Shown here piece by piece: positions 1 through 51,154 of a DNA stretch of 51,154 bases; the first letter of the stretch is position 1, and each line of letters starts with the position of its first letter. The translations under genes and the position numbers were made by a program. Where the stretch lies: the NCBI GenBank assembly GCA_902825985.1, contig CADEDC010000009.1, positions 1-51,154 on the forward strand, read 5' to 3'. This DNA is from an uncultured Acidobacteriota bacterium (GTDB lineage: Bacteria > Acidobacteriota > Vicinamibacteria > Vicinamibacterales > CAVVIG01). The notes beneath the pieces are model-generated. The model did not search any database and was not told the DNA's origin. It saw only the letters and a program-made list of their open reading frames with translations.

Positions 1-2600
1 CCGCTGTTGAACGCGAAGAGCACACCAATCTCGTTGCCGCTGAGCAGTTGGCGGACCACGGCGTTGTCGGCGCCGTTCGACGACACGTAGACGACGCTGC
101 CGGTGAAATTGTGCCGCAGGTCGAGCGGATTCGGGCCGCGGTCACGATCGAGGTTCGTCGGATCGGAACGGCCCGGCTCGGCCTGGACGGTCAACTGCGT
201 GACCAGCGGGGCGTTGTCCACCGCCTTGCCGAGCGAGTACTGCGCGTTGAACGTCAACCCCGCTCCGACGCGCTTGGTCGCCTGGAGCGACAGCGACTTG
301 AACGTCGACTCGCCGAGCGATCCCACTTCGTAGATATGGTTGAATCGCGGGTCGACGCGGGTGCTGGCATTTGCCGCGCCGGCGAAGATGGGCCGGCCGT
401 CGGCGAGCGACCCGACCGGATTCGCGAGGTTGATGTCGGTGACGACCGGCAGGTTCCAGCCTTTCGCGTACATCACGCCAATCGCCGTCGTGAAGTCGTT
501 GCCGAACGCCTTTTCGAGCTGCGCGTTGGACTGCCAGGTGCGGGCGACCTCGAACTCCGGGCTGACCGCCCACGGCGACTGCAGGGACAGGGTGCCGGTC
601 GGCACCGGATTCGGGAACGCCGGCGCACCCGCGGTCTGGCCGCTGGCATTGCCGCTGCCGCTGAACGTGTAGACCGGGGCCTTCGGCAGGCCGGACAGCT
701 GCAGCGCCTGCTCGTAGCCGCCGAGAATCGGCTGGTCGAACATCAGTCCGGTGCTGGCGCGCAGCACCGCGTCGCCGCCGAGTGCCCAGGCGACGCCGAC
801 CCGCGGGCTGATGTTGTTCGTGTCGACGTTGAAGGACCGCGTCTGCGCCAGCGGTGCGTCGGCCAGGCCGGCCGGATACCGGTAGAGGTCGTAGCGGAGC
901 CCGTAGAGCAGCTTGATGCGCGGGTGCACCTGCCAGTCGTCCTGCACGAACGCCGCGAACAGATTGGTGCTCATGTCGAAGGACGTGTCACCGGTGATCT
1001 GCGCCACCGTCGTGTACCCGATCGGGTTGGCACCGCTCCTCGCGGCGAGATACGAGGCGATGTTGGGGAACGTGTAGTGGAACTGCGGCGCCGCCACCCG
1101 CTCGTCGTAGACGTGCTGCCAGTCGACGCCGAACTTGTAGCTGTGGTTGCCGCGGACGTACGTGAAGTTGTCGATGACCTGCCAGATCTTCTGCTTGAAG
1201 TCGAAGCCGGCGCTGTTCTGGCCGGTGTTGGCGAACGGGCCGCCGAACGCCACGGCCGGGCTCGTGATGGTAATCGCCGGGCCGGTGCCCGAGTCGGCAT
1301 TGGCCGACGACGACTGGTGGCGCTGCGCAAACTGCACGCGCAGCTCGTTCAGGCGGTTCGAGCCGAGCGAGGTGATCAGCTGGGCCGCCGTCGAGTGCAT
1401 GCCGTCGAGGAAGTCGGTCTGCCGCTCGAGCGTCGCGCCGCCGCCGGTGCCGGCATTGTAGGGGGCATCGTTGGCGAAGCGGATCCAGCGAGCCGTCAAC
1501 CGGTTGTTCGCATTCAGCTGGTAGTCGACCTTGCCGATGGCGAACTTCGCCGTCTGCAGGTTCGGCGCGGCGGCCGGCTGCGGCGGCAGCCCGAGCTGCT
1601 CGACGACCGCCGGCGACGCCGTGATCAGGCTGTTCGCCGACAGATCGCGCCGCGTCTGTTCCCAGCCGGCGTAGAAGAACATCCGGTTCTTGATGACCGG
1701 CCCGCCGAGCGACGCCGTTCCGGTATCGACCTTGGTCGCCGGACGAACGGCATTCGCCGCCACGGGCGGGCAGGCCGCCGCCGGGGTCGTGCTGCCGCAG
1801 CCGAAGAAGAACGGGAACGCGCTGAAGCCGTTGCGGCGGAACAGGTAGCTTGCCTGGCCGCGGATGGCGTTCGTGCCCGACGGCGTGACCGCGTTGTAGA
1901 CCATGCCCATCGCCTGGCCGAACTCCGGCGCGAACCCGGTCGTGATCACCTTCACCTGCTCGATCATCACTTCCGACATCGGCAGCAGGCGAAGGCCGGC
2001 ACGATCCTTCTCGGTGTTCGTATTGCCGTCGATCTGGTAGTTGATGCGCATCGCCTGGCCGTTGGCCGCCAGGCGCGGCACGCCGAACTCGACGTTCTCG
2101 TAGCCGGTCACCCCGGGCTGGGCGAGCGCGAAGTTGTACGGATTGCGGGCGACGAGCGGCAGGCTGTGCACCTCGAGGTCGCTCATCGTATGGCCGATGT
2201 CGATGCGCGCGAGATCCAGCGCCGGCATCTGGTCGGCGCTGACCGTGACGGTCTCGTTCACGGCGCCGACTTCCAGCTCCGGATTGACGACCACCGTGGC
2301 ACCGACCGAGACGCGCAGCCCCGTCTGCTCGAACTTCTTGAACCCCTGCAGTTCGGCGACGACACGATAGGCGCCGAGCGGCAGCAGCGGCGCACGGAAC
2401 AGCCCGTCCTCGTTCGTGAGGACCGAACGCTCCGCGCCGTTGTCGGTATTGGTGATGGTGACGATGACGCCGGGCAGGATGCCGCCGGACGTATCGGTGA
2501 CGGTCCCCTCGATGGAACCGTTCGCGGCCTGCGATTGCGCGGCCGCGGGTGACGCTGCGACGAGCAGGCCGAGCACGATGGCGCTGAGAAGACGAATCAT
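1..2600 (-). CDS. TonB-dependent receptor-like outer-membrane protein with carboxypeptidase-regulatory-like domain (partial)
   Basis: The reading frame is open from the ATG at 2600 to the left edge (about 866 codons seen), so the C-terminal barrel is cut off by the window. Residues 1-22 form a signal peptide ending near AAAQ. Residues about 25-110 are a CarboxypepD_reg beta-sandwich (SIEGTVTDTSGGILPGV start, LPLGAYRVVAEL near its end). A plug-like region follows and then a long stretch rich in Asn, Tyr and aromatic residues typical of the barrel. This architecture is the large TonB-receptor family expanded in Acidobacteria; the substrate cannot be told. A GGAG ribosome site lies about 10 bases before the ATG and a TATACT -10 box lies inside the end of the upstream bshA. 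It may be co-transcribed with bshA (25 bases apart) or have its own promoter. Confidence 0.85.
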   Translation of the reverse strand, partial: MIRLLSAIVLGLLVAASPAAAQSQAANGSIEGTVTDTSGGILPGVIVTITNTDNGAERSVLTNEDGLFRAPLLPLGAYRVVAELQGFKKFEQTGLRVSVGATVVVNPELEVGAVNETVTVSADQMPALDLARIDIGHTMSDLEVHSLPLVARNPYNFALAQPGVTGYENVEFGVPRLAANGQAMRINYQIDGNTNTEKDRAGLRLLPMSEVMIEQVKVITTGFAPEFGQAMGMVYNAVTPSGTNAIRGQASYLFRRNGFSAFPFFFGCGSTTPAAACPPVAANAVRPATKVDTGTASLGGPVIKNRMFFYAGWEQTRRDLSANSLITASPAVVEQLGLPPQPAAAPNLQTAKFAIGKVDYQLNANNRLTARWIRFANDAPYNAGTGGGATLERQTDFLDGMHSTAAQLITSLGSNRLNELRVQFAQRHQSSSANADSGTGPAITITSPAVAFGGPFANTGQNSAGFDFKQKIWQVIDNFTYVRGNHSYKFGVDWQHVYDERVAAPQFHYTFPNIASYLAARSGANPIGYTTVAQITGDTSFDMSTNLFAAFVQDDWQVHPRIKLLYGLRYDLYRYPAGLADAPLAQTRSFNVDTNNISPRVGVAWALGGDAVLRASTGLMFDQPILGGYEQALQLSGLPKAPVYTFSGSGNASGQTAGAPAFPNPVPTGTLSLQSPWAVSPEFEVARTWQSNAQLEKAFGNDFTTAIGVMYAKGWNLPVVTDINLANPVGSLADGRPIFAGAANASTRVDPRFNHIYEVGSLGESTFKSLSLQATKRVGAGLTFNAQYSLGKAVDNAPLVTQLTVQAEPGRSDPTNLDRDRGPNPLDLRHNFTGSVVYVSSNGADNAVVRQLLSGNEIGVLFAFNS

Positions 2601-2625
2601 CGAATTGCGGGCTCCATGAATGAGG

Positions 2626-3801
2626 TCAGCTCGGAGTATACCCCCGCGCTGCGCGTCGCAGGACCGCCTCGTAGTAGTCCTCATACAGTGGAACGATGCG
2701 CGATTCGGAAAACCGTTCTTCGACGATCCGGCGGGCGGCGCGCGCCATCTCCGCCTGACGCGCCGGGTCGGTGGCCAGCCGCACCGCGGACGCGGCCATG
2801 CCGTCGAGATCGTCGGTGGCATGGAGGAACCCGTTGACCCCGTCCTCGATGACCTCCGGCAAGCCGCCGACCCGTGACGCCACCACCGGCACCTCGCACG
2901 CCAGCGCCTCGAGCGCGGCGAGGCCGAAGCTCTCCTGCGAGGACGGCAGGATGAACCCATCGGCCACCGACAGCAGCGGGACGACCTGCTCCTGCACGCC
3001 GAGAAACGCCACGTCGTCCGCGACGTCGAGCTGGCGTGACAGCCGGACGGCCTCGCCCATGTCGGGACCGTCGCCGACCATCAGCAATGTCGCCGGCACC
3101 TGCGCGCGGACGCGCGCGAACACCTCGATCACCACCGGGGTCCGCTTCACCGTCCGGAAGTTCGACACGTGGATGAACACCGCCTGCCCGGCTGGCGCGA
3201 GGCGGGCTCGCAGGCCGCCGACGTCACGGCGGCGGTAGCGCGAGCAATCGAGGAAGTTCGGAATGACACGAATCTCCGACCGGACGCCGAGATGGCGAAT
3301 CGTGTCGGCCTTCAGGCTCTCCGACACCGTCGTGACGCCGTCCGACTGCTCGATGCAGAACGCCACCGTCTCCTTGTAGGTGGGATCGCCGCCGAGCAGC
3401 GTGATGTCGGTGCCGTGCAGCGTCGTGATGGTGCGAGGAACGGGCGCCGCCGGCGGCGCGGTGCCGCGCCAGGTCGACGCCAGAATCTGGCGCGCGAGAT
3501 ACGCGGCGGTCGCGTGCGGAATCGCGTAGTGCGCGTGAACGATGTCGAGCCGTTCGTCGCGCGACACCTGGACGATCTTGTTGGCGAGCGACAGGAGATA
3601 CTGCGGCTCCCGGAACAGCGGATAGGTCGGCGTCTCGACGCGATGGAACGACAGGCCGGGCGTGTAGTCGGTGAGGCGTACCGGCGTGTCGGCACTGAGG
3701 ATGTGGACGCGGTGGCCGCGCGCCGCGAGCCCCTTACCCAATTCCGTGGCGATGATGCCGCTGCCGCCGACCGAGGCGTAACAGATGATGCCGACGTTCA
3801 T
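2626..3801 (-). CDS. bshA: N-acetyl-alpha-D-glucosaminyl L-malate synthase BshA (GT4)
   Basis: 391 aa, the usual length for BshA. It transfers GlcNAc from UDP-GlcNAc to L-malate, the first step of bacillithiol synthesis, in the cytoplasm. The N-terminus MNVGIICYASVGGSGIIATE carries the family's glycine-rich acceptor loop. The C-terminal half has the GT4 donor-site EX7E signature (SSQESFGLAALEAL) followed by PVVASRVGGLPEVI. The ATG at 3801 was chosen because a longer open frame upstream belongs to the preceding gene: the start overlaps the bshB1 stop by four bases (ATGA), so the two are translationally coupled. BshC, the last enzyme of the pathway, is not in the window. Confidence 0.9.
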   Translation of the reverse strand: MNVGIICYASVGGSGIIATELGKGLAARGHRVHILSADTPVRLTDYTPGLSFHRVETPTYPLFREPQYLLSLANKIVQVSRDERLDIVHAHYAIPHATAAYLARQILASTWRGTAPPAAPVPRTITTLHGTDITLLGGDPTYKETVAFCIEQSDGVTTVSESLKADTIRHLGVRSEIRVIPNFLDCSRYRRRDVGGLRARLAPAGQAVFIHVSNFRTVKRTPVVIEVFARVRAQVPATLLMVGDGPDMGEAVRLSRQLDVADDVAFLGVQEQVVPLLSVADGFILPSSQESFGLAALEALACEVPVVASRVGGLPEVIEDGVNGFLHATDDLDGMAASAVRLATDPARQAEMARAARRIVEERFSESRIVPLYEDYYEAVLRRAARGYTPS

Positions 3802-4499
3802 GGCAGCGCCCGCAACAGGCTGCCGCGGACCGCCAGGTCGCGCACGACGAATCCTTCGGCCCAGCGGCAACCGGTGATGGCGCCGAACTGCGCGTCGCGA
3901 CTCTCGATCAGCTGCCGGAACAGCGGGGTGTTCAGCCGCGTCGCCGCCGCGGCGCCGTCGGGCGGCCGGAACTGGCTGACGTGGCAGTCGAGCGCCTGAC
4001 GCTTCTTCTCGTAGTAGTCGGACACGTCGATCACGAACGACGGCGGCACGCTGTCGTTGATGAAGTAGTAGCAGATCCAGTCGACCTTCCACGCCTCGCC
4101 TTCGCCGGGATAGCGGCGCAGCCCGGCATTGAAGGCGGCTTCGGTCAGCACCGCGCTGGCCGCGACGTGATCCGGATGGCGATCCGACCAGTACGGCACG
4201 GCGATGGTCCGCGGCCGGTGGGCCCGAATGAACGCGACGGCATGTGCGAGATGCGCCGGATCCTTGCCGATCTGGCGATCCGCCCAGCGCAGGTTCTCGC
4301 GGAACCGCGCGCCGAGCACCCCACGGGCAGCCTCCGACTCCCGCATCCGGACATCAGGAGTACCGTTGCTCCCCATCTCGCCGGCGGTGAGATCGCACAG
4401 GCCGACGCCATGCCCCATCGCCGTGTGGCGGGCGATGGCGCCGCCCATGCCGATCTCGAGATCGTCGGGATGCGGGCCGAAGACGAGCAGATCGAGCAT
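3798..4499 (-). CDS. bshB1: Bacillithiol biosynthesis deacetylase BshB1 (LmbE/PIG-L family)
   Basis: 233 aa. It removes the acetyl group from GlcNAc-malate to give GlcN-malate, the second bacillithiol step. The zinc site of the LmbE/PIG-L family is visible: PHPDD at residues 9-13 followed by E15, and a downstream HPDH motif in DRHPDH. The length and the placement directly before bshA support BshB1 rather than another LmbE deacetylase such as a mycothiol-conjugate amidase. Its stop overlaps the bshA start. It begins 19 bases after the FAD oxidoreductase gene, so the three probably form one operon. Confidence 0.9.
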   Translation of the reverse strand: MLDLLVFGPHPDDLEIGMGGAIARHTAMGHGVGLCDLTAGEMGSNGTPDVRMRESEAARGVLGARFRENLRWADRQIGKDPAHLAHAVAFIRAHRPRTIAVPYWSDRHPDHVAASAVLTEAAFNAGLRRYPGEGEAWKVDWICYYFINDSVPPSFVIDVSDYYEKKRQALDCHVSQFRPPDGAAAATRLNTPLFRQLIESRDAQFGAITGCRWAEGFVVRDLAVRGSLLRALP

Positions 4500-4518
4500 G
4501 GGACCCTTCCCGGCGCGC

Positions 4519-5739
4519 CTATCCGCGCGTGAACCCGAATACCTCGTCCACCGGATCGGTTTCGGCGAGGTAATGGCGCAGCAGGATACGGCTGGCGAGA
4601 TACGCCTCGGTCACCGAGTGGGCGCCGCCGCCGAAGGCGAACAGATGGCGGGGAAAGTTGCGATGCGGACCGATGTACGGCAGGCCGTCCGCGGTCTCGC
4701 CATAGAGCGCGTCCCAGCCATGTGACGGTGCGAGGCCGGAGATGTCCGGAAACAGCGTCGACAACTCGTACATCAGCTGCCCGGTACGCTGCACGAGCGT
4801 CCTGGCGCGGGCGCCAGGCGTCGCCGCCGGACCATCGGCTCCCGACACCAGCAGCCGCTCGTCGTCGACCCATCGGACGAAGTGCGCGGGGTCGGCCGAA
4901 TCGACCAGCACGTGCGTCATCGCGCCCAGCGTCCTGCGCACACGGGCCGGCACCGGGTCGGTCAACGCCAGGTAGGTGTGCCGCGGGGTGACGTGGCGAA
5001 CCAGGGAGGGAAACAGTCCGGTCGGTCGGCCGGTGGCGACGATCACGCGGTAGGCGGTGACCGTGGCGTCCGCGGTCACGACCGCGACGGCCGTGGGACC
5101 GGTCCGGATCCGCTTCACCGGCGAGCGTTCGAACAACGCTGCGCCGCGATCCACCGCGGCCATCGCCAGGCCGAGGGCGGCGCGGTAGGGATCCAGGGTT
5201 GCCCCGTCACGCGTCCGGATGGCCGCCGTCACGTCGGTACCGGCCTCCGGCCGGGCCTGCCGGGCGTTGGCCAGCACCGCGTCGAGTCCGGCGTCCTTGC
5301 GGGCCCGCGCCTCGCGCTTCAGGGCGGCTGCCTGCTCGACGGTCCGGCCGATGACCAAGGAGTGCCGCGGTTCGAGGGCGCAGCGCACCTCGAGGCGCCG
5401 CAGGAGCGCCGAGAAGTCCAGCGCGGCGCGCCGCCACGCCTGCCAGGCCCGCCGTGACGCCCGGAGTCCGAGGCTCTGCTCGATCTGGTGGAATCCCCCA
5501 GGCGGAACATCGGCAAGCCAGCCAAAGGCGTCGGCGCTGCTGGCCCGACCCACCTGCTCGGCTTCTATGAGGACCACCTTCACGCCGGCCGCGGCGAACG
5601 CATACGCCGCGGCACACCCGGTCAGGCCGCCGCCGATGATGGCCACATCTGTCGACACCGGCGTCTTGAGTCTGGGATACGCAGGGACCCGCGACCGTGG
5701 ATAACGCTCCAGCCAGGGAGACTGCCCGTACCTCGCCAT
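4519..5739 (-). CDS. FAD-dependent amine/glycine oxidase-like oxidoreductase (DAO family)
   Basis: 406 aa. The dinucleotide-binding fold is near the N-terminus (DVAIIGGGLTGCAAAYAF, about residues 31-48, with an acidic residue closing strand 2 in LIEAE). The C-terminus has the typical FAD-closing segment (DGLPYIGPHRNFPRHLFAFG followed by GGAHSV). The overall layout resembles the PuuB/OrdL branch of the DAO family, which oxidises amines or amino acids; the substrate is unknown. It is the first gene of an apparent operon with bshB1 and bshA, a link I cannot explain functionally. A TATGAT box at 5748-5753 lies 8 bases before the ATG, so the transcript is probably leaderless. Confidence 0.8.
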   Translation of the reverse strand: MARYGQSPWLERYPRSRVPAYPRLKTPVSTDVAIIGGGLTGCAAAYAFAAAGVKVVLIEAEQVGRASSADAFGWLADVPPGGFHQIEQSLGLRASRRAWQAWRRAALDFSALLRRLEVRCALEPRHSLVIGRTVEQAAALKREARARKDAGLDAVLANARQARPEAGTDVTAAIRTRDGATLDPYRAALGLAMAAVDRGAALFERSPVKRIRTGPTAVAVVTADATVTAYRVIVATGRPTGLFPSLVRHVTPRHTYLALTDPVPARVRRTLGAMTHVLVDSADPAHFVRWVDDERLLVSGADGPAATPGARARTLVQRTGQLMYELSTLFPDISGLAPSHGWDALYGETADGLPYIGPHRNFPRHLFAFGGGAHSVTEAYLASRILLRHYLAETDPVDEVFGFTRG

Positions 5740-5747
5740 GTGGCGGC

Positions 5748-5753
5748 ATCATA
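5748..5753 (-). promoter_or_regulatory. -10 box TATGAT of the FAD oxidoreductase-bsh operon
   Basis: TATGAT on the minus strand matches the sigma-70 -10 consensus at five of six positions and sits 8 bases before the ATG at 5739. That spacing would put the transcription start at or next to the A of the start codon. No good -35 box was seen. Confidence 0.5.
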
Positions 5754-5800
5754 ACTGACGACGGCACAGGCGGGGTTTCCGACGTGGCGGCCGAGGCCGC

Positions 5801-6715
5801 CTACCTCCCCTGCTCGAACGGCTTGAGGACCGTCGCGATGAACTGATGGGTGGGGGTCGGAACGCCGAGCATCCTGCCGAGGCGGGCGATGGTGCCACTC
5901 AGGAACGGCAGCTCGAGCCGGCGCCCACGCTCGAGATCCTCCAACATCGAAGACTTCGTAGCGGGCGGCATCGCATGGTATGAGGCGACAATCGCCGGAA
6001 TGACGGACGGATCGAGGGCAATCCCGCTCGCAATCGCCACCGCGAACGACTCGGCCAGCGCCGCCTCCAGCAATTGGCTCAAGCCCGGGTCGTTCACGAT
6101 GACGCCCATCGGGCACCGCGTCACGGCCGTCAGGCCGCTGAACGCGGAAAGGCGCGTGAACTTCGTCCAGATCTCGACCTCGATGGCATCGCTCAGCACC
6201 GCCTCGAAGCCCGCGCCGTCGCAGGCGGCGCGCAGGTCACGGAGGGACGGCGGCGCGGCCCCGGCGAGCGGCCCGAAAATGAGCCGCCCCATGGCCGTGT
6301 GCCGGATCACGCCAGGCTCCGAAATCACCGCCGAGACATAGCAGGTGCCGCCGGCCGCGTGATCGCGACCGACCGCGGCGGTCAGCATGTCCACGGCGGC
6401 GACCCCGTTCTGCAGCGGCACCACGACGGTCTGCGGACCAATCAGCGGCCCGAGGGTCGGCAACGCCGACTCGACGTCGTAGAGCTTGACCGCAAACAGG
6501 ACGACGTCGGCCGGACCCACCGTGGCGGGATCGTCGGTCGCCGACACCGCCGGCAGCACGACGTTGCCCTCGGGACTGTCGATGCGAAGGCCGTTCCTCC
6601 GCATGGCGGCGAGATGGGCGCCGCGCGCGAGGAACGTGACGTCCACACCCGCCGCCGCCAGCCGTCCACCGAAATACCCGCCGACGCCACCGCTGCCGAC
6701 GATCGCGACCTTCAT
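5801..6715 (-). CDS. panE: 2-dehydropantoate 2-reductase (ketopantoate reductase family)
   Basis: 304 aa. It reduces ketopantoate to pantoate with NADPH in coenzyme A synthesis. The N-terminal Rossmann motif is MKVAIVGSGGVGGYFGGRLA, and the family's second signature FAVKLYDVESAL follows at about residue 74. The catalytic lysine is in EIWTKFT and the C-terminal helix domain has the KSSMLEDLERGRRLEL signature. The family also contains paralogues of unknown substrate, so panE is likely but not certain. It is a stand-alone minus-strand gene; a TACCAT box lies 7 bases before its ATG. Confidence 0.8.
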   Translation of the reverse strand: MKVAIVGSGGVGGYFGGRLAAAGVDVTFLARGAHLAAMRRNGLRIDSPEGNVVLPAVSATDDPATVGPADVVLFAVKLYDVESALPTLGPLIGPQTVVVPLQNGVAAVDMLTAAVGRDHAAGGTCYVSAVISEPGVIRHTAMGRLIFGPLAGAAPPSLRDLRAACDGAGFEAVLSDAIEVEIWTKFTRLSAFSGLTAVTRCPMGVIVNDPGLSQLLEAALAESFAVAIASGIALDPSVIPAIVASYHAMPPATKSSMLEDLERGRRLELPFLSGTIARLGRMLGVPTPTHQFIATVLKPFEQGR

Positions 6716-6722
6716 GTTGACG

Positions 6723-6728
6723 ATGGTA
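6723..6728 (-). promoter_or_regulatory. Candidate -10 box (TACCAT) of panE
   Basis: TACCAT on the minus strand, 7 bases before the ATG at 6715. It matches the -10 consensus at four of six positions, and the spacing fits a leaderless start. The case rests mainly on the same arrangement at other genes in the window. Confidence 0.3.
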
Positions 6729-6807
6729 ATGCAGGCGCGCCGTGATGATCGCTGCCTCCGGGCGACACCGATTCGAGGTTGGCGGCAGGATTGCTCCGGT
6801 CCGGAGC

Positions 6808-7692
6808 ATGTCAGAACAGGTCCAGTCGGAACCGAAGTCCCCGTTTCCCGAACAGAAGCTCAGCAAGCCGGGTCTGGAGTCAGACCTCACGCCGCGACCC
6901 CGGTACGAAGCACCGCACTACCGGCCGGCCGGCAAGCTTGACGGAAAGATTGCGCTCGTCACCGGCGGCGATTCCGGCATCGGACGCGCCGTCGCACTCA
7001 TCTACGCGCGCGAGGGGGCGAACGTCGCGATCACGGCGCTACCCGAGGAGCGCCGTGACGCGGCCGAAACCCGGGCGGCGGTCGAGGGCGTCGGTCGGCG
7101 CTGCCTCGTCATCGAAGGCGATCTGACCGATCGCGACGTGTGCGTCGAGGCCATCGAGCGGACCGTCGCCGAGTTCGGAGGGCTCGATATCCTGGTCTCG
7201 AACGCCGCCCACCAGAACCGCAAGCCGTCTCTCGAAGAGGTGGACGACGAGGAATGGGATCGGACGTTCAAGACGAACGTCTATGCGTACTTTCGTCTCG
7301 TCCGGGCGGCTCTGCCCCACCTGAAAGCCGGGGCGTCGATCATCGCCACCGGATCGGTCGCCGGCATCAAGGGGTCGCCGCAACTGCCCGACTACTCGGC
7401 GACCAAGGGGGCCATGCACGCGTTCACGAAGGCGCTGGCACAACAGCTCATCAGCCGCGGCATCCGGGTGAACTGCGTCGCGCCGGGTCCCGTCTGGACG
7501 CCGCTCAACGCCGCCGACGAAGGGCTGCCGCCGGACAAGGTGGCGCAGTTCGGCGCCAAGACGCCGCTGGAACGGCCGGCGCAGCCGGAGGAGATCGCGC
7601 CCGCCTACGTCTTCTTCGCGTCAGACGCCGACTCCAGCTTCCTCACGGGAGTGATCCTTCCGGCGCTCGGCGGCGAGACCGTCGGCGGATAG
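6808..7692 (+). CDS. Short-chain dehydrogenase/reductase, YghA/general-stress-protein-39-like
   Basis: 294 aa from the ATG at 6808. NAD(P)-binding motif TGGDSGIGRA at about residues 54-63, NNAG-equivalent SNAAH, catalytic Ser in TGSVAGIKG and the YxxxK pair in YSATKGAMH. The N-terminal extension (PFPEQKLSKPGLESDL) is typical of the YghA/YdaD/YhxC SDR subgroup, which reduces small aldehydes or ketones; the natural substrate is uncertain. That extension begins at the ATG at 6808, so I prefer it to an upstream GTG at 6742, although neither has a good ribosome site. Its stop is 7 bases from the stop of the convergent PEGA gene. Confidence 0.85.
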   Translation: MSEQVQSEPKSPFPEQKLSKPGLESDLTPRPRYEAPHYRPAGKLDGKIALVTGGDSGIGRAVALIYAREGANVAITALPEERRDAAETRAAVEGVGRRCLVIEGDLTDRDVCVEAIERTVAEFGGLDILVSNAAHQNRKPSLEEVDDEEWDRTFKTNVYAYFRLVRAALPHLKAGASIIATGSVAGIKGSPQLPDYSATKGAMHAFTKALAQQLISRGIRVNCVAPGPVWTPLNAADEGLPPDKVAQFGAKTPLERPAQPEEIAPAYVFFASDADSSFLTGVILPALGGETVGG

Positions 7693-7699
7693 ATCGGGG

Positions 7700-8488
7700 T
7701 CACTCCTGCGATGCCGGCGTGTCACCCTTCTTGAGACGATCGCGAGCCTTCTCGACATCGCGGTGGAAGACGAACAGGTTGTCGGCCTTGCCGTCCGGGT
7801 CGGTGAAGTTGAACTGCTTGCCGCCCTTCAACTTGATCTTCAGATTCTTGTCCAGGTAATCGATTTCGAACGTCTCGAACTCCAGCAGGCCCGATCGAAA
7901 CGCATCGTCCTTGTCAGTGGTTTCGTAGCGCAGACCCTGTGGGGTGGCGACCAGGCGGCCCTTGCAGGAGCCCATGCGGTGCTTGTGAATGACGTCGATC
8001 CTGGCGTCGAGCCGCACCTCGCGCAGCTTGATCGTGACGTCGTTCGCGCCGGGATTCAGCGTGACGTCACGTGCGACCCCCTCGAAGCCGGGCGCGGAGA
8101 TGTTGATCTTGTGCGCCCCGGCTTTGACCTCGGTGGTGGTGAGCGGCGTCTTGCCGACGAACGTACGGTCGACGAATACCTGCGCATCGGGCACGTCGCT
8201 GTCGACGCGCAGGGTGACGAGGTCGGGGTCCGGGGCCGGCGCCGGTGGTGGCGCGGGTGCCGGCTCCGGCTTCGGAGCGGCGGCGCGGCGGCGCGGCTCC
8301 GGCGCGGGCGGCGGTTCCGGTTTGGGCTCCGGCTTCGGCGCCACCGCCGGTGGCGGCGCGGTCGGCTTGGGCGCCACCGCCGCGGGGTCGTCCACGGACT
8401 TGGCTGGCTCGGGCGACGAACATGAAGCGGTCACCGCCCCGGCAATCGCCAGCCCGGCAACGAAGCGAATCAGCACGCGTGTGTCCAC
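7700..8488 (-). CDS. PEGA-domain lipoprotein with Pro-rich linker
   Basis: 262 aa from a GTG with a GAGGA ribosome site. A lipoprotein signal ends at the cysteine in TASC (residue 23), so the protein is probably anchored in a membrane and faces the periplasm. Residues about 28-90 are a Pro/Ala/Lys/Arg-rich spacer. Residues about 90-155 form a PEGA-type beta domain (VTLRVDSDVPDAQVFVDRTF start, VGKTPL turn). The last 100 residues, starting near DVIHKHRMGSCKG, form a separate beta-rich domain I cannot name; its lysine-rich core and LEFETFEIDYL segment resemble a PH-like fold. Function unknown; PEGA domains usually bind the cell surface. Confidence 0.75.
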   Translation of the reverse strand: MDTRVLIRFVAGLAIAGAVTASCSSPEPAKSVDDPAAVAPKPTAPPPAVAPKPEPKPEPPPAPEPRRRAAAPKPEPAPAPPPAPAPDPDLVTLRVDSDVPDAQVFVDRTFVGKTPLTTTEVKAGAHKINISAPGFEGVARDVTLNPGANDVTIKLREVRLDARIDVIHKHRMGSCKGRLVATPQGLRYETTDKDDAFRSGLLEFETFEIDYLDKNLKIKLKGGKQFNFTDPDGKADNLFVFHRDVEKARDRLKKGDTPASQE

Positions 8489-8533
8489 GGCGACATCCTC
8501 AGTGATGGAGTTCCAATGCCATCCTAGCCGAGC

Positions 8534-9781
8534 TCAGTGCACCAGCGACTGCTGGATCAGCGTCTTGAACCGCTGCCGCAGCCGATCCGGATCGGCCGGC
8601 GAACGCTGGGTCATCAGCACGGTGACCAGTTCCGCCTGCGGATCCACCCAGAAGATCGTCCCGGCCGAGCCGTCCCATCCGAATTCGCCGCGATTCGCCG
8701 GATAGGGCAGGGCCGCCGGATTGAGCACCACGTTGACGTTGGCCAGCCCCCAGCCCATCGACCCGCCGCGGGCCGCCAGGACTGCCTCTGGCAATCCGTT
8801 TGCCACCATCTGCGTGACGGTGTCGCGACGGAGCAGCCGTACCCCGTCCAGTTCACCGCCGTTCAGGAGCATCTGGGCAAAGCGGACGTAATCACCCGCC
8901 GTGCTCACCAGTCCGACCGCCCCTTCGATCAGCGCCGGTCGTTCGGTGAACGGCACCGCCTCGAGCTCGACCGGCTGCAACCCGCCACCCGCCGCCGGTC
9001 CGTAGACGGTCGTCAGACGCGGCCGTTGATCGTCGCGCGTCCAGAAGCTCGTCTCCGTCATCTTCAACGGCCGGAAAATCCGATCGGCCAGGAACTGATC
9101 GAACGGACGGCCCGAGCGCACTTCCACCAGCCGCCCGAGGACGGTGCTGGACTCGCTGTAGCGGTACCGCGTCCCCGGATCCTCCATGAGCGGAACCCGG
9201 ACGATATTGGCGACGAACTGCGGCAGACCGATGGCTCGTGACCGCACCTCGGCCTTGCGATACTCGGGCGACGTGCGGTGATTGAGCCCAGATGTGTGCA
9301 CCAGCAGGTCTGCCACCGTGATCGGCCGCACCGGCGGCCTCAGGGAGCCATCCGGGTTCGCGACGCGAACCGCTGAGAGCTCCGGCAGGTGCTGTGACAC
9401 CGGGTCGGTGAGCGCGACCCGTCCCTCTTCGACCATCATCATCACCGCGACCGCGGTCACGCTCTTGGTCATCGAGTAGATGCGGAACAGCGACTGGTCG
9501 GTCATCGGCACCCGCGGCTCGAGCGACTGGGCACCGACCGCCTGCGAGTAGACGAGCCTGCCGTGCCGCGCCACCATCGCGACGGCACCCGCGATCTTCT
9601 GTTCCGCCACGAACTGCTGCAGCAGGGTCGTCGCTTCCGTGAGCCGGACGTCGGACAGTCCGGCATCGCGTGGTGTCGTGCGCGGCAGCGGGTCGGCAGC
9701 CGCGGCCGACAGCAACCCGAGTCCGAGCGCCGCCACCGAGCCCACCGTGAACGCCGCCGCCGCAACATGACGCAACCGCAT
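8534..9781 (-). CDS. Secreted serine hydrolase, beta-lactamase/class C family
   Basis: 415 aa. Residues 1-30 are a signal peptide. The penicillin-binding fold is marked by the nucleophile motif SxxK (SMTK, in RIYSMTKSVTAV), the YxS-like tyrosine in RYRYSESS, the HTSG segment and GRPFDQF. This family includes esterases, D-aminopeptidases and class C beta-lactamases; the Tyr-Ser-Glu in place of Tyr-x-Asn and the general sequence favour an esterase-like enzyme over a resistance enzyme. The ATG at 9781 was chosen for the GGAG eight to ten bases upstream and the signal peptide. It lies 38 bases after the alpha/beta hydrolase gene and is probably co-transcribed with it. Confidence 0.85.
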   Translation of the reverse strand: MRLRHVAAAAFTVGSVAALGLGLLSAAAADPLPRTTPRDAGLSDVRLTEATTLLQQFVAEQKIAGAVAMVARHGRLVYSQAVGAQSLEPRVPMTDQSLFRIYSMTKSVTAVAVMMMVEEGRVALTDPVSQHLPELSAVRVANPDGSLRPPVRPITVADLLVHTSGLNHRTSPEYRKAEVRSRAIGLPQFVANIVRVPLMEDPGTRYRYSESSTVLGRLVEVRSGRPFDQFLADRIFRPLKMTETSFWTRDDQRPRLTTVYGPAAGGGLQPVELEAVPFTERPALIEGAVGLVSTAGDYVRFAQMLLNGGELDGVRLLRRDTVTQMVANGLPEAVLAARGGSMGWGLANVNVVLNPAALPYPANRGEFGWDGSAGTIFWVDPQAELVTVLMTQRSPADPDRLRQRFKTLIQQSLVH

Positions 9782-9819
9782 CCTGAACTCCGTGTGGAAC
9801 GGGGTAACGCGTGAGATGG

Positions 9820-10986
9820 CTAGTAACCCAGCTGCTGCAGGCCGTCGGCCTTGCCGTTGACGGTGCCGTGCTGCAACCACTCGAGCGACGCGCGGAACAG
9901 CAGCAGCCGGTTGCGCTCCCACATCGCATTGTGCGACGAGCACGCGAGGTCGACAAACACCTTCTGCGTCGCACCGAGGTCCGTGTAGAGCTGGCGGACG
10001 CGCTCGATCGGCACCTGTTTGTCGTGCACGCCGGCCACCATCAGCGTCGGCGTCTGCGTCCGTGCCACCATGGCCTGGTTCCACCCCCAGGTGGTCGTGT
10101 TGGGCGCCCGGCGCACACCGCCGCCCCAGGTGCGTCCGACGACATCCGAGGCGACCATCTCGGACCACACCATCTCGCCGATCGCCGGGTCGTACTGGTC
10201 GGCGCAGCCGACCTGCCGGTCCCAATTGGCGATGAATTCGGCGTGCGACTGCGTGTTCATCGCGACGCCCGGCACCGGCAGCTTGGGCGCCGCCGCCGGG
10301 GCGCTGCGGTTGTAGGCGGGCGCCAACAGCACGAGCCTCTGCACCTTCTCGGGGTGCTGCGCCGCATAGCCGGCGGAGCGCGGGCCGCCGAGCGACCAGG
10401 CCACGAGACTCACCTGGTCGACCCGGCGCAGCCCGCGGATGTAGTCGACCACGGCGTCGATATCGTCCCAGTCGCTCTGGATGGTGGTCAGCTGGTGGGG
10501 ATATCCCGGCGCACACGGCCCAGAAAGCAGCGTCGGGATCAGCTCCGCCTGCTCGGCCGGCGCGAGGTTGCACGGGTCGTTCATCGCTGCCGGACGGGTC
10601 GACCGTCCGTAGCCGGTCGTGTCCATCGCGAAGACGTCGTAACCGGCCCGCGCCAGGAACGCCATCCAGCTGTAGTCCGGTGCCGGCACGTCGAAGGCGA
10701 CCTCGGCCGGGGTGCCGGCGCCATGGATGAACAACACGACGCGGTTGGCGAGGTTCGGCGAGCGCAGCACGGTGCCGGCTTGCGTCCGCTCACGTACGTA
10801 GAGGCTGACCGGCTGACCGGCGATCGCCGGCACGGTGGACGGGCGGCGGACGTAGTGATCGACGCTGAGGAGCCGCCCGCCGTCCTCACCGCGGAGCGGC
10901 TGGACGGCGACCAGCGCCAGGCACGCGCCGACGCCGGCCGCGACGGCCAGAGCGGCACGTAGGTGCGAGTTCCGATTGCGAAGCAT
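9820..10986 (-). CDS. Secreted alpha/beta hydrolase
   Basis: 388 aa. Starts with a signal sequence (about residues 1-33). The alpha/beta hydrolase core shows the oxyanion strand FIHGAG, the nucleophile elbow SLVAWSLGGPRS (Ser in WSLGG), a late acidic strand in TLMVAGVHDKQVP and the catalytic His in SSHNAMWE. The substrate is unknown; the family includes lipases and esterases. AAAGGA lies about 10 bases before the ATG at 10986 and fixes the start; the longer frame upstream is only translated repeat DNA. The octanucleotide repeat array ends 54 bases before this start and lies within its probable 5' leader or promoter region. Confidence 0.8.
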   Translation of the reverse strand: MLRNRNSHLRAALAVAAGVGACLALVAVQPLRGEDGGRLLSVDHYVRRPSTVPAIAGQPVSLYVRERTQAGTVLRSPNLANRVVLFIHGAGTPAEVAFDVPAPDYSWMAFLARAGYDVFAMDTTGYGRSTRPAAMNDPCNLAPAEQAELIPTLLSGPCAPGYPHQLTTIQSDWDDIDAVVDYIRGLRRVDQVSLVAWSLGGPRSAGYAAQHPEKVQRLVLLAPAYNRSAPAAAPKLPVPGVAMNTQSHAEFIANWDRQVGCADQYDPAIGEMVWSEMVASDVVGRTWGGGVRRAPNTTTWGWNQAMVARTQTPTLMVAGVHDKQVPIERVRQLYTDLGATQKVFVDLACSSHNAMWERNRLLLFRASLEWLQHGTVNGKADGLQQLGY

Positions 10987-11040
10987 GGCGGGGCGTCCTT
11001 TCGGAGGGGCGTTCGCGCTCCCGCCGGGTAGTGTAGCGCG

Positions 11041-11168
11041 GGTTCGCGGGGTCGCGGGTTCGCAGGTTCGCGGGTTCGCAGGTTCGCAGGTTCGCAGGTT
11101 AACGGGTTCGCAGGTTCGCGGGTTCGCAGGTTCGCGGGGTCGCGGGGTCGCGGGGTCGCGGGGTCGCG
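11041..11168. repeat. Octanucleotide tandem repeat, 16 units of GGKTCGCR
   Basis: Exactly 128 bases made of 16 contiguous 8-bp units. Most units are GGTTCGCA, GGTTCGCG or GGGTCGCG; unit 8 is the variant GGTTAACG. The last four or five units are all GGGTCGCG, as expected after recent expansion or homogenisation at one end. The array fills the 202-base gap between the GNAT stop (11189) and the alpha/beta hydrolase start (10986). Because 8 is not a multiple of 3, every frame reads through it as a repeating peptide, but no real gene does so. Confidence 0.97.
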
Positions 11169-11188
11169 GGCCGAAAGGGTGACGCTCG

Positions 11189-11986
11189 TCATCGGCTCGT
11201 CGCGTCGGGTCCGGCACCCACCCGTCTTGCGACGCCTTCGACGAAGTCGGTCCGGGCGACGAAGCCGAGCCGTTCGTAAACCCGCCGGGCTGCGACGTTT
11301 TTGTGGCGCACGTTCAGCACCACGGTCGGAATCCGGCGGGCCAGCGCCTCGACGACGACGGCGGCGGTCACCAGCCGGCCGTAGCCGCGGCCGCGCCGGT
11401 CGCGGCGTGTGTAGACGTTCCCAATCGCGCAGACGCCGACGTCCGCCGCGACGATGTGCGTGCCGGCCGCCGCTACCAGCCGGCCGTCTTCGCGGATGCC
11501 GCGGAAGCAGCCGGCATCGAGCATCGACGCCATGAAGAAGTCCGGCGCCTCCCCGGCGACATCGCCATCGGCGTACAGGTCGCGGATGTCATCGGCGTCG
11601 CCGCGCCCGAGACGCTCGACGCCTGCGAGATCGGGCGCGACGAACGCCGCGCGCTCGAGCTGCATGCGCCACATCGGGTGGGTCGCGACCAGATCGAAGC
11701 CGGGCGCGAGCATCGCGGTGACGCCCGGCTGGATCTGCAGCGCGATCTCCGGCGCTTCGATCTCCTGCAGCAGCGGCTGCACCGCCACCGGTGCCCCGAT
11801 GGCGAAGACGATCGGCGTGGCGAACTCGCGGTAGACGAGCACCAGCGCCTCGTCATCGGGGGTGGCGCGCCATTCGGCGTAGGGTGCGAACGCCGGGCTG
11901 AGGTCGCCCAGGGCGTAGGCGGACCACGCGCGATCGCGTTCGAGCCGGGCCCGGACGCGGCCCAGATCGGTCAGGCGCGGGCTCAC
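11189..11986 (-). CDS. GNAT-family N-acetyltransferase
   Basis: 265 aa from a GTG. The C-terminal half is a GNAT domain with the acetyl-CoA pyrophosphate loop RDRRGRGYGRL and the late motif NVAARRVYERLGFV. The N-terminal 120 residues form a less conserved lobe, as in two-lobed GNATs of the FR47-like type. The substrate is unknown. The GTG overlaps the stop of the LOG gene by four bases (GTGA), so it is translationally coupled to it. Downstream lies the octanucleotide array. Confidence 0.8.
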   Translation of the reverse strand: MSPRLTDLGRVRARLERDRAWSAYALGDLSPAFAPYAEWRATPDDEALVLVYREFATPIVFAIGAPVAVQPLLQEIEAPEIALQIQPGVTAMLAPGFDLVATHPMWRMQLERAAFVAPDLAGVERLGRGDADDIRDLYADGDVAGEAPDFFMASMLDAGCFRGIREDGRLVAAAGTHIVAADVGVCAIGNVYTRRDRRGRGYGRLVTAAVVVEALARRIPTVVLNVRHKNVAARRVYERLGFVARTDFVEGVARRVGAGPDATSR

Positions 11987-12567
11987 ACCGCCCCGCGGTC
12001 GATTGGTACGGCGGCCGGCGCCGGCACGACATGCACCGCCAGCTGGTCGAGCAGCCGCTCGGCGCTGTCGGCCACCGTGATCAGGCGGCCCGCATCGCGC
12101 GCGACGAACCCCTCGTCGATCGCGTGGGCGATCAGGCTCAGGAGCGGATCGAAGTAGCCCTGGACGTTCAGCACGCCGACCGGTTTGCGGTGCAGGCCGA
12201 GCTGCGACCAGGTGAGGATCTCGAACAGCTCGTCGAACGTGCCCCAGCCGCCGGGCAGCGCGATGAACGCATCGGCAAGATCGGCCATCAGCGCCTTGCG
12301 CGCGTGCATCGTCGCGACGATCCGCAGGTCGTCGAGGCCCGTGTGCGCCACTTCACGGGCCACCAGCGCCTCGGGGATGACGCCGATCACCTGACCGCCA
12401 CCGGACAGCGCGGCGTCAGCCAGCACGCCCATCAGTCCGACCTGGGCGCCGCCATACACCACCGCCAGATGCCGGGTCGCCATCGCACGACCGAGCGCCT
12501 CGGCCGCCGACCGGTATTCGGCGCGGACGCCGAACTTCGACCCGGCGAACACGCAGATCCGGTTCAT
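11983..12567 (-). CDS. LOG family protein (TIGR00730, cytokinin riboside 5'-monophosphate phosphoribohydrolase-like)
   Basis: 194 aa. The Lonely-Guy signature is complete: the MHARKALM segment (residues 87-94) and PGGWGTFDE (105-113). LOG enzymes cleave nucleoside monophosphates such as AMP or cytokinin ribotides to free base and ribose 5-phosphate. The N-terminus RICVFAGSKFG is the usual start of the family, so the ATG at 12567 is preferred; it overlaps the dinB stop by four bases. Bacterial members are usually nucleotide-salvage or stress enzymes. Confidence 0.88.
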   Translation of the reverse strand: MNRICVFAGSKFGVRAEYRSAAEALGRAMATRHLAVVYGGAQVGLMGVLADAALSGGGQVIGVIPEALVAREVAHTGLDDLRIVATMHARKALMADLADAFIALPGGWGTFDELFEILTWSQLGLHRKPVGVLNVQGYFDPLLSLIAHAIDEGFVARDAGRLITVADSAERLLDQLAVHVVPAPAAVPIDRGAV

Positions 12568-13085
12568 GCGCGGACGACGACGCCGTAGCGCTCGGTGAGA
12601 ATGCCGGCATGATGGCGCACGTGGCCGGCCATGATGAACGCCAGCGCGCGCGCCGACGTCGGTGCGCCGTTCACCACGCCGCGGCGCGTCCATCCGTCGT
12701 CGTCCAGATGCCTGAACATCAGCACGTGACTGCGGCGCAGCGTCGCGAACTCCTCGGCGAGTTCGTCGATCGGCACGCGGTCGTGCGCCGCGGCGACGGC
12801 ATACGCCGCCTCGTCGAACGACGCGAGTGAGTAGTGTTCGCCGCGGGCGATGGCGAGGGCGCGAAAGCCGAACACGCGCTCGCCGTCGATCAGGTGGCCG
12901 AGCAGTTCACGGACGCTCCATTTGCCCTCGCCGTAGCGATACCCGGCGCGCGCATCGCTCAGGCCACTGAGCGCGTCGTGCACCGTGGTCGCCTGCGCGT
13001 GCAGCAGCGCCGGCACGTCGGCTTCGCTGACCAGCGACACGTAGCGCTCGAAGTAGTCGGCATATTCATGACTGGTCGGCCGCAT
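12564..13085 (-). CDS. DinB-family four-helix-bundle protein
   Basis: 173 aa. The DinB/YfiT metal-binding pattern is visible: a first His in LLGHLIDGERVFGFRA (after the helix-1 WSVRE) and the later pair in GHVRHHAGIL. DinB-like proteins are metal-binding four-helix bundles; some are thiol S-transferases, including bacillithiol transferases. That is a reasonable but unproven idea here because bshA and bshB1 are nearby. An AGGAAGC ribosome site precedes the ATG. It starts 30 bases after ychF and overlaps the LOG gene. Confidence 0.82.
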   Translation of the reverse strand: MRPTSHEYADYFERYVSLVSEADVPALLHAQATTVHDALSGLSDARAGYRYGEGKWSVRELLGHLIDGERVFGFRALAIARGEHYSLASFDEAAYAVAAAHDRVPIDELAEEFATLRRSHVLMFRHLDDDGWTRRGVVNGAPTSARALAFIMAGHVRHHAGILTERYGVVVRA

Positions 13086-13115
13086 GCTTCCTGTTCCCTT
13101 CCGTGCGGTACCCGC

Positions 13116-14219
<1,104 letters not shown>

Positions 14220-14262
14220 GTGTGCATTAGGATAGCGCGGCCGCGGCGGCTTTGCGGTACGC

Positions 14263-15513
14263 TTGAGGCGATTGCGCGCCGTCGATCTCTCTCCCGTCCC
14301 ACGGCAGGATCAGACGCAGCGGCCGTTCGACCTCTTCCTGATTTTCGTCGGTGCGAACATCGTCGCCACCACGCTTCAGGTCGGTGCGACGCTGCCGCGT
14401 GGTCTGTCGTTCGGCGGCACGCTGGCGGTGATCGCCGCCGGCGCGCTCGCCGGCGCGGCGCTGGTCGGCGTCCTCGCCCCGATCGGATCGCGCCTCGGCG
14501 TGCCGTCGATCGTCGCGACCAGGGCGGTGCTCGGCTGCAACGGGGCGCGGACGCTCGCCGTGCTGTTGTTCGTGACCAATTTCGCCTGGATCGCGATGAA
14601 CAACGTCATCGCGGCGTCGATCACCGTCCGCCTGATCGGCGTCGGCAGCACGGCGGCGTGGGCGGTTGGCCTCGGTGTGCTGGCGACCGTGGTGGTCCTC
14701 AGCGGACCGCGCGGCGTCGCGCTCGCCGACCGGATCGCGGTGCCGCTGCTCGTCGTCTCGGGCATCGTCTTCACCGTCGCCTGCCTGCGGCGGCCGTGGC
14801 CGATACCGCCGGCGACCGCCAGCGTGGCCGAGACCTTCGGCGGGCTCGACATCGTCGCCGGCTATCAGGTGTCGTGGCTGTTGATGTTCGCCGACTACCC
14901 GCGCTATGTCGCGTCGGGGCGGCGGGCCGGCGTGGCGGTCTTTCTCGGGCTGCTGCTGACGGCGCTGTGGTTCATGCCGCTGGGATACGTGGCGTCGCTC
15001 ATCGCGCAGTCGGCGGATCCCGGCATGATGGTCTACGCCGTCGGCCTCGGCTGGTGGGGAGCCGTGCTGTTGACGGTGGCGACGCTGACCACCAACTTCG
15101 TGAACATCTACATGTCGGCGCTGGCGTTCAAGTCGCTGTTCCCGGCGGCGAACGACCGCTCGGCGGTCTGGCTGATTGGCGGCATCGGCGCCGCGCTCGG
15201 CGTCCTCTCGACCTCCTGGATCGAGCAGTTCGCGAACCTGACGCTGCTGCTCGCCGGCATGCTCGTGCCGATTGGCGGCATCCTGCTCGCCCACTACGTC
15301 GTCCTGCGCCGACCGGTGGCGGTCGCCGACCTCTATGCCGACGCCGGCCCCTATCATGCCAGCCGCGGCTGGTCGCTGGCCGGCACGGCGGCGTGGCTCG
15401 TCGGAGCGGCCGTCTTCCAGTTCAGTCACGGCATCGGCGCCACCCTCCCCTGCCTCGCCGCGTCGATCGTGGTCTATAGCATGCTGGCGCGTCCGGGGCG
15501 CCGCGCCCGGTAG
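14263..15513 (+). CDS. NCS1-family nucleobase (cytosine/purine) permease
   Basis: About 416 aa with twelve hydrophobic segments. The first helix region carries LIFVGANIVATTLQVGAT and later segments resemble the cytosine permease CodB branch of nucleobase:cation symporters (for example YQVSWLLMFADYPRY). It should import a nucleobase or related compound across the inner membrane. The start is uncertain: the frame opens with TTG at 14263 and has another TTG at 14272; there is no ATG or clear ribosome site. Its last 40 bases overlap the end of the convergent GNAT gene. Confidence 0.75.
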   Translation: MRRLRAVDLSPVPRQDQTQRPFDLFLIFVGANIVATTLQVGATLPRGLSFGGTLAVIAAGALAGAALVGVLAPIGSRLGVPSIVATRAVLGCNGARTLAVLLFVTNFAWIAMNNVIAASITVRLIGVGSTAAWAVGLGVLATVVVLSGPRGVALADRIAVPLLVVSGIVFTVACLRRPWPIPPATASVAETFGGLDIVAGYQVSWLLMFADYPRYVASGRRAGVAVFLGLLLTALWFMPLGYVASLIAQSADPGMMVYAVGLGWWGAVLLTVATLTTNFVNIYMSALAFKSLFPAANDRSAVWLIGGIGAALGVLSTSWIEQFANLTLLLAGMLVPIGGILLAHYVVLRRPVAVADLYADAGPYHASRGWSLAGTAAWLVGAAVFQFSHGIGATLPCLAASIVVYSMLARPGRRAR

Positions 15514-16034
15514 AGCACGTGCCGCCGGATGCGATGGCCGTCGGGCAGGAGCGGATGGTCGAAGTCGCCGGCCGGATCGCGCTGCATGCCGATCCGCTGC
15601 ATCACCCGCTGTGATCGCAGGTTGGCGGGAATCGTGAACGACACGACCTCGTCGAGACCGAGGACGTCGAACGCATAGGCGAGCGCCGCCCGCGCCCCTT
15701 CCGTGGCGTAGCCGGCGCCCCAGAACGGCACCGCCAGACGCCAGCCGATCTCGATTGCCGGCGCGAACGGCGCCTCGAACCGGACGTGCGACAGCCCGAT
15801 GAACCCGGCAAACCGCGTGACGCCGGGAATCTCGACCGCCCACAGCCCGAACCCGTGCCCGGCGAGGTGGGCGCGAATCCGGCCGACGACGGCCTCGGTT
15901 TCCTCGCGGGTCAACGGCGCGGGGAAATGCGCCATCACCGCCGGGTCGGCGTTCATCGCGGCGAACCGATCGACGTCGTCGTCGCGCCAGTCGCGCAGCC
16001 ACAGCCGCGGCGTGTCGATGATGATGCGGCTCAT
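15474..16034 (-). CDS. GNAT acetyltransferase, RimJ/RimL type
   Basis: 186 aa. Begins with the RimJ/RimL-like TPRLWLRDWRDDDVDRF and has the acetyl-CoA binding segment GWRLAVPFWGAGYATEGARA followed by NLRSQRVMQRIGM. Members acetylate N-terminal amines of proteins or small amines; the substrate is unknown. It follows the next GNAT gene by 18 bases in the same direction and overlaps the 3' end of the permease gene on the other strand. Confidence 0.85.
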   Translation of the reverse strand: MSRIIIDTPRLWLRDWRDDDVDRFAAMNADPAVMAHFPAPLTREETEAVVGRIRAHLAGHGFGLWAVEIPGVTRFAGFIGLSHVRFEAPFAPAIEIGWRLAVPFWGAGYATEGARAALAYAFDVLGLDEVVSFTIPANLRSQRVMQRIGMQRDPAGDFDHPLLPDGHRIRRHVLYRARRPGRASML

Positions 16035-16052
16035 CGGCGCCCCGCCCCGTGC

Positions 16053-16655
16053 CTACCTGGCGGTCCGGTGGCGCGCGAGGCGGGCCTGCAGATGCCGGCG
16101 GACGTCCGGCCACTCCTCGGCGAGGATGCTGAACATCACGGTGTCACGCACCGTGCCGTCGCGACGCGCCTGATGCCGACGGATGACGCCGTCCTTCTTC
16201 GCCCCGATCCCCTCGATGGCGCGCTGCGACCGGACGTTGAAGTTGTCGGTCCGCAGGCCGACGACGCGACAGCCGAGCGTGTCGAAGGCGTGCGTCAACA
16301 GCAGCAGCTTGCACGACGTGTTGACGTGGGTGCGCTGGCACGACTGCGCGTACCAGGTCCAGCCGATCTCGACGCGATCGATGGCCGGCACGATGTCGTG
16401 ATAGCTCGTGCTGCCGAGCACCTGCAGCGTCTCGCCATCGCGGACGGCGAAAGCCAGACGGTGGCCCGCCCGCCGTCCGTCGAGCGCCGACTCGATGTAC
16501 GAGGCGGTCTCGCCCGGCGCCGGCACGCTGGTGAACCACAGCTCCCACAGCGCACCATCGGCGGCGGCCGCCGCCAGTTCGTCATGGTGGGCGTGTGAGA
16601 GGGGCTCCAGACGCACGCCGTGCCCTTCGAGCGTCACGGCCTCGACCTGGATCAT
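16053..16655 (-). CDS. GNAT acetyltransferase, RimJ/RimL type
   Basis: 200 aa. The N-terminus GVRLEPLSHAHHDELAAAAA is typical of the YjcK/RimL-like group. The acetyl-CoA loop is degenerate (CQRTHVNTSCKLLLL takes the place of the usual Gly-rich loop, as is common in this subgroup), and NFNVRSQRAIEGIGAKKDG is conserved. Probable protein or amine acetyltransferase. It forms a two-gene unit with the GNAT downstream. Confidence 0.82.
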   Translation of the reverse strand: MIQVEAVTLEGHGVRLEPLSHAHHDELAAAAADGALWELWFTSVPAPGETASYIESALDGRRAGHRLAFAVRDGETLQVLGSTSYHDIVPAIDRVEIGWTWYAQSCQRTHVNTSCKLLLLTHAFDTLGCRVVGLRTDNFNVRSQRAIEGIGAKKDGVIRRHQARRDGTVRDTVMFSILAEEWPDVRRHLQARLARHRTAR

Positions 16656-16779
16656 CGCAGCACCTCCGCGCCTGCCGCTGCCTGGCCGGCGCCCCGACGA
16701 TCGGGCGGCGCGCCTCGCAGGCCCGCCCGCTGGAGCCCGGCGGCGCGTCTCACGGTATCACGCGGCGGCCGGCGCCGGC

Positions 16780-19218
16780 TCAGGTCTTGAGGACGGTCTG
16801 GACTTTCGCGGCGAGGGCGCGCGGCGTGAACGGCTTCTGGATGAAGGCGTCGCCCTCCTCGCTGACTCCGCGCCGCGTCAGCGCGTCGTCGGCATAGCCG
16901 CTCATGTAGAGGACCTGGATGCCGGGGCGGTGCGCGCGTACCTTGTCGGCCAGCAGCCGCCCGCCGACGTCGGGCATGACGACGTCGGTGAGCAAGAGGT
17001 CGATCCGTCCGGCGTGCGACACTGCGGCAGCGAGCGCGGCGGCGCCCGATCCCGCTTCGAGGACGCTATAGCCCTGCTGCTGCAGCACGGTCCGCACCAC
17101 GCGGCGGACCCCGTCCTCGTCCTCCGCCAGCAGGATGGTGCCGCGGCCCTTCGGCGCCGGCGCGTCGCCGACAGCTGCGAGCGTCGGGGCGACGGCACGC
17201 GCCACCGCAGGCAGCAGCACGGTGAACGTCGTCCCGACGTTCGGGGTGCTGTCGAGGCGGATGGCGCCGCGCGCCTGCCGGACGATGCCGAACACGGTCG
17301 ACAGCCCCAATCCGGTGCCCTTCCCCCGCTCCTTGGTCGTGAAGAACGGCTCGAAGACGTGGGCTTTGAGGTCGTCGGTCATGCCGCAGCCGGTATCGGC
17401 CACCGACAGGCTGACGTAGCGGCCGGGATCGCACTCGTACTCCGCCGTGGCCGGCGGCGTCACGAGGACAGACCCGGTGCGGATCGACAGCACGCCGCCG
17501 TCCGGCATCGCGTCGCGGGCGTTGACGGCGAGGTTCATCAGGAGCTGCTCCATCTGTCCCGAGTCGACCTTCACCGGATCGAGCGCCGGATCGAGATCGA
17601 TCGCCAGGCGGACCGTCTCGCCGAGCAGACGACCGAGCATATCGGCCATCGCCTCGACGATGGTGTTGAGGTCGACGATACGCGGTTCGACAATCGCCTT
17701 GCGACTGAACGCCAGCAGCTGGCTGGTGAGTTTGGCGGCGCGGCTGCCGGCGTCGCGGATCGCGACCACGTCCTCACAGAGCGGGTGGTCGGCCGGCAGG
17801 CCGTTCAGCAGCAGTTCGCTGTGGCCCGAGATGACGGTCAGCAGGTTGTTGAAGTCGTGCGCGATGCCGCCGGCAAGCAGGCCGACCGCTTCCATCTTCT
17901 GCGACTGCTGCACCTGCTCCTCGAGCCGGCGGCGCGCGGTGACGTCCTGGGAGACGCCGCGCAGGCGAACGACGGCACCGGTCTCGTCGGTTTCCGTCGT
18001 CGCGACCGAATACACCCAGCGGACCTGGCCGTCGCGCAGCATCCGGTGCTCGACCTCGTAGTGGCCGCCCTGGAGCGCCGCGTCGAAGGCGGCGCCGACC
18101 CTGGCCATGTCGTCCGGGTGAACCGACTCCTGCGGCGGGGCCGCACCGGGCGTCGTCGCCCGGATGCCGGTCAGGCCGGCGACGATCCCGGCGTCGCCTT
18201 CGCAGGTCTGCGTGGCGATGTCGAAGCTCCAGACGGTGAACTTGGCAATCGCCTGCGCACGGCGCAGGGCGTCGATGACGTTGTGGAGCGACGCTTCCGC
18301 CCGCTTGCGTTCGCTGATGTCGCGCGCGACCCCGATGCCGACTCGGTCGCCGCCGACCCAGAACGGACTGATGCTCACCTCGACCGGAAAGGTGGTGCCG
18401 TCCTTGCGCCGGTGCCGCGACTCGAACGTGACCGGCGATCCGCGGCTGAGAACGGCGAGCATCTTGTGGAGCTTCTCGCGGTCGATGTCCGGGTCGAAGG
18501 CGGTCGGCGACTGCCCGATCAGTTCGTCGCGCGTCGTCCCGAGGCTCTCCAGCGCCCGGCGATTGGCGTCGGTGACGACGCCCTGCGCATCGTGCACGAA
18601 CAGGGCGTCGCTCGTGTTGTCGACGATCATCCGATGCCGTGCCTCGCTCGCCAGCAGCGCGGCAATCGTCCGCGCGTGTTCGATGGCGACGCTGGCGAGC
18701 CTGACGGCGCCGTTGATGCTCTCGGTCCACTCCGGTTCAGGCGTCTTGGGCTCGCGCCAGTAGATCGCGAAGGTGCCGAGCACGTCGGGCGTCAGGTCAC
18801 GGCGGGCGGGCCGGCTGCCCATGACAGGGTACGACCAGCACGATTTCAGCCCCCACGGTTCGGCGAAATGGCGGAAGTCGTTCCACAGCGGGTCGGCACC
18901 GATGTCGGCGACGATCACCGGCCGGCCGCTGTAGGCCGCCGTGCCGCAGCTTCCGGCGGTGGCACCGATGGTGATCCGATCGACGGACGTCAGGTAGGCG
19001 GCCGGCAGCGACGGACCGACCGGCTCGATCAACTGCTGCCGGGCCGGCTCGAACTGGTGCACCGAGCAGAGCGCCCCGGGAAAACGCTGCTCGACGAGCG
19101 CCGTGATGCGGGCGAGGATGCCGGGCAACGGGGCGGCGGCGGCGATCTCCTGCAGCACCTGGTGCTCGAGCTCGCGCTCCCGGGCGAGGGCACTGGGGGT
19201 GTGGCCGGATGGAATCAC
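16780..19218 (-). CDS. Hybrid sensor histidine kinase (GAF-PAS-PAS-HisKA-HATPase-REC)
   Basis: 812 aa, no membrane segment, so a cytoplasmic sensor. Order: GAF (about 20-185), PAS (195-310), PAS with PAC (320-430), HisKA with phospho-His H454 in GGIAHDFNNLL, HATPase (N-box NLAVNARDAM at 562-571, DTGCGM at 608-613, GKGTGLGLS at 632-640) and a C-terminal receiver with Asp745 in LLLTDVVMPD and Lys795. It autophosphorylates on H454 and passes phosphate to its own receiver; no output regulator lies nearby. The signal is unknown. The start is a GTG. A TTGACA-17-TAAGGT promoter lies just upstream. Confidence 0.93.
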   Translation of the reverse strand: MIPSGHTPSALARERELEHQVLQEIAAAAPLPGILARITALVEQRFPGALCSVHQFEPARQQLIEPVGPSLPAAYLTSVDRITIGATAGSCGTAAYSGRPVIVADIGADPLWNDFRHFAEPWGLKSCWSYPVMGSRPARRDLTPDVLGTFAIYWREPKTPEPEWTESINGAVRLASVAIEHARTIAALLASEARHRMIVDNTSDALFVHDAQGVVTDANRRALESLGTTRDELIGQSPTAFDPDIDREKLHKMLAVLSRGSPVTFESRHRRKDGTTFPVEVSISPFWVGGDRVGIGVARDISERKRAEASLHNVIDALRRAQAIAKFTVWSFDIATQTCEGDAGIVAGLTGIRATTPGAAPPQESVHPDDMARVGAAFDAALQGGHYEVEHRMLRDGQVRWVYSVATTETDETGAVVRLRGVSQDVTARRRLEEQVQQSQKMEAVGLLAGGIAHDFNNLLTVISGHSELLLNGLPADHPLCEDVVAIRDAGSRAAKLTSQLLAFSRKAIVEPRIVDLNTIVEAMADMLGRLLGETVRLAIDLDPALDPVKVDSGQMEQLLMNLAVNARDAMPDGGVLSIRTGSVLVTPPATAEYECDPGRYVSLSVADTGCGMTDDLKAHVFEPFFTTKERGKGTGLGLSTVFGIVRQARGAIRLDSTPNVGTTFTVLLPAVARAVAPTLAAVGDAPAPKGRGTILLAEDEDGVRRVVRTVLQQQGYSVLEAGSGAAALAAAVSHAGRIDLLLTDVVMPDVGGRLLADKVRAHRPGIQVLYMSGYADDALTRRGVSEEGDAFIQKPFTPRALAAKVQTVLKT

Positions 19219-19251
19219 CTGGTGGTTCCCGAGTGGGCCATTGCTGGGTTC

Positions 19252-19280
19252 ACCTTAGCCATGTCCCGCGTCCGTGTCAA
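19252..19280 (-). promoter_or_regulatory. Sigma-70-type promoter of the hybrid histidine kinase
   Basis: On the minus strand TTGACA (19280-19275) is followed by 17 bases and TAAGGT (19257-19252), about 33 bases before the GTG at 19218. The -35 box is perfect and overlaps the stop codon of the truncated hydrolase. Confidence 0.55.
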
Positions 19281-19552
19281 AACGTCCGGACGTCGCGATC
19301 CCGGCCGCCGGCCGGCGTCCGGATCACGTCGGCGACGCAGGCAGCCGCCGCGGCGAACGAAAACGGCTGCGCGGCGCGATCGCCGTGCCCCGGCAGGTCG
19401 ACCGCGATCACCCTGAACTCGTCGGACAGGGCACGCACCTGCGGCAGCCAGACCTTGCGGGACACTACCGCCCCAGGGACGAGGACGAGCGCCGGCGCGG
19501 CGCCCGGTCCGGCGCGGTCGACGCCGAAGGTCTCCGGAAATCCGGCCGTCAT
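19277..19552 (-). pseudogene. Truncated alpha/beta hydrolase (N-terminal third only)
   Basis: 91 codons from the ATG at 19552. It encodes only the first strands of an alpha/beta hydrolase: LVLVPGAVVSRKVWLPQV (the HGxx-like oxyanion region with a Pro) and VIAVDLPGHGDRA. It then ends before the nucleophile elbow, the catalytic acid and the histidine, whereas a whole enzyme would have about 250 residues. I found no continuation in the other frames, because the DNA beyond 19277 is the kinase promoter. It is probably a deletion remnant that is still transcribed, from the minus-strand half of the symmetric -10 box at 19559-19566. Confidence 0.6.
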
Positions 19553-19558
19553 GCCTGC

Positions 19559-19566
19559 AGTATAGT
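19559..19566. promoter_or_regulatory. Symmetric divergent -10 box (AGTATAGT)
   Basis: Read on plus, TATAGT occupies 19561-19566 and the GTG of the secreted hypothetical gene begins 6 bases later at 19573. Read on minus, TATACT occupies 19564-19559 and the ATG of the truncated hydrolase begins 6 bases later at 19552. Each matches the -10 consensus at five of six positions. Both spacings put the transcription start on the first base of the start codon, so this looks like a bidirectional leaderless promoter. Confidence 0.6.
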
Positions 19567-19572
19567 GGCCTC

Positions 19573-20466
19573 GTGCAGTCCTGCCTCGTCGCCGTCGGCG
19601 GCCTGCTGGCGCTCGGCCTCGCCGCCCCCGGCGTCGCGCAACCGGTGTCGCTCGAGGTCGCCCTGGCGCGCACCGCCGCCTACATCGACACGTTCGTCGA
19701 GCGGTTCGGCAATGTCGTCTCCGAAGAGCGCTACCAGCAGGAGGCGGTGCCGGCCATCCGCGCCGGACAGCTGGGCGGCCGCGGCGCGATGGCCAGCGTG
19801 CCGCCGACACAGAAGCGGACGCTGCGCTCGGACTTCCTGCTGGTCAAGCCGGACGGTTCGCTCGACTGGTTCCCGTTCCGCGACGTCTACGAAGTGGACG
19901 GCAGCGTCATTCGCGATCGCGAAGGACGGCTCGCGAAGCTGTTTCTCCGGACCGAGGAGCCGGTCGCGCTCGACCGGGCGCGCCAGATCGCGCAGGAGAG
20001 CTCGCGTTACAACATCGGCGACGTCATCCGGACGATCAACAATCCGGTGATTGCACTGGCGTTCCTCGAGCGCTCGTACCAGCAGCGCTTCACGTTCACC
20101 ATGGGGAAAGCCGATCCGGCGCTCGGACCGACGGCGTGGGTGCTCGAGTACAAGGAGACGCAGCGTCCGACCTTGATCCGCGGCGACGGCGACAGCAATC
20201 TGCCGACCTCCGGACGCACCTGGATCGACCTCGACACCGGCCGTGTGCTCAAGACCGAGTTCATCATCGAGGCGCCGTCGATCACCGCCCGCGTCACCGC
20301 GGTCTTCACCCCGGACAGCCGCCTGGGCATCAACGTCCCGGCCGAGATGATCGAGGAGTACAAGCCGTCGGCCGGCGGACGCATCAGCGGCAAGGCCACC
20401 TACGGCCGCTTCCGCCAGTTCGCGGTCAGGACGGCGGAGGAGATGCAGGAACCGCAGCCGCGCTGA
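19573..20466 (+). CDS. Secreted hypothetical protein
   Basis: 297 aa from a GTG, with a short signal peptide ending near GVAQP (residues 20-24). No named domain is recognised. The protein is mostly beta-rich and repeats charged motifs such as VVSEERYQQ and RTWIDLDTGRVLKTEF. The phrases 'SDFLLVKPDGSLDWFPFRD' and 'GRTWIDLDTGRVLKTEF' suggest a periplasmic or outer-membrane-associated lipid- or ligand-binding fold, but that is only an impression. Similar proteins are known to me only as hypothetical proteins of Acidobacteria. It is transcribed from the shared symmetric promoter. Confidence 0.75.
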   Translation: MQSCLVAVGGLLALGLAAPGVAQPVSLEVALARTAAYIDTFVERFGNVVSEERYQQEAVPAIRAGQLGGRGAMASVPPTQKRTLRSDFLLVKPDGSLDWFPFRDVYEVDGSVIRDREGRLAKLFLRTEEPVALDRARQIAQESSRYNIGDVIRTINNPVIALAFLERSYQQRFTFTMGKADPALGPTAWVLEYKETQRPTLIRGDGDSNLPTSGRTWIDLDTGRVLKTEFIIEAPSITARVTAVFTPDSRLGINVPAEMIEEYKPSAGGRISGKATYGRFRQFAVRTAEEMQEPQPR

Positions 20467-20486
20467 TCGGCGGCGGGAGCGCCCGG

Positions 20487-21005
20487 TCAGCGTGCGGCGT
20501 AGTAGGCGTAGAGCATCTGGTCGAGGACGACGCCGTCCTTGATCGCGCTCTGCCGCAGGCAGCCCTCGACGACGAAGCCGCACTTCTCGAGGACGCGGCA
20601 CGACGCCAGGTTGTGCGCGAAGGGCAGCGCGTAGACCCGGGTGAGGCGATGGCGGGCCACCGCGTGGTGGGTGACGGCACGCAATGCCTGGCTGGCGATG
20701 CCGCGGCCCCAGAAGGGTTCGCCGATCCAGTAGCCGACTTCCGCCGATACGCGCTCGATGTCGTGCTGCGGCAGGTAGCCGATGCTGCCCACCGCTTCGC
20801 CGCCGACGTCGATGGCGAAGAAGGTCTCGTCGCGCAGGTCGCGGACGTAGCGGAGGTAGTCGCGGGCGTCGGCCAGGCGGTAGGGGTGCGGCAGCCGGTC
20901 GCGCAGGTTCAGCCAGATCTTCCGGTTGTTGGCGTATCGTGCGAGCGGCTCGGCATCGCTCGACCGCCAGGAGCGGATCCGGCAGCCGTCGAGCCGCACG
21001 TCCAT
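20487..21005 (-). CDS. GNAT acetyltransferase, RimJ/RimL type
   Basis: 172 aa. Starts CRIRSWRSSDAEPLARYANN, then has the acetyl-CoA segment GYWIGEPFWGRGIASQALRA and NLASCRVLEKCGFVVEG. Probable ribosomal-protein or small-molecule N-acetyltransferase. The ATG is only 3 bases after the stop of the upstream YeeE/YedE gene, so the two are co-transcribed; the functional link is not clear. Its stop is 20 bases from the convergent hypothetical gene. Confidence 0.85.
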   Translation of the reverse strand: MDVRLDGCRIRSWRSSDAEPLARYANNRKIWLNLRDRLPHPYRLADARDYLRYVRDLRDETFFAIDVGGEAVGSIGYLPQHDIERVSAEVGYWIGEPFWGRGIASQALRAVTHHAVARHRLTRVYALPFAHNLASCRVLEKCGFVVEGCLRQSAIKDGVVLDQMLYAYYAAR

Positions 21006-21008
21006 CCG

Positions 21009-22211
21009 CTAGACCTTGAGGCCGAAGACCGGTCGCAGACGCGTGCCGATCACGTTCCCGAGGAACGCCGCGGCAAACCACAGCCAGCCGTGCAGGCTCG
21101 TCGACGCGATGCCGCTGAAGTAGGCGCCGATGTTGCAGCCATAGGCGATGCGGGAACCGTAGCCGAGCAGGAGTCCGCCGAGCACCGCCGCGACGAGCGA
21201 GCGGCCCGGGATCCGCCATGACGGCGCGAAGCGTCCGGCGAGGCCGGCCGCGATCAGCGCACCCAGCATGATGCCGACGTTCATCACGGTGGTGATGTCG
21301 GTGAGCAGGCTGCCCTGCAGTTCGGCGGTACGGGTCGGCGTCGACCAGTACGGCCAGGAAGCGACATCGACTCCGGTCGCGGCAACCAGCTTCGACCCCC
21401 AGAGGGCGAATGCGCTCGTCACGCCCCACGGGCGGCCGGCCAGCACGAGGGTGGCGATGTTGATCAGCGCCAGGGCGACGGCACCGGCCACGATGGGCCA
21501 CGGCCCGCGCAACCAGGAATCGGTGCCCGTCCACGTCAGGAAGCGGACGCGCGCCCCGTACTGCCGGCGCTCCATGTTGTAGGACAGCAGCGCGACGGCG
21601 CCGAACAGGATGAGGCTGACGACGAAGGCGCCACCGGCGCCGAAGGTGCGCATCAAGGAGAAGGTGCCGAGCGACGGCGTCCCTTCCCACGCCGGCATGT
21701 GCAGGACGCCGACCACCGACCCGGCGATGAACGACGTCAGCGTCACCAGCATGCGGACGTTGCCGCCGCCCGCCGTATAGAGCGTGCCCGAAGCGCAGCC
21801 GCCACCGAGCTGCATACCGATGCCGAACAGGAACGCGCCGCTCGCCACCGCCAGCCCGAGCGGCGCCGCCGACCCGCGGACCGGATGCCCGAACACCTGT
21901 CCCATCGCAATGACCGGGATGAAGACGGCCGCGGCGATGGCGAGCATCAGCATCTGCGCCCGCAATCCCTCGCCGCGCCGCTCGGCAATCATCACCCGCC
22001 ACGACGACGTGAAGCCGAAGGCCGCGTGATACAGCGCCACGCCGGCCAGCACGCCGACGAGGAACAGCGCCCCCTGCGTCCAGCTCACGACCCGTCCGAC
22101 CAGCAGGGCGCCGATCACCACGAACGTGCCGGCTGCCGCGACCGGCGGCAGATTGACCGGCCGCGACATCGAGACGAGGCCGCGCCCGGGGTGGTCCGCT
22201 ACGATAGCCAT
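21009..22211 (-). CDS. YeeE/YedE (TsuA-like) sulfur-compound transporter
   Basis: 400 aa from the ATG at 22211; many hydrophobic segments. The two pseudo-repeats each carry the conserved Cys motif of the family: GIGMQLGGGCASGTLYTAGG and YGSRIAYGCNIGAYFSG. TsuA-type proteins import thiosulfate by passing it between conserved cysteines, and homologues handle other sulfur compounds; a third cysteine is not obvious. An alternative GTG start at 22226 is possible, but a GATACT box at 22219-22224 overlaps it and lies 7 bases before the ATG, which favours the ATG. The sulfur link might serve cysteine or bacillithiol supply. Confidence 0.85.
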   Translation of the reverse strand: MAIVADHPGRGLVSMSRPVNLPPVAAAGTFVVIGALLVGRVVSWTQGALFLVGVLAGVALYHAAFGFTSSWRVMIAERRGEGLRAQMLMLAIAAAVFIPVIAMGQVFGHPVRGSAAPLGLAVASGAFLFGIGMQLGGGCASGTLYTAGGGNVRMLVTLTSFIAGSVVGVLHMPAWEGTPSLGTFSLMRTFGAGGAFVVSLILFGAVALLSYNMERRQYGARVRFLTWTGTDSWLRGPWPIVAGAVALALINIATLVLAGRPWGVTSAFALWGSKLVAATGVDVASWPYWSTPTRTAELQGSLLTDITTVMNVGIMLGALIAAGLAGRFAPSWRIPGRSLVAAVLGGLLLGYGSRIAYGCNIGAYFSGIASTSLHGWLWFAAAFLGNVIGTRLRPVFGLKV

Positions 22212-22271
22212 TCGGCTCAGTATCACCCGTATGGACGGCGGCGCGCCACTGTCCCAGGCGGCGCCGGCCGG

Positions 22272-23579
22272 CTACCCCGGCGGCTGGCGGCGGCCGTCCG
22301 GGACACCGAGCACCGCCAGTCCGCAGAGGATGACGACGCCGCCAATCGCGACCAGCCCGGCACTGAAGCTCTGCGTCCGATCGCGCAGATAGCCGAGGAC
22401 GTAGGGGCCGATGAACCCGCCGATGTTGGCGACCGAGTTGATGATGGCGATGCCGGCGGCGGCGTTCGCGCCGTGCATGGACGACGTGGCCAACGACCAG
22501 AACGGTCCGAAGATCGCGGCCAGCCCGGCCATGGCGAGCGACAGCCCGATCATCGAGGCCACCAGGCCGTCCACCGCCGACGAGACGATGAGCGCGGCGC
22601 CGCACACCAGCGCCCCGCCGGCGACGTGCCAGCGCCGCTCCGCCGTGGCATCCGAGTGGCGTGCGGCGATCAGCATCGCAGCGACGCCCGCGAGGTACGG
22701 CAGCGCGCTCAGCACGCCGACGCCGAGGCTGCCGCCGCGATAGCTGGTCTGGATGATCTGCGGCAGGAAGAAGCCGAACGCATAGAGGGCGAGCGGCACG
22801 GCGAAGTAGACGATCGACAGGCGCCACACGCGGCCGCTGCGCAACGCGCCAAGCGGTGACTCGCGATCGTCGCCTGCCGTCACCTCGCCGCGCACGGCTG
22901 CGACCAGGGCGGCGCGCTCGTCGGCCGGCAGCCACATGGCGTCGGCTGGCGTCTCGTCCATGACCGCGAGGACGACGAAGCCGAGGATGACGGCGGGCGC
23001 CCCCTCGAGCAGGAAGAGCCACTGCCAGCCGGCGAGCCCGCCGGCCCCGTCCAGCGTCAGCAGGGCGCCCGACACCGGTCCGCCGATGATGCCGGCGGTC
23101 AGGACGGCGGTCATGAACCCGGCGACCGTCCGGGCCCGCTCGCGGGCCGGCACCCAGCGGGTCAGGTAATAGATGATGCCCGGAAAGAAGCCGGCCTCGG
23201 CGAGGCCGAGCAGGAATCGCAGGACGTAGAAACTCACCGGTCCCTGCGCGAACATCATCGCCGCCGAGACCGCCCCCCACGTGATCATGATGCGGGCGAT
23301 CCAGCGGCGGGCGCCGACCCGCGCCAGGATGATGTTGCTCGGCACTTCGAACGCCGTGTAGCTGAAGAAGAAGATGCCGGCGCCGAAACCGTAGGCCGCC
23401 GACGACAGCCCGAGCGCCGCGTTCATCTGCAGCGCCGCGAAGCCGACGTTGATGCGATCGAGATAGGCGAAGATGTAGAGGAGGAACAGGAACGGGATGA
23501 GCCGCCGGCGCACGCGCCCGGCGGCCCGTTCCAGGACGGCGGATGACGAATCGGCGGTGGCAATCGGGCCGGCGCTCAC
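22272..23579 (-). CDS. MFS transporter, anion:cation symporter (ACS) family
   Basis: 435 aa from a GTG; twelve predicted membrane segments. The N-terminus has RRLIPFLFLLYIFAYLDRIN followed by VGFAALQMN, the ACS-family signature that precedes the first loop, and GLAEAGFFPGIIYYLTRWVP follows helix 4. ACS proteins import organic anions such as tartrate, phthalate, glucarate or 4-hydroxyphenylacetate; the substrate here is unknown. It begins 10 bases after the oligoendopeptidase gene and is probably in the same transcript. Confidence 0.87.
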   Translation of the reverse strand: MSAGPIATADSSSAVLERAAGRVRRRLIPFLFLLYIFAYLDRINVGFAALQMNAALGLSSAAYGFGAGIFFFSYTAFEVPSNIILARVGARRWIARIMITWGAVSAAMMFAQGPVSFYVLRFLLGLAEAGFFPGIIYYLTRWVPARERARTVAGFMTAVLTAGIIGGPVSGALLTLDGAGGLAGWQWLFLLEGAPAVILGFVVLAVMDETPADAMWLPADERAALVAAVRGEVTAGDDRESPLGALRSGRVWRLSIVYFAVPLALYAFGFFLPQIIQTSYRGGSLGVGVLSALPYLAGVAAMLIAARHSDATAERRWHVAGGALVCGAALIVSSAVDGLVASMIGLSLAMAGLAAIFGPFWSLATSSMHGANAAAGIAIINSVANIGGFIGPYVLGYLRDRTQSFSAGLVAIGGVVILCGLAVLGVPDGRRQPPG

Positions 23580-23589
23580 GCGGCCGACA

Positions 23590-25491
23590 TTATCGCCGGT
23601 TCGCGAGGATCTTCTCCATCTCGTCCATCACGCGGTTCATCTCCTTCAGCGTGAGATCGAGCGGCTCGTCGGTGGTCATGTCGACGCCGGCGTCCTTGAG
23701 CAGATCGATCGGATACTTCGATCCCCCCGACGCCAGGAACGTCAGGTAGCGTTTCGTCGCCGCGGCATCGCCCGCCTTCACCCTCTGCGCCAGGGCTTCC
23801 GACGCCGTGAACGACGTCGCGTACTGGAAGACGTAGAAGTCGCGATAGAAATGCGGGATGTAGCTCCACTCGTGCCTGACGTAGTCGTCGACGATGCAGA
23901 TTTGCCGTTCGTGACCGTAGTACTTCTTCGTGATGTCCATGTAGAGCTGCGCCAGTGCGTCGCCGGTCAGCGGCTTGCCGGCCTGCAGCATATCGTGCAT
24001 GCGCAGCTCGAACTCGGCGAACTGCGTCTGCCGGAACACGGTCCCCTTGATCCCTTCGAGGTAGTTGCCGAGGATCGACAGGCGCGTGTCATCGTCCCGG
24101 ATGGTCGTGAGCATGTGGTCGATGAGCAGCGACTCGTTGAAGGTCGACGCCACCTCGGCCACGAAAATCGGGTAGCCGGCGGTCGGGTACGGCTGCGCCC
24201 GGTTCGAGAAGTAGCTCTGCATCGTGTGGCCCAGTTCGTGGGCCAGCGTGCTCATGTCGTCGTACTTGCCGTTGTAGTTGATGAGCATGTACGGATGGAC
24301 GTCGTAGGCGCCGCCGTTGGAGTAGGCGCCCGAGCGCTTGCCGGGACTCGGAAAGAGATCGATCCAGCGCTCCGCGAAGGCACGCCGGATGACCGACTGG
24401 TACTCGGCCCCGAGCGGCTTGACCGCCGCCAGGATGTGCGACTGCGCCTGTTCCGGTGTGTAGGCCAGGTCGGTGGAGGCGACGAGCGGCGCATAGAGGT
24501 CGTAGTAGTGCAGCTCGCTGACGCCCATCATCCGCTTGCGCAGGTTGAGATAGCGGTGGAAGGTGCCGAGGTTCCGGTTCACGCCGTCCACCAAGCGCGT
24601 GTACACCGACGAAGGGATGTTCGGACCGTCCAGCTGCATCGCCAGCGACGAGGGGTACTTGCGGGCCTTGGCGAAGAACTGCAGCTTCTGCGCTTCCCCG
24701 CTCATCGTCGTGCCGTAGGTGCGGCTGAACCGGCCGAGCGCCGTGAAGAAGGCGGACATCACCGCCTCGCGATCCGCTCGATTGGCGGAGCCGCGGTGGG
24801 CGGTGAAGTTCGCCTGATTGACCACCACCGTCTTGCCGTCGCCGAGCGTCACCGACGGATAGGGGAAATCGGCGTTGGAGAGGATCCCATAGACGTTCGC
24901 CGGGGTGCTGGCGACCGGTCCGGCCGAGGCGAGCAGCGTTTCCTCCGCTTCGCTCAACGTGTGCGGGGCCCGGCGGGCAATGTCCTCGAGGTAGAACCGA
25001 TAGGGCGTCAGCCGCGTCTCCGCGCCGAGAAACCTTTCGACCGTGCCGGTCGGCAAACGGAGGACCTCCGGTTCGAGGAAGGCCACCGTGGCGCCGAATT
25101 GGGCCGCGAGCTGCATCATCTCGTCGCGCATGCCCTGGTTGTGGGCGACGCGCGTGTCCTCGTCCGCCCGCATGCTGGCGTACACGTACAACCGTGACAG
25201 CTCCTTGTCGAAGCTGAAGTACCGCTCGAGGGCGTCGGCGAGCGTTCCGGCCGACGAGCCGAGCTTCCCCTTGAATTGATCGAGCTGCGCGATGTTCTTC
25301 GCCAGGACGTCCTTGGCGGCCCGCCAGGCGGCCTCGGACGGGTAGATGTCGGCGAGGTTCCAGGTGAACTGTTCGGGAATCTGGCTGCGCTCGCGCTCCT
25401 GCGCCGGCACGGCCGCCGGGCCAACCGTGAGGAGGGCGGCAACCGCCCACGCCGCGGCACGGGTCGCGTGAAGGGGGGTATGAGTCTGCAT
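23590..25491 (-). CDS. Secreted M3B-family oligoendopeptidase (PepF-like)
   Basis: 633 aa. The zinc-binding HExxH motif is HELGH at residues 418-422, and the third ligand is probably Glu446 in AEVASTFNE. The body follows PepF, with an oligoendopeptidase-F N-terminal domain (about 110-190) and GKRSGAYSNG before the active site. It cleaves oligopeptides. Unlike most PepF enzymes it has an N-terminal signal peptide (about residues 1-31, ending VPAQE), so it should act in the periplasm or outside. The ATG at 25491 has GAGG four bases upstream and starts exactly at the signal peptide. It is divergent from the permease gene. Confidence 0.9.
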   Translation of the reverse strand: MQTHTPLHATRAAAWAVAALLTVGPAAVPAQERERSQIPEQFTWNLADIYPSEAAWRAAKDVLAKNIAQLDQFKGKLGSSAGTLADALERYFSFDKELSRLYVYASMRADEDTRVAHNQGMRDEMMQLAAQFGATVAFLEPEVLRLPTGTVERFLGAETRLTPYRFYLEDIARRAPHTLSEAEETLLASAGPVASTPANVYGILSNADFPYPSVTLGDGKTVVVNQANFTAHRGSANRADREAVMSAFFTALGRFSRTYGTTMSGEAQKLQFFAKARKYPSSLAMQLDGPNIPSSVYTRLVDGVNRNLGTFHRYLNLRKRMMGVSELHYYDLYAPLVASTDLAYTPEQAQSHILAAVKPLGAEYQSVIRRAFAERWIDLFPSPGKRSGAYSNGGAYDVHPYMLINYNGKYDDMSTLAHELGHTMQSYFSNRAQPYPTAGYPIFVAEVASTFNESLLIDHMLTTIRDDDTRLSILGNYLEGIKGTVFRQTQFAEFELRMHDMLQAGKPLTGDALAQLYMDITKKYYGHERQICIVDDYVRHEWSYIPHFYRDFYVFQYATSFTASEALAQRVKAGDAAATKRYLTFLASGGSKYPIDLLKDAGVDMTTDEPLDLTLKEMNRVMDEMEKILANRR

Positions 25492-25625
25492 CACCTCACT
25501 ATGACGCAGCTGTCGCCCCGGGCGTTCGCCGTTCGTCACAGCTGCCGGTCACGCGCCCGCCGGCGGCATTGCCGGGTGGCCGTGATGGCTCGGCCGCGCG
25601 GCCGCCGGCCGGCGGCCAACCCAGC

Positions 25626-25631
25626 TACAAT
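25626..25631 (+). promoter_or_regulatory. -10 box TACAAT of the amino acid permease
   Basis: TACAAT matches five of six consensus positions and sits 8 bases before the ATG at 25640, so the transcript is probably leaderless. No -35 box is evident. Confidence 0.5.
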
Positions 25632-25639
25632 CGGGCCGG

Positions 25640-27067
25640 ATGTCGAAGAGCCTGGGCGCTCTGCCCCCGACGCTGATCCGCGGGCTCGGGCTCGTTGCCG
25701 CCACGTCCATCGTGGTCGGCAGCGTCATCGGCACCGGAGTCTTCCTCAAGACCCGGGTGATGATGTGCAACGTCGAGTCGCCGTCGCTGGTGCTGTTGGC
25801 CTGGATCGTCGCCGGCCTGCTCAGCCTGGCCGGCGCGCTCACCTACGGTGAGCTGTCGGCGATGATGCCGCACGCTGGCGGCGAGTACGTCTTCATCCGC
25901 GAGGGCTACGGCAAGCGGCTCGCCTTTCTCTATGGGTGGACGCAGTTCGCCGTCGCCTATTCCGGCAGCCAGGCGGCCAAGGGCGTCGGCTTCGCCATCT
26001 TCCTCGACGCCGTCGTCGGCGGCTCGCTCGACCACACCCTCTTCACGGTGCATCTGTTCGGTCTCTCGCTCCCGTTCGGTCTCGTCCAGGCCGTCGCCGT
26101 GGGGGCCATCGTCGGGGCAACCGCGGTGAACTGCCTGGCGGTGACGATTGGCGGCCGCATTTCGGTCTTTCTGACGACCTTGAAGATCGTCATCGTGGTC
26201 GGGATCGGACTCGGCGCCTTCCTGCTGGCACGGGGCAGCTGGGACCACATGACCCTGACGAGCCTCGGCGCGACCTGCGACGGGGTGGACGCCAGCGCGC
26301 GGGGCGGCCTGGCCGGCTTTGGCGCCGCGCTGATCGGCGCGCTGTGGGCCTACGACGGTTGGACGAACGCGACGACGGTCGCCGGCGAAGTGCGGGATCC
26401 GCAGCGGGTGATGCCGATTGCCCTGATCGGCGGCACGGCCATCGTCGGCGCGCTCTATGTCTTCGTCAATGCCGGCTACCTGTACGTGCTGACACCGCTG
26501 GCCATCGCCGACGTCAGCCCGACCTCCTCGGTGGCGACCGAGGTTGTGCGGCAGTTCCTCGGGCCCACCGCGGTCGCGCTGGTCGCCGTCGCGATGCTCG
26601 TGTCGACGGTCGGCACGCTGCACACCGGCACGATGGCCGGCGCCCGCATCTCCTACGCGATGGCGAAGGACGGGCTGTTCTTCGCGCCGATGGCGGCGGT
26701 CAGCCAGACCACGCGGGTGCCGGTGAACGCGCTGGTCTGGCAATGTGCCTGGTCGTGCGTGCTGGCGCTGTCGGGCTCCTACGACACGCTCACCGACTAC
26801 GTCATCTTCTCGGCCTGGATCTTCTACGCGCTGAACACGGCGAGCGTCTTCATCCTGCGGCGGACGCGGCCGGACGCCGCGCGTCCGTACCGCACCGTCG
26901 GCTACCCGGTGGTGCCGATCGTGTTCATCGTGGTGGCCGGCTGGCTCATCGTGAACACGCTGACCGCGACGCCGCGGCAGGCGCTCGCCGGCCTCGGCAT
27001 CATCCTGGCGGGTGTGCCGATCTACGCGTACTGGGGGTCCGGCTCGCGAACCGCCGGACGGCAGTAG
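25640..27067 (+). CDS. APC-superfamily amino acid permease
   Basis: 475 aa with twelve hydrophobic segments. The first helix has the Gly-rich TSIVVGSVIGTGVFLKT substrate-binding signature, and YGELSAMMPHAGGEYVFIRE is the usual loop-2/helix-3 motif of the LAT/AdiC-like branch. It imports or exchanges amino acids across the inner membrane; specificity is unknown. It is transcribed toward cox operon 1 but 106 bases separate its stop from coxB, so it may be independent. Confidence 0.9.
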   Translation: MSKSLGALPPTLIRGLGLVAATSIVVGSVIGTGVFLKTRVMMCNVESPSLVLLAWIVAGLLSLAGALTYGELSAMMPHAGGEYVFIREGYGKRLAFLYGWTQFAVAYSGSQAAKGVGFAIFLDAVVGGSLDHTLFTVHLFGLSLPFGLVQAVAVGAIVGATAVNCLAVTIGGRISVFLTTLKIVIVVGIGLGAFLLARGSWDHMTLTSLGATCDGVDASARGGLAGFGAALIGALWAYDGWTNATTVAGEVRDPQRVMPIALIGGTAIVGALYVFVNAGYLYVLTPLAIADVSPTSSVATEVVRQFLGPTAVALVAVAMLVSTVGTLHTGTMAGARISYAMAKDGLFFAPMAAVSQTTRVPVNALVWQCAWSCVLALSGSYDTLTDYVIFSAWIFYALNTASVFILRRTRPDAARPYRTVGYPVVPIVFIVVAGWLIVNTLTATPRQALAGLGIILAGVPIYAYWGSGSRTAGRQ

Positions 27068-27173
27068 CGCAGGGCGGCGTCGGGTCCGGCAGGTGCCGGA
27101 CTTCCGGCACCGCCGACGGCAGCGGTTCACCCGGCGCGGAAGCAGCAGTCGGGTTATTCTTGCGCAGATACGC

Positions 27174-28010
27174 ATGTCCACGCAGACGTCAGTGTTCCAT
27201 TCGTCGACGGTCGCGCTTCTGTTCGCCGGGCTCGGCCTCGGCGGCGCGTGGTATGGCGCGAGCATCGTCATGCCGAGCCTGGCCAGCCGCCACGGCGCCG
27301 GCATCGACTCGATGCTCAGCTACCTGCTGGTCACGACCGGCATCCTGTTCGTCGCCGGCTACTGTGCGCTCGCCTGGTTCATCTGGACCGGGGCACGCCG
27401 TCGACGTATCGACCAGCGTCTCACCAGGCGGCGGACCGAATGGCTCGTCTCCGGCGCGCTCGGTCTGGCCGTGGGGCTGATTGCCGAGGGAGGAGTGCTC
27501 GCCATCGGCATGCCGGTCTGGTCCGAGTACTTCGACGCGACGCCGCCGGCCGATGCGGTCACCGTCGAAATCACCGCCCAGCAGTTCCTCTGGAACGTCC
27601 GCTATCCTGGGGCCGACGGCCAGTTCGGCCGCAATTCCGCCGCCGCGATGGACGACGTAAGCAACCCGCTCGGACTCGACCGCGCCGATCCGGCGGGCCG
27701 CGACGACGTCGTGACCCAGAACGTGATGGCGGTTCCGCTCGGCCGGGCCGTCCGCCTGCGCCTGCGTTCGAAGGATGTCATCCACAGCTTCTTCCTGCCG
27801 AACTTCCGGGTGAAGCAGGACATCGTGCCCGGCATGACGCCTGAAGTGGTCTTCTTCCCGACGCGCGAAGGGTCGTTCGAGATCGCGTGCTCCGAACTCT
27901 GCGGCCTGGCGCACTATCGCATGCGCGGCTTCTTCGACGTGTTGTCACCGGCGGCGTTCGATCGCTGGCTCGCCGAACAAGCGACACCCACGGCGGGAGG
28001 CCCGCGATGA
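27174..28010 (+). CDS. coxB: Cytochrome c oxidase subunit II (operon 1)
   Basis: 278 aa. Three hydrophobic segments precede the cupredoxin domain (two is usual). The CuA ligands are all present: His204 in DVIHSFFLPNFRVKQ, Cys239, Glu241 and Cys243 in CSELCG, His247 and Met250 in LAHYRM. The aromatic electron-entry region is QQFLWN (137-141). There is no C-terminal cytochrome c domain, so a separate donor is needed. CuA shows that the enzyme takes electrons from a periplasmic carrier and not from quinol. The stop overlaps the coxA start (ATGA). A TATTCT box lies 13 bases before the start. Confidence 0.92.
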   Translation: MSTQTSVFHSSTVALLFAGLGLGGAWYGASIVMPSLASRHGAGIDSMLSYLLVTTGILFVAGYCALAWFIWTGARRRRIDQRLTRRRTEWLVSGALGLAVGLIAEGGVLAIGMPVWSEYFDATPPADAVTVEITAQQFLWNVRYPGADGQFGRNSAAAMDDVSNPLGLDRADPAGRDDVVTQNVMAVPLGRAVRLRLRSKDVIHSFFLPNFRVKQDIVPGMTPEVVFFPTREGSFEIACSELCGLAHYRMRGFFDVLSPAAFDRWLAEQATPTAGGPR

Positions 28011-29791
28011 GCCACGCGGCGACGACCGTGCCGGGCCACGACCAATCGCATCCCGAACTGGGCTTCATCCGACGGTACGTCTTCAGCCTCGACCACAAGG
28101 TGATCGGCATCCAGTACATCGTCACCGGCCTGCTGATGGCGCTGGTCGGAGCGGCGCTCGCGACGCTCATCCGGCTGCAGCTCGGCTGGCCCGAACGGAC
28201 GTGGCCGCTGCTCGCGCAACTGCTGCCCAAAGGCTACGCCGGCGGCGTGATGGCGCCCGAGTTCTACCTCGCGGTCGTGACGATGCACGGGACGATCATG
28301 GTGTTCTTCTTCATGTCGTACGTGCTGGTCAGCGGTTTCGGGAACTACCTGGTGCCGCTGCAGGTCGGGGCGCGCGACATGGCGTTCCCGCTCGCGAACA
28401 TGCTGTCGTTCTGGATCGGCGCGCTCTCGGCGCTGCTGATGATCGCCTCGTTCTTCGTCGAGGGGGGCGCGGCAGCCGCCGGCTGGACCGCGTATCCGCC
28501 GCTCAGCGCCGTGGCCACGGCGGTGCCGGGCTCCGGCATGGGCCAGACGATCTGGCTGCTCAGCATGGCGTTCTTCATCGCGTCGTTCACCCTCAGCGGC
28601 CTCAACATCGTCGCGACCGTGTTCAGCGTCCGCGCGCCCGGGATGTCGATGTGGCGGATGCCGTTGACGGTGTGGTCCTATTTCATCGCGTCGATCCTCG
28701 GGCTGCTGGCGTTTCCGGCGCTGACCGCGGCGGCGGTCATGCTGCTCTTCGATCGGCACGCCGGCACCAGCTTCTTCCTGCCCGCCGGCCTCGTCGTCGG
28801 GGGCCGGCACCTCACCAACTCGGGTGGATCGCCGCTGCTCTGGCAGCATCTCTTCTGGTTCCTCGGCCATCCCGAGGTCTACGTGCTGATCCTGCCGGCG
28901 CTCGGCATCGCCTGCGACATCATCCCGGCGTTCACCCGCAAGCCGATCTTCGGCTACCGCCTGTCGGTGTGGTGCCTGGTCGCGGTCGGCGCCCTCAGCA
29001 TGGTGGTCTGGGGCCACCACATGTTCGTGAGCGGCATGAGTCCGTTCACCGGCGAGTACTTCTCGATCGCGACGATGACGATCACCCTGCCGATGACGGT
29101 GTTCGGCGTCAACATGCTGGCCAGCCTGCGCGGCGGTGCGATCCGGATGGGCGTGCCGATGATGTTCTCGTGTGCGGTGCTGGCGCTGTTCGGCAGCGGC
29201 GGCCTCGGCGGCCTGTATCTCGGCAACGCCACCGCCGACATGCAATTGACCGACACCTACTTCGTGGTCGGCCATTTCCACATGATGATCGGCGGCGTCA
29301 CGCTGATGGCGACCTTCGGCGGCCTGCACTACTGGTTTCCCAAGATGTTCGGGCGGATGATGAACGAGACGATCGGCAAGGCGCACTTCTGGCTGACGTT
29401 CACGCCGTTCTTCATCATCTTCTTCATGCAGCACTTCCTCGGCATCCAGGGGGCGCCGCGCCGCTACTACGCTTTCACCGCCTACGATTTCCTGCGCGAG
29501 ACGCGGATCCAGAATCTGGTGGTCAGCAGCTGTGCGATGGTGCTCATCGCGAGCCAGTCACTGTTCGTCGTCAACTTCGTCTGGAGTCTCTTCCGGGGGG
29601 CGCCGGCGGCCGACAATCCGTGGGAGGCGACGACGCTGGAATGGACCACCAGTTCGCCGCCGCCGCACGACAACTTCGGTCAGGCGGAGCTGACGGTACA
29701 CCGCTGGCCGTACGAGTACGGCGTCGAGTCCGGTGACCGGGACTTCGCCGACCAGCGGGTGCCGCCGGGGCGGGTGCCGGTGACGGCGTAG
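28007..29791 (+). CDS. coxA: Cytochrome c oxidase subunit I, aa3-type (operon 1)
   Basis: 594 aa, heme-copper oxidase catalytic subunit. Ligands present: His94 and His425 for the low-spin heme, His423 for heme a3, and His288, His337, His338 for CuB with the cross-linked Tyr292 (GHPEVY). D-channel residues Asp124 (GARDMAFP) and Asn131 and Glu290 are kept, so it is A-type. The K-channel lysine, expected at the fifth position after the start of the PTGIK segment, is Phe366 (LPMTVF). The GGGAGG ribosome site overlaps the end of coxB. It reduces oxygen to water and pumps protons in the inner membrane. Confidence 0.95.
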   Translation: MSHAATTVPGHDQSHPELGFIRRYVFSLDHKVIGIQYIVTGLLMALVGAALATLIRLQLGWPERTWPLLAQLLPKGYAGGVMAPEFYLAVVTMHGTIMVFFFMSYVLVSGFGNYLVPLQVGARDMAFPLANMLSFWIGALSALLMIASFFVEGGAAAAGWTAYPPLSAVATAVPGSGMGQTIWLLSMAFFIASFTLSGLNIVATVFSVRAPGMSMWRMPLTVWSYFIASILGLLAFPALTAAAVMLLFDRHAGTSFFLPAGLVVGGRHLTNSGGSPLLWQHLFWFLGHPEVYVLILPALGIACDIIPAFTRKPIFGYRLSVWCLVAVGALSMVVWGHHMFVSGMSPFTGEYFSIATMTITLPMTVFGVNMLASLRGGAIRMGVPMMFSCAVLALFGSGGLGGLYLGNATADMQLTDTYFVVGHFHMMIGGVTLMATFGGLHYWFPKMFGRMMNETIGKAHFWLTFTPFFIIFFMQHFLGIQGAPRRYYAFTAYDFLRETRIQNLVVSSCAMVLIASQSLFVVNFVWSLFRGAPAADNPWEATTLEWTTSSPPPHDNFGQAELTVHRWPYEYGVESGDRDFADQRVPPGRVPVTA

Positions 29792-29806
29792 CCGGCGGAG
29801 GGAGTC

Positions 29807-30382
29807 ATGCAACTGGCGCTCGAGCCCGAACTGAGTCGGCGCGAGGAGACGGTCCGGCTGGGTCTGTGGATGTTTCTCGCGACGGTCGCGATGCTGTTCG
29901 CGGCGTTCGCCAGCGCCTACCTCGTGCGGCGCGGCGGCAGCGACTGGATGCGGATCAACCTGCCGCCGGTGCTGTGGTTGAATACCGCGCTGCTGGTGGC
30001 GGGCAGCGGCGCGCTGGAGGCGGCGCACGCCGTCGGTGCGCGGCGCCGCTGGCTGTCGGCGAGCGCCGCCTGCGGCGTCGCGCTCGCCCTCGGCGTCGGC
30101 TTCCTGCTCGGCCAGCTCGTGGCCTGGGAGCAGCTGCTGTCGGCCGGCGTCGACATGCCGGAGAGTCCGCACAGCTCGTTCTTCTACATGCTCACCGGCG
30201 CCCACGCGCTGCACGTGGTGGCGGCGCTGGGTGTGATGCTGTGGACCGGATTGCTGACATGGACCGGCGCCGGGCGCCGCCAGCCGCGCCGCTGGGCGGC
30301 AGCCATGCACTCGACGCGGACCATCTGGCACTTCCTGCTCGGCGTGTGGCTCTTCGTCTTCGCGCTCATCTCACTCTATTGA
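29807..30382 (+). CDS. Cytochrome c oxidase subunit III-like protein (operon 1, first copy)
   Basis: 191 aa with five hydrophobic segments, as in the shorter subunit III of quinol and caa3-type oxidases. It starts RREETVRLGLWMFLATVAML, where the helix that would carry the lipid-binding Glu in canonical subunit III has Thr-Val in that region. It ends with the family's WHFLLGVWLFVFALISLY. The GGAGGGAG ribosome site precedes the ATG. It sits between coxA and a second subunit III gene. Confidence 0.85.
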   Translation: MQLALEPELSRREETVRLGLWMFLATVAMLFAAFASAYLVRRGGSDWMRINLPPVLWLNTALLVAGSGALEAAHAVGARRRWLSASAACGVALALGVGFLLGQLVAWEQLLSAGVDMPESPHSSFFYMLTGAHALHVVAALGVMLWTGLLTWTGAGRRQPRRWAAAMHSTRTIWHFLLGVWLFVFALISLY

Positions 30383-30590
30383 CGCCAGACGAGAACGGAC
30401 GCACACGGCAGACAGTCGGAGGCGACGGACGCATGGGACGACAACGCAACGATGGGCACGGCCGGGGGGGCGACCACAGGCGGACGGCTGCGTCGGCGGC
30501 CGCCGGCCGGCGGCCCGCCCGCGACCTCGACCGGCGGTTCGGCCGGGCCGGCGACGCCGCCGCGGCCGGCCTCGCGTGGAGCGTCTCCCG

Positions 30591-31193
30591 ATGATGCCGG
30601 TGGCCCGCCCGGCGGCGTGGGACGGCGGCGTCTGCCCGTTCGCCGCCGGCTGGCAGCGCGTCCTCATGTGGTGGTTCATCGTCGGCGACGGGCTGTTGTT
30701 CGGCGCCTTCCTGGCCGCCTATGGCTACGCCCGGCTGATCGCCACGACGTGGCCGGATTCGTCGGTCGTGTTCAGCCTCCCGTACCTGGCGGCGATGACA
30801 CTCGTCCTGAATACGAGCAGCGCGATGATGGCGAGCGGAGTGGCGGCGGCGCGGCGCGGCGCCTGGCCGACCGCCCGGCGGTGGCTGCTGGCCACCACGC
30901 TGGGCGGCGTGCTGTTCCTCGGGATGCAGGCCGACGAGTGGCGCCACGCGATCGCGGCCGGCGCGCGGCTGTCCGGCAACCCGTGGGGTGACGCGTCGTT
31001 CGGGGCCTATTTCTTCCTGATCACCGGATTCCACGGCACGCACGTCCTGCTCGGCGTGCTGATCCTGACCATCGCGACGGCGCGCGTCGCAACCCGGCGC
31101 GCGACGCCGCTCGGCATCGAACTCGTCGGGCTCTACTGGCACTTCGTCGAACTGGTGTGGGTGTTCATCTTCACGTTGTTCTACCTGCTGTGA
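30591..31193 (+). CDS. Cytochrome c oxidase subunit III-like protein (operon 1, second copy)
   Basis: 200 aa, five hydrophobic segments, similar family to the preceding gene but a distinct sequence: WWFIVGDGLLFGAFLAAYGY in the first helix and ITGFHGTHVLLGVLILTI and WHFVELVWVFIFTLFYLL later, as in canonical subunit III. The start is the ATG at 30591, because GGAG lies 9 bases upstream; an in-frame GTG at 30576 overlaps that site. The 208-base gap before it holds no convincing gene. Confidence 0.85.
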   Translation: MMPVARPAAWDGGVCPFAAGWQRVLMWWFIVGDGLLFGAFLAAYGYARLIATTWPDSSVVFSLPYLAAMTLVLNTSSAMMASGVAAARRGAWPTARRWLLATTLGGVLFLGMQADEWRHAIAAGARLSGNPWGDASFGAYFFLITGFHGTHVLLGVLILTIATARVATRRATPLGIELVGLYWHFVELVWVFIFTLFYLL

Positions 31194-31219
31194 AGGGCGT
31201 GGTGCGTCGCGGGGTGACC

Positions 31220-31543
31220 ATGACTGACAGGTCTGACAGGTTCTCGGCGGGCGGCGAATCGGTGCGTCTCTACTGGGCGACGTGGGCGGCACTGCTGGCC
31301 CTGACCCTGGTCATGCTGCTGCTCGACACGGCACCGGTGGCACGCCCGTGGCTCGTCGCCGTCCTGCTCGTCGCGATGCTGGCGAAGGTGGCGCTCATCG
31401 CCGGCAACTTCATGCACCTGCGGCACGCGCACGCCGGCCTCGTCTGGACGTTCATCGCCGGGCTGCTGATCACCGGGCTCACGCTCTACGTCCTGATCGT
31501 CCCGGATGCGCTGCGCATCCGCGACATGCTGGTGAACCGATGA
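31220..31543 (+). CDS. Cytochrome c oxidase subunit IV (COX4_pro, operon 1)
   Basis: 107 aa, three hydrophobic segments. The prokaryotic subunit IV pattern is present, with NFMHLRHAHAGLVWTF between segments two and three; the equivalent in operon 2 is ACYFMHL. It is a small accessory subunit of the aa3 oxidase in the inner membrane. The frame may start from a GTG two codons before the ATG. Confidence 0.85.
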   Translation: MTDRSDRFSAGGESVRLYWATWAALLALTLVMLLLDTAPVARPWLVAVLLVAMLAKVALIAGNFMHLRHAHAGLVWTFIAGLLITGLTLYVLIVPDALRIRDMLVNR

Positions 31544-31800
31544 CGCGCCGGTCGCAGGTGATGACGGCACTGGCGCTGGTCGTCGTCGTGCTGACCGGCG
31601 ACGGCGCCGCGGCACAGTGCGCGATGTGCAAAACGCTGCTCGCGACGCCCGAGGGGCAGGCGATGATCGCCGGGCTGCGCAGCGGCATCCTGCTGCTGCT
31701 GGCGGCGCCGTTCGCGGTCTTCGCCACCGTCGCGACGCTCGCCGTGCGGGCCCAGCGTCGCCGGCGGGCCGCGGCGACGGCCGGAGCCGGCCGTGAATAA
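31540..31800 (+). CDS. Small CxxC single-span protein (operon 1)
   Basis: 86 aa. A signal-like N-terminus is followed by a CxxC pair (QCAMCKTLLA, residues about 27-30), a single hydrophobic segment (residues 48-68) and an Arg-rich tail (RAQRRRRAA). The pair of cysteines should face the periplasm. The ATG overlaps the coxD stop (ATGA) and the stop overlaps the next gene by 8 bases, so it is firmly part of the operon. Its layout matches the protein at 40889-41182 in operon 2. Function unknown; copper or heme handling is one guess. Confidence 0.75.
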   Translation: MTRRSQVMTALALVVVVLTGDGAAAQCAMCKTLLATPEGQAMIAGLRSGILLLLAAPFAVFATVATLAVRAQRRRRAAATAGAGRE

Positions 31801-32314
31801 CCCGGAGGTGTGGTTGCGAGGGCCGCTGCCCGGCTATCCGCCGTTGCTGCTGCCGGTCGCCCACGCCCTGCTGCAATCGCGGGAGGACATCGAACGTCTG
31901 GCCCAGACCGTGCCGACCGAGCACGTCTGGGAGAGGCCCGGGGGGGCGGCGTCGATCGGCTTCCACATCGGGCACGCCGCCGGCAGTCTCGACCGCCTGG
32001 CCACCTACGCCCGGGGCGAGATGCTCGACGACGAGCAGTTGCGCCGGTTGAAGGCCGAGGACGACGCGGACGCGCGGCCGCTCGGCGAGGTCGCGGCGGA
32101 GACCCTGGCGGTGATCGACCGCACGCTCGCCCAGATCCGCGCGACGTCCGACGCGTCGCTGCTCGAGGGACGCAGGGTCGGTCGCGCCGGCCTGCCGTCG
32201 ACCGTCATCGGCCTGCTGGTGCATCTCGCGGAACATACGACCCGGCATGTGGGACAGGCGATCACCACGGCCGCCGTGCTGCGCGGGCTGCGACCGCGAT
32301 CCGGGGAGCGATGA
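31793..32314 (+). CDS. DinB-family protein (end of cox operon 1)
   Basis: 173 aa from a GTG with GGAG upstream. It is a four-helix bundle with His in IGFHIGHAAGSLDRL and a final HLAEHTTRHVGQ, the DinB metal-site pattern. It is unlike the one at 12564. It is the last gene of the transcript and overlaps the CxxC gene by 8 bases. Its job with an oxidase is unknown; DinB-like proteins can be thiol transferases or metal-binding. Confidence 0.8.
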   Translation: MNNPEVWLRGPLPGYPPLLLPVAHALLQSREDIERLAQTVPTEHVWERPGGAASIGFHIGHAAGSLDRLATYARGEMLDDEQLRRLKAEDDADARPLGEVAAETLAVIDRTLAQIRATSDASLLEGRRVGRAGLPSTVIGLLVHLAEHTTRHVGQAITTAAVLRGLRPRSGER

Positions 32315-32368
32315 CCCGCGGCGGCGTCCGACCCGGTGCACCGCCGACGTTTGACACGCCGCCGACGC

Positions 32369-32397
32369 TTGACAATCACTGGCAGGAGTCATACGTT
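32369..32397 (+). promoter_or_regulatory. Candidate promoter of the flavin monooxygenase
   Basis: TTGACA (32369-32374), 17 bases, TACGTT (32392-32397). A second TTGACA lies 18 bases upstream at 32351-32356. The -10 box is weak (three matches). The predicted transcript would have a leader of about 165 bases before the ATG at 32569. I saw no clear gene in that 254-base gap. Confidence 0.4.
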
Positions 32398-32568
32398 GCA
32401 TCGTCACGTGGTTCGCCAGACCGAGCATGATGGCGGGCATCTCCACCGACCGCGACACGCCGATGTTCGCCTGCGCGAAGGCACCCATCGACGCGATCCT
32501 CGCGCGGCTGGCGAACATGGATTCGCAACGTTCACCCTATCGCGCAGTGTGCATGGAGAGCAGACGCG

Positions 32569-33774
32569 ATGCTTCGTCATCCCGATCCTGAGGTCCTCGT
32601 CGTCGGCGCCGGTCCGGTCGGTCTCGTCGCCGCGCTGTGTCTGCAGCGGCAGGGGGTGCGCACGGAAATCATCGACATGCACCGCCTCGCCCACCAGCAC
32701 AGTTACGCACTGGCGCTCCACCCGCGGACGCTCCGCATCCTCGAGGAGGCCGGCCTCTCCGAGGCGGTGATCGGGGCGGGGCGGAAACTGACGAAGGTGG
32801 CGTATTACGAAGGCCGGGAGCGGCATGCCGAAATCGACTACTCGGCCCTCGCGTCCGAGCATCCGTATCTGCTGGTGCTCCGACAGAGCCTGCTCGAGAG
32901 GGCCGCGGAGGCGGCGCTCCACCAACACGGGCTCGAGGTCCGCTGGGGTCACCGCCTGCAGTCGCTCAACGCCGCGGCGGTCCCGCCGCAGGCCGAGGTG
33001 GCACAGCTCGATCAGGTCGCGTCCGGGTATCCCGTCGCGCACACCGAGTGGGTCGTCGCCCGGAGCGAGACGGCGCGGCCGGCCTACGTCATCGGCGCCG
33101 ACGGCTACGACTCGGCCGTCCGCCGCATGGCCGGCATCGAGATGGAGGAGCATGGCGCCGGCACCGTCGTGTCCGTCTTCGAGGTCGAAGCGGCCGGGGA
33201 GCTTCCCGGCGAAGTTCGGGTCATGCTCGATGCCGACACGACGAGCGTCTACTGGCCCCTGGAGGAGGGGCGATGCCGCTGGGGCTTCCAGATTGCCGAC
33301 GCCGCCGGCCACGAGGCGTCGATGGAGCGGCTCGAGCAGCTGATCGCCGCGCGGGCGCCCTGGTGCACGGCGCGGCCGACCCGGATCTACTGGTCGACCC
33401 TGGCGCTGTTCGCGACGCGTGTGGCGCGAAGCTTCGGCACCGGCGGCGTCTGGCTCGCCGGTGACGCCGCCCACCAGGCGGCGCCGGTGGGCGTGCACAG
33501 CATGAACTCCGGCCTCGTGGAAGGCCGCGAACTGGCGGCGCGGATGACGCAGGCGCTGCGCGGCGGTGCCGGGCCGGGGCGGCTCCAGGAGTTCGCGTCC
33601 GAGACGCGCCAGGCGTGGCAACGGCTCGTCGGCGCGGAGCGGGAGGTGGGCGCCTTGCCGGGCGCCTCCGCCTGGGTGCGCGAGGCCCGGACGAGGATCG
33701 TGGCATGCGTTCCGGCGTCGGGCGACGACCTCGAGCCGCTGCTCCGGCAGGTCGGGCTGACGCTCGCGTCGTGA
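32569..33774 (+). CDS. FAD-dependent aromatic-ring-hydroxylase-like monooxygenase (PF01494)
   Basis: 401 aa. N-terminal GxGxxG (VVGAGPVGLVAALCL, residues 11-25), the DG motif in VIGADGYDSAVRRMAG and the second FAD motif GDAAHQAAPVGVHSMNSG with the unusual Ala-Pro-Val-Gly in place of the more common Pro-Pro-Gly-Gly. The family hydroxylates aromatic or related compounds with NAD(P)H. A ubiquinone- or menaquinone-related role could be considered because of the respiratory neighbours, but nothing in the sequence proves it. GGAGAG precedes the ATG. Confidence 0.82.
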   Translation: MLRHPDPEVLVVGAGPVGLVAALCLQRQGVRTEIIDMHRLAHQHSYALALHPRTLRILEEAGLSEAVIGAGRKLTKVAYYEGRERHAEIDYSALASEHPYLLVLRQSLLERAAEAALHQHGLEVRWGHRLQSLNAAAVPPQAEVAQLDQVASGYPVAHTEWVVARSETARPAYVIGADGYDSAVRRMAGIEMEEHGAGTVVSVFEVEAAGELPGEVRVMLDADTTSVYWPLEEGRCRWGFQIADAAGHEASMERLEQLIAARAPWCTARPTRIYWSTLALFATRVARSFGTGGVWLAGDAAHQAAPVGVHSMNSGLVEGRELAARMTQALRGGAGPGRLQEFASETRQAWQRLVGAEREVGALPGASAWVREARTRIVACVPASGDDLEPLLRQVGLTLAS

Positions 33775-33796
33775 CCAGGCGGCGCCGATCCGGCGC

Positions 33797-33825
33797 TTGA
33801 CTCCCGCGATGGCCGATGGTAGAAA
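33797..33825 (+). promoter_or_regulatory. Sigma-70-type promoter of cox operon 2
   Basis: TTGACT (33797-33802), 17 bases, TAGAAA (33820-33825), then 36 bases to the TTG start at 33862. The -35 matches five and the -10 four of six consensus positions. It is the only good promoter before the ActCD gene. Confidence 0.6.
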
Positions 33826-33861
33826 CGCGCCACTCTCATACACTCAGAGCGGGGAGACGGC

Positions 33862-35892
33862 TTGGCCGAAACAGAAACAGCGCTGCTTGACAACCCTGTC
33901 GCGGGCCGTCCGACGCTCATTCTCCGGTCGCCGGATTTCCATTCCATCACCGAGGTCGTCGCCGAGCCGGTTGAGCGGAAAACGCCGATCGGCTGGTGGC
34001 TGGTCTTCCTGCCCTCGCTCGCGCTGCTTAGCCTGCTTGGCGTCGCGGTGTCGTGGCTGTTCTGGGAGGGGATCGGCATCTGGGGCCTCAACGTCCCGGT
34101 CGGCTGGGCGTGGGACATCACGAATTTCGTGTTCTGGGTGGGCATCGGCCACGCCGGGACGCTGATCTCGGCGATCCTCTTCCTCTTCCGCCAGAAATGG
34201 CGGACGTCGATCAATCGCGCGGCCGAGGCGATGACCATCTTCGCGGTCATGTGCGCGCTCACCTTCCCGGGGATCCACGTCGGCCGCGTCTGGGTCGCCT
34301 ACTGGATGTTCCCGCTCCCGAACCAGATGGGCATGTGGCCCAATTTCAGGAGCCCGCTGCTCTGGGACGTCTTCGCGGTCAGCATCTACGGCACCGTCTC
34401 CTTCCTGTTCTGGTATGTCGGCCTGCTCCCCGATCTGGCGACGATGCGCGATCGGGCGACGACCAGCACGCGGAAGTTCGTCTACGGGATCTTCGCCCTC
34501 GGGTGGCGGGGCTCGATGCGACAGTGGCATCACTACGAGACGGCCTACCTCATTCTGGCGGCGCTGGCGACGCCGCTGGTGCTCTCGGTTCACTCGATCG
34601 TCTCGATGGACTTTGCGGTGTCGGTCCTGCCGGGGTGGCACGCGACGATATTCCCGCCCTACTTCGTCGCCGGTGCGATCTTCTCCGGGTTCGCCATGGT
34701 GCTGACGCTCATGGTGATTTGCCGGCGGGTGTTCCACCTCGAGCACATCATCACGCTCCGGCACTTCGACTTCATGGCGAAGATCATGCTCGTGACGGGC
34801 ACGATGGTCGGCTATGCGTATGGGACGGAGTTCTTCACCGCGTGGTACAGCGGCAACCCCTACGAGACGTTCGCCTTCCTGAACCGCGCCGGCGGACCGT
34901 ACGCCTGGGCCTACTGGATCATGGTGACCTGCAACGTCATCAGCCCGCAGATCTTCTGGTCGCAGAGGGCGCGCACCAGCATCCCGGTGCTGTTCGTCGT
35001 GTCGATCGTGATCAACATCGGCATGTGGTTCGAGCGATTCGTGATCATCGTGACGTCATTGCACCGCGACTTCCTCCCGTCGTCCTGGGGCTACTACTCG
35101 CCGACGATCTGGGAGGTGTTGACGCTGCTCGGGAGCTTCGGGCTCTTCTTCACGATGTTCTGCCTGTTCGTGCGCTTTCTCCCGATGGTGGCGACCGCCG
35201 AGGTCAAGACGGTGCTGCCGCAGGCCGACCCGCACTTCCACGCCGGCCCCGAACGCGAGGTCGTCGCGCACCACAGCCATCCCGTGGTTCCCGCGATGCC
35301 GGCGGCGGCTGGTGGCCCGGTCCGGCGGCGGTTCGCGCTGCCGTTCCTCGCCCGGCTCCCGGAGGGGCCGCACTACGGCTTCCTCGCGGAGTTCGCGACG
35401 CCGGCCGATCTCTACCATGCGTGCGAGCGGGTGCGCGACGCGGGATACACCCGCTGGGACGCTCACAGCCCGTTCCCCGTCCACGGCGTCGCCGGCGCGA
35501 TGGGGCTGCGACGCTCTCCGCTTCCCTGGATCGTCCTCGTGATGGCGTTGGCGGGAGGCGCCCTCGGGTTCGTCCTGCAGTGGTGGGTCCACACCAGCGC
35601 CTACCCGCTGGTCATCAGCGGGAAGCCCTACTTCTCCTGGCCGGCGTTCATTCCGGTCACCTTCGAGCTCGCCGTCCTCCTGGGGGCGCTTGGCGCCGTC
35701 TTCGGCATGCTCGGCTTGAATCGGCTGCCGATGCACCACCATCCACTCTTCCGGTCCACGCAGTTCAACCGCGTGACCGACGACGCCTTTTTCATCTCGA
35801 TCGAGTCGTGGGATCCGCAGTTCCATCCGTCGTCCACCGGAAAGCTGCTGGAGTCCCTTGGCGCACGCAGCGTCGAGCTCCTGGAGTCCTGA
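33862..35892 (+). CDS. actC/actD: ActC-ActD fusion: NrfD-like quinol subunit plus DUF3341
   Basis: 676 aa from a TTG whose ribosome site (GGGGAG, 33851-33856) is clear. Residues about 40-445 are the NrfD/PsrC-like ten-helix ActC subunit (alternative complex III), with [20 protein letters not shown] and [19 protein letters not shown] as the family's signatures. Residues 505-670 are a complete ActD/DUF3341 domain ([20 protein letters not shown], two helices, then [19 protein letters not shown]). Residues 448-495 are a His-rich linker. In most organisms ActC and ActD are separate genes. ActC takes electrons from quinol. Its stop overlaps the ActF start (TGATG). Confidence 0.9.
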
Positions 35893-37106
35893 TGCATCCC
35901 GAACGCGACCGCGTAGCGCTGCGGCCTGAGCAGGTCACGATCCCGCCGGGACACCCGTGGAACCGCCTGCCGGCGATCGGCGGCGCCGCCGCCGTGCTGG
36001 GAATCGCGGCCTGCGCGATTCTGGGCGCCGGGAATCCGAAGCAGTTCTTCTTCTCGTGGCTGGTGGCGTTCCTCTTCTTCCTGAGCCTGGCGCTCGGCGC
36101 GCTCTTCTTCGTGCTGATTCAGTACGCGACGCAGGGCGGCTGGGGGATCGTGCTGCGGCGGCTCGGCGAGACCGTCTTCGCCATGCTGCCGGTCATGGCG
36201 GCGCTCTTCCTTCCGCTGCTTCTCGGCCTTGGCCATCTCTATTCGTGGTCGGTGGCCGGGGCGGCCGAACACGATGCGCTGCTGCGTTGGAAGGCGCCGT
36301 ATCTCAACGTGCCGTTCTTCCTGATTCGGGCGGTGCTCTACTTCGGCAGCTGGTCCGCCATCGCGCTGTTCTACTATTTCGGCTCCCGGGGTCAGGATGA
36401 GACCGGGGATCCGGCCGTGTCGGCCCGTCTGCGCCGGCTCGCCGGGCCCTCCATCATCGTCCTCGGGCTGACGCAGAGCTTCGCGTCGATCGACTGGATT
36501 ATGTCGCTGACGCCGCACTGGTACTCGACGATGTTCGGCGTGTATTTCTTCGCCGGGTCCTTCGTGGGATTCATCGCGCTCCTATCGGTCGTCGTGGTGG
36601 CGATGCGCGGGGCGGGGCTGCTGGACACCGTGGTCAGCGCCGAGCACCTGCAAGACGTCGGCAAGATGCTGTTCGCGTTCACCGCGTTTTGGGCCTATAT
36701 CGGCTTCTCCCAGTTCTTCCTCATGTGGTACGCGAACCTCCCGGAGGAGACGATCTGGTACAAGACGAGGATCGAGGGCTCGTGGCTCCCGGTGTCGCTC
36801 ATGCTCCTGGTGGGACATTTCGTGGCGCCCTTCTTCTACCTGATGGGTCGGGCGGTCAAGCGCAAGGGGGCGACCTTGGCGGTCGGCGGCGCCTGGCTCC
36901 TCGCCATGCACTTCCTTGATATCTACTGGCAGGTCATGCCGACGCTCCATCCCGAAGGGATCCGTCCGTCGGTGCTCGACCTGGCCGCGCTGGTTGCCGT
37001 CGGCGGGTGCTTCGTCGGCGCGGCGGGCTGGCTGGTTCGACGGCAGGCGCTGGTCCCACTGCGCGACCCGAGGCTTGCCGAATCACTCGCGTTTGAGAAC
37101 GTTTAG
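35892..37106 (+). CDS. actF: ActF: alternative complex III quinol:cytochrome c oxidoreductase subunit
   Basis: 404 aa with about ten hydrophobic segments. The signature region (GLTQSFASIDWIMSLTPHWY followed by STMFGVYFFAG) and MLFAFTAFWAYIGFSQFFLM are those of ActF, the second NrfD-related core subunit of alternative complex III. It lies after ActC-ActD with a one-base overlap. The usual ActA (pentaheme), ActB (molybdopterin-fold/Fe-S) and ActE (monoheme) genes are not in the window, so this would be a reduced complex unless they lie elsewhere. Confidence 0.9.
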   Translation: MHPERDRVALRPEQVTIPPGHPWNRLPAIGGAAAVLGIAACAILGAGNPKQFFFSWLVAFLFFLSLALGALFFVLIQYATQGGWGIVLRRLGETVFAMLPVMAALFLPLLLGLGHLYSWSVAGAAEHDALLRWKAPYLNVPFFLIRAVLYFGSWSAIALFYYFGSRGQDETGDPAVSARLRRLAGPSIIVLGLTQSFASIDWIMSLTPHWYSTMFGVYFFAGSFVGFIALLSVVVVAMRGAGLLDTVVSAEHLQDVGKMLFAFTAFWAYIGFSQFFLMWYANLPEETIWYKTRIEGSWLPVSLMLLVGHFVAPFFYLMGRAVKRKGATLAVGGAWLLAMHFLDIYWQVMPTLHPEGIRPSVLDLAALVAVGGCFVGAAGWLVRRQALVPLRDPRLAESLAFENV

Positions 37107-37145
37107 TGCGGACCGGCGTCCGAGCGCGACGGGGAACCGCCCGGG

Positions 37146-37174
37146 TTGCACAAACGCCGGGCCGGGTGTAGAGT
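37146..37174 (+). promoter_or_regulatory. Candidate internal promoter before the blue-copper protein
   Basis: TTGCAC (37146-37151), 17 bases, TAGAGT (37169-37174), about 88 bases before the ATG at 37262. It lies in the 155-base gap after ActF, the only large gap in the operon, and could set a separate level for the copper protein and oxidase genes. Three and four consensus matches only. Confidence 0.3.
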
Positions 37175-37261
37175 CGCCGCCTCTGGGGTGTTTGACGGTA
37201 AAAATAGGGTAGGGGCAGTCGACGTGCCATGCAGGGCATCGTCACAATCAAGGAGCCGAGC

Positions 37262-37990
37262 ATGCGAGTGTCAAGGAACAAGCTGTGGCTGGCGGCTGGG
37301 GTGGTCGCCGCATCGTTTTTGCCGAGTGTCGCCATGGCCGCCTCGTCGGTGACCGGAACCATTACCTTCGACGGGAAAGCCCCGACGCTGAGGCCGCTCG
37401 CGATGGAAGCCGACCCCGACTGCGCCAAGAAGCACTCGGGCCCGGCAGCGAATGAGATGCTGGTCCTGGGCAGCGGCAGCACGATGGCGAACGTGATGGT
37501 GTGGGTCTCGAAAGGGCTCCCGGCCGGGAAGACGTATCCCGCCCCCAAGACGCCGGTGGTCATGGACCAGGTTGGCTGCCAGTACAAGCCGCATGTGATG
37601 GGCATCATGGTCGGCCAGCCCTACAGAATCCTCAATTCGGACGGCATCCTCCACAATATTCATACGCTCCCGAAGGTCAACAAGGCGTTCAACCGGGCGA
37701 TGCCGGCGACGCTCAAGGAGACGACCACGGCGTTCGACGCGGCCGAGGCGATTTTCAACATCAAGTGCGACGTGCATCCCTGGATGAGCGCCTACATCGG
37801 CGTCTTCACCCATCCCTTCTTCTCGGCGACGAGCACGGACGGGAAGTTCACGATCTCAGGGCTTGACCCGGGCACCTACGAGCTCACGGCCTGGCACGAA
37901 AGGCTGGGGACCCAGACGGCCTCGGTGACGGTCGGCGCCACTGACGCGAAGGTCCAGAACTTCAAGTTCACCCTGCCGGCCGCGAAATAG
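37262..37990 (+). CDS. Secreted blue-copper (cupredoxin) protein with carboxypeptidase-regulatory-like tail
   Basis: 242 aa from the ATG at 37262, fixed by AAGGAG seven bases upstream and by the signal peptide (residues 1-27, ending SVAMAASS). Type-1 copper ligands are visible: His131 in GILHNIHTLP and Cys169, His172, Met175 in KCDVHPWM. The cupredoxin spans about 30-185; Cys54 and Cys106 may form a disulfide. A short CarboxypepD_reg-like beta domain (FTISGLDPGTYELTAWHE) ends it. Its place between ActF and the coxA genes makes it the best candidate to carry electrons from the Act complex to CoxB's CuA. Confidence 0.8.
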   Translation: MRVSRNKLWLAAGVVAASFLPSVAMAASSVTGTITFDGKAPTLRPLAMEADPDCAKKHSGPAANEMLVLGSGSTMANVMVWVSKGLPAGKTYPAPKTPVVMDQVGCQYKPHVMGIMVGQPYRILNSDGILHNIHTLPKVNKAFNRAMPATLKETTTAFDAAEAIFNIKCDVHPWMSAYIGVFTHPFFSATSTDGKFTISGLDPGTYELTAWHERLGTQTASVTVGATDAKVQNFKFTLPAAK

Positions 37991-38008
37991 GAACGGGAGA
38001 ACAGGCGC

Positions 38009-39772
38009 ATGAGTCAGCCAGGGGCTGTTGCCCCACCCGAGTCGCACGCTGCGCTGGAAGCTCATCACGAGGCGCTCGGCTTCTGGCGCCACTACGTGTT
38101 TTCCGTCGACCACAAGGTCATCGGCATCCAGTACGGCATCACCGGTCTGGTATTCCTCTTCTTCGGCTTCTCGCTGATGATGCTCATGCGCTGGCAGCTC
38201 GCCTACCCCGGCATCCCGCTGCCGCTTCTCGGCAGTCTTCTGGGTGAGGCGCGCATGCCGGGTGGGACGATGCTGCCGGAGTTCTACAACGAGCTCGGGG
38301 CGATGCACGGCACCATCATGGTCTTCCTCGGGGTGGTTCCGCTCGCGGTGGGCGGGTTCGGGAACTTCGTGCTCCCGCTGCAGATCGGGGCGCCGGACAT
38401 GGCGTTCCCGAGGCTCAACATGGCGAGCTACTGGTTCTTCTTCCTGGGCGGCGTGACGATGCTGGCCAGCTTCTTCGTCCCAGGAGGCGCCGCGCAATCG
38501 GGGTGGACGTCGTACGCTCCCCTCTCCGTGCTGGCGGGCTCCGGTCAGACCTGGTGGCTCGTCGGGATGATCCTGCTGATCACGTCGTCGCTGCTCGGCG
38601 CGATCAACTTCATCACGACGACGATCCAGCTGCGCGTCAAGGGCCTCACGTTCATGCGATTCCCCTTCTTCGTGTGGGCGCAGTTCGTGACGTCGTTCCT
38701 GCTGCTGCTGGCCTTCCCGCCGCTCGAAGCCGCCGGCGCCATGCAGCTCATGGATCGGGTGGCCGGGACCAGCTTCTTCATGCCGAGCGGCCTGGTGGTC
38801 GGCGGCGAGGTGCTCACCAACGCCGGCGGCGGCAGTCCGTTGCTCTGGCAGCACCTGTTCTGGTTCCTGGCGCACCCGGAAGTCTACGTCCTCATCCTTC
38901 CCGCGATGGGCATCGTCGGTGAGATCATCGCGAACAACACCCGGAAGCCGCTGTGGGGCTACCGGTCGATGATCTACTCGCTCGTCTTCCTGGGCTTCAT
39001 GTCGTTCATCGTGTGGGCGCACCACATGTTCATGACCGGCATGGGTACGACGATGGCGGCGTTCTTCCAGACGACGACGATGATCATCTCGATTCCGTCG
39101 GTCGTCATCCTGACCGCCCTCATCATCTCCCTCTGGGGTGGATCGATACGCTTCAATACGCCCATGCTGTTCGCGCTCGGGTTTCTCCCGATGTTCGGCA
39201 TCGGCGGGCTCACGGGGCTGCCGCTCGGCCTGAACGTCTCCGACATCCCGCTGCACGACACCTACTACGTCATCGGCCACTTCCACTACGTCGTCGCACC
39301 GGGGACCATCTTTGCCCTCTTCGCGGGGGTCTACTACTGGTTCCCGAAGGCCACCGGGCGAAAGATGAACGAGACGCTGGGCAAGATCCACTTCTTCGGC
39401 TCGTTGGTGTGCATGAATGTCGTCTTCATGCCGATGTTCCTGGTCGGACTGGCCGGCGTGTCGCGGCGCCTGTTCGACGGAGGGGCGACCTACGCCTTTG
39501 CGCAGCCGGTGCTCCACATGAACGTGATGTCCTCGTGGGGCGCGTGGATTCTCGCGGTGTTCCAGCTCCCCTTCATCTTCAATTTCTTCTGGAGCATCTG
39601 GAAGGGTGAGAAGACCGGCGACAACCCGTGGCAGGCGACGACAATCGAATGGGCGGCGCCCTCGCCTCCCCCGCATGGCAATTTCCTGGTGACGCCTGAA
39701 GCCTACCGAGGACCGTACGAGTACAGCGTCACCGGCGCGGCCAAGGACTTCATTCCGCAGTGCGAGGCGTAA
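38009..39772 (+). CDS. coxA: Cytochrome c oxidase subunit I, aa3-type (operon 2)
   Basis: 587 aa. Ligands: His100 and His426 (low-spin heme), His424 (heme a3), His289, His338 and His339 (CuB) and cross-linked Tyr293 (AHPEVY). D-channel Asp130 (GAPDMAFP), Asn137 and Glu291 are kept. The K-channel lysine position, in the segment SIPSVVIL where PTGIK is normal, is Ile367. Otherwise the sequence (WGGSIRFNTPMLFALGF) follows the A-type family closely. GGGAGA precedes the ATG. The arginine pair near the hemes (SRRLF) is present. Confidence 0.95.
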   Translation: MSQPGAVAPPESHAALEAHHEALGFWRHYVFSVDHKVIGIQYGITGLVFLFFGFSLMMLMRWQLAYPGIPLPLLGSLLGEARMPGGTMLPEFYNELGAMHGTIMVFLGVVPLAVGGFGNFVLPLQIGAPDMAFPRLNMASYWFFFLGGVTMLASFFVPGGAAQSGWTSYAPLSVLAGSGQTWWLVGMILLITSSLLGAINFITTTIQLRVKGLTFMRFPFFVWAQFVTSFLLLLAFPPLEAAGAMQLMDRVAGTSFFMPSGLVVGGEVLTNAGGGSPLLWQHLFWFLAHPEVYVLILPAMGIVGEIIANNTRKPLWGYRSMIYSLVFLGFMSFIVWAHHMFMTGMGTTMAAFFQTTTMIISIPSVVILTALIISLWGGSIRFNTPMLFALGFLPMFGIGGLTGLPLGLNVSDIPLHDTYYVIGHFHYVVAPGTIFALFAGVYYWFPKATGRKMNETLGKIHFFGSLVCMNVVFMPMFLVGLAGVSRRLFDGGATYAFAQPVLHMNVMSSWGAWILAVFQLPFIFNFFWSIWKGEKTGDNPWQATTIEWAAPSPPPHGNFLVTPEAYRGPYEYSVTGAAKDFIPQCEA

Positions 39773-39777
39773 GCGAA

Positions 39778-40368
39778 ATGGAGATTCCCTACACCGTAGA
39801 AGTCCGCCGCGACACCGGCCTCACCAACGGCAGGATCGGGATCTGGCTCTTTCTCGCCTCCGAGGTCATGCTGTTTGGCGCCCTGTTCGCGTCCTATATC
39901 CTGATCCGGACCGGCGCGGTGAGCTGGCCGCGGGGCGACACGATCCTCGACGTCCCGCTCGCCACATTCAACACGCTCGTGCTGATTTCGTCGTCGGTCA
40001 CGATGGTCATGGCGTGGGCGTCGCTGATGCGCCATCGCTTCGGGACCTTCCGGATCTACATGGGGTTGACGATCCTGTTCGGTTTCGTCTTCCTGACGGT
40101 CAAGTACTTCGAGTACAGCCACCATCTCCACATCGGCGAGGTGCCGAGCACCAACAACTTTCTCGCCATCTACTACACGCTGACCGGGCTGCACATGCTT
40201 CACGTCGCCGGCGGCATGGCGGTGAACGCCTATCTCTGGGGACCCGGCGCGAAGCTCTGGCAGACGAATCCACAATGGTTCACGAACCGGGTCGAACACT
40301 CGGGCCTGTTCTGGCATTTCGTGGACCTGGTCTGGATCTTCCTGTTCCCAACTCTGTATCTTCTCTAG
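39778..40368 (+). CDS. coxC: Cytochrome c oxidase subunit III (operon 2)
   Basis: 196 aa, five hydrophobic segments. RIGIWLFLASEVMLFGALFA carries the family's Glu within helix one of the bundle, and WHFVDLVWIFLFPTLYLL is the typical C-terminus. The ATG at 39778 follows the coxA stop by 5 bases; an upstream in-frame GTG at 39760 would overlap coxA and is less likely. It stabilises the core of the oxidase. Confidence 0.9.
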   Translation: MEIPYTVEVRRDTGLTNGRIGIWLFLASEVMLFGALFASYILIRTGAVSWPRGDTILDVPLATFNTLVLISSSVTMVMAWASLMRHRFGTFRIYMGLTILFGFVFLTVKYFEYSHHLHIGEVPSTNNFLAIYYTLTGLHMLHVAGGMAVNAYLWGPGAKLWQTNPQWFTNRVEHSGLFWHFVDLVWIFLFPTLYLL

Positions 40369-40377
40369 GCAGCGCAT

Positions 40378-40692
40378 ATGGCAACGACGACAAACGACCA
40401 CGCGGCTGACATCGACCGACACGTCAGGGTCTACATCACCGTCTTCGTCGCACTCATGGTGCTGACCGTCATCACGGTCGCGATATCCAGGGTTCACCTC
40501 TCCGTGCCGTTGGCGGTGACCGCCGCGCTGCTGGTCGCGACTGTCAAGGGCTCCCTGGTCGCGTGCTACTTCATGCACCTGATCTCGGAGAAGAAGCTGA
40601 TCCTGGCGGTTCTCGCACTGACCGTCGTGTTCTTCGTCGTGCTGATCGCCCTCCCGGTGGCCACCCACAGCGACGGCTTCTGGATGCGCTGA
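40378..40692 (+). CDS. Cytochrome c oxidase subunit IV (COX4_pro, operon 2)
   Basis: 104 aa, three hydrophobic segments with the conserved ACYFMHLISEKKLIL between segments two and three. It is a small oxidase subunit of the bacterial caa3/aa3 type. The stop overlaps the next ATG (TGATG). It matches the operon 1 gene at 31220. Confidence 0.88.
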   Translation: MATTTNDHAADIDRHVRVYITVFVALMVLTVITVAISRVHLSVPLAVTAALLVATVKGSLVACYFMHLISEKKLILAVLALTVVFFVVLIALPVATHSDGFWMR

Positions 40693-40892
40693 TGAACCTC
40701 AGGCTGTTCCACGCGATGCTCATCCTTCTCTCGGCGGCCCTCGCCGTGCTGTTCGGTGTCTGGTGCCTGGATCTGTACGGGCGGGAGGACGGGATCGGAA
40801 GCCTGGTTGCGGCCGTCGCGGCCTTCGCCCTGTCGTTCGGCCTAGTCGTCTACGATTCGTGGTTCCTACGCAAGACAAGGACGCTGCAATGA
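40692..40892 (+). CDS. Small two-span membrane protein in cox operon 2
   Basis: 66 aa, two hydrophobic segments (about 5-25 and 36-55). It ends FLRKTRTLQ. No family recognised. It is coupled by overlaps on both sides (TGATG with subunit IV, ATGA with the CxxC protein), so it is a real operon member. It may be an extra small oxidase subunit or an assembly factor. Confidence 0.65.
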   Translation: MNLRLFHAMLILLSAALAVLFGVWCLDLYGREDGIGSLVAAVAAFALSFGLVVYDSWFLRKTRTLQ

Positions 40893-41182
40893 ACACCAGA
40901 ACAACGCGGATCTGGGCCTTTCGACGGACCATCATGACGGCGGCGGCCGTCCTGCTCGGCAGCTCGAGCCTCCTCGCCTGCCCGGTGTGCTTCGGGGCAG
41001 AGGAAACGCCGATGATCGACGGAGCGAAGCTCGGCGTCCTGGTGATGTTGGCCGTCACGCTCGCGGTGCAGGGCGGGTTCGTCGGCTTCTTCCTGTATCT
41101 CCGCAAACGCGCGAAGCGCATCGCAGACGTCGAGCTCGACGCCGAATGGTCCGAGCTCCAAGGAGCGCCGAGGACATCATGA
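40889..41182 (+). CDS. Small CxxC single-span protein (operon 2)
   Basis: 97 aa. Signal-like N-terminus, CxxC pair (LACPVCFGAEETP, about residues 31-34), a hydrophobic span (about 47-72) and a charged tail (YLRKRAKRIADVELDAEWSE). The same layout as the operon 1 protein at 31540 but with little further identity. It overlaps both neighbours by four bases. The cysteines face the periplasm; possibly a metal or heme-thiol helper for the oxidase. Confidence 0.75.
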   Translation: MNTRTTRIWAFRRTIMTAAAVLLGSSSLLACPVCFGAEETPMIDGAKLGVLVMLAVTLAVQGGFVGFFLYLRKRAKRIADVELDAEWSELQGAPRTS

Positions 41183-41976
41183 CCCAGTGGCTTGGACTCA
41201 CGCCGCTTGCCGCGGCACACGGCGCGCAGATCGACAGCCTGATCGGCTGGATCCACGTGTTCATGCTCATCCTGTTCGTCGGGTGGGGAGCGTTCTTCGC
41301 CTACTGCCTCGTCCGCTTCCGGCAGTCGCGCAACCCGGTTGCGAGCTACACCGGTGCCAGATCGCACACGTCGAGCTATCTCGAAGGCGCCGTGGCCATT
41401 ATCGAAGCGGTGCTGCTGCTCGGATTCTCGATTCCGCTGTGGGCCGCACGGGTCGACGACCTGCCCACCGGCAACGAGGCGCTCGTCGTCCAGGTCACCG
41501 GCGAGCAGTTCGCATGGAACGTGCACTACCCCGGCCCCGACGGCGTGTTCGGCCGCACGAGCATCGAGCTACTCGACCTGCAGTCGAATCCGTTGGGCGT
41601 CGACCGCGCCGACCCGGCCGCGAAAGACGACGTCACGACGACCAACCAGCTCTATCTGCCGGTGAACCGGCCGGTCGTCATCAGGCTGAAGAGCAAGGAC
41701 GTCATCCACAGCTTCGGCGTGCCGGAGTTTCGCGTGAAGCAGGACGCCATCCCCGGCCTGACGATTCCGATCTGGTTCGTCCCGACGGTCACGACCGCCG
41801 AGATGCGTACCCAAACGGGCAATCCCGAGTTCCAGTACGAGATTGCCTGTGCGCAGCTCTGCGGCCTGGGCCACTATCGGATGCGGGGATTCGTGACCGT
41901 CCAGACCGCCGAGGAATTCCAGCAGTGGATGGACGAGCGGGTCGCCGCGGAGTCCGAACTCGATATCTTCAGATAG
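41179..41976 (+). CDS. coxB: Cytochrome c oxidase subunit II (operon 2)
   Basis: 265 aa, two membrane segments and a cupredoxin CuA domain. Ligands: His177 (VIHSFGVPEFRVKQ), Cys224, Gln226 and Cys228 in CAQLCG, His232 and Met235. Gln226 replaces the Glu, which is common because only its backbone carbonyl binds copper. EQFAWN is the electron-entry aromatic. No cytochrome c domain. Here coxB is the last gene of the operon, whereas it is usually first. It overlaps the CxxC gene by four bases and is followed by a strong hairpin. Confidence 0.92.
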   Translation: MTQWLGLTPLAAAHGAQIDSLIGWIHVFMLILFVGWGAFFAYCLVRFRQSRNPVASYTGARSHTSSYLEGAVAIIEAVLLLGFSIPLWAARVDDLPTGNEALVVQVTGEQFAWNVHYPGPDGVFGRTSIELLDLQSNPLGVDRADPAAKDDVTTTNQLYLPVNRPVVIRLKSKDVIHSFGVPEFRVKQDAIPGLTIPIWFVPTVTTAEMRTQTGNPEFQYEIACAQLCGLGHYRMRGFVTVQTAEEFQQWMDERVAAESELDIFR

Positions 41977-41983
41977 CCGACGC

Positions 41984-42003
41984 GGGATGCCTTCGGGCAT
42001 CCC
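41984..42003. terminator. Hairpin between convergent coxB and radical SAM genes
   Basis: GGGATGCC-TTCG-GGCATCCC: a perfect 8-bp GC-rich stem with a UUCG tetraloop, with further partial pairing of GAC and GTC on the outside. It lies 8 bases after the coxB stop and ends next to the radical SAM stop. No run of T follows in either direction, so it is an intrinsic-like terminator or a barrier for both transcripts. Confidence 0.6.
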
Positions 42004-42004
42004 G

Positions 42005-43486
42005 TCAGAGACTTGACGGCGGCACCTTCCCGAATATCTTCGGAGTCGGCATCCGCGCGCGGATCCGCTCGAGTTCGTCGACGGTGACGCGGTCAAGCCC
42101 TCGCGCCCGGCACGACGCTTCGACGTTCCTGACGACCATCCCCCGCACGAACGCCGGAATCCTCTTCATGCGCGCCGCGGCCTCATCCTCCCATGCGATG
42201 GTCGCGGGCGCTTCGGGACCGTACTCCATCGCGGGTGTGTCGCGGATGCCAGCGGCGGATGCCCCGCCGCGGATGGCAAGCAGAGGGGAACCGGTGAACT
42301 TCCCCGGGGTGTGGGTGCAGAGAGGGTCCTCGGCCATGAGATCTCCGGTCATCCCGTAGGCGCGGGCGCGGCAGCCCCCACAATGGCCGTTCATTTCGCA
42401 CTCCCCGCATCGGCCACCGAGCGAGGTGCGGCGGCGAACGTCGGCGAACAGCTCGGAGTTCGTCCACAGATCCGCGAGACTCGCCGTGCGAAGGCTGCCG
42501 GCGAACACCGGGAGGTAGGGGCAGGGAGTGACATCCCCATTCGGCCGGATCCCCATGTAGTGCGTCCCTGCCGGGCAGCCGCCGGCTCCGCCGGAGTACG
42601 TCCTGATGTGACCGGCAACCAGGTCGGCGGCCCCGCCAATCCCGGGGTCAACTCCGGCGCCGGACCGCTCGTCGACCGGTTCATCGAGGCCTCGGGAGCC
42701 ATCGTTGGCCCGCAGAGCGGCCGCGGGTGAGCCGGCATTCTCCAGAACGGTCTTGATGTAGTGCGGCGCGCACTTCGCGTTCACGAGCATTCGGCCGTCG
42801 TACTTCCGCTGGATCCGGTAGAGCGCGGCGAGAACCTCGTCGTACTGCGCGGCGGTCATGTCCGACACGAACTGCCCGCGCCCCGTCGGCACCAGGAAGT
42901 AGAGGTTCCAGACCTTCGCGGCGAGCCGCTCGTACGCGAAGTCGGCGATCGCATCGAGTTCGGCGACATTGTGCGAGCCCGCGGTGGTCTGCACGATGAA
43001 GGGGAGCCCGGTCCGGTTGAGGATTTCCGCTCCCTCCACCGTGTTCCGCCAGGCGCCCAGCACCCTCCGGAAGAGGTCGTGGCGGGCGGGATCGAGGGCA
43101 TCGAGTGAGAGGGACAGTCCCCGTGCTCCCGCTTCGGCCAGACGGCCGGCGACGTTCTCCGTGATACGCACACCGTTGGTGCCGACGACGACCCAGAGGC
43201 CACGCTCGGCGGCGCGGCGGACGATTTGCAGGATGTCGCGGCGCAGGAGCGGCTCGCCGCCGGTCAGGATCGTCACGCACTCGGGTGCGAAGGCGGCGAT
43301 CTCGTCGATGACCTTGAAGCACTCCTCGGTGCCGAGCTCGCTCCTGTCCGCAAAGTTCTCGGTGCCGACGCGAGGGGCGCTGCCGGCGTCCAGATAGCAG
43401 TGCTCGCAGGCAAGGTTGCAGCGGTAGGTGAGATTCCAGGAGATGACGTAGGGCCGGGCAAACGGGATCGTGTTGAGCATGTCCAT
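42005..43486 (-). CDS. Radical SAM/SPASM protein with C-terminal PCP_red domain
   Basis: 493 aa. Radical SAM cluster CxxxCxxC at Cys23, Cys27, Cys30 (YRCNLACEHCY), GGEPL at 76-80 and a SPASM region with Cys239, 304, 322, 360, 363, 369, 372 and 390 for auxiliary Fe-S clusters. Overall it resembles the heme-modifying NirJ/AhbD group. An insertion of about 50 residues (250-300) interrupts the SPASM part. Residues 432-480 (WEDEAAARMKRIPAFVRGMV then NVEAS) are a PCP_red-like domain. The ATG at 43486 follows the next gene upstream by 31 bases. It may modify a heme or peptide for the neighbouring cytochromes. Confidence 0.85.
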   Translation of the reverse strand: MDMLNTIPFARPYVISWNLTYRCNLACEHCYLDAGSAPRVGTENFADRSELGTEECFKVIDEIAAFAPECVTILTGGEPLLRRDILQIVRRAAERGLWVVVGTNGVRITENVAGRLAEAGARGLSLSLDALDPARHDLFRRVLGAWRNTVEGAEILNRTGLPFIVQTTAGSHNVAELDAIADFAYERLAAKVWNLYFLVPTGRGQFVSDMTAAQYDEVLAALYRIQRKYDGRMLVNAKCAPHYIKTVLENAGSPAAALRANDGSRGLDEPVDERSGAGVDPGIGGAADLVAGHIRTYSGGAGGCPAGTHYMGIRPNGDVTPCPYLPVFAGSLRTASLADLWTNSELFADVRRRTSLGGRCGECEMNGHCGGCRARAYGMTGDLMAEDPLCTHTPGKFTGSPLLAIRGGASAAGIRDTPAMEYGPEAPATIAWEDEAAARMKRIPAFVRGMVVRNVEASCRARGLDRVTVDELERIRARMPTPKIFGKVPPSSL

Positions 43487-43517
43487 CTCGATCTGACGTT
43501 CGTTCAAGCGACCCGCG

Positions 43518-44054
43518 TCACATGCCGAAGAAGTCCTTCGCGGCGTCGAGAACCCGTTCGTCCACTTCCGAAGCCCCCAAATCCCGCGCGAACTTCTCGA
43601 TGCCGGTCCGCGCCATGGGGCGAACGAACGCAGGGATGTTCGCGAGCCGGGCCTCTGCTGCGGATGTCCAGCGAACCGTGTCGGGTGCGCGGCGTTCTGC
43701 GGCATCAGCACCGGTCGAGGCGATAACGCCGGGCTCGTTCGTCTCGTCGGCCGCCGGGATCATCGCCTTGAACGGGCACCGGCCGCCCGCTTCTCCGGCC
43801 GCTCCGGCGACGCTTCCGGTGGCCGCGTCGACGCCGGCCTCCGCTCCGCCGACAGCGGCGGCCCCGGCGCCGGAGTCCGGTCCAATCCGGACGCCGAGCG
43901 ACTGGACGAGCTGCGTCTCGAACGGATTGGTCAGCATCGCCATCTCGTAGCCGCACTCGGGGCACTCATACACGACCGAGAGCGACCCGCGGTCGGGCGG
44001 ACCGACGGCCTGGAGCTTCATCGGGCTGTCGCAGGGCACGCAGAGGAACTTCAT
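43518..44054 (-). CDS. Zinc-ribbon protein with C-terminal PCP_red domain
   Basis: 178 aa. N-terminal CxxC...CxxC ribbon (Cys5, Cys8, Cys31, Cys34), a Gly/Ala-rich linker (about 58-92), one further Cys93 (GGRCPFKAMIP) and at 127-178 a PCP_red domain (VRWTSAAEARLANIPAFVRP then MARTGIEKFARDLG). No catalytic residues are evident, so it may be an adaptor that brings something to the same partner as the other PCP_red proteins. The ATG overlaps the Mrp stop by four bases. Confidence 0.8.
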   Translation of the reverse strand: MKFLCVPCDSPMKLQAVGPPDRGSLSVVYECPECGYEMAMLTNPFETQLVQSLGVRIGPDSGAGAAAVGGAEAGVDAATGSVAGAAGEAGGRCPFKAMIPAADETNEPGVIASTGADAAERRAPDTVRWTSAAEARLANIPAFVRPMARTGIEKFARDLGASEVDERVLDAAKDFFGM

Positions 44055-44935
44055 CGAGAAGGCTCCATTGGCGGTTCGAGGCTGTCCATGAGTTGCTGCG
44101 CGACCCGATCCAGTGCTCGGCCGACCGGGCTCGCAGGCAGATCCGCGAGCGGGATGCCCTGGTCGCAGTGTCGGGCGAGGTCGGGGTCGAACGGGACGGT
44201 GCCCAGGCAGGGAATGTCGAGGCCCGAGGATTCGGGCGAAGCAAAGAGCGGCTTGACGGCGTCGCAATCGCGGCAGTAGTAGCCGCTCATGTTCTCGACG
44301 TACCCGAGAATGCGGTTCGGTCCCTTCGACAGCGCGACCACCGAGCGGGCGACGACCCCGCGTGACACCTCTGAAGGGATCGTCACGAGCACGAACGAGG
44401 TCCGCGGTCCGAGAAAATCGGCGTACTGGACCGTCCGCTCGGCTCCCGGCGGCAGATCGAACATCAGCAGATCGAGCGCGCCCCACTCGAAGGACCGCAG
44501 GATCTCGCTGAGGAGCGAGAACTCCCTCGTGGCACGCCAGGTATGGGACTCGCCGTGCGCGGCGCTCTCGAACTCGAGCGCCTGCGATTCAGGGATCAGC
44601 GAGCCCATCGAGAAGACCGCGATGCCATTGCTCGTTCGCGGAAGCGCGACCTTGTGGCGACCCGGCACGAAAAGCGCCCCCTGGACACCCGCCATCCGGG
44701 CTTGTGAGGGGCCGTTGAAGTCCGCGTCGAGAATGGCAATCCGCAGCCCGCGGGCCCGCAGGGCGCCGGCGAGATGCAGCGTCAACGTGCTCTTGCCGAC
44801 GCCGCCCTTGCCGGATCCGACGGCCACGAGATGGCGCACCCCGGTGAGCCCGTCCGTGATGCGGCTGCGCTGCTCAGCGACCTGCTCGAGGATTCGTGAC
44901 CCTCCGTCGCCGCCGATGTCGTGGTAGCCCTTCAT
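44051..44935 (-). CDS. Mrp/NBP35-type P-loop ATPase (Fe-S carrier)
   Basis: 294 aa. Deviant Walker A VGSGKGGVGKST at 39-50, the LDADFNGPSQARM segment, DLPPGAERT and near the C-terminus ENMSGYYCRDCD with the Cys221-Cys224 pair that holds a bridging Fe-S cluster in Mrp/ApbC. It should carry or deliver Fe-S clusters. An extra sequence at about 105-140 is longer than in standard Mrp. It heads the operon Mrp - zinc-ribbon PCP_red - radical SAM PCP_red and is a likely Fe-S supplier for the latter. Confidence 0.88.
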   Translation of the reverse strand: MKGYHDIGGDGGSRILEQVAEQRSRITDGLTGVRHLVAVGSGKGGVGKSTLTLHLAGALRARGLRIAILDADFNGPSQARMAGVQGALFVPGRHKVALPRTSNGIAVFSMGSLIPESQALEFESAAHGESHTWRATREFSLLSEILRSFEWGALDLLMFDLPPGAERTVQYADFLGPRTSFVLVTIPSEVSRGVVARSVVALSKGPNRILGYVENMSGYYCRDCDAVKPLFASPESSGLDIPCLGTVPFDPDLARHCDQGIPLADLPASPVGRALDRVAQQLMDSLEPPMEPSR

Positions 44936-45046
44936 CGTTCAGTGGTTCCGAGGGCTGATAGCTTACACCGTCGCGGCCGCCCCGGACGAGGCGACAGGGG
45001 GACTGCAGCTTGCACTGCAGCTCGTCGTACGGGAGGGGGCTGGGCC

Positions 45047-45256
45047 ATGGACATCTGGACTGTCGCAATCGTCATCGCGCTCTGCATCGGGCTGTGGGTT
45101 CCGTATTTCATCGTATACATCCGCCGCGGGAAGGCGCGCGGGCACACCTGGTTCACCTGGAGGAAGCCACGGGGTCATTCGGACATCGGTCCGGACATCG
45201 GAGGGCCCCGACCAACCCGACCGGGCAAGGACGAGGCGATGGGAGCCCGCCACTGA
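45047..45256 (+). CDS. Small single-span membrane protein
   Basis: 69 aa from an ATG with GGGAGGGGG upstream. One hydrophobic segment (about 5-27, IWTVAIVIALCIGLWVPYF), then a basic cytoplasmic-like tail (RRGKARGHTWFTWRKP). No family recognised. It stands alone on the plus strand between the Mrp operon (start 44935) and the GNAT stop (45321). Confidence 0.5.
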   Translation: MDIWTVAIVIALCIGLWVPYFIVYIRRGKARGHTWFTWRKPRGHSDIGPDIGGPRPTRPGKDEAMGARH

Positions 45257-45320
45257 TGGCGTTGGAGCCCGCCACCGGCGGGATTGAGCCCTGGAGTTCG
45301 TCACGTTCGCAGAGGTTTGC

Positions 45321-46238
45321 TCAGGCGGACCGCGCCTTGGCTGCATAAAGGAAGTGGCTCTCGGCGGTTCTGAAGCCGAGCGCCTCCAGCAGCCCGTCCG
45401 GGAACTCTTCCGGGTGAACCTTCGAGAACCGGACGGTTCTCGGATCTCGCTGACGGAAGCGACCGAGCAGCCGTCTCAGTCGAGCGCCGCCGTCGTCCAT
45501 CGACGAACGAAGCGCCACGAGCTCCACAGGCGGCGGGTCGGCTCGCGGGCCGGTCTCCGTGTGTCCCTCGGGTTCCACCCCCGGCTCCCGATATAGCAGG
45601 TAGGCCTCGATCCGTTCCTCGGACGAGACGGCCAGTCCTGCGATCTGGTCCTTCCTTGCCGTGACCGTCTCGACCGAGCGGGCCCAGGCCGGCGCGCGAG
45701 TCTCCTCGAGGAGCCCATTGGCGACGAGGTCGTCGACGGTCACCGGGATCACGAACCGGCCGGCGTGCTCGTCGGACGCCATCTCCCCGGCTTCCGGGGC
45801 ATCGGCCGCTGCCGGCAGGACGTAGTCGGTAAGCAGGGCTTCGTGGACAAACCCGCTGGTCTTGAACAGCTCACAGGCAGGCGTGAGAACGGCCGGCACC
45901 TCGACGGTGATTCGGGGCGGTCCGATAATCGCGAGTTTCGACCCGAGCGACGCGAGCAGGTGACGGGCATGCCCCTGCCGCCGATGGTCCGGATGTACGG
46001 CGATCTTGTGGACCAGGGTCCCTGAAGTGCGCTTGGCGCCGATCAGGATGCCGACCGGATCGGATCCCGAGAAGGCGACCATGCAGCTGCTGCACCAGAC
46101 CTGGAGGTCGCGAATCGATCGCTTGAAGGCAGCCGAGGTCATCGGCGGCTCATCGGGGAACGACGGAGACCAGCAGCGGTTCAGCGCATCGACAAGGAGC
46201 GCCACGTCGTCGGTGCGGCAGAACCGGTACGCCGACAT
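45321..46238 (-). CDS. Double GNAT-fold acetyltransferase
   Basis: 305 aa. The first GNAT domain (about 1-140) has the acetyl-CoA loop HPDHRRQGHARHLLA and PACELFKTSGF. The second half (about 165-300) is a weaker GNAT-like fold ending PDGLLEALGFRTAESHFLYA. Such tandem GNATs act on small amines or proteins; the target is unknown. It begins 28 bases after the USP-PCP_red gene and is the last gene of that operon. Confidence 0.72.
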   Translation of the reverse strand: MSAYRFCRTDDVALLVDALNRCWSPSFPDEPPMTSAAFKRSIRDLQVWCSSCMVAFSGSDPVGILIGAKRTSGTLVHKIAVHPDHRRQGHARHLLASLGSKLAIIGPPRITVEVPAVLTPACELFKTSGFVHEALLTDYVLPAAADAPEAGEMASDEHAGRFVIPVTVDDLVANGLLEETRAPAWARSVETVTARKDQIAGLAVSSEERIEAYLLYREPGVEPEGHTETGPRADPPPVELVALRSSMDDGGARLRRLLGRFRQRDPRTVRFSKVHPEEFPDGLLEALGFRTAESHFLYAAKARSA

Positions 46239-46266
46239 CCCGTGGCACCCTCCGTCTCCGGATCAA

Positions 46267-48351
46267 TCAGTCCTGGCGTGAACTCGCCGACAGCGCTCTC
46301 ACCTCGTTGAGATAGCCACCATTCGCCGCGGGCTCCTGCCTGGAAGCCGCGACCTCGCTCCGGCCCGAAGCACCTGCCCCGGAGACCGCAGCCGGGGACA
46401 TCGCTGGCGCCGCGCCAGTGCCTGTGCCGGCCGACGACGGCGCTGAATAGGTCGCCATCATCTCAGCCATCATCTGTTTGCCGATCTCGATTCCGTCCTC
46501 GACGAGTGTGAGGTCAATCGCCGCGGCGGCCCGCTCCTGTGCCAGCGCTTCGATCCGCTCCTGCGTCTTGCCCCGCATGAAGCCGGCGGGGACGCGGAAG
46601 ATCCTCTGCACCGCCTCGTCGGTCCAGTCGAATGTCGAGATCAGCGGGTTCTTCCGGTCGTCACGCGCCACCAGTCTGGCGTCGCTCACGGCACCGCCGC
46701 TGGTGCCGGCGTCGGTCGCGCGCGGTCGCGCCACGTCCGTGGACGGGGACTGGATGTCGAGCACCGCTCCTGTCTCCTCCTCGATCACCTGACGGGCGAA
46801 TTCGAGCGTGATCGTGTCGAGCCGCTTCATGCGGGCGCTCTTCTCGACACGCGCCTTGACGCGCCGGCGCTGATAGGCGTTCTTCATGGTCCAGAGGCCC
46901 TTCCTGGCCTCCTCTGTCCAGCGCAGCTTGCGCCCGTCGTAGGTGGTCTCCTCCTCGAGGCCCCCCTCTACTTCTGCGATCCTCTCGATCATCTCCCGGG
47001 AGATGACTTCGAAGTCCGTGGCGCCGCAGACGGTGCACTTCACGGCGCCGCTCTGCGTGGCGGTGACACCGCACGCCCGGCACATCGACACCGGGCCAGA
47101 CCGGGCCCGCTCGAGCGCCACCGCCTCGGCAAGCGCCTTGGTCGCGTTCGAGGCGCTCTTCGGCATGAAGCGGTCCATCGCTTCGTCAATCACCGCGCTG
47201 GTAACCACCGAGTGCCCCTTCTCGAGGGCCAGACGGAGGACACCGGTGCGAGCGATGCCCTTGACCTGCTCGGGAACGCGTGTCATCCGTTCCTCGGCTT
47301 CGGGTGTCCATCGAACGGTCTCCTCGGCGCGCACGTCGAGGCGTGGCACCTCGAGGCGGGTGGACAGGAGGACGTCACAGGGAGCGCCGCGAAGGATGTT
47401 CTCGACGTTGCTCCCGAGCGCCCGCTCCTCCTTCGAGCTGTGGACGCCGATCCGCCCCAGCACGAGGAGCCAGGGATTCGTCTTGCGCGCATGGTCGAGG
47501 ATTTTCTGGAAGGGCTTGCCGTCGAGCAACGTCTTCTTGATCGGAACACCCATCTCGGTGGCCATCCGCTCGCCGACTTCGAGATGAGACTGATAGATCT
47601 GCGCGAGCCCGGTGTCGATGATCTCCTCGTGAAGCTGGTTCTGCTCTTCGAAGCGGAAGACCTTCGCGGCCTGTTCGGTCAGGACGTTGACGATGCCGTT
47701 GAACACCGAGTAGTGCAGATAGGGGTCGTACACGGCGATCGTCTCGATCTTCTTGTTGAAGGCGCGGGCCAGATCGACGGCGGTCATGAACGCGCCGAAT
47801 GACTGGGGACTGCCGTCGATACCGACCAGGATCGTGTCCCGTTCGGGCTCGTCCGGCTCGGGCACGTGCTTGACCACCCAGACGTCGCGGTCGCACTGGC
47901 GGGCGACGCGTTCGCAAACCGAACCGATGACGCTGTCCTTGGACCGCCCGATTCCGAGAGCGCCGATGACGACCAGATCGTGGGCTGATCCCTCGAGATC
48001 CTTGAGGATCTCGGCGTGGTGCTTGCCATCCATCATCCGCGGCTCGAACTCAAGCTGCGACTCGCGACAGAGCCGCGACATGCCGTCGAGATAGCTGTCG
48101 GAGATGAGCTTGAGTCCCATCGTGATGAGGCTGTCGTGGATCTTCCGCTGGCGCTCGAGTTCCACCTCGTCGATGTACTCCTCGGGCAGGGTGTACTCCA
48201 TCTGCCTGAAGCGATAGTCGTGCAGCTTCGCCGCGTACACATGGCAGCCGGCCAGTTTCGCCGAATAGGCCTTGCCCAGGTCGACGGCGCAGGCGACGGC
48301 GCGGTTGGAGTAGTCCGAGTTGTCGACGGGGACGTAGATGCTCTTGTACAT
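46267..48351 (-). CDS. Tandem universal stress protein with zinc ribbon and three PCP_red domains
   Basis: 694 aa, far longer than usual USPs. USP 1 at 1-162 (GALGIGRSKDSVIGS marks the nucleotide loop) and USP 2 at 170-332 (ILVGIDGSPQSFGAFM; LGRIGVHSSKEERALGSNVE). PCP_red-like domain 1 at 346-395 (VRWTPEAEERMTRVP then VKGIART), a zinc ribbon with Cys424, 427, 439, 442, domain 2 at 476-525 (LRWTEEARKGLWTMKNAY; degenerate) and domain 3 at 575-632 (FDWTDEAVQRIFRVPAGFMR). The last 60 residues are Ala/Ser-rich. It looks like a nucleotide-responsive scaffold. GGAGAG precedes the ATG; 27 bases separate it from the cytochrome gene. Confidence 0.85.
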   Translation of the reverse strand: MYKSIYVPVDNSDYSNRAVACAVDLGKAYSAKLAGCHVYAAKLHDYRFRQMEYTLPEEYIDEVELERQRKIHDSLITMGLKLISDSYLDGMSRLCRESQLEFEPRMMDGKHHAEILKDLEGSAHDLVVIGALGIGRSKDSVIGSVCERVARQCDRDVWVVKHVPEPDEPERDTILVGIDGSPQSFGAFMTAVDLARAFNKKIETIAVYDPYLHYSVFNGIVNVLTEQAAKVFRFEEQNQLHEEIIDTGLAQIYQSHLEVGERMATEMGVPIKKTLLDGKPFQKILDHARKTNPWLLVLGRIGVHSSKEERALGSNVENILRGAPCDVLLSTRLEVPRLDVRAEETVRWTPEAEERMTRVPEQVKGIARTGVLRLALEKGHSVVTSAVIDEAMDRFMPKSASNATKALAEAVALERARSGPVSMCRACGVTATQSGAVKCTVCGATDFEVISREMIERIAEVEGGLEEETTYDGRKLRWTEEARKGLWTMKNAYQRRRVKARVEKSARMKRLDTITLEFARQVIEEETGAVLDIQSPSTDVARPRATDAGTSGGAVSDARLVARDDRKNPLISTFDWTDEAVQRIFRVPAGFMRGKTQERIEALAQERAAAAIDLTLVEDGIEIGKQMMAEMMATYSAPSSAGTGTGAAPAMSPAAVSGAGASGRSEVAASRQEPAANGGYLNEVRALSASSRQD

Positions 48352-48378
48352 GCGATCTCTCCGATGGCCTCAGGCAGC

Positions 48379-50136
48379 TCACGCTCGCGTGGCTGTCAGT
48401 TGGCTCGGCTCGTCGCCGAGCTCCGTGCGGGCGCGAGAACCGTTGCGCCACCGTACCCAGCCGATCAGGGCCAGCTCGATGACGAGAATGAAAAGTGCTG
48501 TCTGCACCATCGGCCCGACTGCCGATGGGACGACTTCTGGTTCGACGTAGATCGAGTACCAAGCCGTGAGCCCGCGGCGGTTGCCGCGCTCGCGCGAAAA
48601 CCCGTCCCACACCGAGAAGGCCACCGGCAGGAACTGGCCCTGGGCGAATGCCGCCCCCGAGGTCGCACGAAGGGGCCGCTTGAGGATCACCGACCACTCG
48701 CCCTGGTCGTAGGTCGCGACGCCGGTGAGGTCGCCGGTATCGTTGGGCTCGACCGACTCGCTTCCCCGGCCGGTCATCTGCAGCGGGTCGGGCCGGGCCA
48801 GATCGAAGAACCAGAGATCCACCGGGTTCTGGGCGTCGCCGTAAATGAAGTAGGGCTGGCGGGATCCGGCGGGCACCTGCGACGGAATCTGCACCGCAAC
48901 GGCATCCGAGAATTCCGAGGGCCGACTGGCCGGGGCCGTGTCCGGCTCGGCGAACGGGTCCGCGGCCACCTGACCCGCCGGGGGCTCGGCGATCTCCTGA
49001 TCGCCGAATGGGTTCGCGGACGGGTCGCCGCCACTTCCGCCACCGTCGGCCGGTGCCACGGCGCCGGCGGCCGGCTCCTCCTCTTCCTCGGTGGGCACTG
49101 GAAGCGTCGGCCCGTTGGTCCCCGTCTTCTCGGCGCTCATGTCGTGCCAGCGCAGGAGGAGGGCGATTGAATCGGCGTCGTAGATTGCCTGCACCGTGAC
49201 GCCGGTCACGGGCGGATGGAAGGACCGTCCCGGCTCCATGATCTGCCCGACGATAGGAAAGCGTGCCGGCGGTGCAGATGCGAAGCTCTCGGCCCCCTTC
49301 GCCAGATCGATCGCTTCCTCGACGTGCCGAGCGACGACGAGGTTCTCGTAGCCAGGCCCGTCAGCCGGCGAGAGGGAGGCGATGAAGTCGGTGATCGCCC
49401 AGCGCTGTTCGGCCGGGAGCGCCTCCTGGAACGACGGCATGGGCGTGCCGTTGAGTCCCGTGCTCATCGTTCTGAAGATGTCCTCGCGGGATGAACCGCC
49501 CCGGAACGTCCATCTCTGCGCAAGGTCGGCCGCACGTATCGGGTGGCCCCAGTCGTCGACGAGCGTCGGAGCCGAGGGTCCGTCACCGCGACCGAGCGTG
49601 CCGTGGCACTTGACGCAACCGTTCTCCTCGTAGAGCCGTTTCCCGAGCTCGACGGACTCGTTGGTGGCGTTGGGCCCGCTCTCCAGGGGAACCGGCTGAG
49701 GGACGTTCTCGGCGTTCGCGAAGTCGGCGGAGAACGTCTTGATGAAGTAGGCGAGATCCGACACTTCCTGGTCCGACAGGTTGGGCCAGGCCGGCATCGA
49801 CGTGTACGGCATCCCACGTCTGATGATGTTCACGAGGTCCTGGTGCGTCGGAAGCGCTCCGTTGGGCGTCGTACGGATCTTGAACTTGCCCGAGGTGAGG
49901 TCACGCGGCCGGGGCCTGAGGTGCGAGCTGGCGTAGCCCTCGCCGTCTCCCTTCTCGCCGTGGCACTGCGAGCAGTACTGGAGATAGAGCACCTTCCCCG
50001 ACTCCCGCTGGGCCTCGGTCCCCAGGTCGGGGCCCTGGGCGCGCACCGACTGCGTCGGCGCGGTGGTCAAGACGGAAATCAGCAGCAGCCCGGCCAGACA
50101 TCCAAGCGCGCGCGGTGCGGTGAGACAGGTGGTCAT
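48379..50136 (-). CDS. Diheme cytochrome c fused to an ethylbenzene-dehydrogenase-type heme domain
   Basis: 585 aa, with signal peptide (1-33). Two c-type heme sites: Cys55-x-x-Cys58-His59 and Cys174-x-x-Cys177-His178, each with Met candidates later (Met114, Met233). Residues about 265-535 are an EB_dh (PF09459-like) heme-b domain as in the gamma subunits of type II DMSO-reductase-family enzymes; its C-terminal VWDGFSRERGNRRGLTAWYS is typical. An acidic, Pro/Ala/Gly-rich insert at about 345-408 breaks it. One C-terminal membrane anchor (545-563). It is an electron-transfer protein in the periplasm. The ATG overlaps the upstream cytochrome stop by four bases. Confidence 0.85.
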   Translation of the reverse strand: MTTCLTAPRALGCLAGLLLISVLTTAPTQSVRAQGPDLGTEAQRESGKVLYLQYCSQCHGEKGDGEGYASSHLRPRPRDLTSGKFKIRTTPNGALPTHQDLVNIIRRGMPYTSMPAWPNLSDQEVSDLAYFIKTFSADFANAENVPQPVPLESGPNATNESVELGKRLYEENGCVKCHGTLGRGDGPSAPTLVDDWGHPIRAADLAQRWTFRGGSSREDIFRTMSTGLNGTPMPSFQEALPAEQRWAITDFIASLSPADGPGYENLVVARHVEEAIDLAKGAESFASAPPARFPIVGQIMEPGRSFHPPVTGVTVQAIYDADSIALLLRWHDMSAEKTGTNGPTLPVPTEEEEEPAAGAVAPADGGGSGGDPSANPFGDQEIAEPPAGQVAADPFAEPDTAPASRPSEFSDAVAVQIPSQVPAGSRQPYFIYGDAQNPVDLWFFDLARPDPLQMTGRGSESVEPNDTGDLTGVATYDQGEWSVILKRPLRATSGAAFAQGQFLPVAFSVWDGFSRERGNRRGLTAWYSIYVEPEVVPSAVGPMVQTALFILVIELALIGWVRWRNGSRARTELGDEPSQLTATRA

Positions 50137-50951
50137 GGCTCAGCGACCTCCTCCGTGGCGCGCGGCCGCTGGCCGGTGAACTCGTAGAGGAAGAGGATGA
50201 CGTCCCAGATTTCCTCCTCGGTGAGAAACTTCTCCCAGGCGGGCATGGCCGTGGCCCAGGGTCCGCCTTCCTCGGGAAGTCCAGGACCGCCTTTGGCAAT
50301 CCTCCAGAACAGGAAGGTCTCCTGCAACATCGCGATCGTCCCAGGGTCGGCAAAGTTGGTCGGGATGGGGTCCAGTCCGTGGACGAACATGCCGTTGCCG
50401 GCCAGGTTGTCGCCGTGGCAGAAGACGCAGTTCCGATAGTAGACCTGGCGCCCCTTCTCGACATGACCGCGGAACTCGTCCGGATTCGAGGTCTCGAGAT
50501 GCCGGAACGGGTTCTCGCCGGCGTTGAGGTCGACCTTCTTCTCACCAACCGTGATCTCCGCCGGCGACGCCGGATGGACCGTTCGCGAAAACAGCGGCGG
50601 CTCGAGCGGAACGTTCATCTGCACGTAGACATTCGCGGCCGCGAGCGCCGGGATGGCGATGACCGCGGCACCCAGGGACGCGGTGTACCGTTTGTCGGTC
50701 ATGAACCGGACCAGCGGGCCGGCGATTTCCCCGCGGCGCTCGTCGCTCGACGATACGTACGCCGCAATCGCGAGCGTCACGATTCCCATGTAGATCGTCA
50801 CGACGGACGACGGGATCGGAACGGTGAACCCGAATCGCAGGAGGAGGTAGAGCCCTACCCACCAGGCGCCGGCCCATACCAGCAGGCTGGCGCGGCGGAA
50901 GCGCAGAACGCCGAACACGGCGGCCACGGCGAGGACGACCAGGATGTTCAT
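50133..50951 (-). CDS. Membrane-bound cytochrome c
   Basis: 272 aa. About three to four hydrophobic segments in the first 110 residues (MNILVVLAVAAVFGVLRF, WAGAWWVGLYLLLRFGF and two more), then a monoheme cytochrome c with Cys175-x-x-Cys178-His179 (RNCVFCHG) and Met236 as likely axial ligand. Residues 112-170 are a linker. It could be a cytochrome-c1-like subunit of a quinol-oxidising complex whose other genes lie to the right. The ATG at 50951 overlaps the stop of the next gene by four bases. Confidence 0.85.
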   Translation of the reverse strand: MNILVVLAVAAVFGVLRFRRASLLVWAGAWWVGLYLLLRFGFTVPIPSSVVTIYMGIVTLAIAAYVSSSDERRGEIAGPLVRFMTDKRYTASLGAAVIAIPALAAANVYVQMNVPLEPPLFSRTVHPASPAEITVGEKKVDLNAGENPFRHLETSNPDEFRGHVEKGRQVYYRNCVFCHGDNLAGNGMFVHGLDPIPTNFADPGTIAMLQETFLFWRIAKGGPGLPEEGGPWATAMPAWEKFLTEEEIWDVILFLYEFTGQRPRATEEVAEP

Positions 50952-51154
50952 GGGGCAATCGCTCCATCGCGCCGCGCCACCATGCGGTGGGCAAGCGGCT
51001 GGAAAATCGCGAGGGCGCTCACCGCATGCTGCCACACGCCGGCCTCGCCTGCCCCGGCGACCGCCACCGTGGGCGCGGAAGCTGCGGGCGCCTGCCACGC
51101 ACCTGTCGTGGATGTGGCGGCGGGCGTTGCGGCGGGCGTTGCGGGCGCGGCAGC
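50948..51154 (-). CDS. C-terminal end of an unidentified protein (partial, right edge)
   Basis: 68 codons are open from the right edge to the TGA at 50948, in frame and overlapping the next gene by ATGA. The edge segment is Ala/Pro/Thr-rich (two copies of PAAT) and the last 30 residues end VWQHAVSALAIFQPLAHRMV and RRDGAIAP. The main part is outside the window, so the family cannot be told. By position it would be the previous subunit of the cytochrome operon. Confidence 0.6.
   Translation of the reverse strand, partial: AAAPATPAATPAATSTTGAWQAPAASAPTVAVAGAGEAGVWQHAVSALAIFQPLAHRMVARRDGAIAP

Follow-up and report, generated by a model that had tools for sequence, protein, structure and literature searches.

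Genes and PCP_red domains at the locus

The window, that is the whole 51,154-nucleotide stretch of DNA analysed here, carries towards its end a cluster of genes that all lie on the minus strand (Table 1). PCP_red domains occur in three neighbouring genes of this cluster, which encode a radical SAM/SPASM protein, a zinc-ribbon protein and a tandem universal stress protein (USP). An initial annotation had placed five such domains in these three same-strand genes and had also listed an Mrp-type Fe-S carrier and two c-type cytochromes, all of which was confirmed, although the two cytochromes only form the end of a larger cluster extending past the window end. The identities of the radical SAM and zinc-ribbon genes likewise stood, with their starts revised to about 43486 and to 44054, respectively, whereas the tandem GNAT was only partly upheld: a GNAT protein is present, but Pfam shows one GNAT domain only, in its N-terminal half.

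Table 1. Features of the PCP_red gene cluster and adjoining cytochrome genes (window positions)
Feature	Position	Strand	Evidence
Radical SAM/SPASM protein with C-terminal PCP_red, ~493 aa	42005..43486	-	PF04055 78 bits, SPASM 38 bits, PCP_red 47 bits
PCP_red of radical SAM protein	42062-42193	-	PF08369 52.6 bits, whole-genome search
CX3CX2C radical SAM motif CNLACEHC	43397..43420	-	sequence; 3 cysteines invariant in 18 orthologues
Zinc-ribbon protein (MKFLCxxC...CPxC) with C-terminal PCP_red, 178 aa	43518..44054	-	PF08369 57.9 bits
PCP_red of zinc-ribbon protein	43536-43670	-	PF08369 61.4 bits, whole-genome search
CPF motif in linker between zinc ribbon and PCP_red	43770..43778	-	appears to resemble heme-regulatory CP motif
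Mrp/ApbC-type Fe-S carrier ATPase, P-loop and CRDC motif	44051..44935	-	PF10609 174 bits, motifs
GNAT-family protein	45321..46238	-	PF00583, PF13508; in island of 16/18 genomes
Tandem USP with internal zinc ribbon and 3 PCP_red, 694 aa	46267..48351	-	Usp 136 bits; PCP_red 69 bits, 3 stretches; tandem-USP fold
Conserved C-terminal LNEV tail of USP	46300..46311	-	NE[VITL] near end, 86/98 homologues
USP PCP_red copy 3	46498-46626	-	PF08369 35.0 bits
USP PCP_red copy 2, divergent	46789-46920	-	PF08369 21.2 bits, below 32.5
Zinc-ribbon-like CX2C...CX2C between USP PCP_red copies 1 and 2	47023..47082	-	cysteines invariant in orthologue alignment
USP PCP_red copy 1	47179-47310	-	PF08369 40.0 bits
Two cytochrome c domains fused to EB_dh domain	48379..50136	-	PF00034, PF13442, PF09459
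Membrane-anchored cytochrome c, N-terminal extent uncertain	50133..51098	-	PF13442 39 bits

A PF08369 profile search of the whole 5.85 Mb genome returned five matches, all inside the window and distributed over the radical SAM/SPASM protein (one), the zinc-ribbon protein (one) and the tandem USP (three). The possibility raised in the initial annotation that most copies would score below threshold did not materialise, as four of the five exceed the Pfam cut-off of 32.5 bits; the best remaining match in the genome, at 14.8 bits, is noise. The one copy below the cut-off, copy 2 of the USP, was recovered at its position in 17 of 17 orthologues (i-E 5e-7 to 0.05) with a profile built from the other copies. 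Its predicted structure comprises three helices in a pattern like that of copies 1 and 3, which together with its retention in orthologues supports its assignment as a probable divergent PCP_red. On the zinc-ribbon protein the domain is not obligatory, because three orthologues (G199, G372 and L129) lack it and keep the remainder of the protein.

PCP_red is known mainly as the tail of BchB, a chlorophyll-making, tetrapyrrole-binding enzyme. The PF08369 search of the 5.85 Mb genome revealed no PCP_red beyond the five copies, and hence no BchB, in agreement with the absence of bchB from the window as first annotated. BchB models match the PCP_red proteins over the C-terminal domain only, and the nitrogenase-type oxidoreductase domain that precedes PCP_red in BchB is absent from them. 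A cryptic chlorophyll pathway was rejected on these grounds, i.e. confinement of PCP_red to the window and of the BchB-model matches to the domain.

The radical SAM protein carries the CX3CX2C motif as well as SPASM auxiliary-cluster cysteines, which are invariant in 18 orthologues. Among NCBIfam models it scores best with AhbD (287 bits), as compared to 277 bits for NirJ2 and 116 bits for PqqE, the AhbD score remaining below the curated cut-off of 500 bits (TIGR04545). All 18 radical SAM proteins of the module match AhbD. By structure, the nearest experimentally solved neighbours are the peptide-acting enzymes PqqE, SuiB and SkfB. In the zinc-ribbon protein, the CPF motif is present in 44 of 45 matches, and the remaining match is no true zinc-ribbon protein. 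Heme-regulatory CP motifs consist of a Cys-Pro dipeptide that binds heme via the thiolate. The USP comprises two Usp stretches, with an ATP motif G2XG9XGS in domain 1 and a motif one residue longer in domain 2, and its fold is nearest to ATP-binding tandem USPs. The AlphaFold models are of moderate quality (mean pLDDT 70 and 73).

Linkage to a bd-like oxidase cluster

The same strand carries, just outside the window, genes for ActA and ActB, for cytochromes c and for a CydA-like subunit. The match of the latter to PF01654 spans positions 2-240 of the 418 in the profile, i.e. the N-terminal half only, and CydA chains in the PDB align to it over approximately the first 250 residues only. Homology to CydA in the N-terminal half combined with a C-terminal half unlike canonical CydA marks this subunit as bd-like and probably of the OR-N type, as judged from the half-length match and the neighbouring genes. 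The EB_dh domain of the adjoining cytochrome c fusion resembles the heme b subunit of type II DMSO reductases.

The gene order ActA-ActB-cyt c-CydA-like-cyt c-cyt c/EB_dh-USP-GNAT-Mrp-ZnR-radical SAM was found in 18 Acidobacteriota genomes, sometimes split over contigs, and also among 80 loci from other species. Within 396 Acidobacteriota genomes, PCP_red is present in 37 of 38 that encode the CydA-like subunit as compared to 6 of 358 without it; three of these six belong to one genus, for a member of which (G166) BchB and BchZ were shown. In Methylomirabilota, the corresponding figures are 57 of 59 and 7 of 36, and in the four regions read the CydA-like gene lies inside the same cluster as the PCP_red genes. 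All 15 genomes sampled via USP loci possess the CydA-like gene. Rokubacteria were considered as a variant lacking it, which was rejected when whole-genome search and longer regions placed the gene in the cluster. Cluster membership is conserved over Acidobacteriota and Methylomirabilota at ~50-60% identity and in differing arrangements, this breadth referring to the two phyla searched genome-wide, as the phylum given in a record title cannot be relied on. Linkage in related genomes, whose absence would have spoken against the initial annotation, is thus strongly conserved and extends to a second phylum. The guess of that annotation that a cytochrome complex could be the common partner fits as well, the constant companion being the CydA-like subunit of a bd-like oxidase together with cytochromes c.

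Possible roles of the PCP_red proteins

Our best explanation, which we hold to be evenly poised between right and wrong, is that the PCP_red proteins, together with the Mrp ATPase and usually the GNAT protein, constitute a dedicated maturation module, presumably handling heme, of the bd-like (OR-N-type) oxidase cluster. The core of this cluster would be formed by the CydA-like subunit, the cytochromes c and the cytochrome c/EB_dh protein. PCP_red may be a small helical element for docking or for handling tetrapyrroles, and the tandem USP with its three copies could provide a cytosolic scaffold, with a putative nucleotide-binding motif in the first domain. The zinc-ribbon protein might carry or sense heme via CPF, and the AhbD-like radical SAM enzyme may modify heme or a subunit peptide, for which Mrp would deliver the Fe-S clusters.

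The recurrent gene order and the near-perfect co-occurrence in Acidobacteriota, matched by the Methylomirabilota counts, argue for such a module. Heme as its cargo is suggested by the AhbD matches, by the CPF motif in 44 of 44 true zinc-ribbon proteins, by HemE/HemH/HemY/HemQ-like genes adjoining the island in G168 and/or G386, and by CtaA/CtaB-like genes in the Rokubacteria operon, recognised by sequence appearance rather than by profile. The first three also lend indirect support to the tetrapyrrole role guessed at initially. However, PCP_red is missing from some zinc-ribbon orthologues, the radical SAM protein scores far under the AhbD cut-off and its SPASM relatives also modify peptides. 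Moreover, USPs are known mostly as stress or regulatory proteins, and CP motifs may be structural or redox-active instead of heme-binding.

The main rival, which we regard as possible but rather doubtful, is a cytosolic sensor or regulator of the respiratory chain, in which USP, zinc-ribbon and GNAT proteins would sense heme, oxygen or the energy state of the cell and tune oxidase synthesis or activity accordingly, PCP_red serving for protein-protein docking only. The ATP-binding character of the nearest USP folds, the G2XG9XGS motif, the frequent presence of GNAT in the island and a CPF motif that could sense heme are compatible with it. There is also a precedent in Nitrospira marina, where UspA proteins encoded beside clusters induced at low oxygen increase together with those clusters and were proposed to act in regulation (PMC8115632). 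However, the radical SAM/SPASM enzyme of the present cluster looks active and is accompanied by an Mrp Fe-S carrier, which points to chemistry rather than to signalling alone.

An unlikely further reading is an undescribed tetrapyrrole-modification and delivery pathway. The AhbD-like enzyme would then supply the bd-like oxidase with a non-standard heme, and PCP_red would be a general tetrapyrrole-handling domain, shared with chlorophyll biosynthesis, by which the cofactor is handed on among the enzyme, the zinc-ribbon carrier and the USP scaffold. Alternatively, the radical SAM protein could introduce a crosslink or other modification into an oxidase-cluster subunit docked by PCP_red. Its peptide-directed structural neighbours would agree with that, but the heme-type models score far above PqqE, and among ORFs above 60-70 aa none stood out as a small conserved gene for a precursor peptide. 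We regard this alternative as quite unlikely.

We consider it very unlikely that the radical SAM protein makes heme b without oxygen, i.e. acts as an AhbD-like coproheme decarboxylase replacing HemQ in the coproporphyrin pathway, with the other PCP_red proteins as carriers. AhbD being its best match, the adjoining HemE, ferrochelatase, HemY and HemQ-like genes, and one genome (G231) with no HemQ, HemF or HemN_C match would fit, but the AhbD cut-off is not reached and HemQ is as frequent with the module (13/37) as without it (129/359, p=1). Furthermore, at least eight module-bearing genomes encode HemF and can therefore use the protoporphyrin route. A role as HemQ replacement is accordingly disfavoured, the distributions of HemQ, HemF, HemN_C and HemH being uncorrelated with the module. 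It is most improbable that the PCP_red genes have been inherited along with a respiratory island as unrelated cargo. Although the island may be passed on vertically or horizontally, so that genomes are not independent, its membership is kept across two phyla despite the divergence and rearrangement described above.

Relation to known systems

Nitrite oxidisers possess OR-N/bd-like oxidases, as do uncultured bacteria of soils and sediments. Genes following such an oxidase almost one-to-one over two phyla are concrete candidates for maturation factors. PCP_red is found widely outside phototrophs, in a respiratory context, and therefore its role is directly testable outside photosynthesis. No earlier description of a PCP_red module with this oxidase was found in the literature searched, nor anything relevant in searches on PCP_red and USP, PF08369, Asr4154 or the BchB C-terminal region.

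The OR-N-type or bd-like oxidases of Nitrospina and Nitrospirales share several features with the present cluster: they, too, resemble CydA in the N-terminal half only and have alternative-complex-III-like genes upstream and cytochromes c nearby. A term search of the corresponding papers revealed neither radical SAM nor universal stress genes as accessories (PMC3578206, PMC10839748, PMC12342949). Experimental confirmation of the subunits and function of these oxidases has been described as lacking (PMC10839748). Among radical SAM/SPASM enzymes, AhbD, NirJ2 and TIGR04053 are the best-scoring curated families and have the radical SAM and SPASM cysteines in common with our protein, which differs from them by its extra PCP_red tail, its sub-threshold score and its oxidase context, as opposed to siroheme-dependent heme or heme d1 synthesis for AhbD/NirJ2. 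The tandem USPs TTHA0350, Rv2623 and UspE match the fold of the first ~330 residues of the USP, but lack the further ~360 residues with three PCP_red copies, zinc ribbon and LNEV tail. Finally, the PCP_red copies belong to the same Pfam family as BchB/ChlB of DPOR and stand-alone Asr4154 (PDB 2KRU, 2L09), and BchB and Asr4154 chains match the copy of the zinc-ribbon protein in sequence. Unlike BchB/ChlB, the proteins described here have neither a nitrogenase-like catalytic domain nor a chlorophyll pathway, and unlike both BchB/ChlB and Asr4154, their PCP_red domains are fused to radical SAM, zinc-ribbon and USP proteins.

The PCP_red proteins and the adjoining oxidase genes

Searching the whole source assembly (5.85 Mb) with the PF08369 profile revealed five real matches, each of them inside the window and on the minus strand; the next-best match in the genome reached 14.8 bits. 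As claimed in the initial annotation, the PCP_red copies reside in three genes, encoding a radical SAM/SPASM protein, a zinc-ribbon protein and a tandem universal stress protein (USP). Four of the five score above the curated PF08369 cut-off of 32.5 bits; the middle copy of the USP, at 21.2 bits, falls short of it. Its position was recovered in 17/17 orthologues with a profile built from the other copies, and the AlphaFold model displays a short-long-medium helix pattern, as in copies 1 and 3. USP-PCP_red proteins also carry a conserved LNEV-like C-terminal tail after a disordered linker (86/98), possibly a docking peptide.

Positions of features in and next to the window
Feature	Position	Strand	Remark
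Carboxypeptidase-regulatory-like protein	37229-37990		
Radical SAM gene	42005 to about 43486	minus	start revised from conservation
Zinc-ribbon gene	43518-44054	minus	start revised from conservation
CPF motif, zinc-ribbon protein linker	43770-43778		
LNEV-like tail, USP	46300-46311		
Cyt c/EB_dh fusion	48379-50136		
Run of N, 100 bases	51155-51254		window's contig (locus L012), just beyond window end; interrupts cytochrome genes

The contig is 107.5 kb long, and the window covers its first 51 kb. Beyond the gap, the same strand encodes cytochrome c sequence, a CydA-like protein of 633 amino acids, a further cytochrome c, ActB and ActA. Of the 418 positions of the PF01654 profile, the CydA-like protein matches only 2-240, and CydA chains of known structure align solely with its N-terminal part. 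This protein thereby resembles bd-like oxidases that were described in Nitrospina and Nitrospira with the same partial CydA homology and with the quinol-binding residues missing (PMC3578206). Such proteins were later named OR-N, with cytochrome c proposed as donor (PMC10839748), and in Nitrospirales an OR-N5 member sits immediately downstream of the ActABCDE genes (PMC12342949). A gene for a carboxypeptidase-regulatory-like protein lies upstream of CtaD in the window and in several further genomes; family u9 occupies a similar position in Rokubacteria clusters.

The module is linked to bd-like oxidase genes

Module and bd-like oxidase are linked at the gene level. Inspection of related genomes bore out conserved linkage, as the island recurs in 18 genomes of the Acidobacteriota, with the radical SAM, USP and CydA-like families in all 18, Mrp in 17 and GNAT in 16. 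Typically the genes run ActA-ActB-cyt c-CydA-like-cyt c-cyt c/EB_dh-USP-GNAT-Mrp-ZnR (zinc-ribbon)-radical SAM; aa3 oxidase genes often adjoin the island, and in some genomes the set is scattered over contigs or distances. The cyt c/EB_dh fusion, a near-constant companion (17/18 genomes, 63/80 loci), might be a client of the module. Scanning the USP alignment against 84,980 species genomes yielded 219 loci; among the 80 that were retained, most preserve recognisable island parts. The Methylomirabilota arrangements are CydA-like-cyt c-cyt c/EB_dh-CtaC-CtaD-CtaE-USP-radical SAM-Mrp (genome G400) and USP-radical SAM-Mrp-ZnR-CydA-like-cyt c/EB_dh (genomes G418 and G415). Membership persisting through such rearrangement of gene order strongly indicates a functional link.

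PCP_red and the CydA-like protein were also scored in one and the same set of 396 acidobacteriotal genomes. The former occurs in 43 and the latter in 38: 37 genomes possess both, one (77% complete) the CydA-like protein only, six PCP_red only and 352 neither. The 37 genomes with both come from 16 families. Among the six with PCP_red only, three belong to one genus, with full-length BchB and BchZ in the one examined (G166); in another, G379, the contig starts within or beside the USP gene, leaving the neighbours on that side unassembled. The corresponding numbers for Methylomirabilota are 57, 2, 7 and 29. Fisher's values, which ignore shared ancestry, are 1e-44 and 1e-15, respectively.

Clues to heme

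The CX3CX2C motif and the SPASM cysteines of the radical SAM protein are invariant across orthologues. For the window protein, the best NCBIfam model is AhbD (heme b synthase), followed by NirJ2, both under their curated cut-offs; 18/18 orthologues match both families, and no other family reaches an E-value as good as that of AhbD. The substrates of AhbD and NirJ are heme precursors (PMC7242693). In the otherwise variable linker of the zinc-ribbon protein, a CPF motif is present in 44/44 true orthologues, including those without PCP_red. Cys-Pro motifs are known heme-regulatory motifs. Moreover, in two genomes (G168, G386) ferrochelatase, HemY and HemQ-like genes, in G168 also HemE, lie next to the island or to its radical SAM gene. 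The AhbD-like scores, the CPF motif and the neighbouring heme genes point to heme by association only.

A mere oxygen-independent substitute for HemQ should track HemQ absence. The radical SAM module does not: HemQ is present in 13/37 module-bearing versus 129/359 other genomes. HemF occurs in at least 8 module-bearing genomes and ferrochelatase in 13/13 genomes tested. Genome G231, with its island in locus L073, gave no HemQ, HemF or HemN_C match and has ferrochelatase. The HemQ distribution and the presence of HemF and ferrochelatase thus disfavour a housekeeping role in heme b synthesis and favour a function tied specifically to the bd-like complex.

A putative oxidase maturation module

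Taken together, the best-supported reading is that the PCP_red proteins and Mrp form a module that serves maturation of the bd-like oxidase. That is, Mrp would supply Fe-S, the radical SAM enzyme would carry out a modification, and the zinc-ribbon protein and USP scaffold may handle or sense heme, with PCP_red as a presumed common helical unit for docking or tetrapyrrole handling. Zinc-ribbon orthologues that lack PCP_red make it less likely that this domain is a tag shared by all partners. The chief rival is that the module acts as a sensor or regulator, as suggested by the ATP-type USP fold and by the UspA proteins of Nitrospira marina, which are encoded beside respiratory clusters and induced at low oxygen (PMC8115632).

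Searches covering mainly the open literature found no paper tying PCP_red to USP, radical SAM or bd-like oxidases. As a maturation module, the set would join the dedicated accessory modules of terminal oxidases, which are already known as a kind, with a composition that appears to be new.
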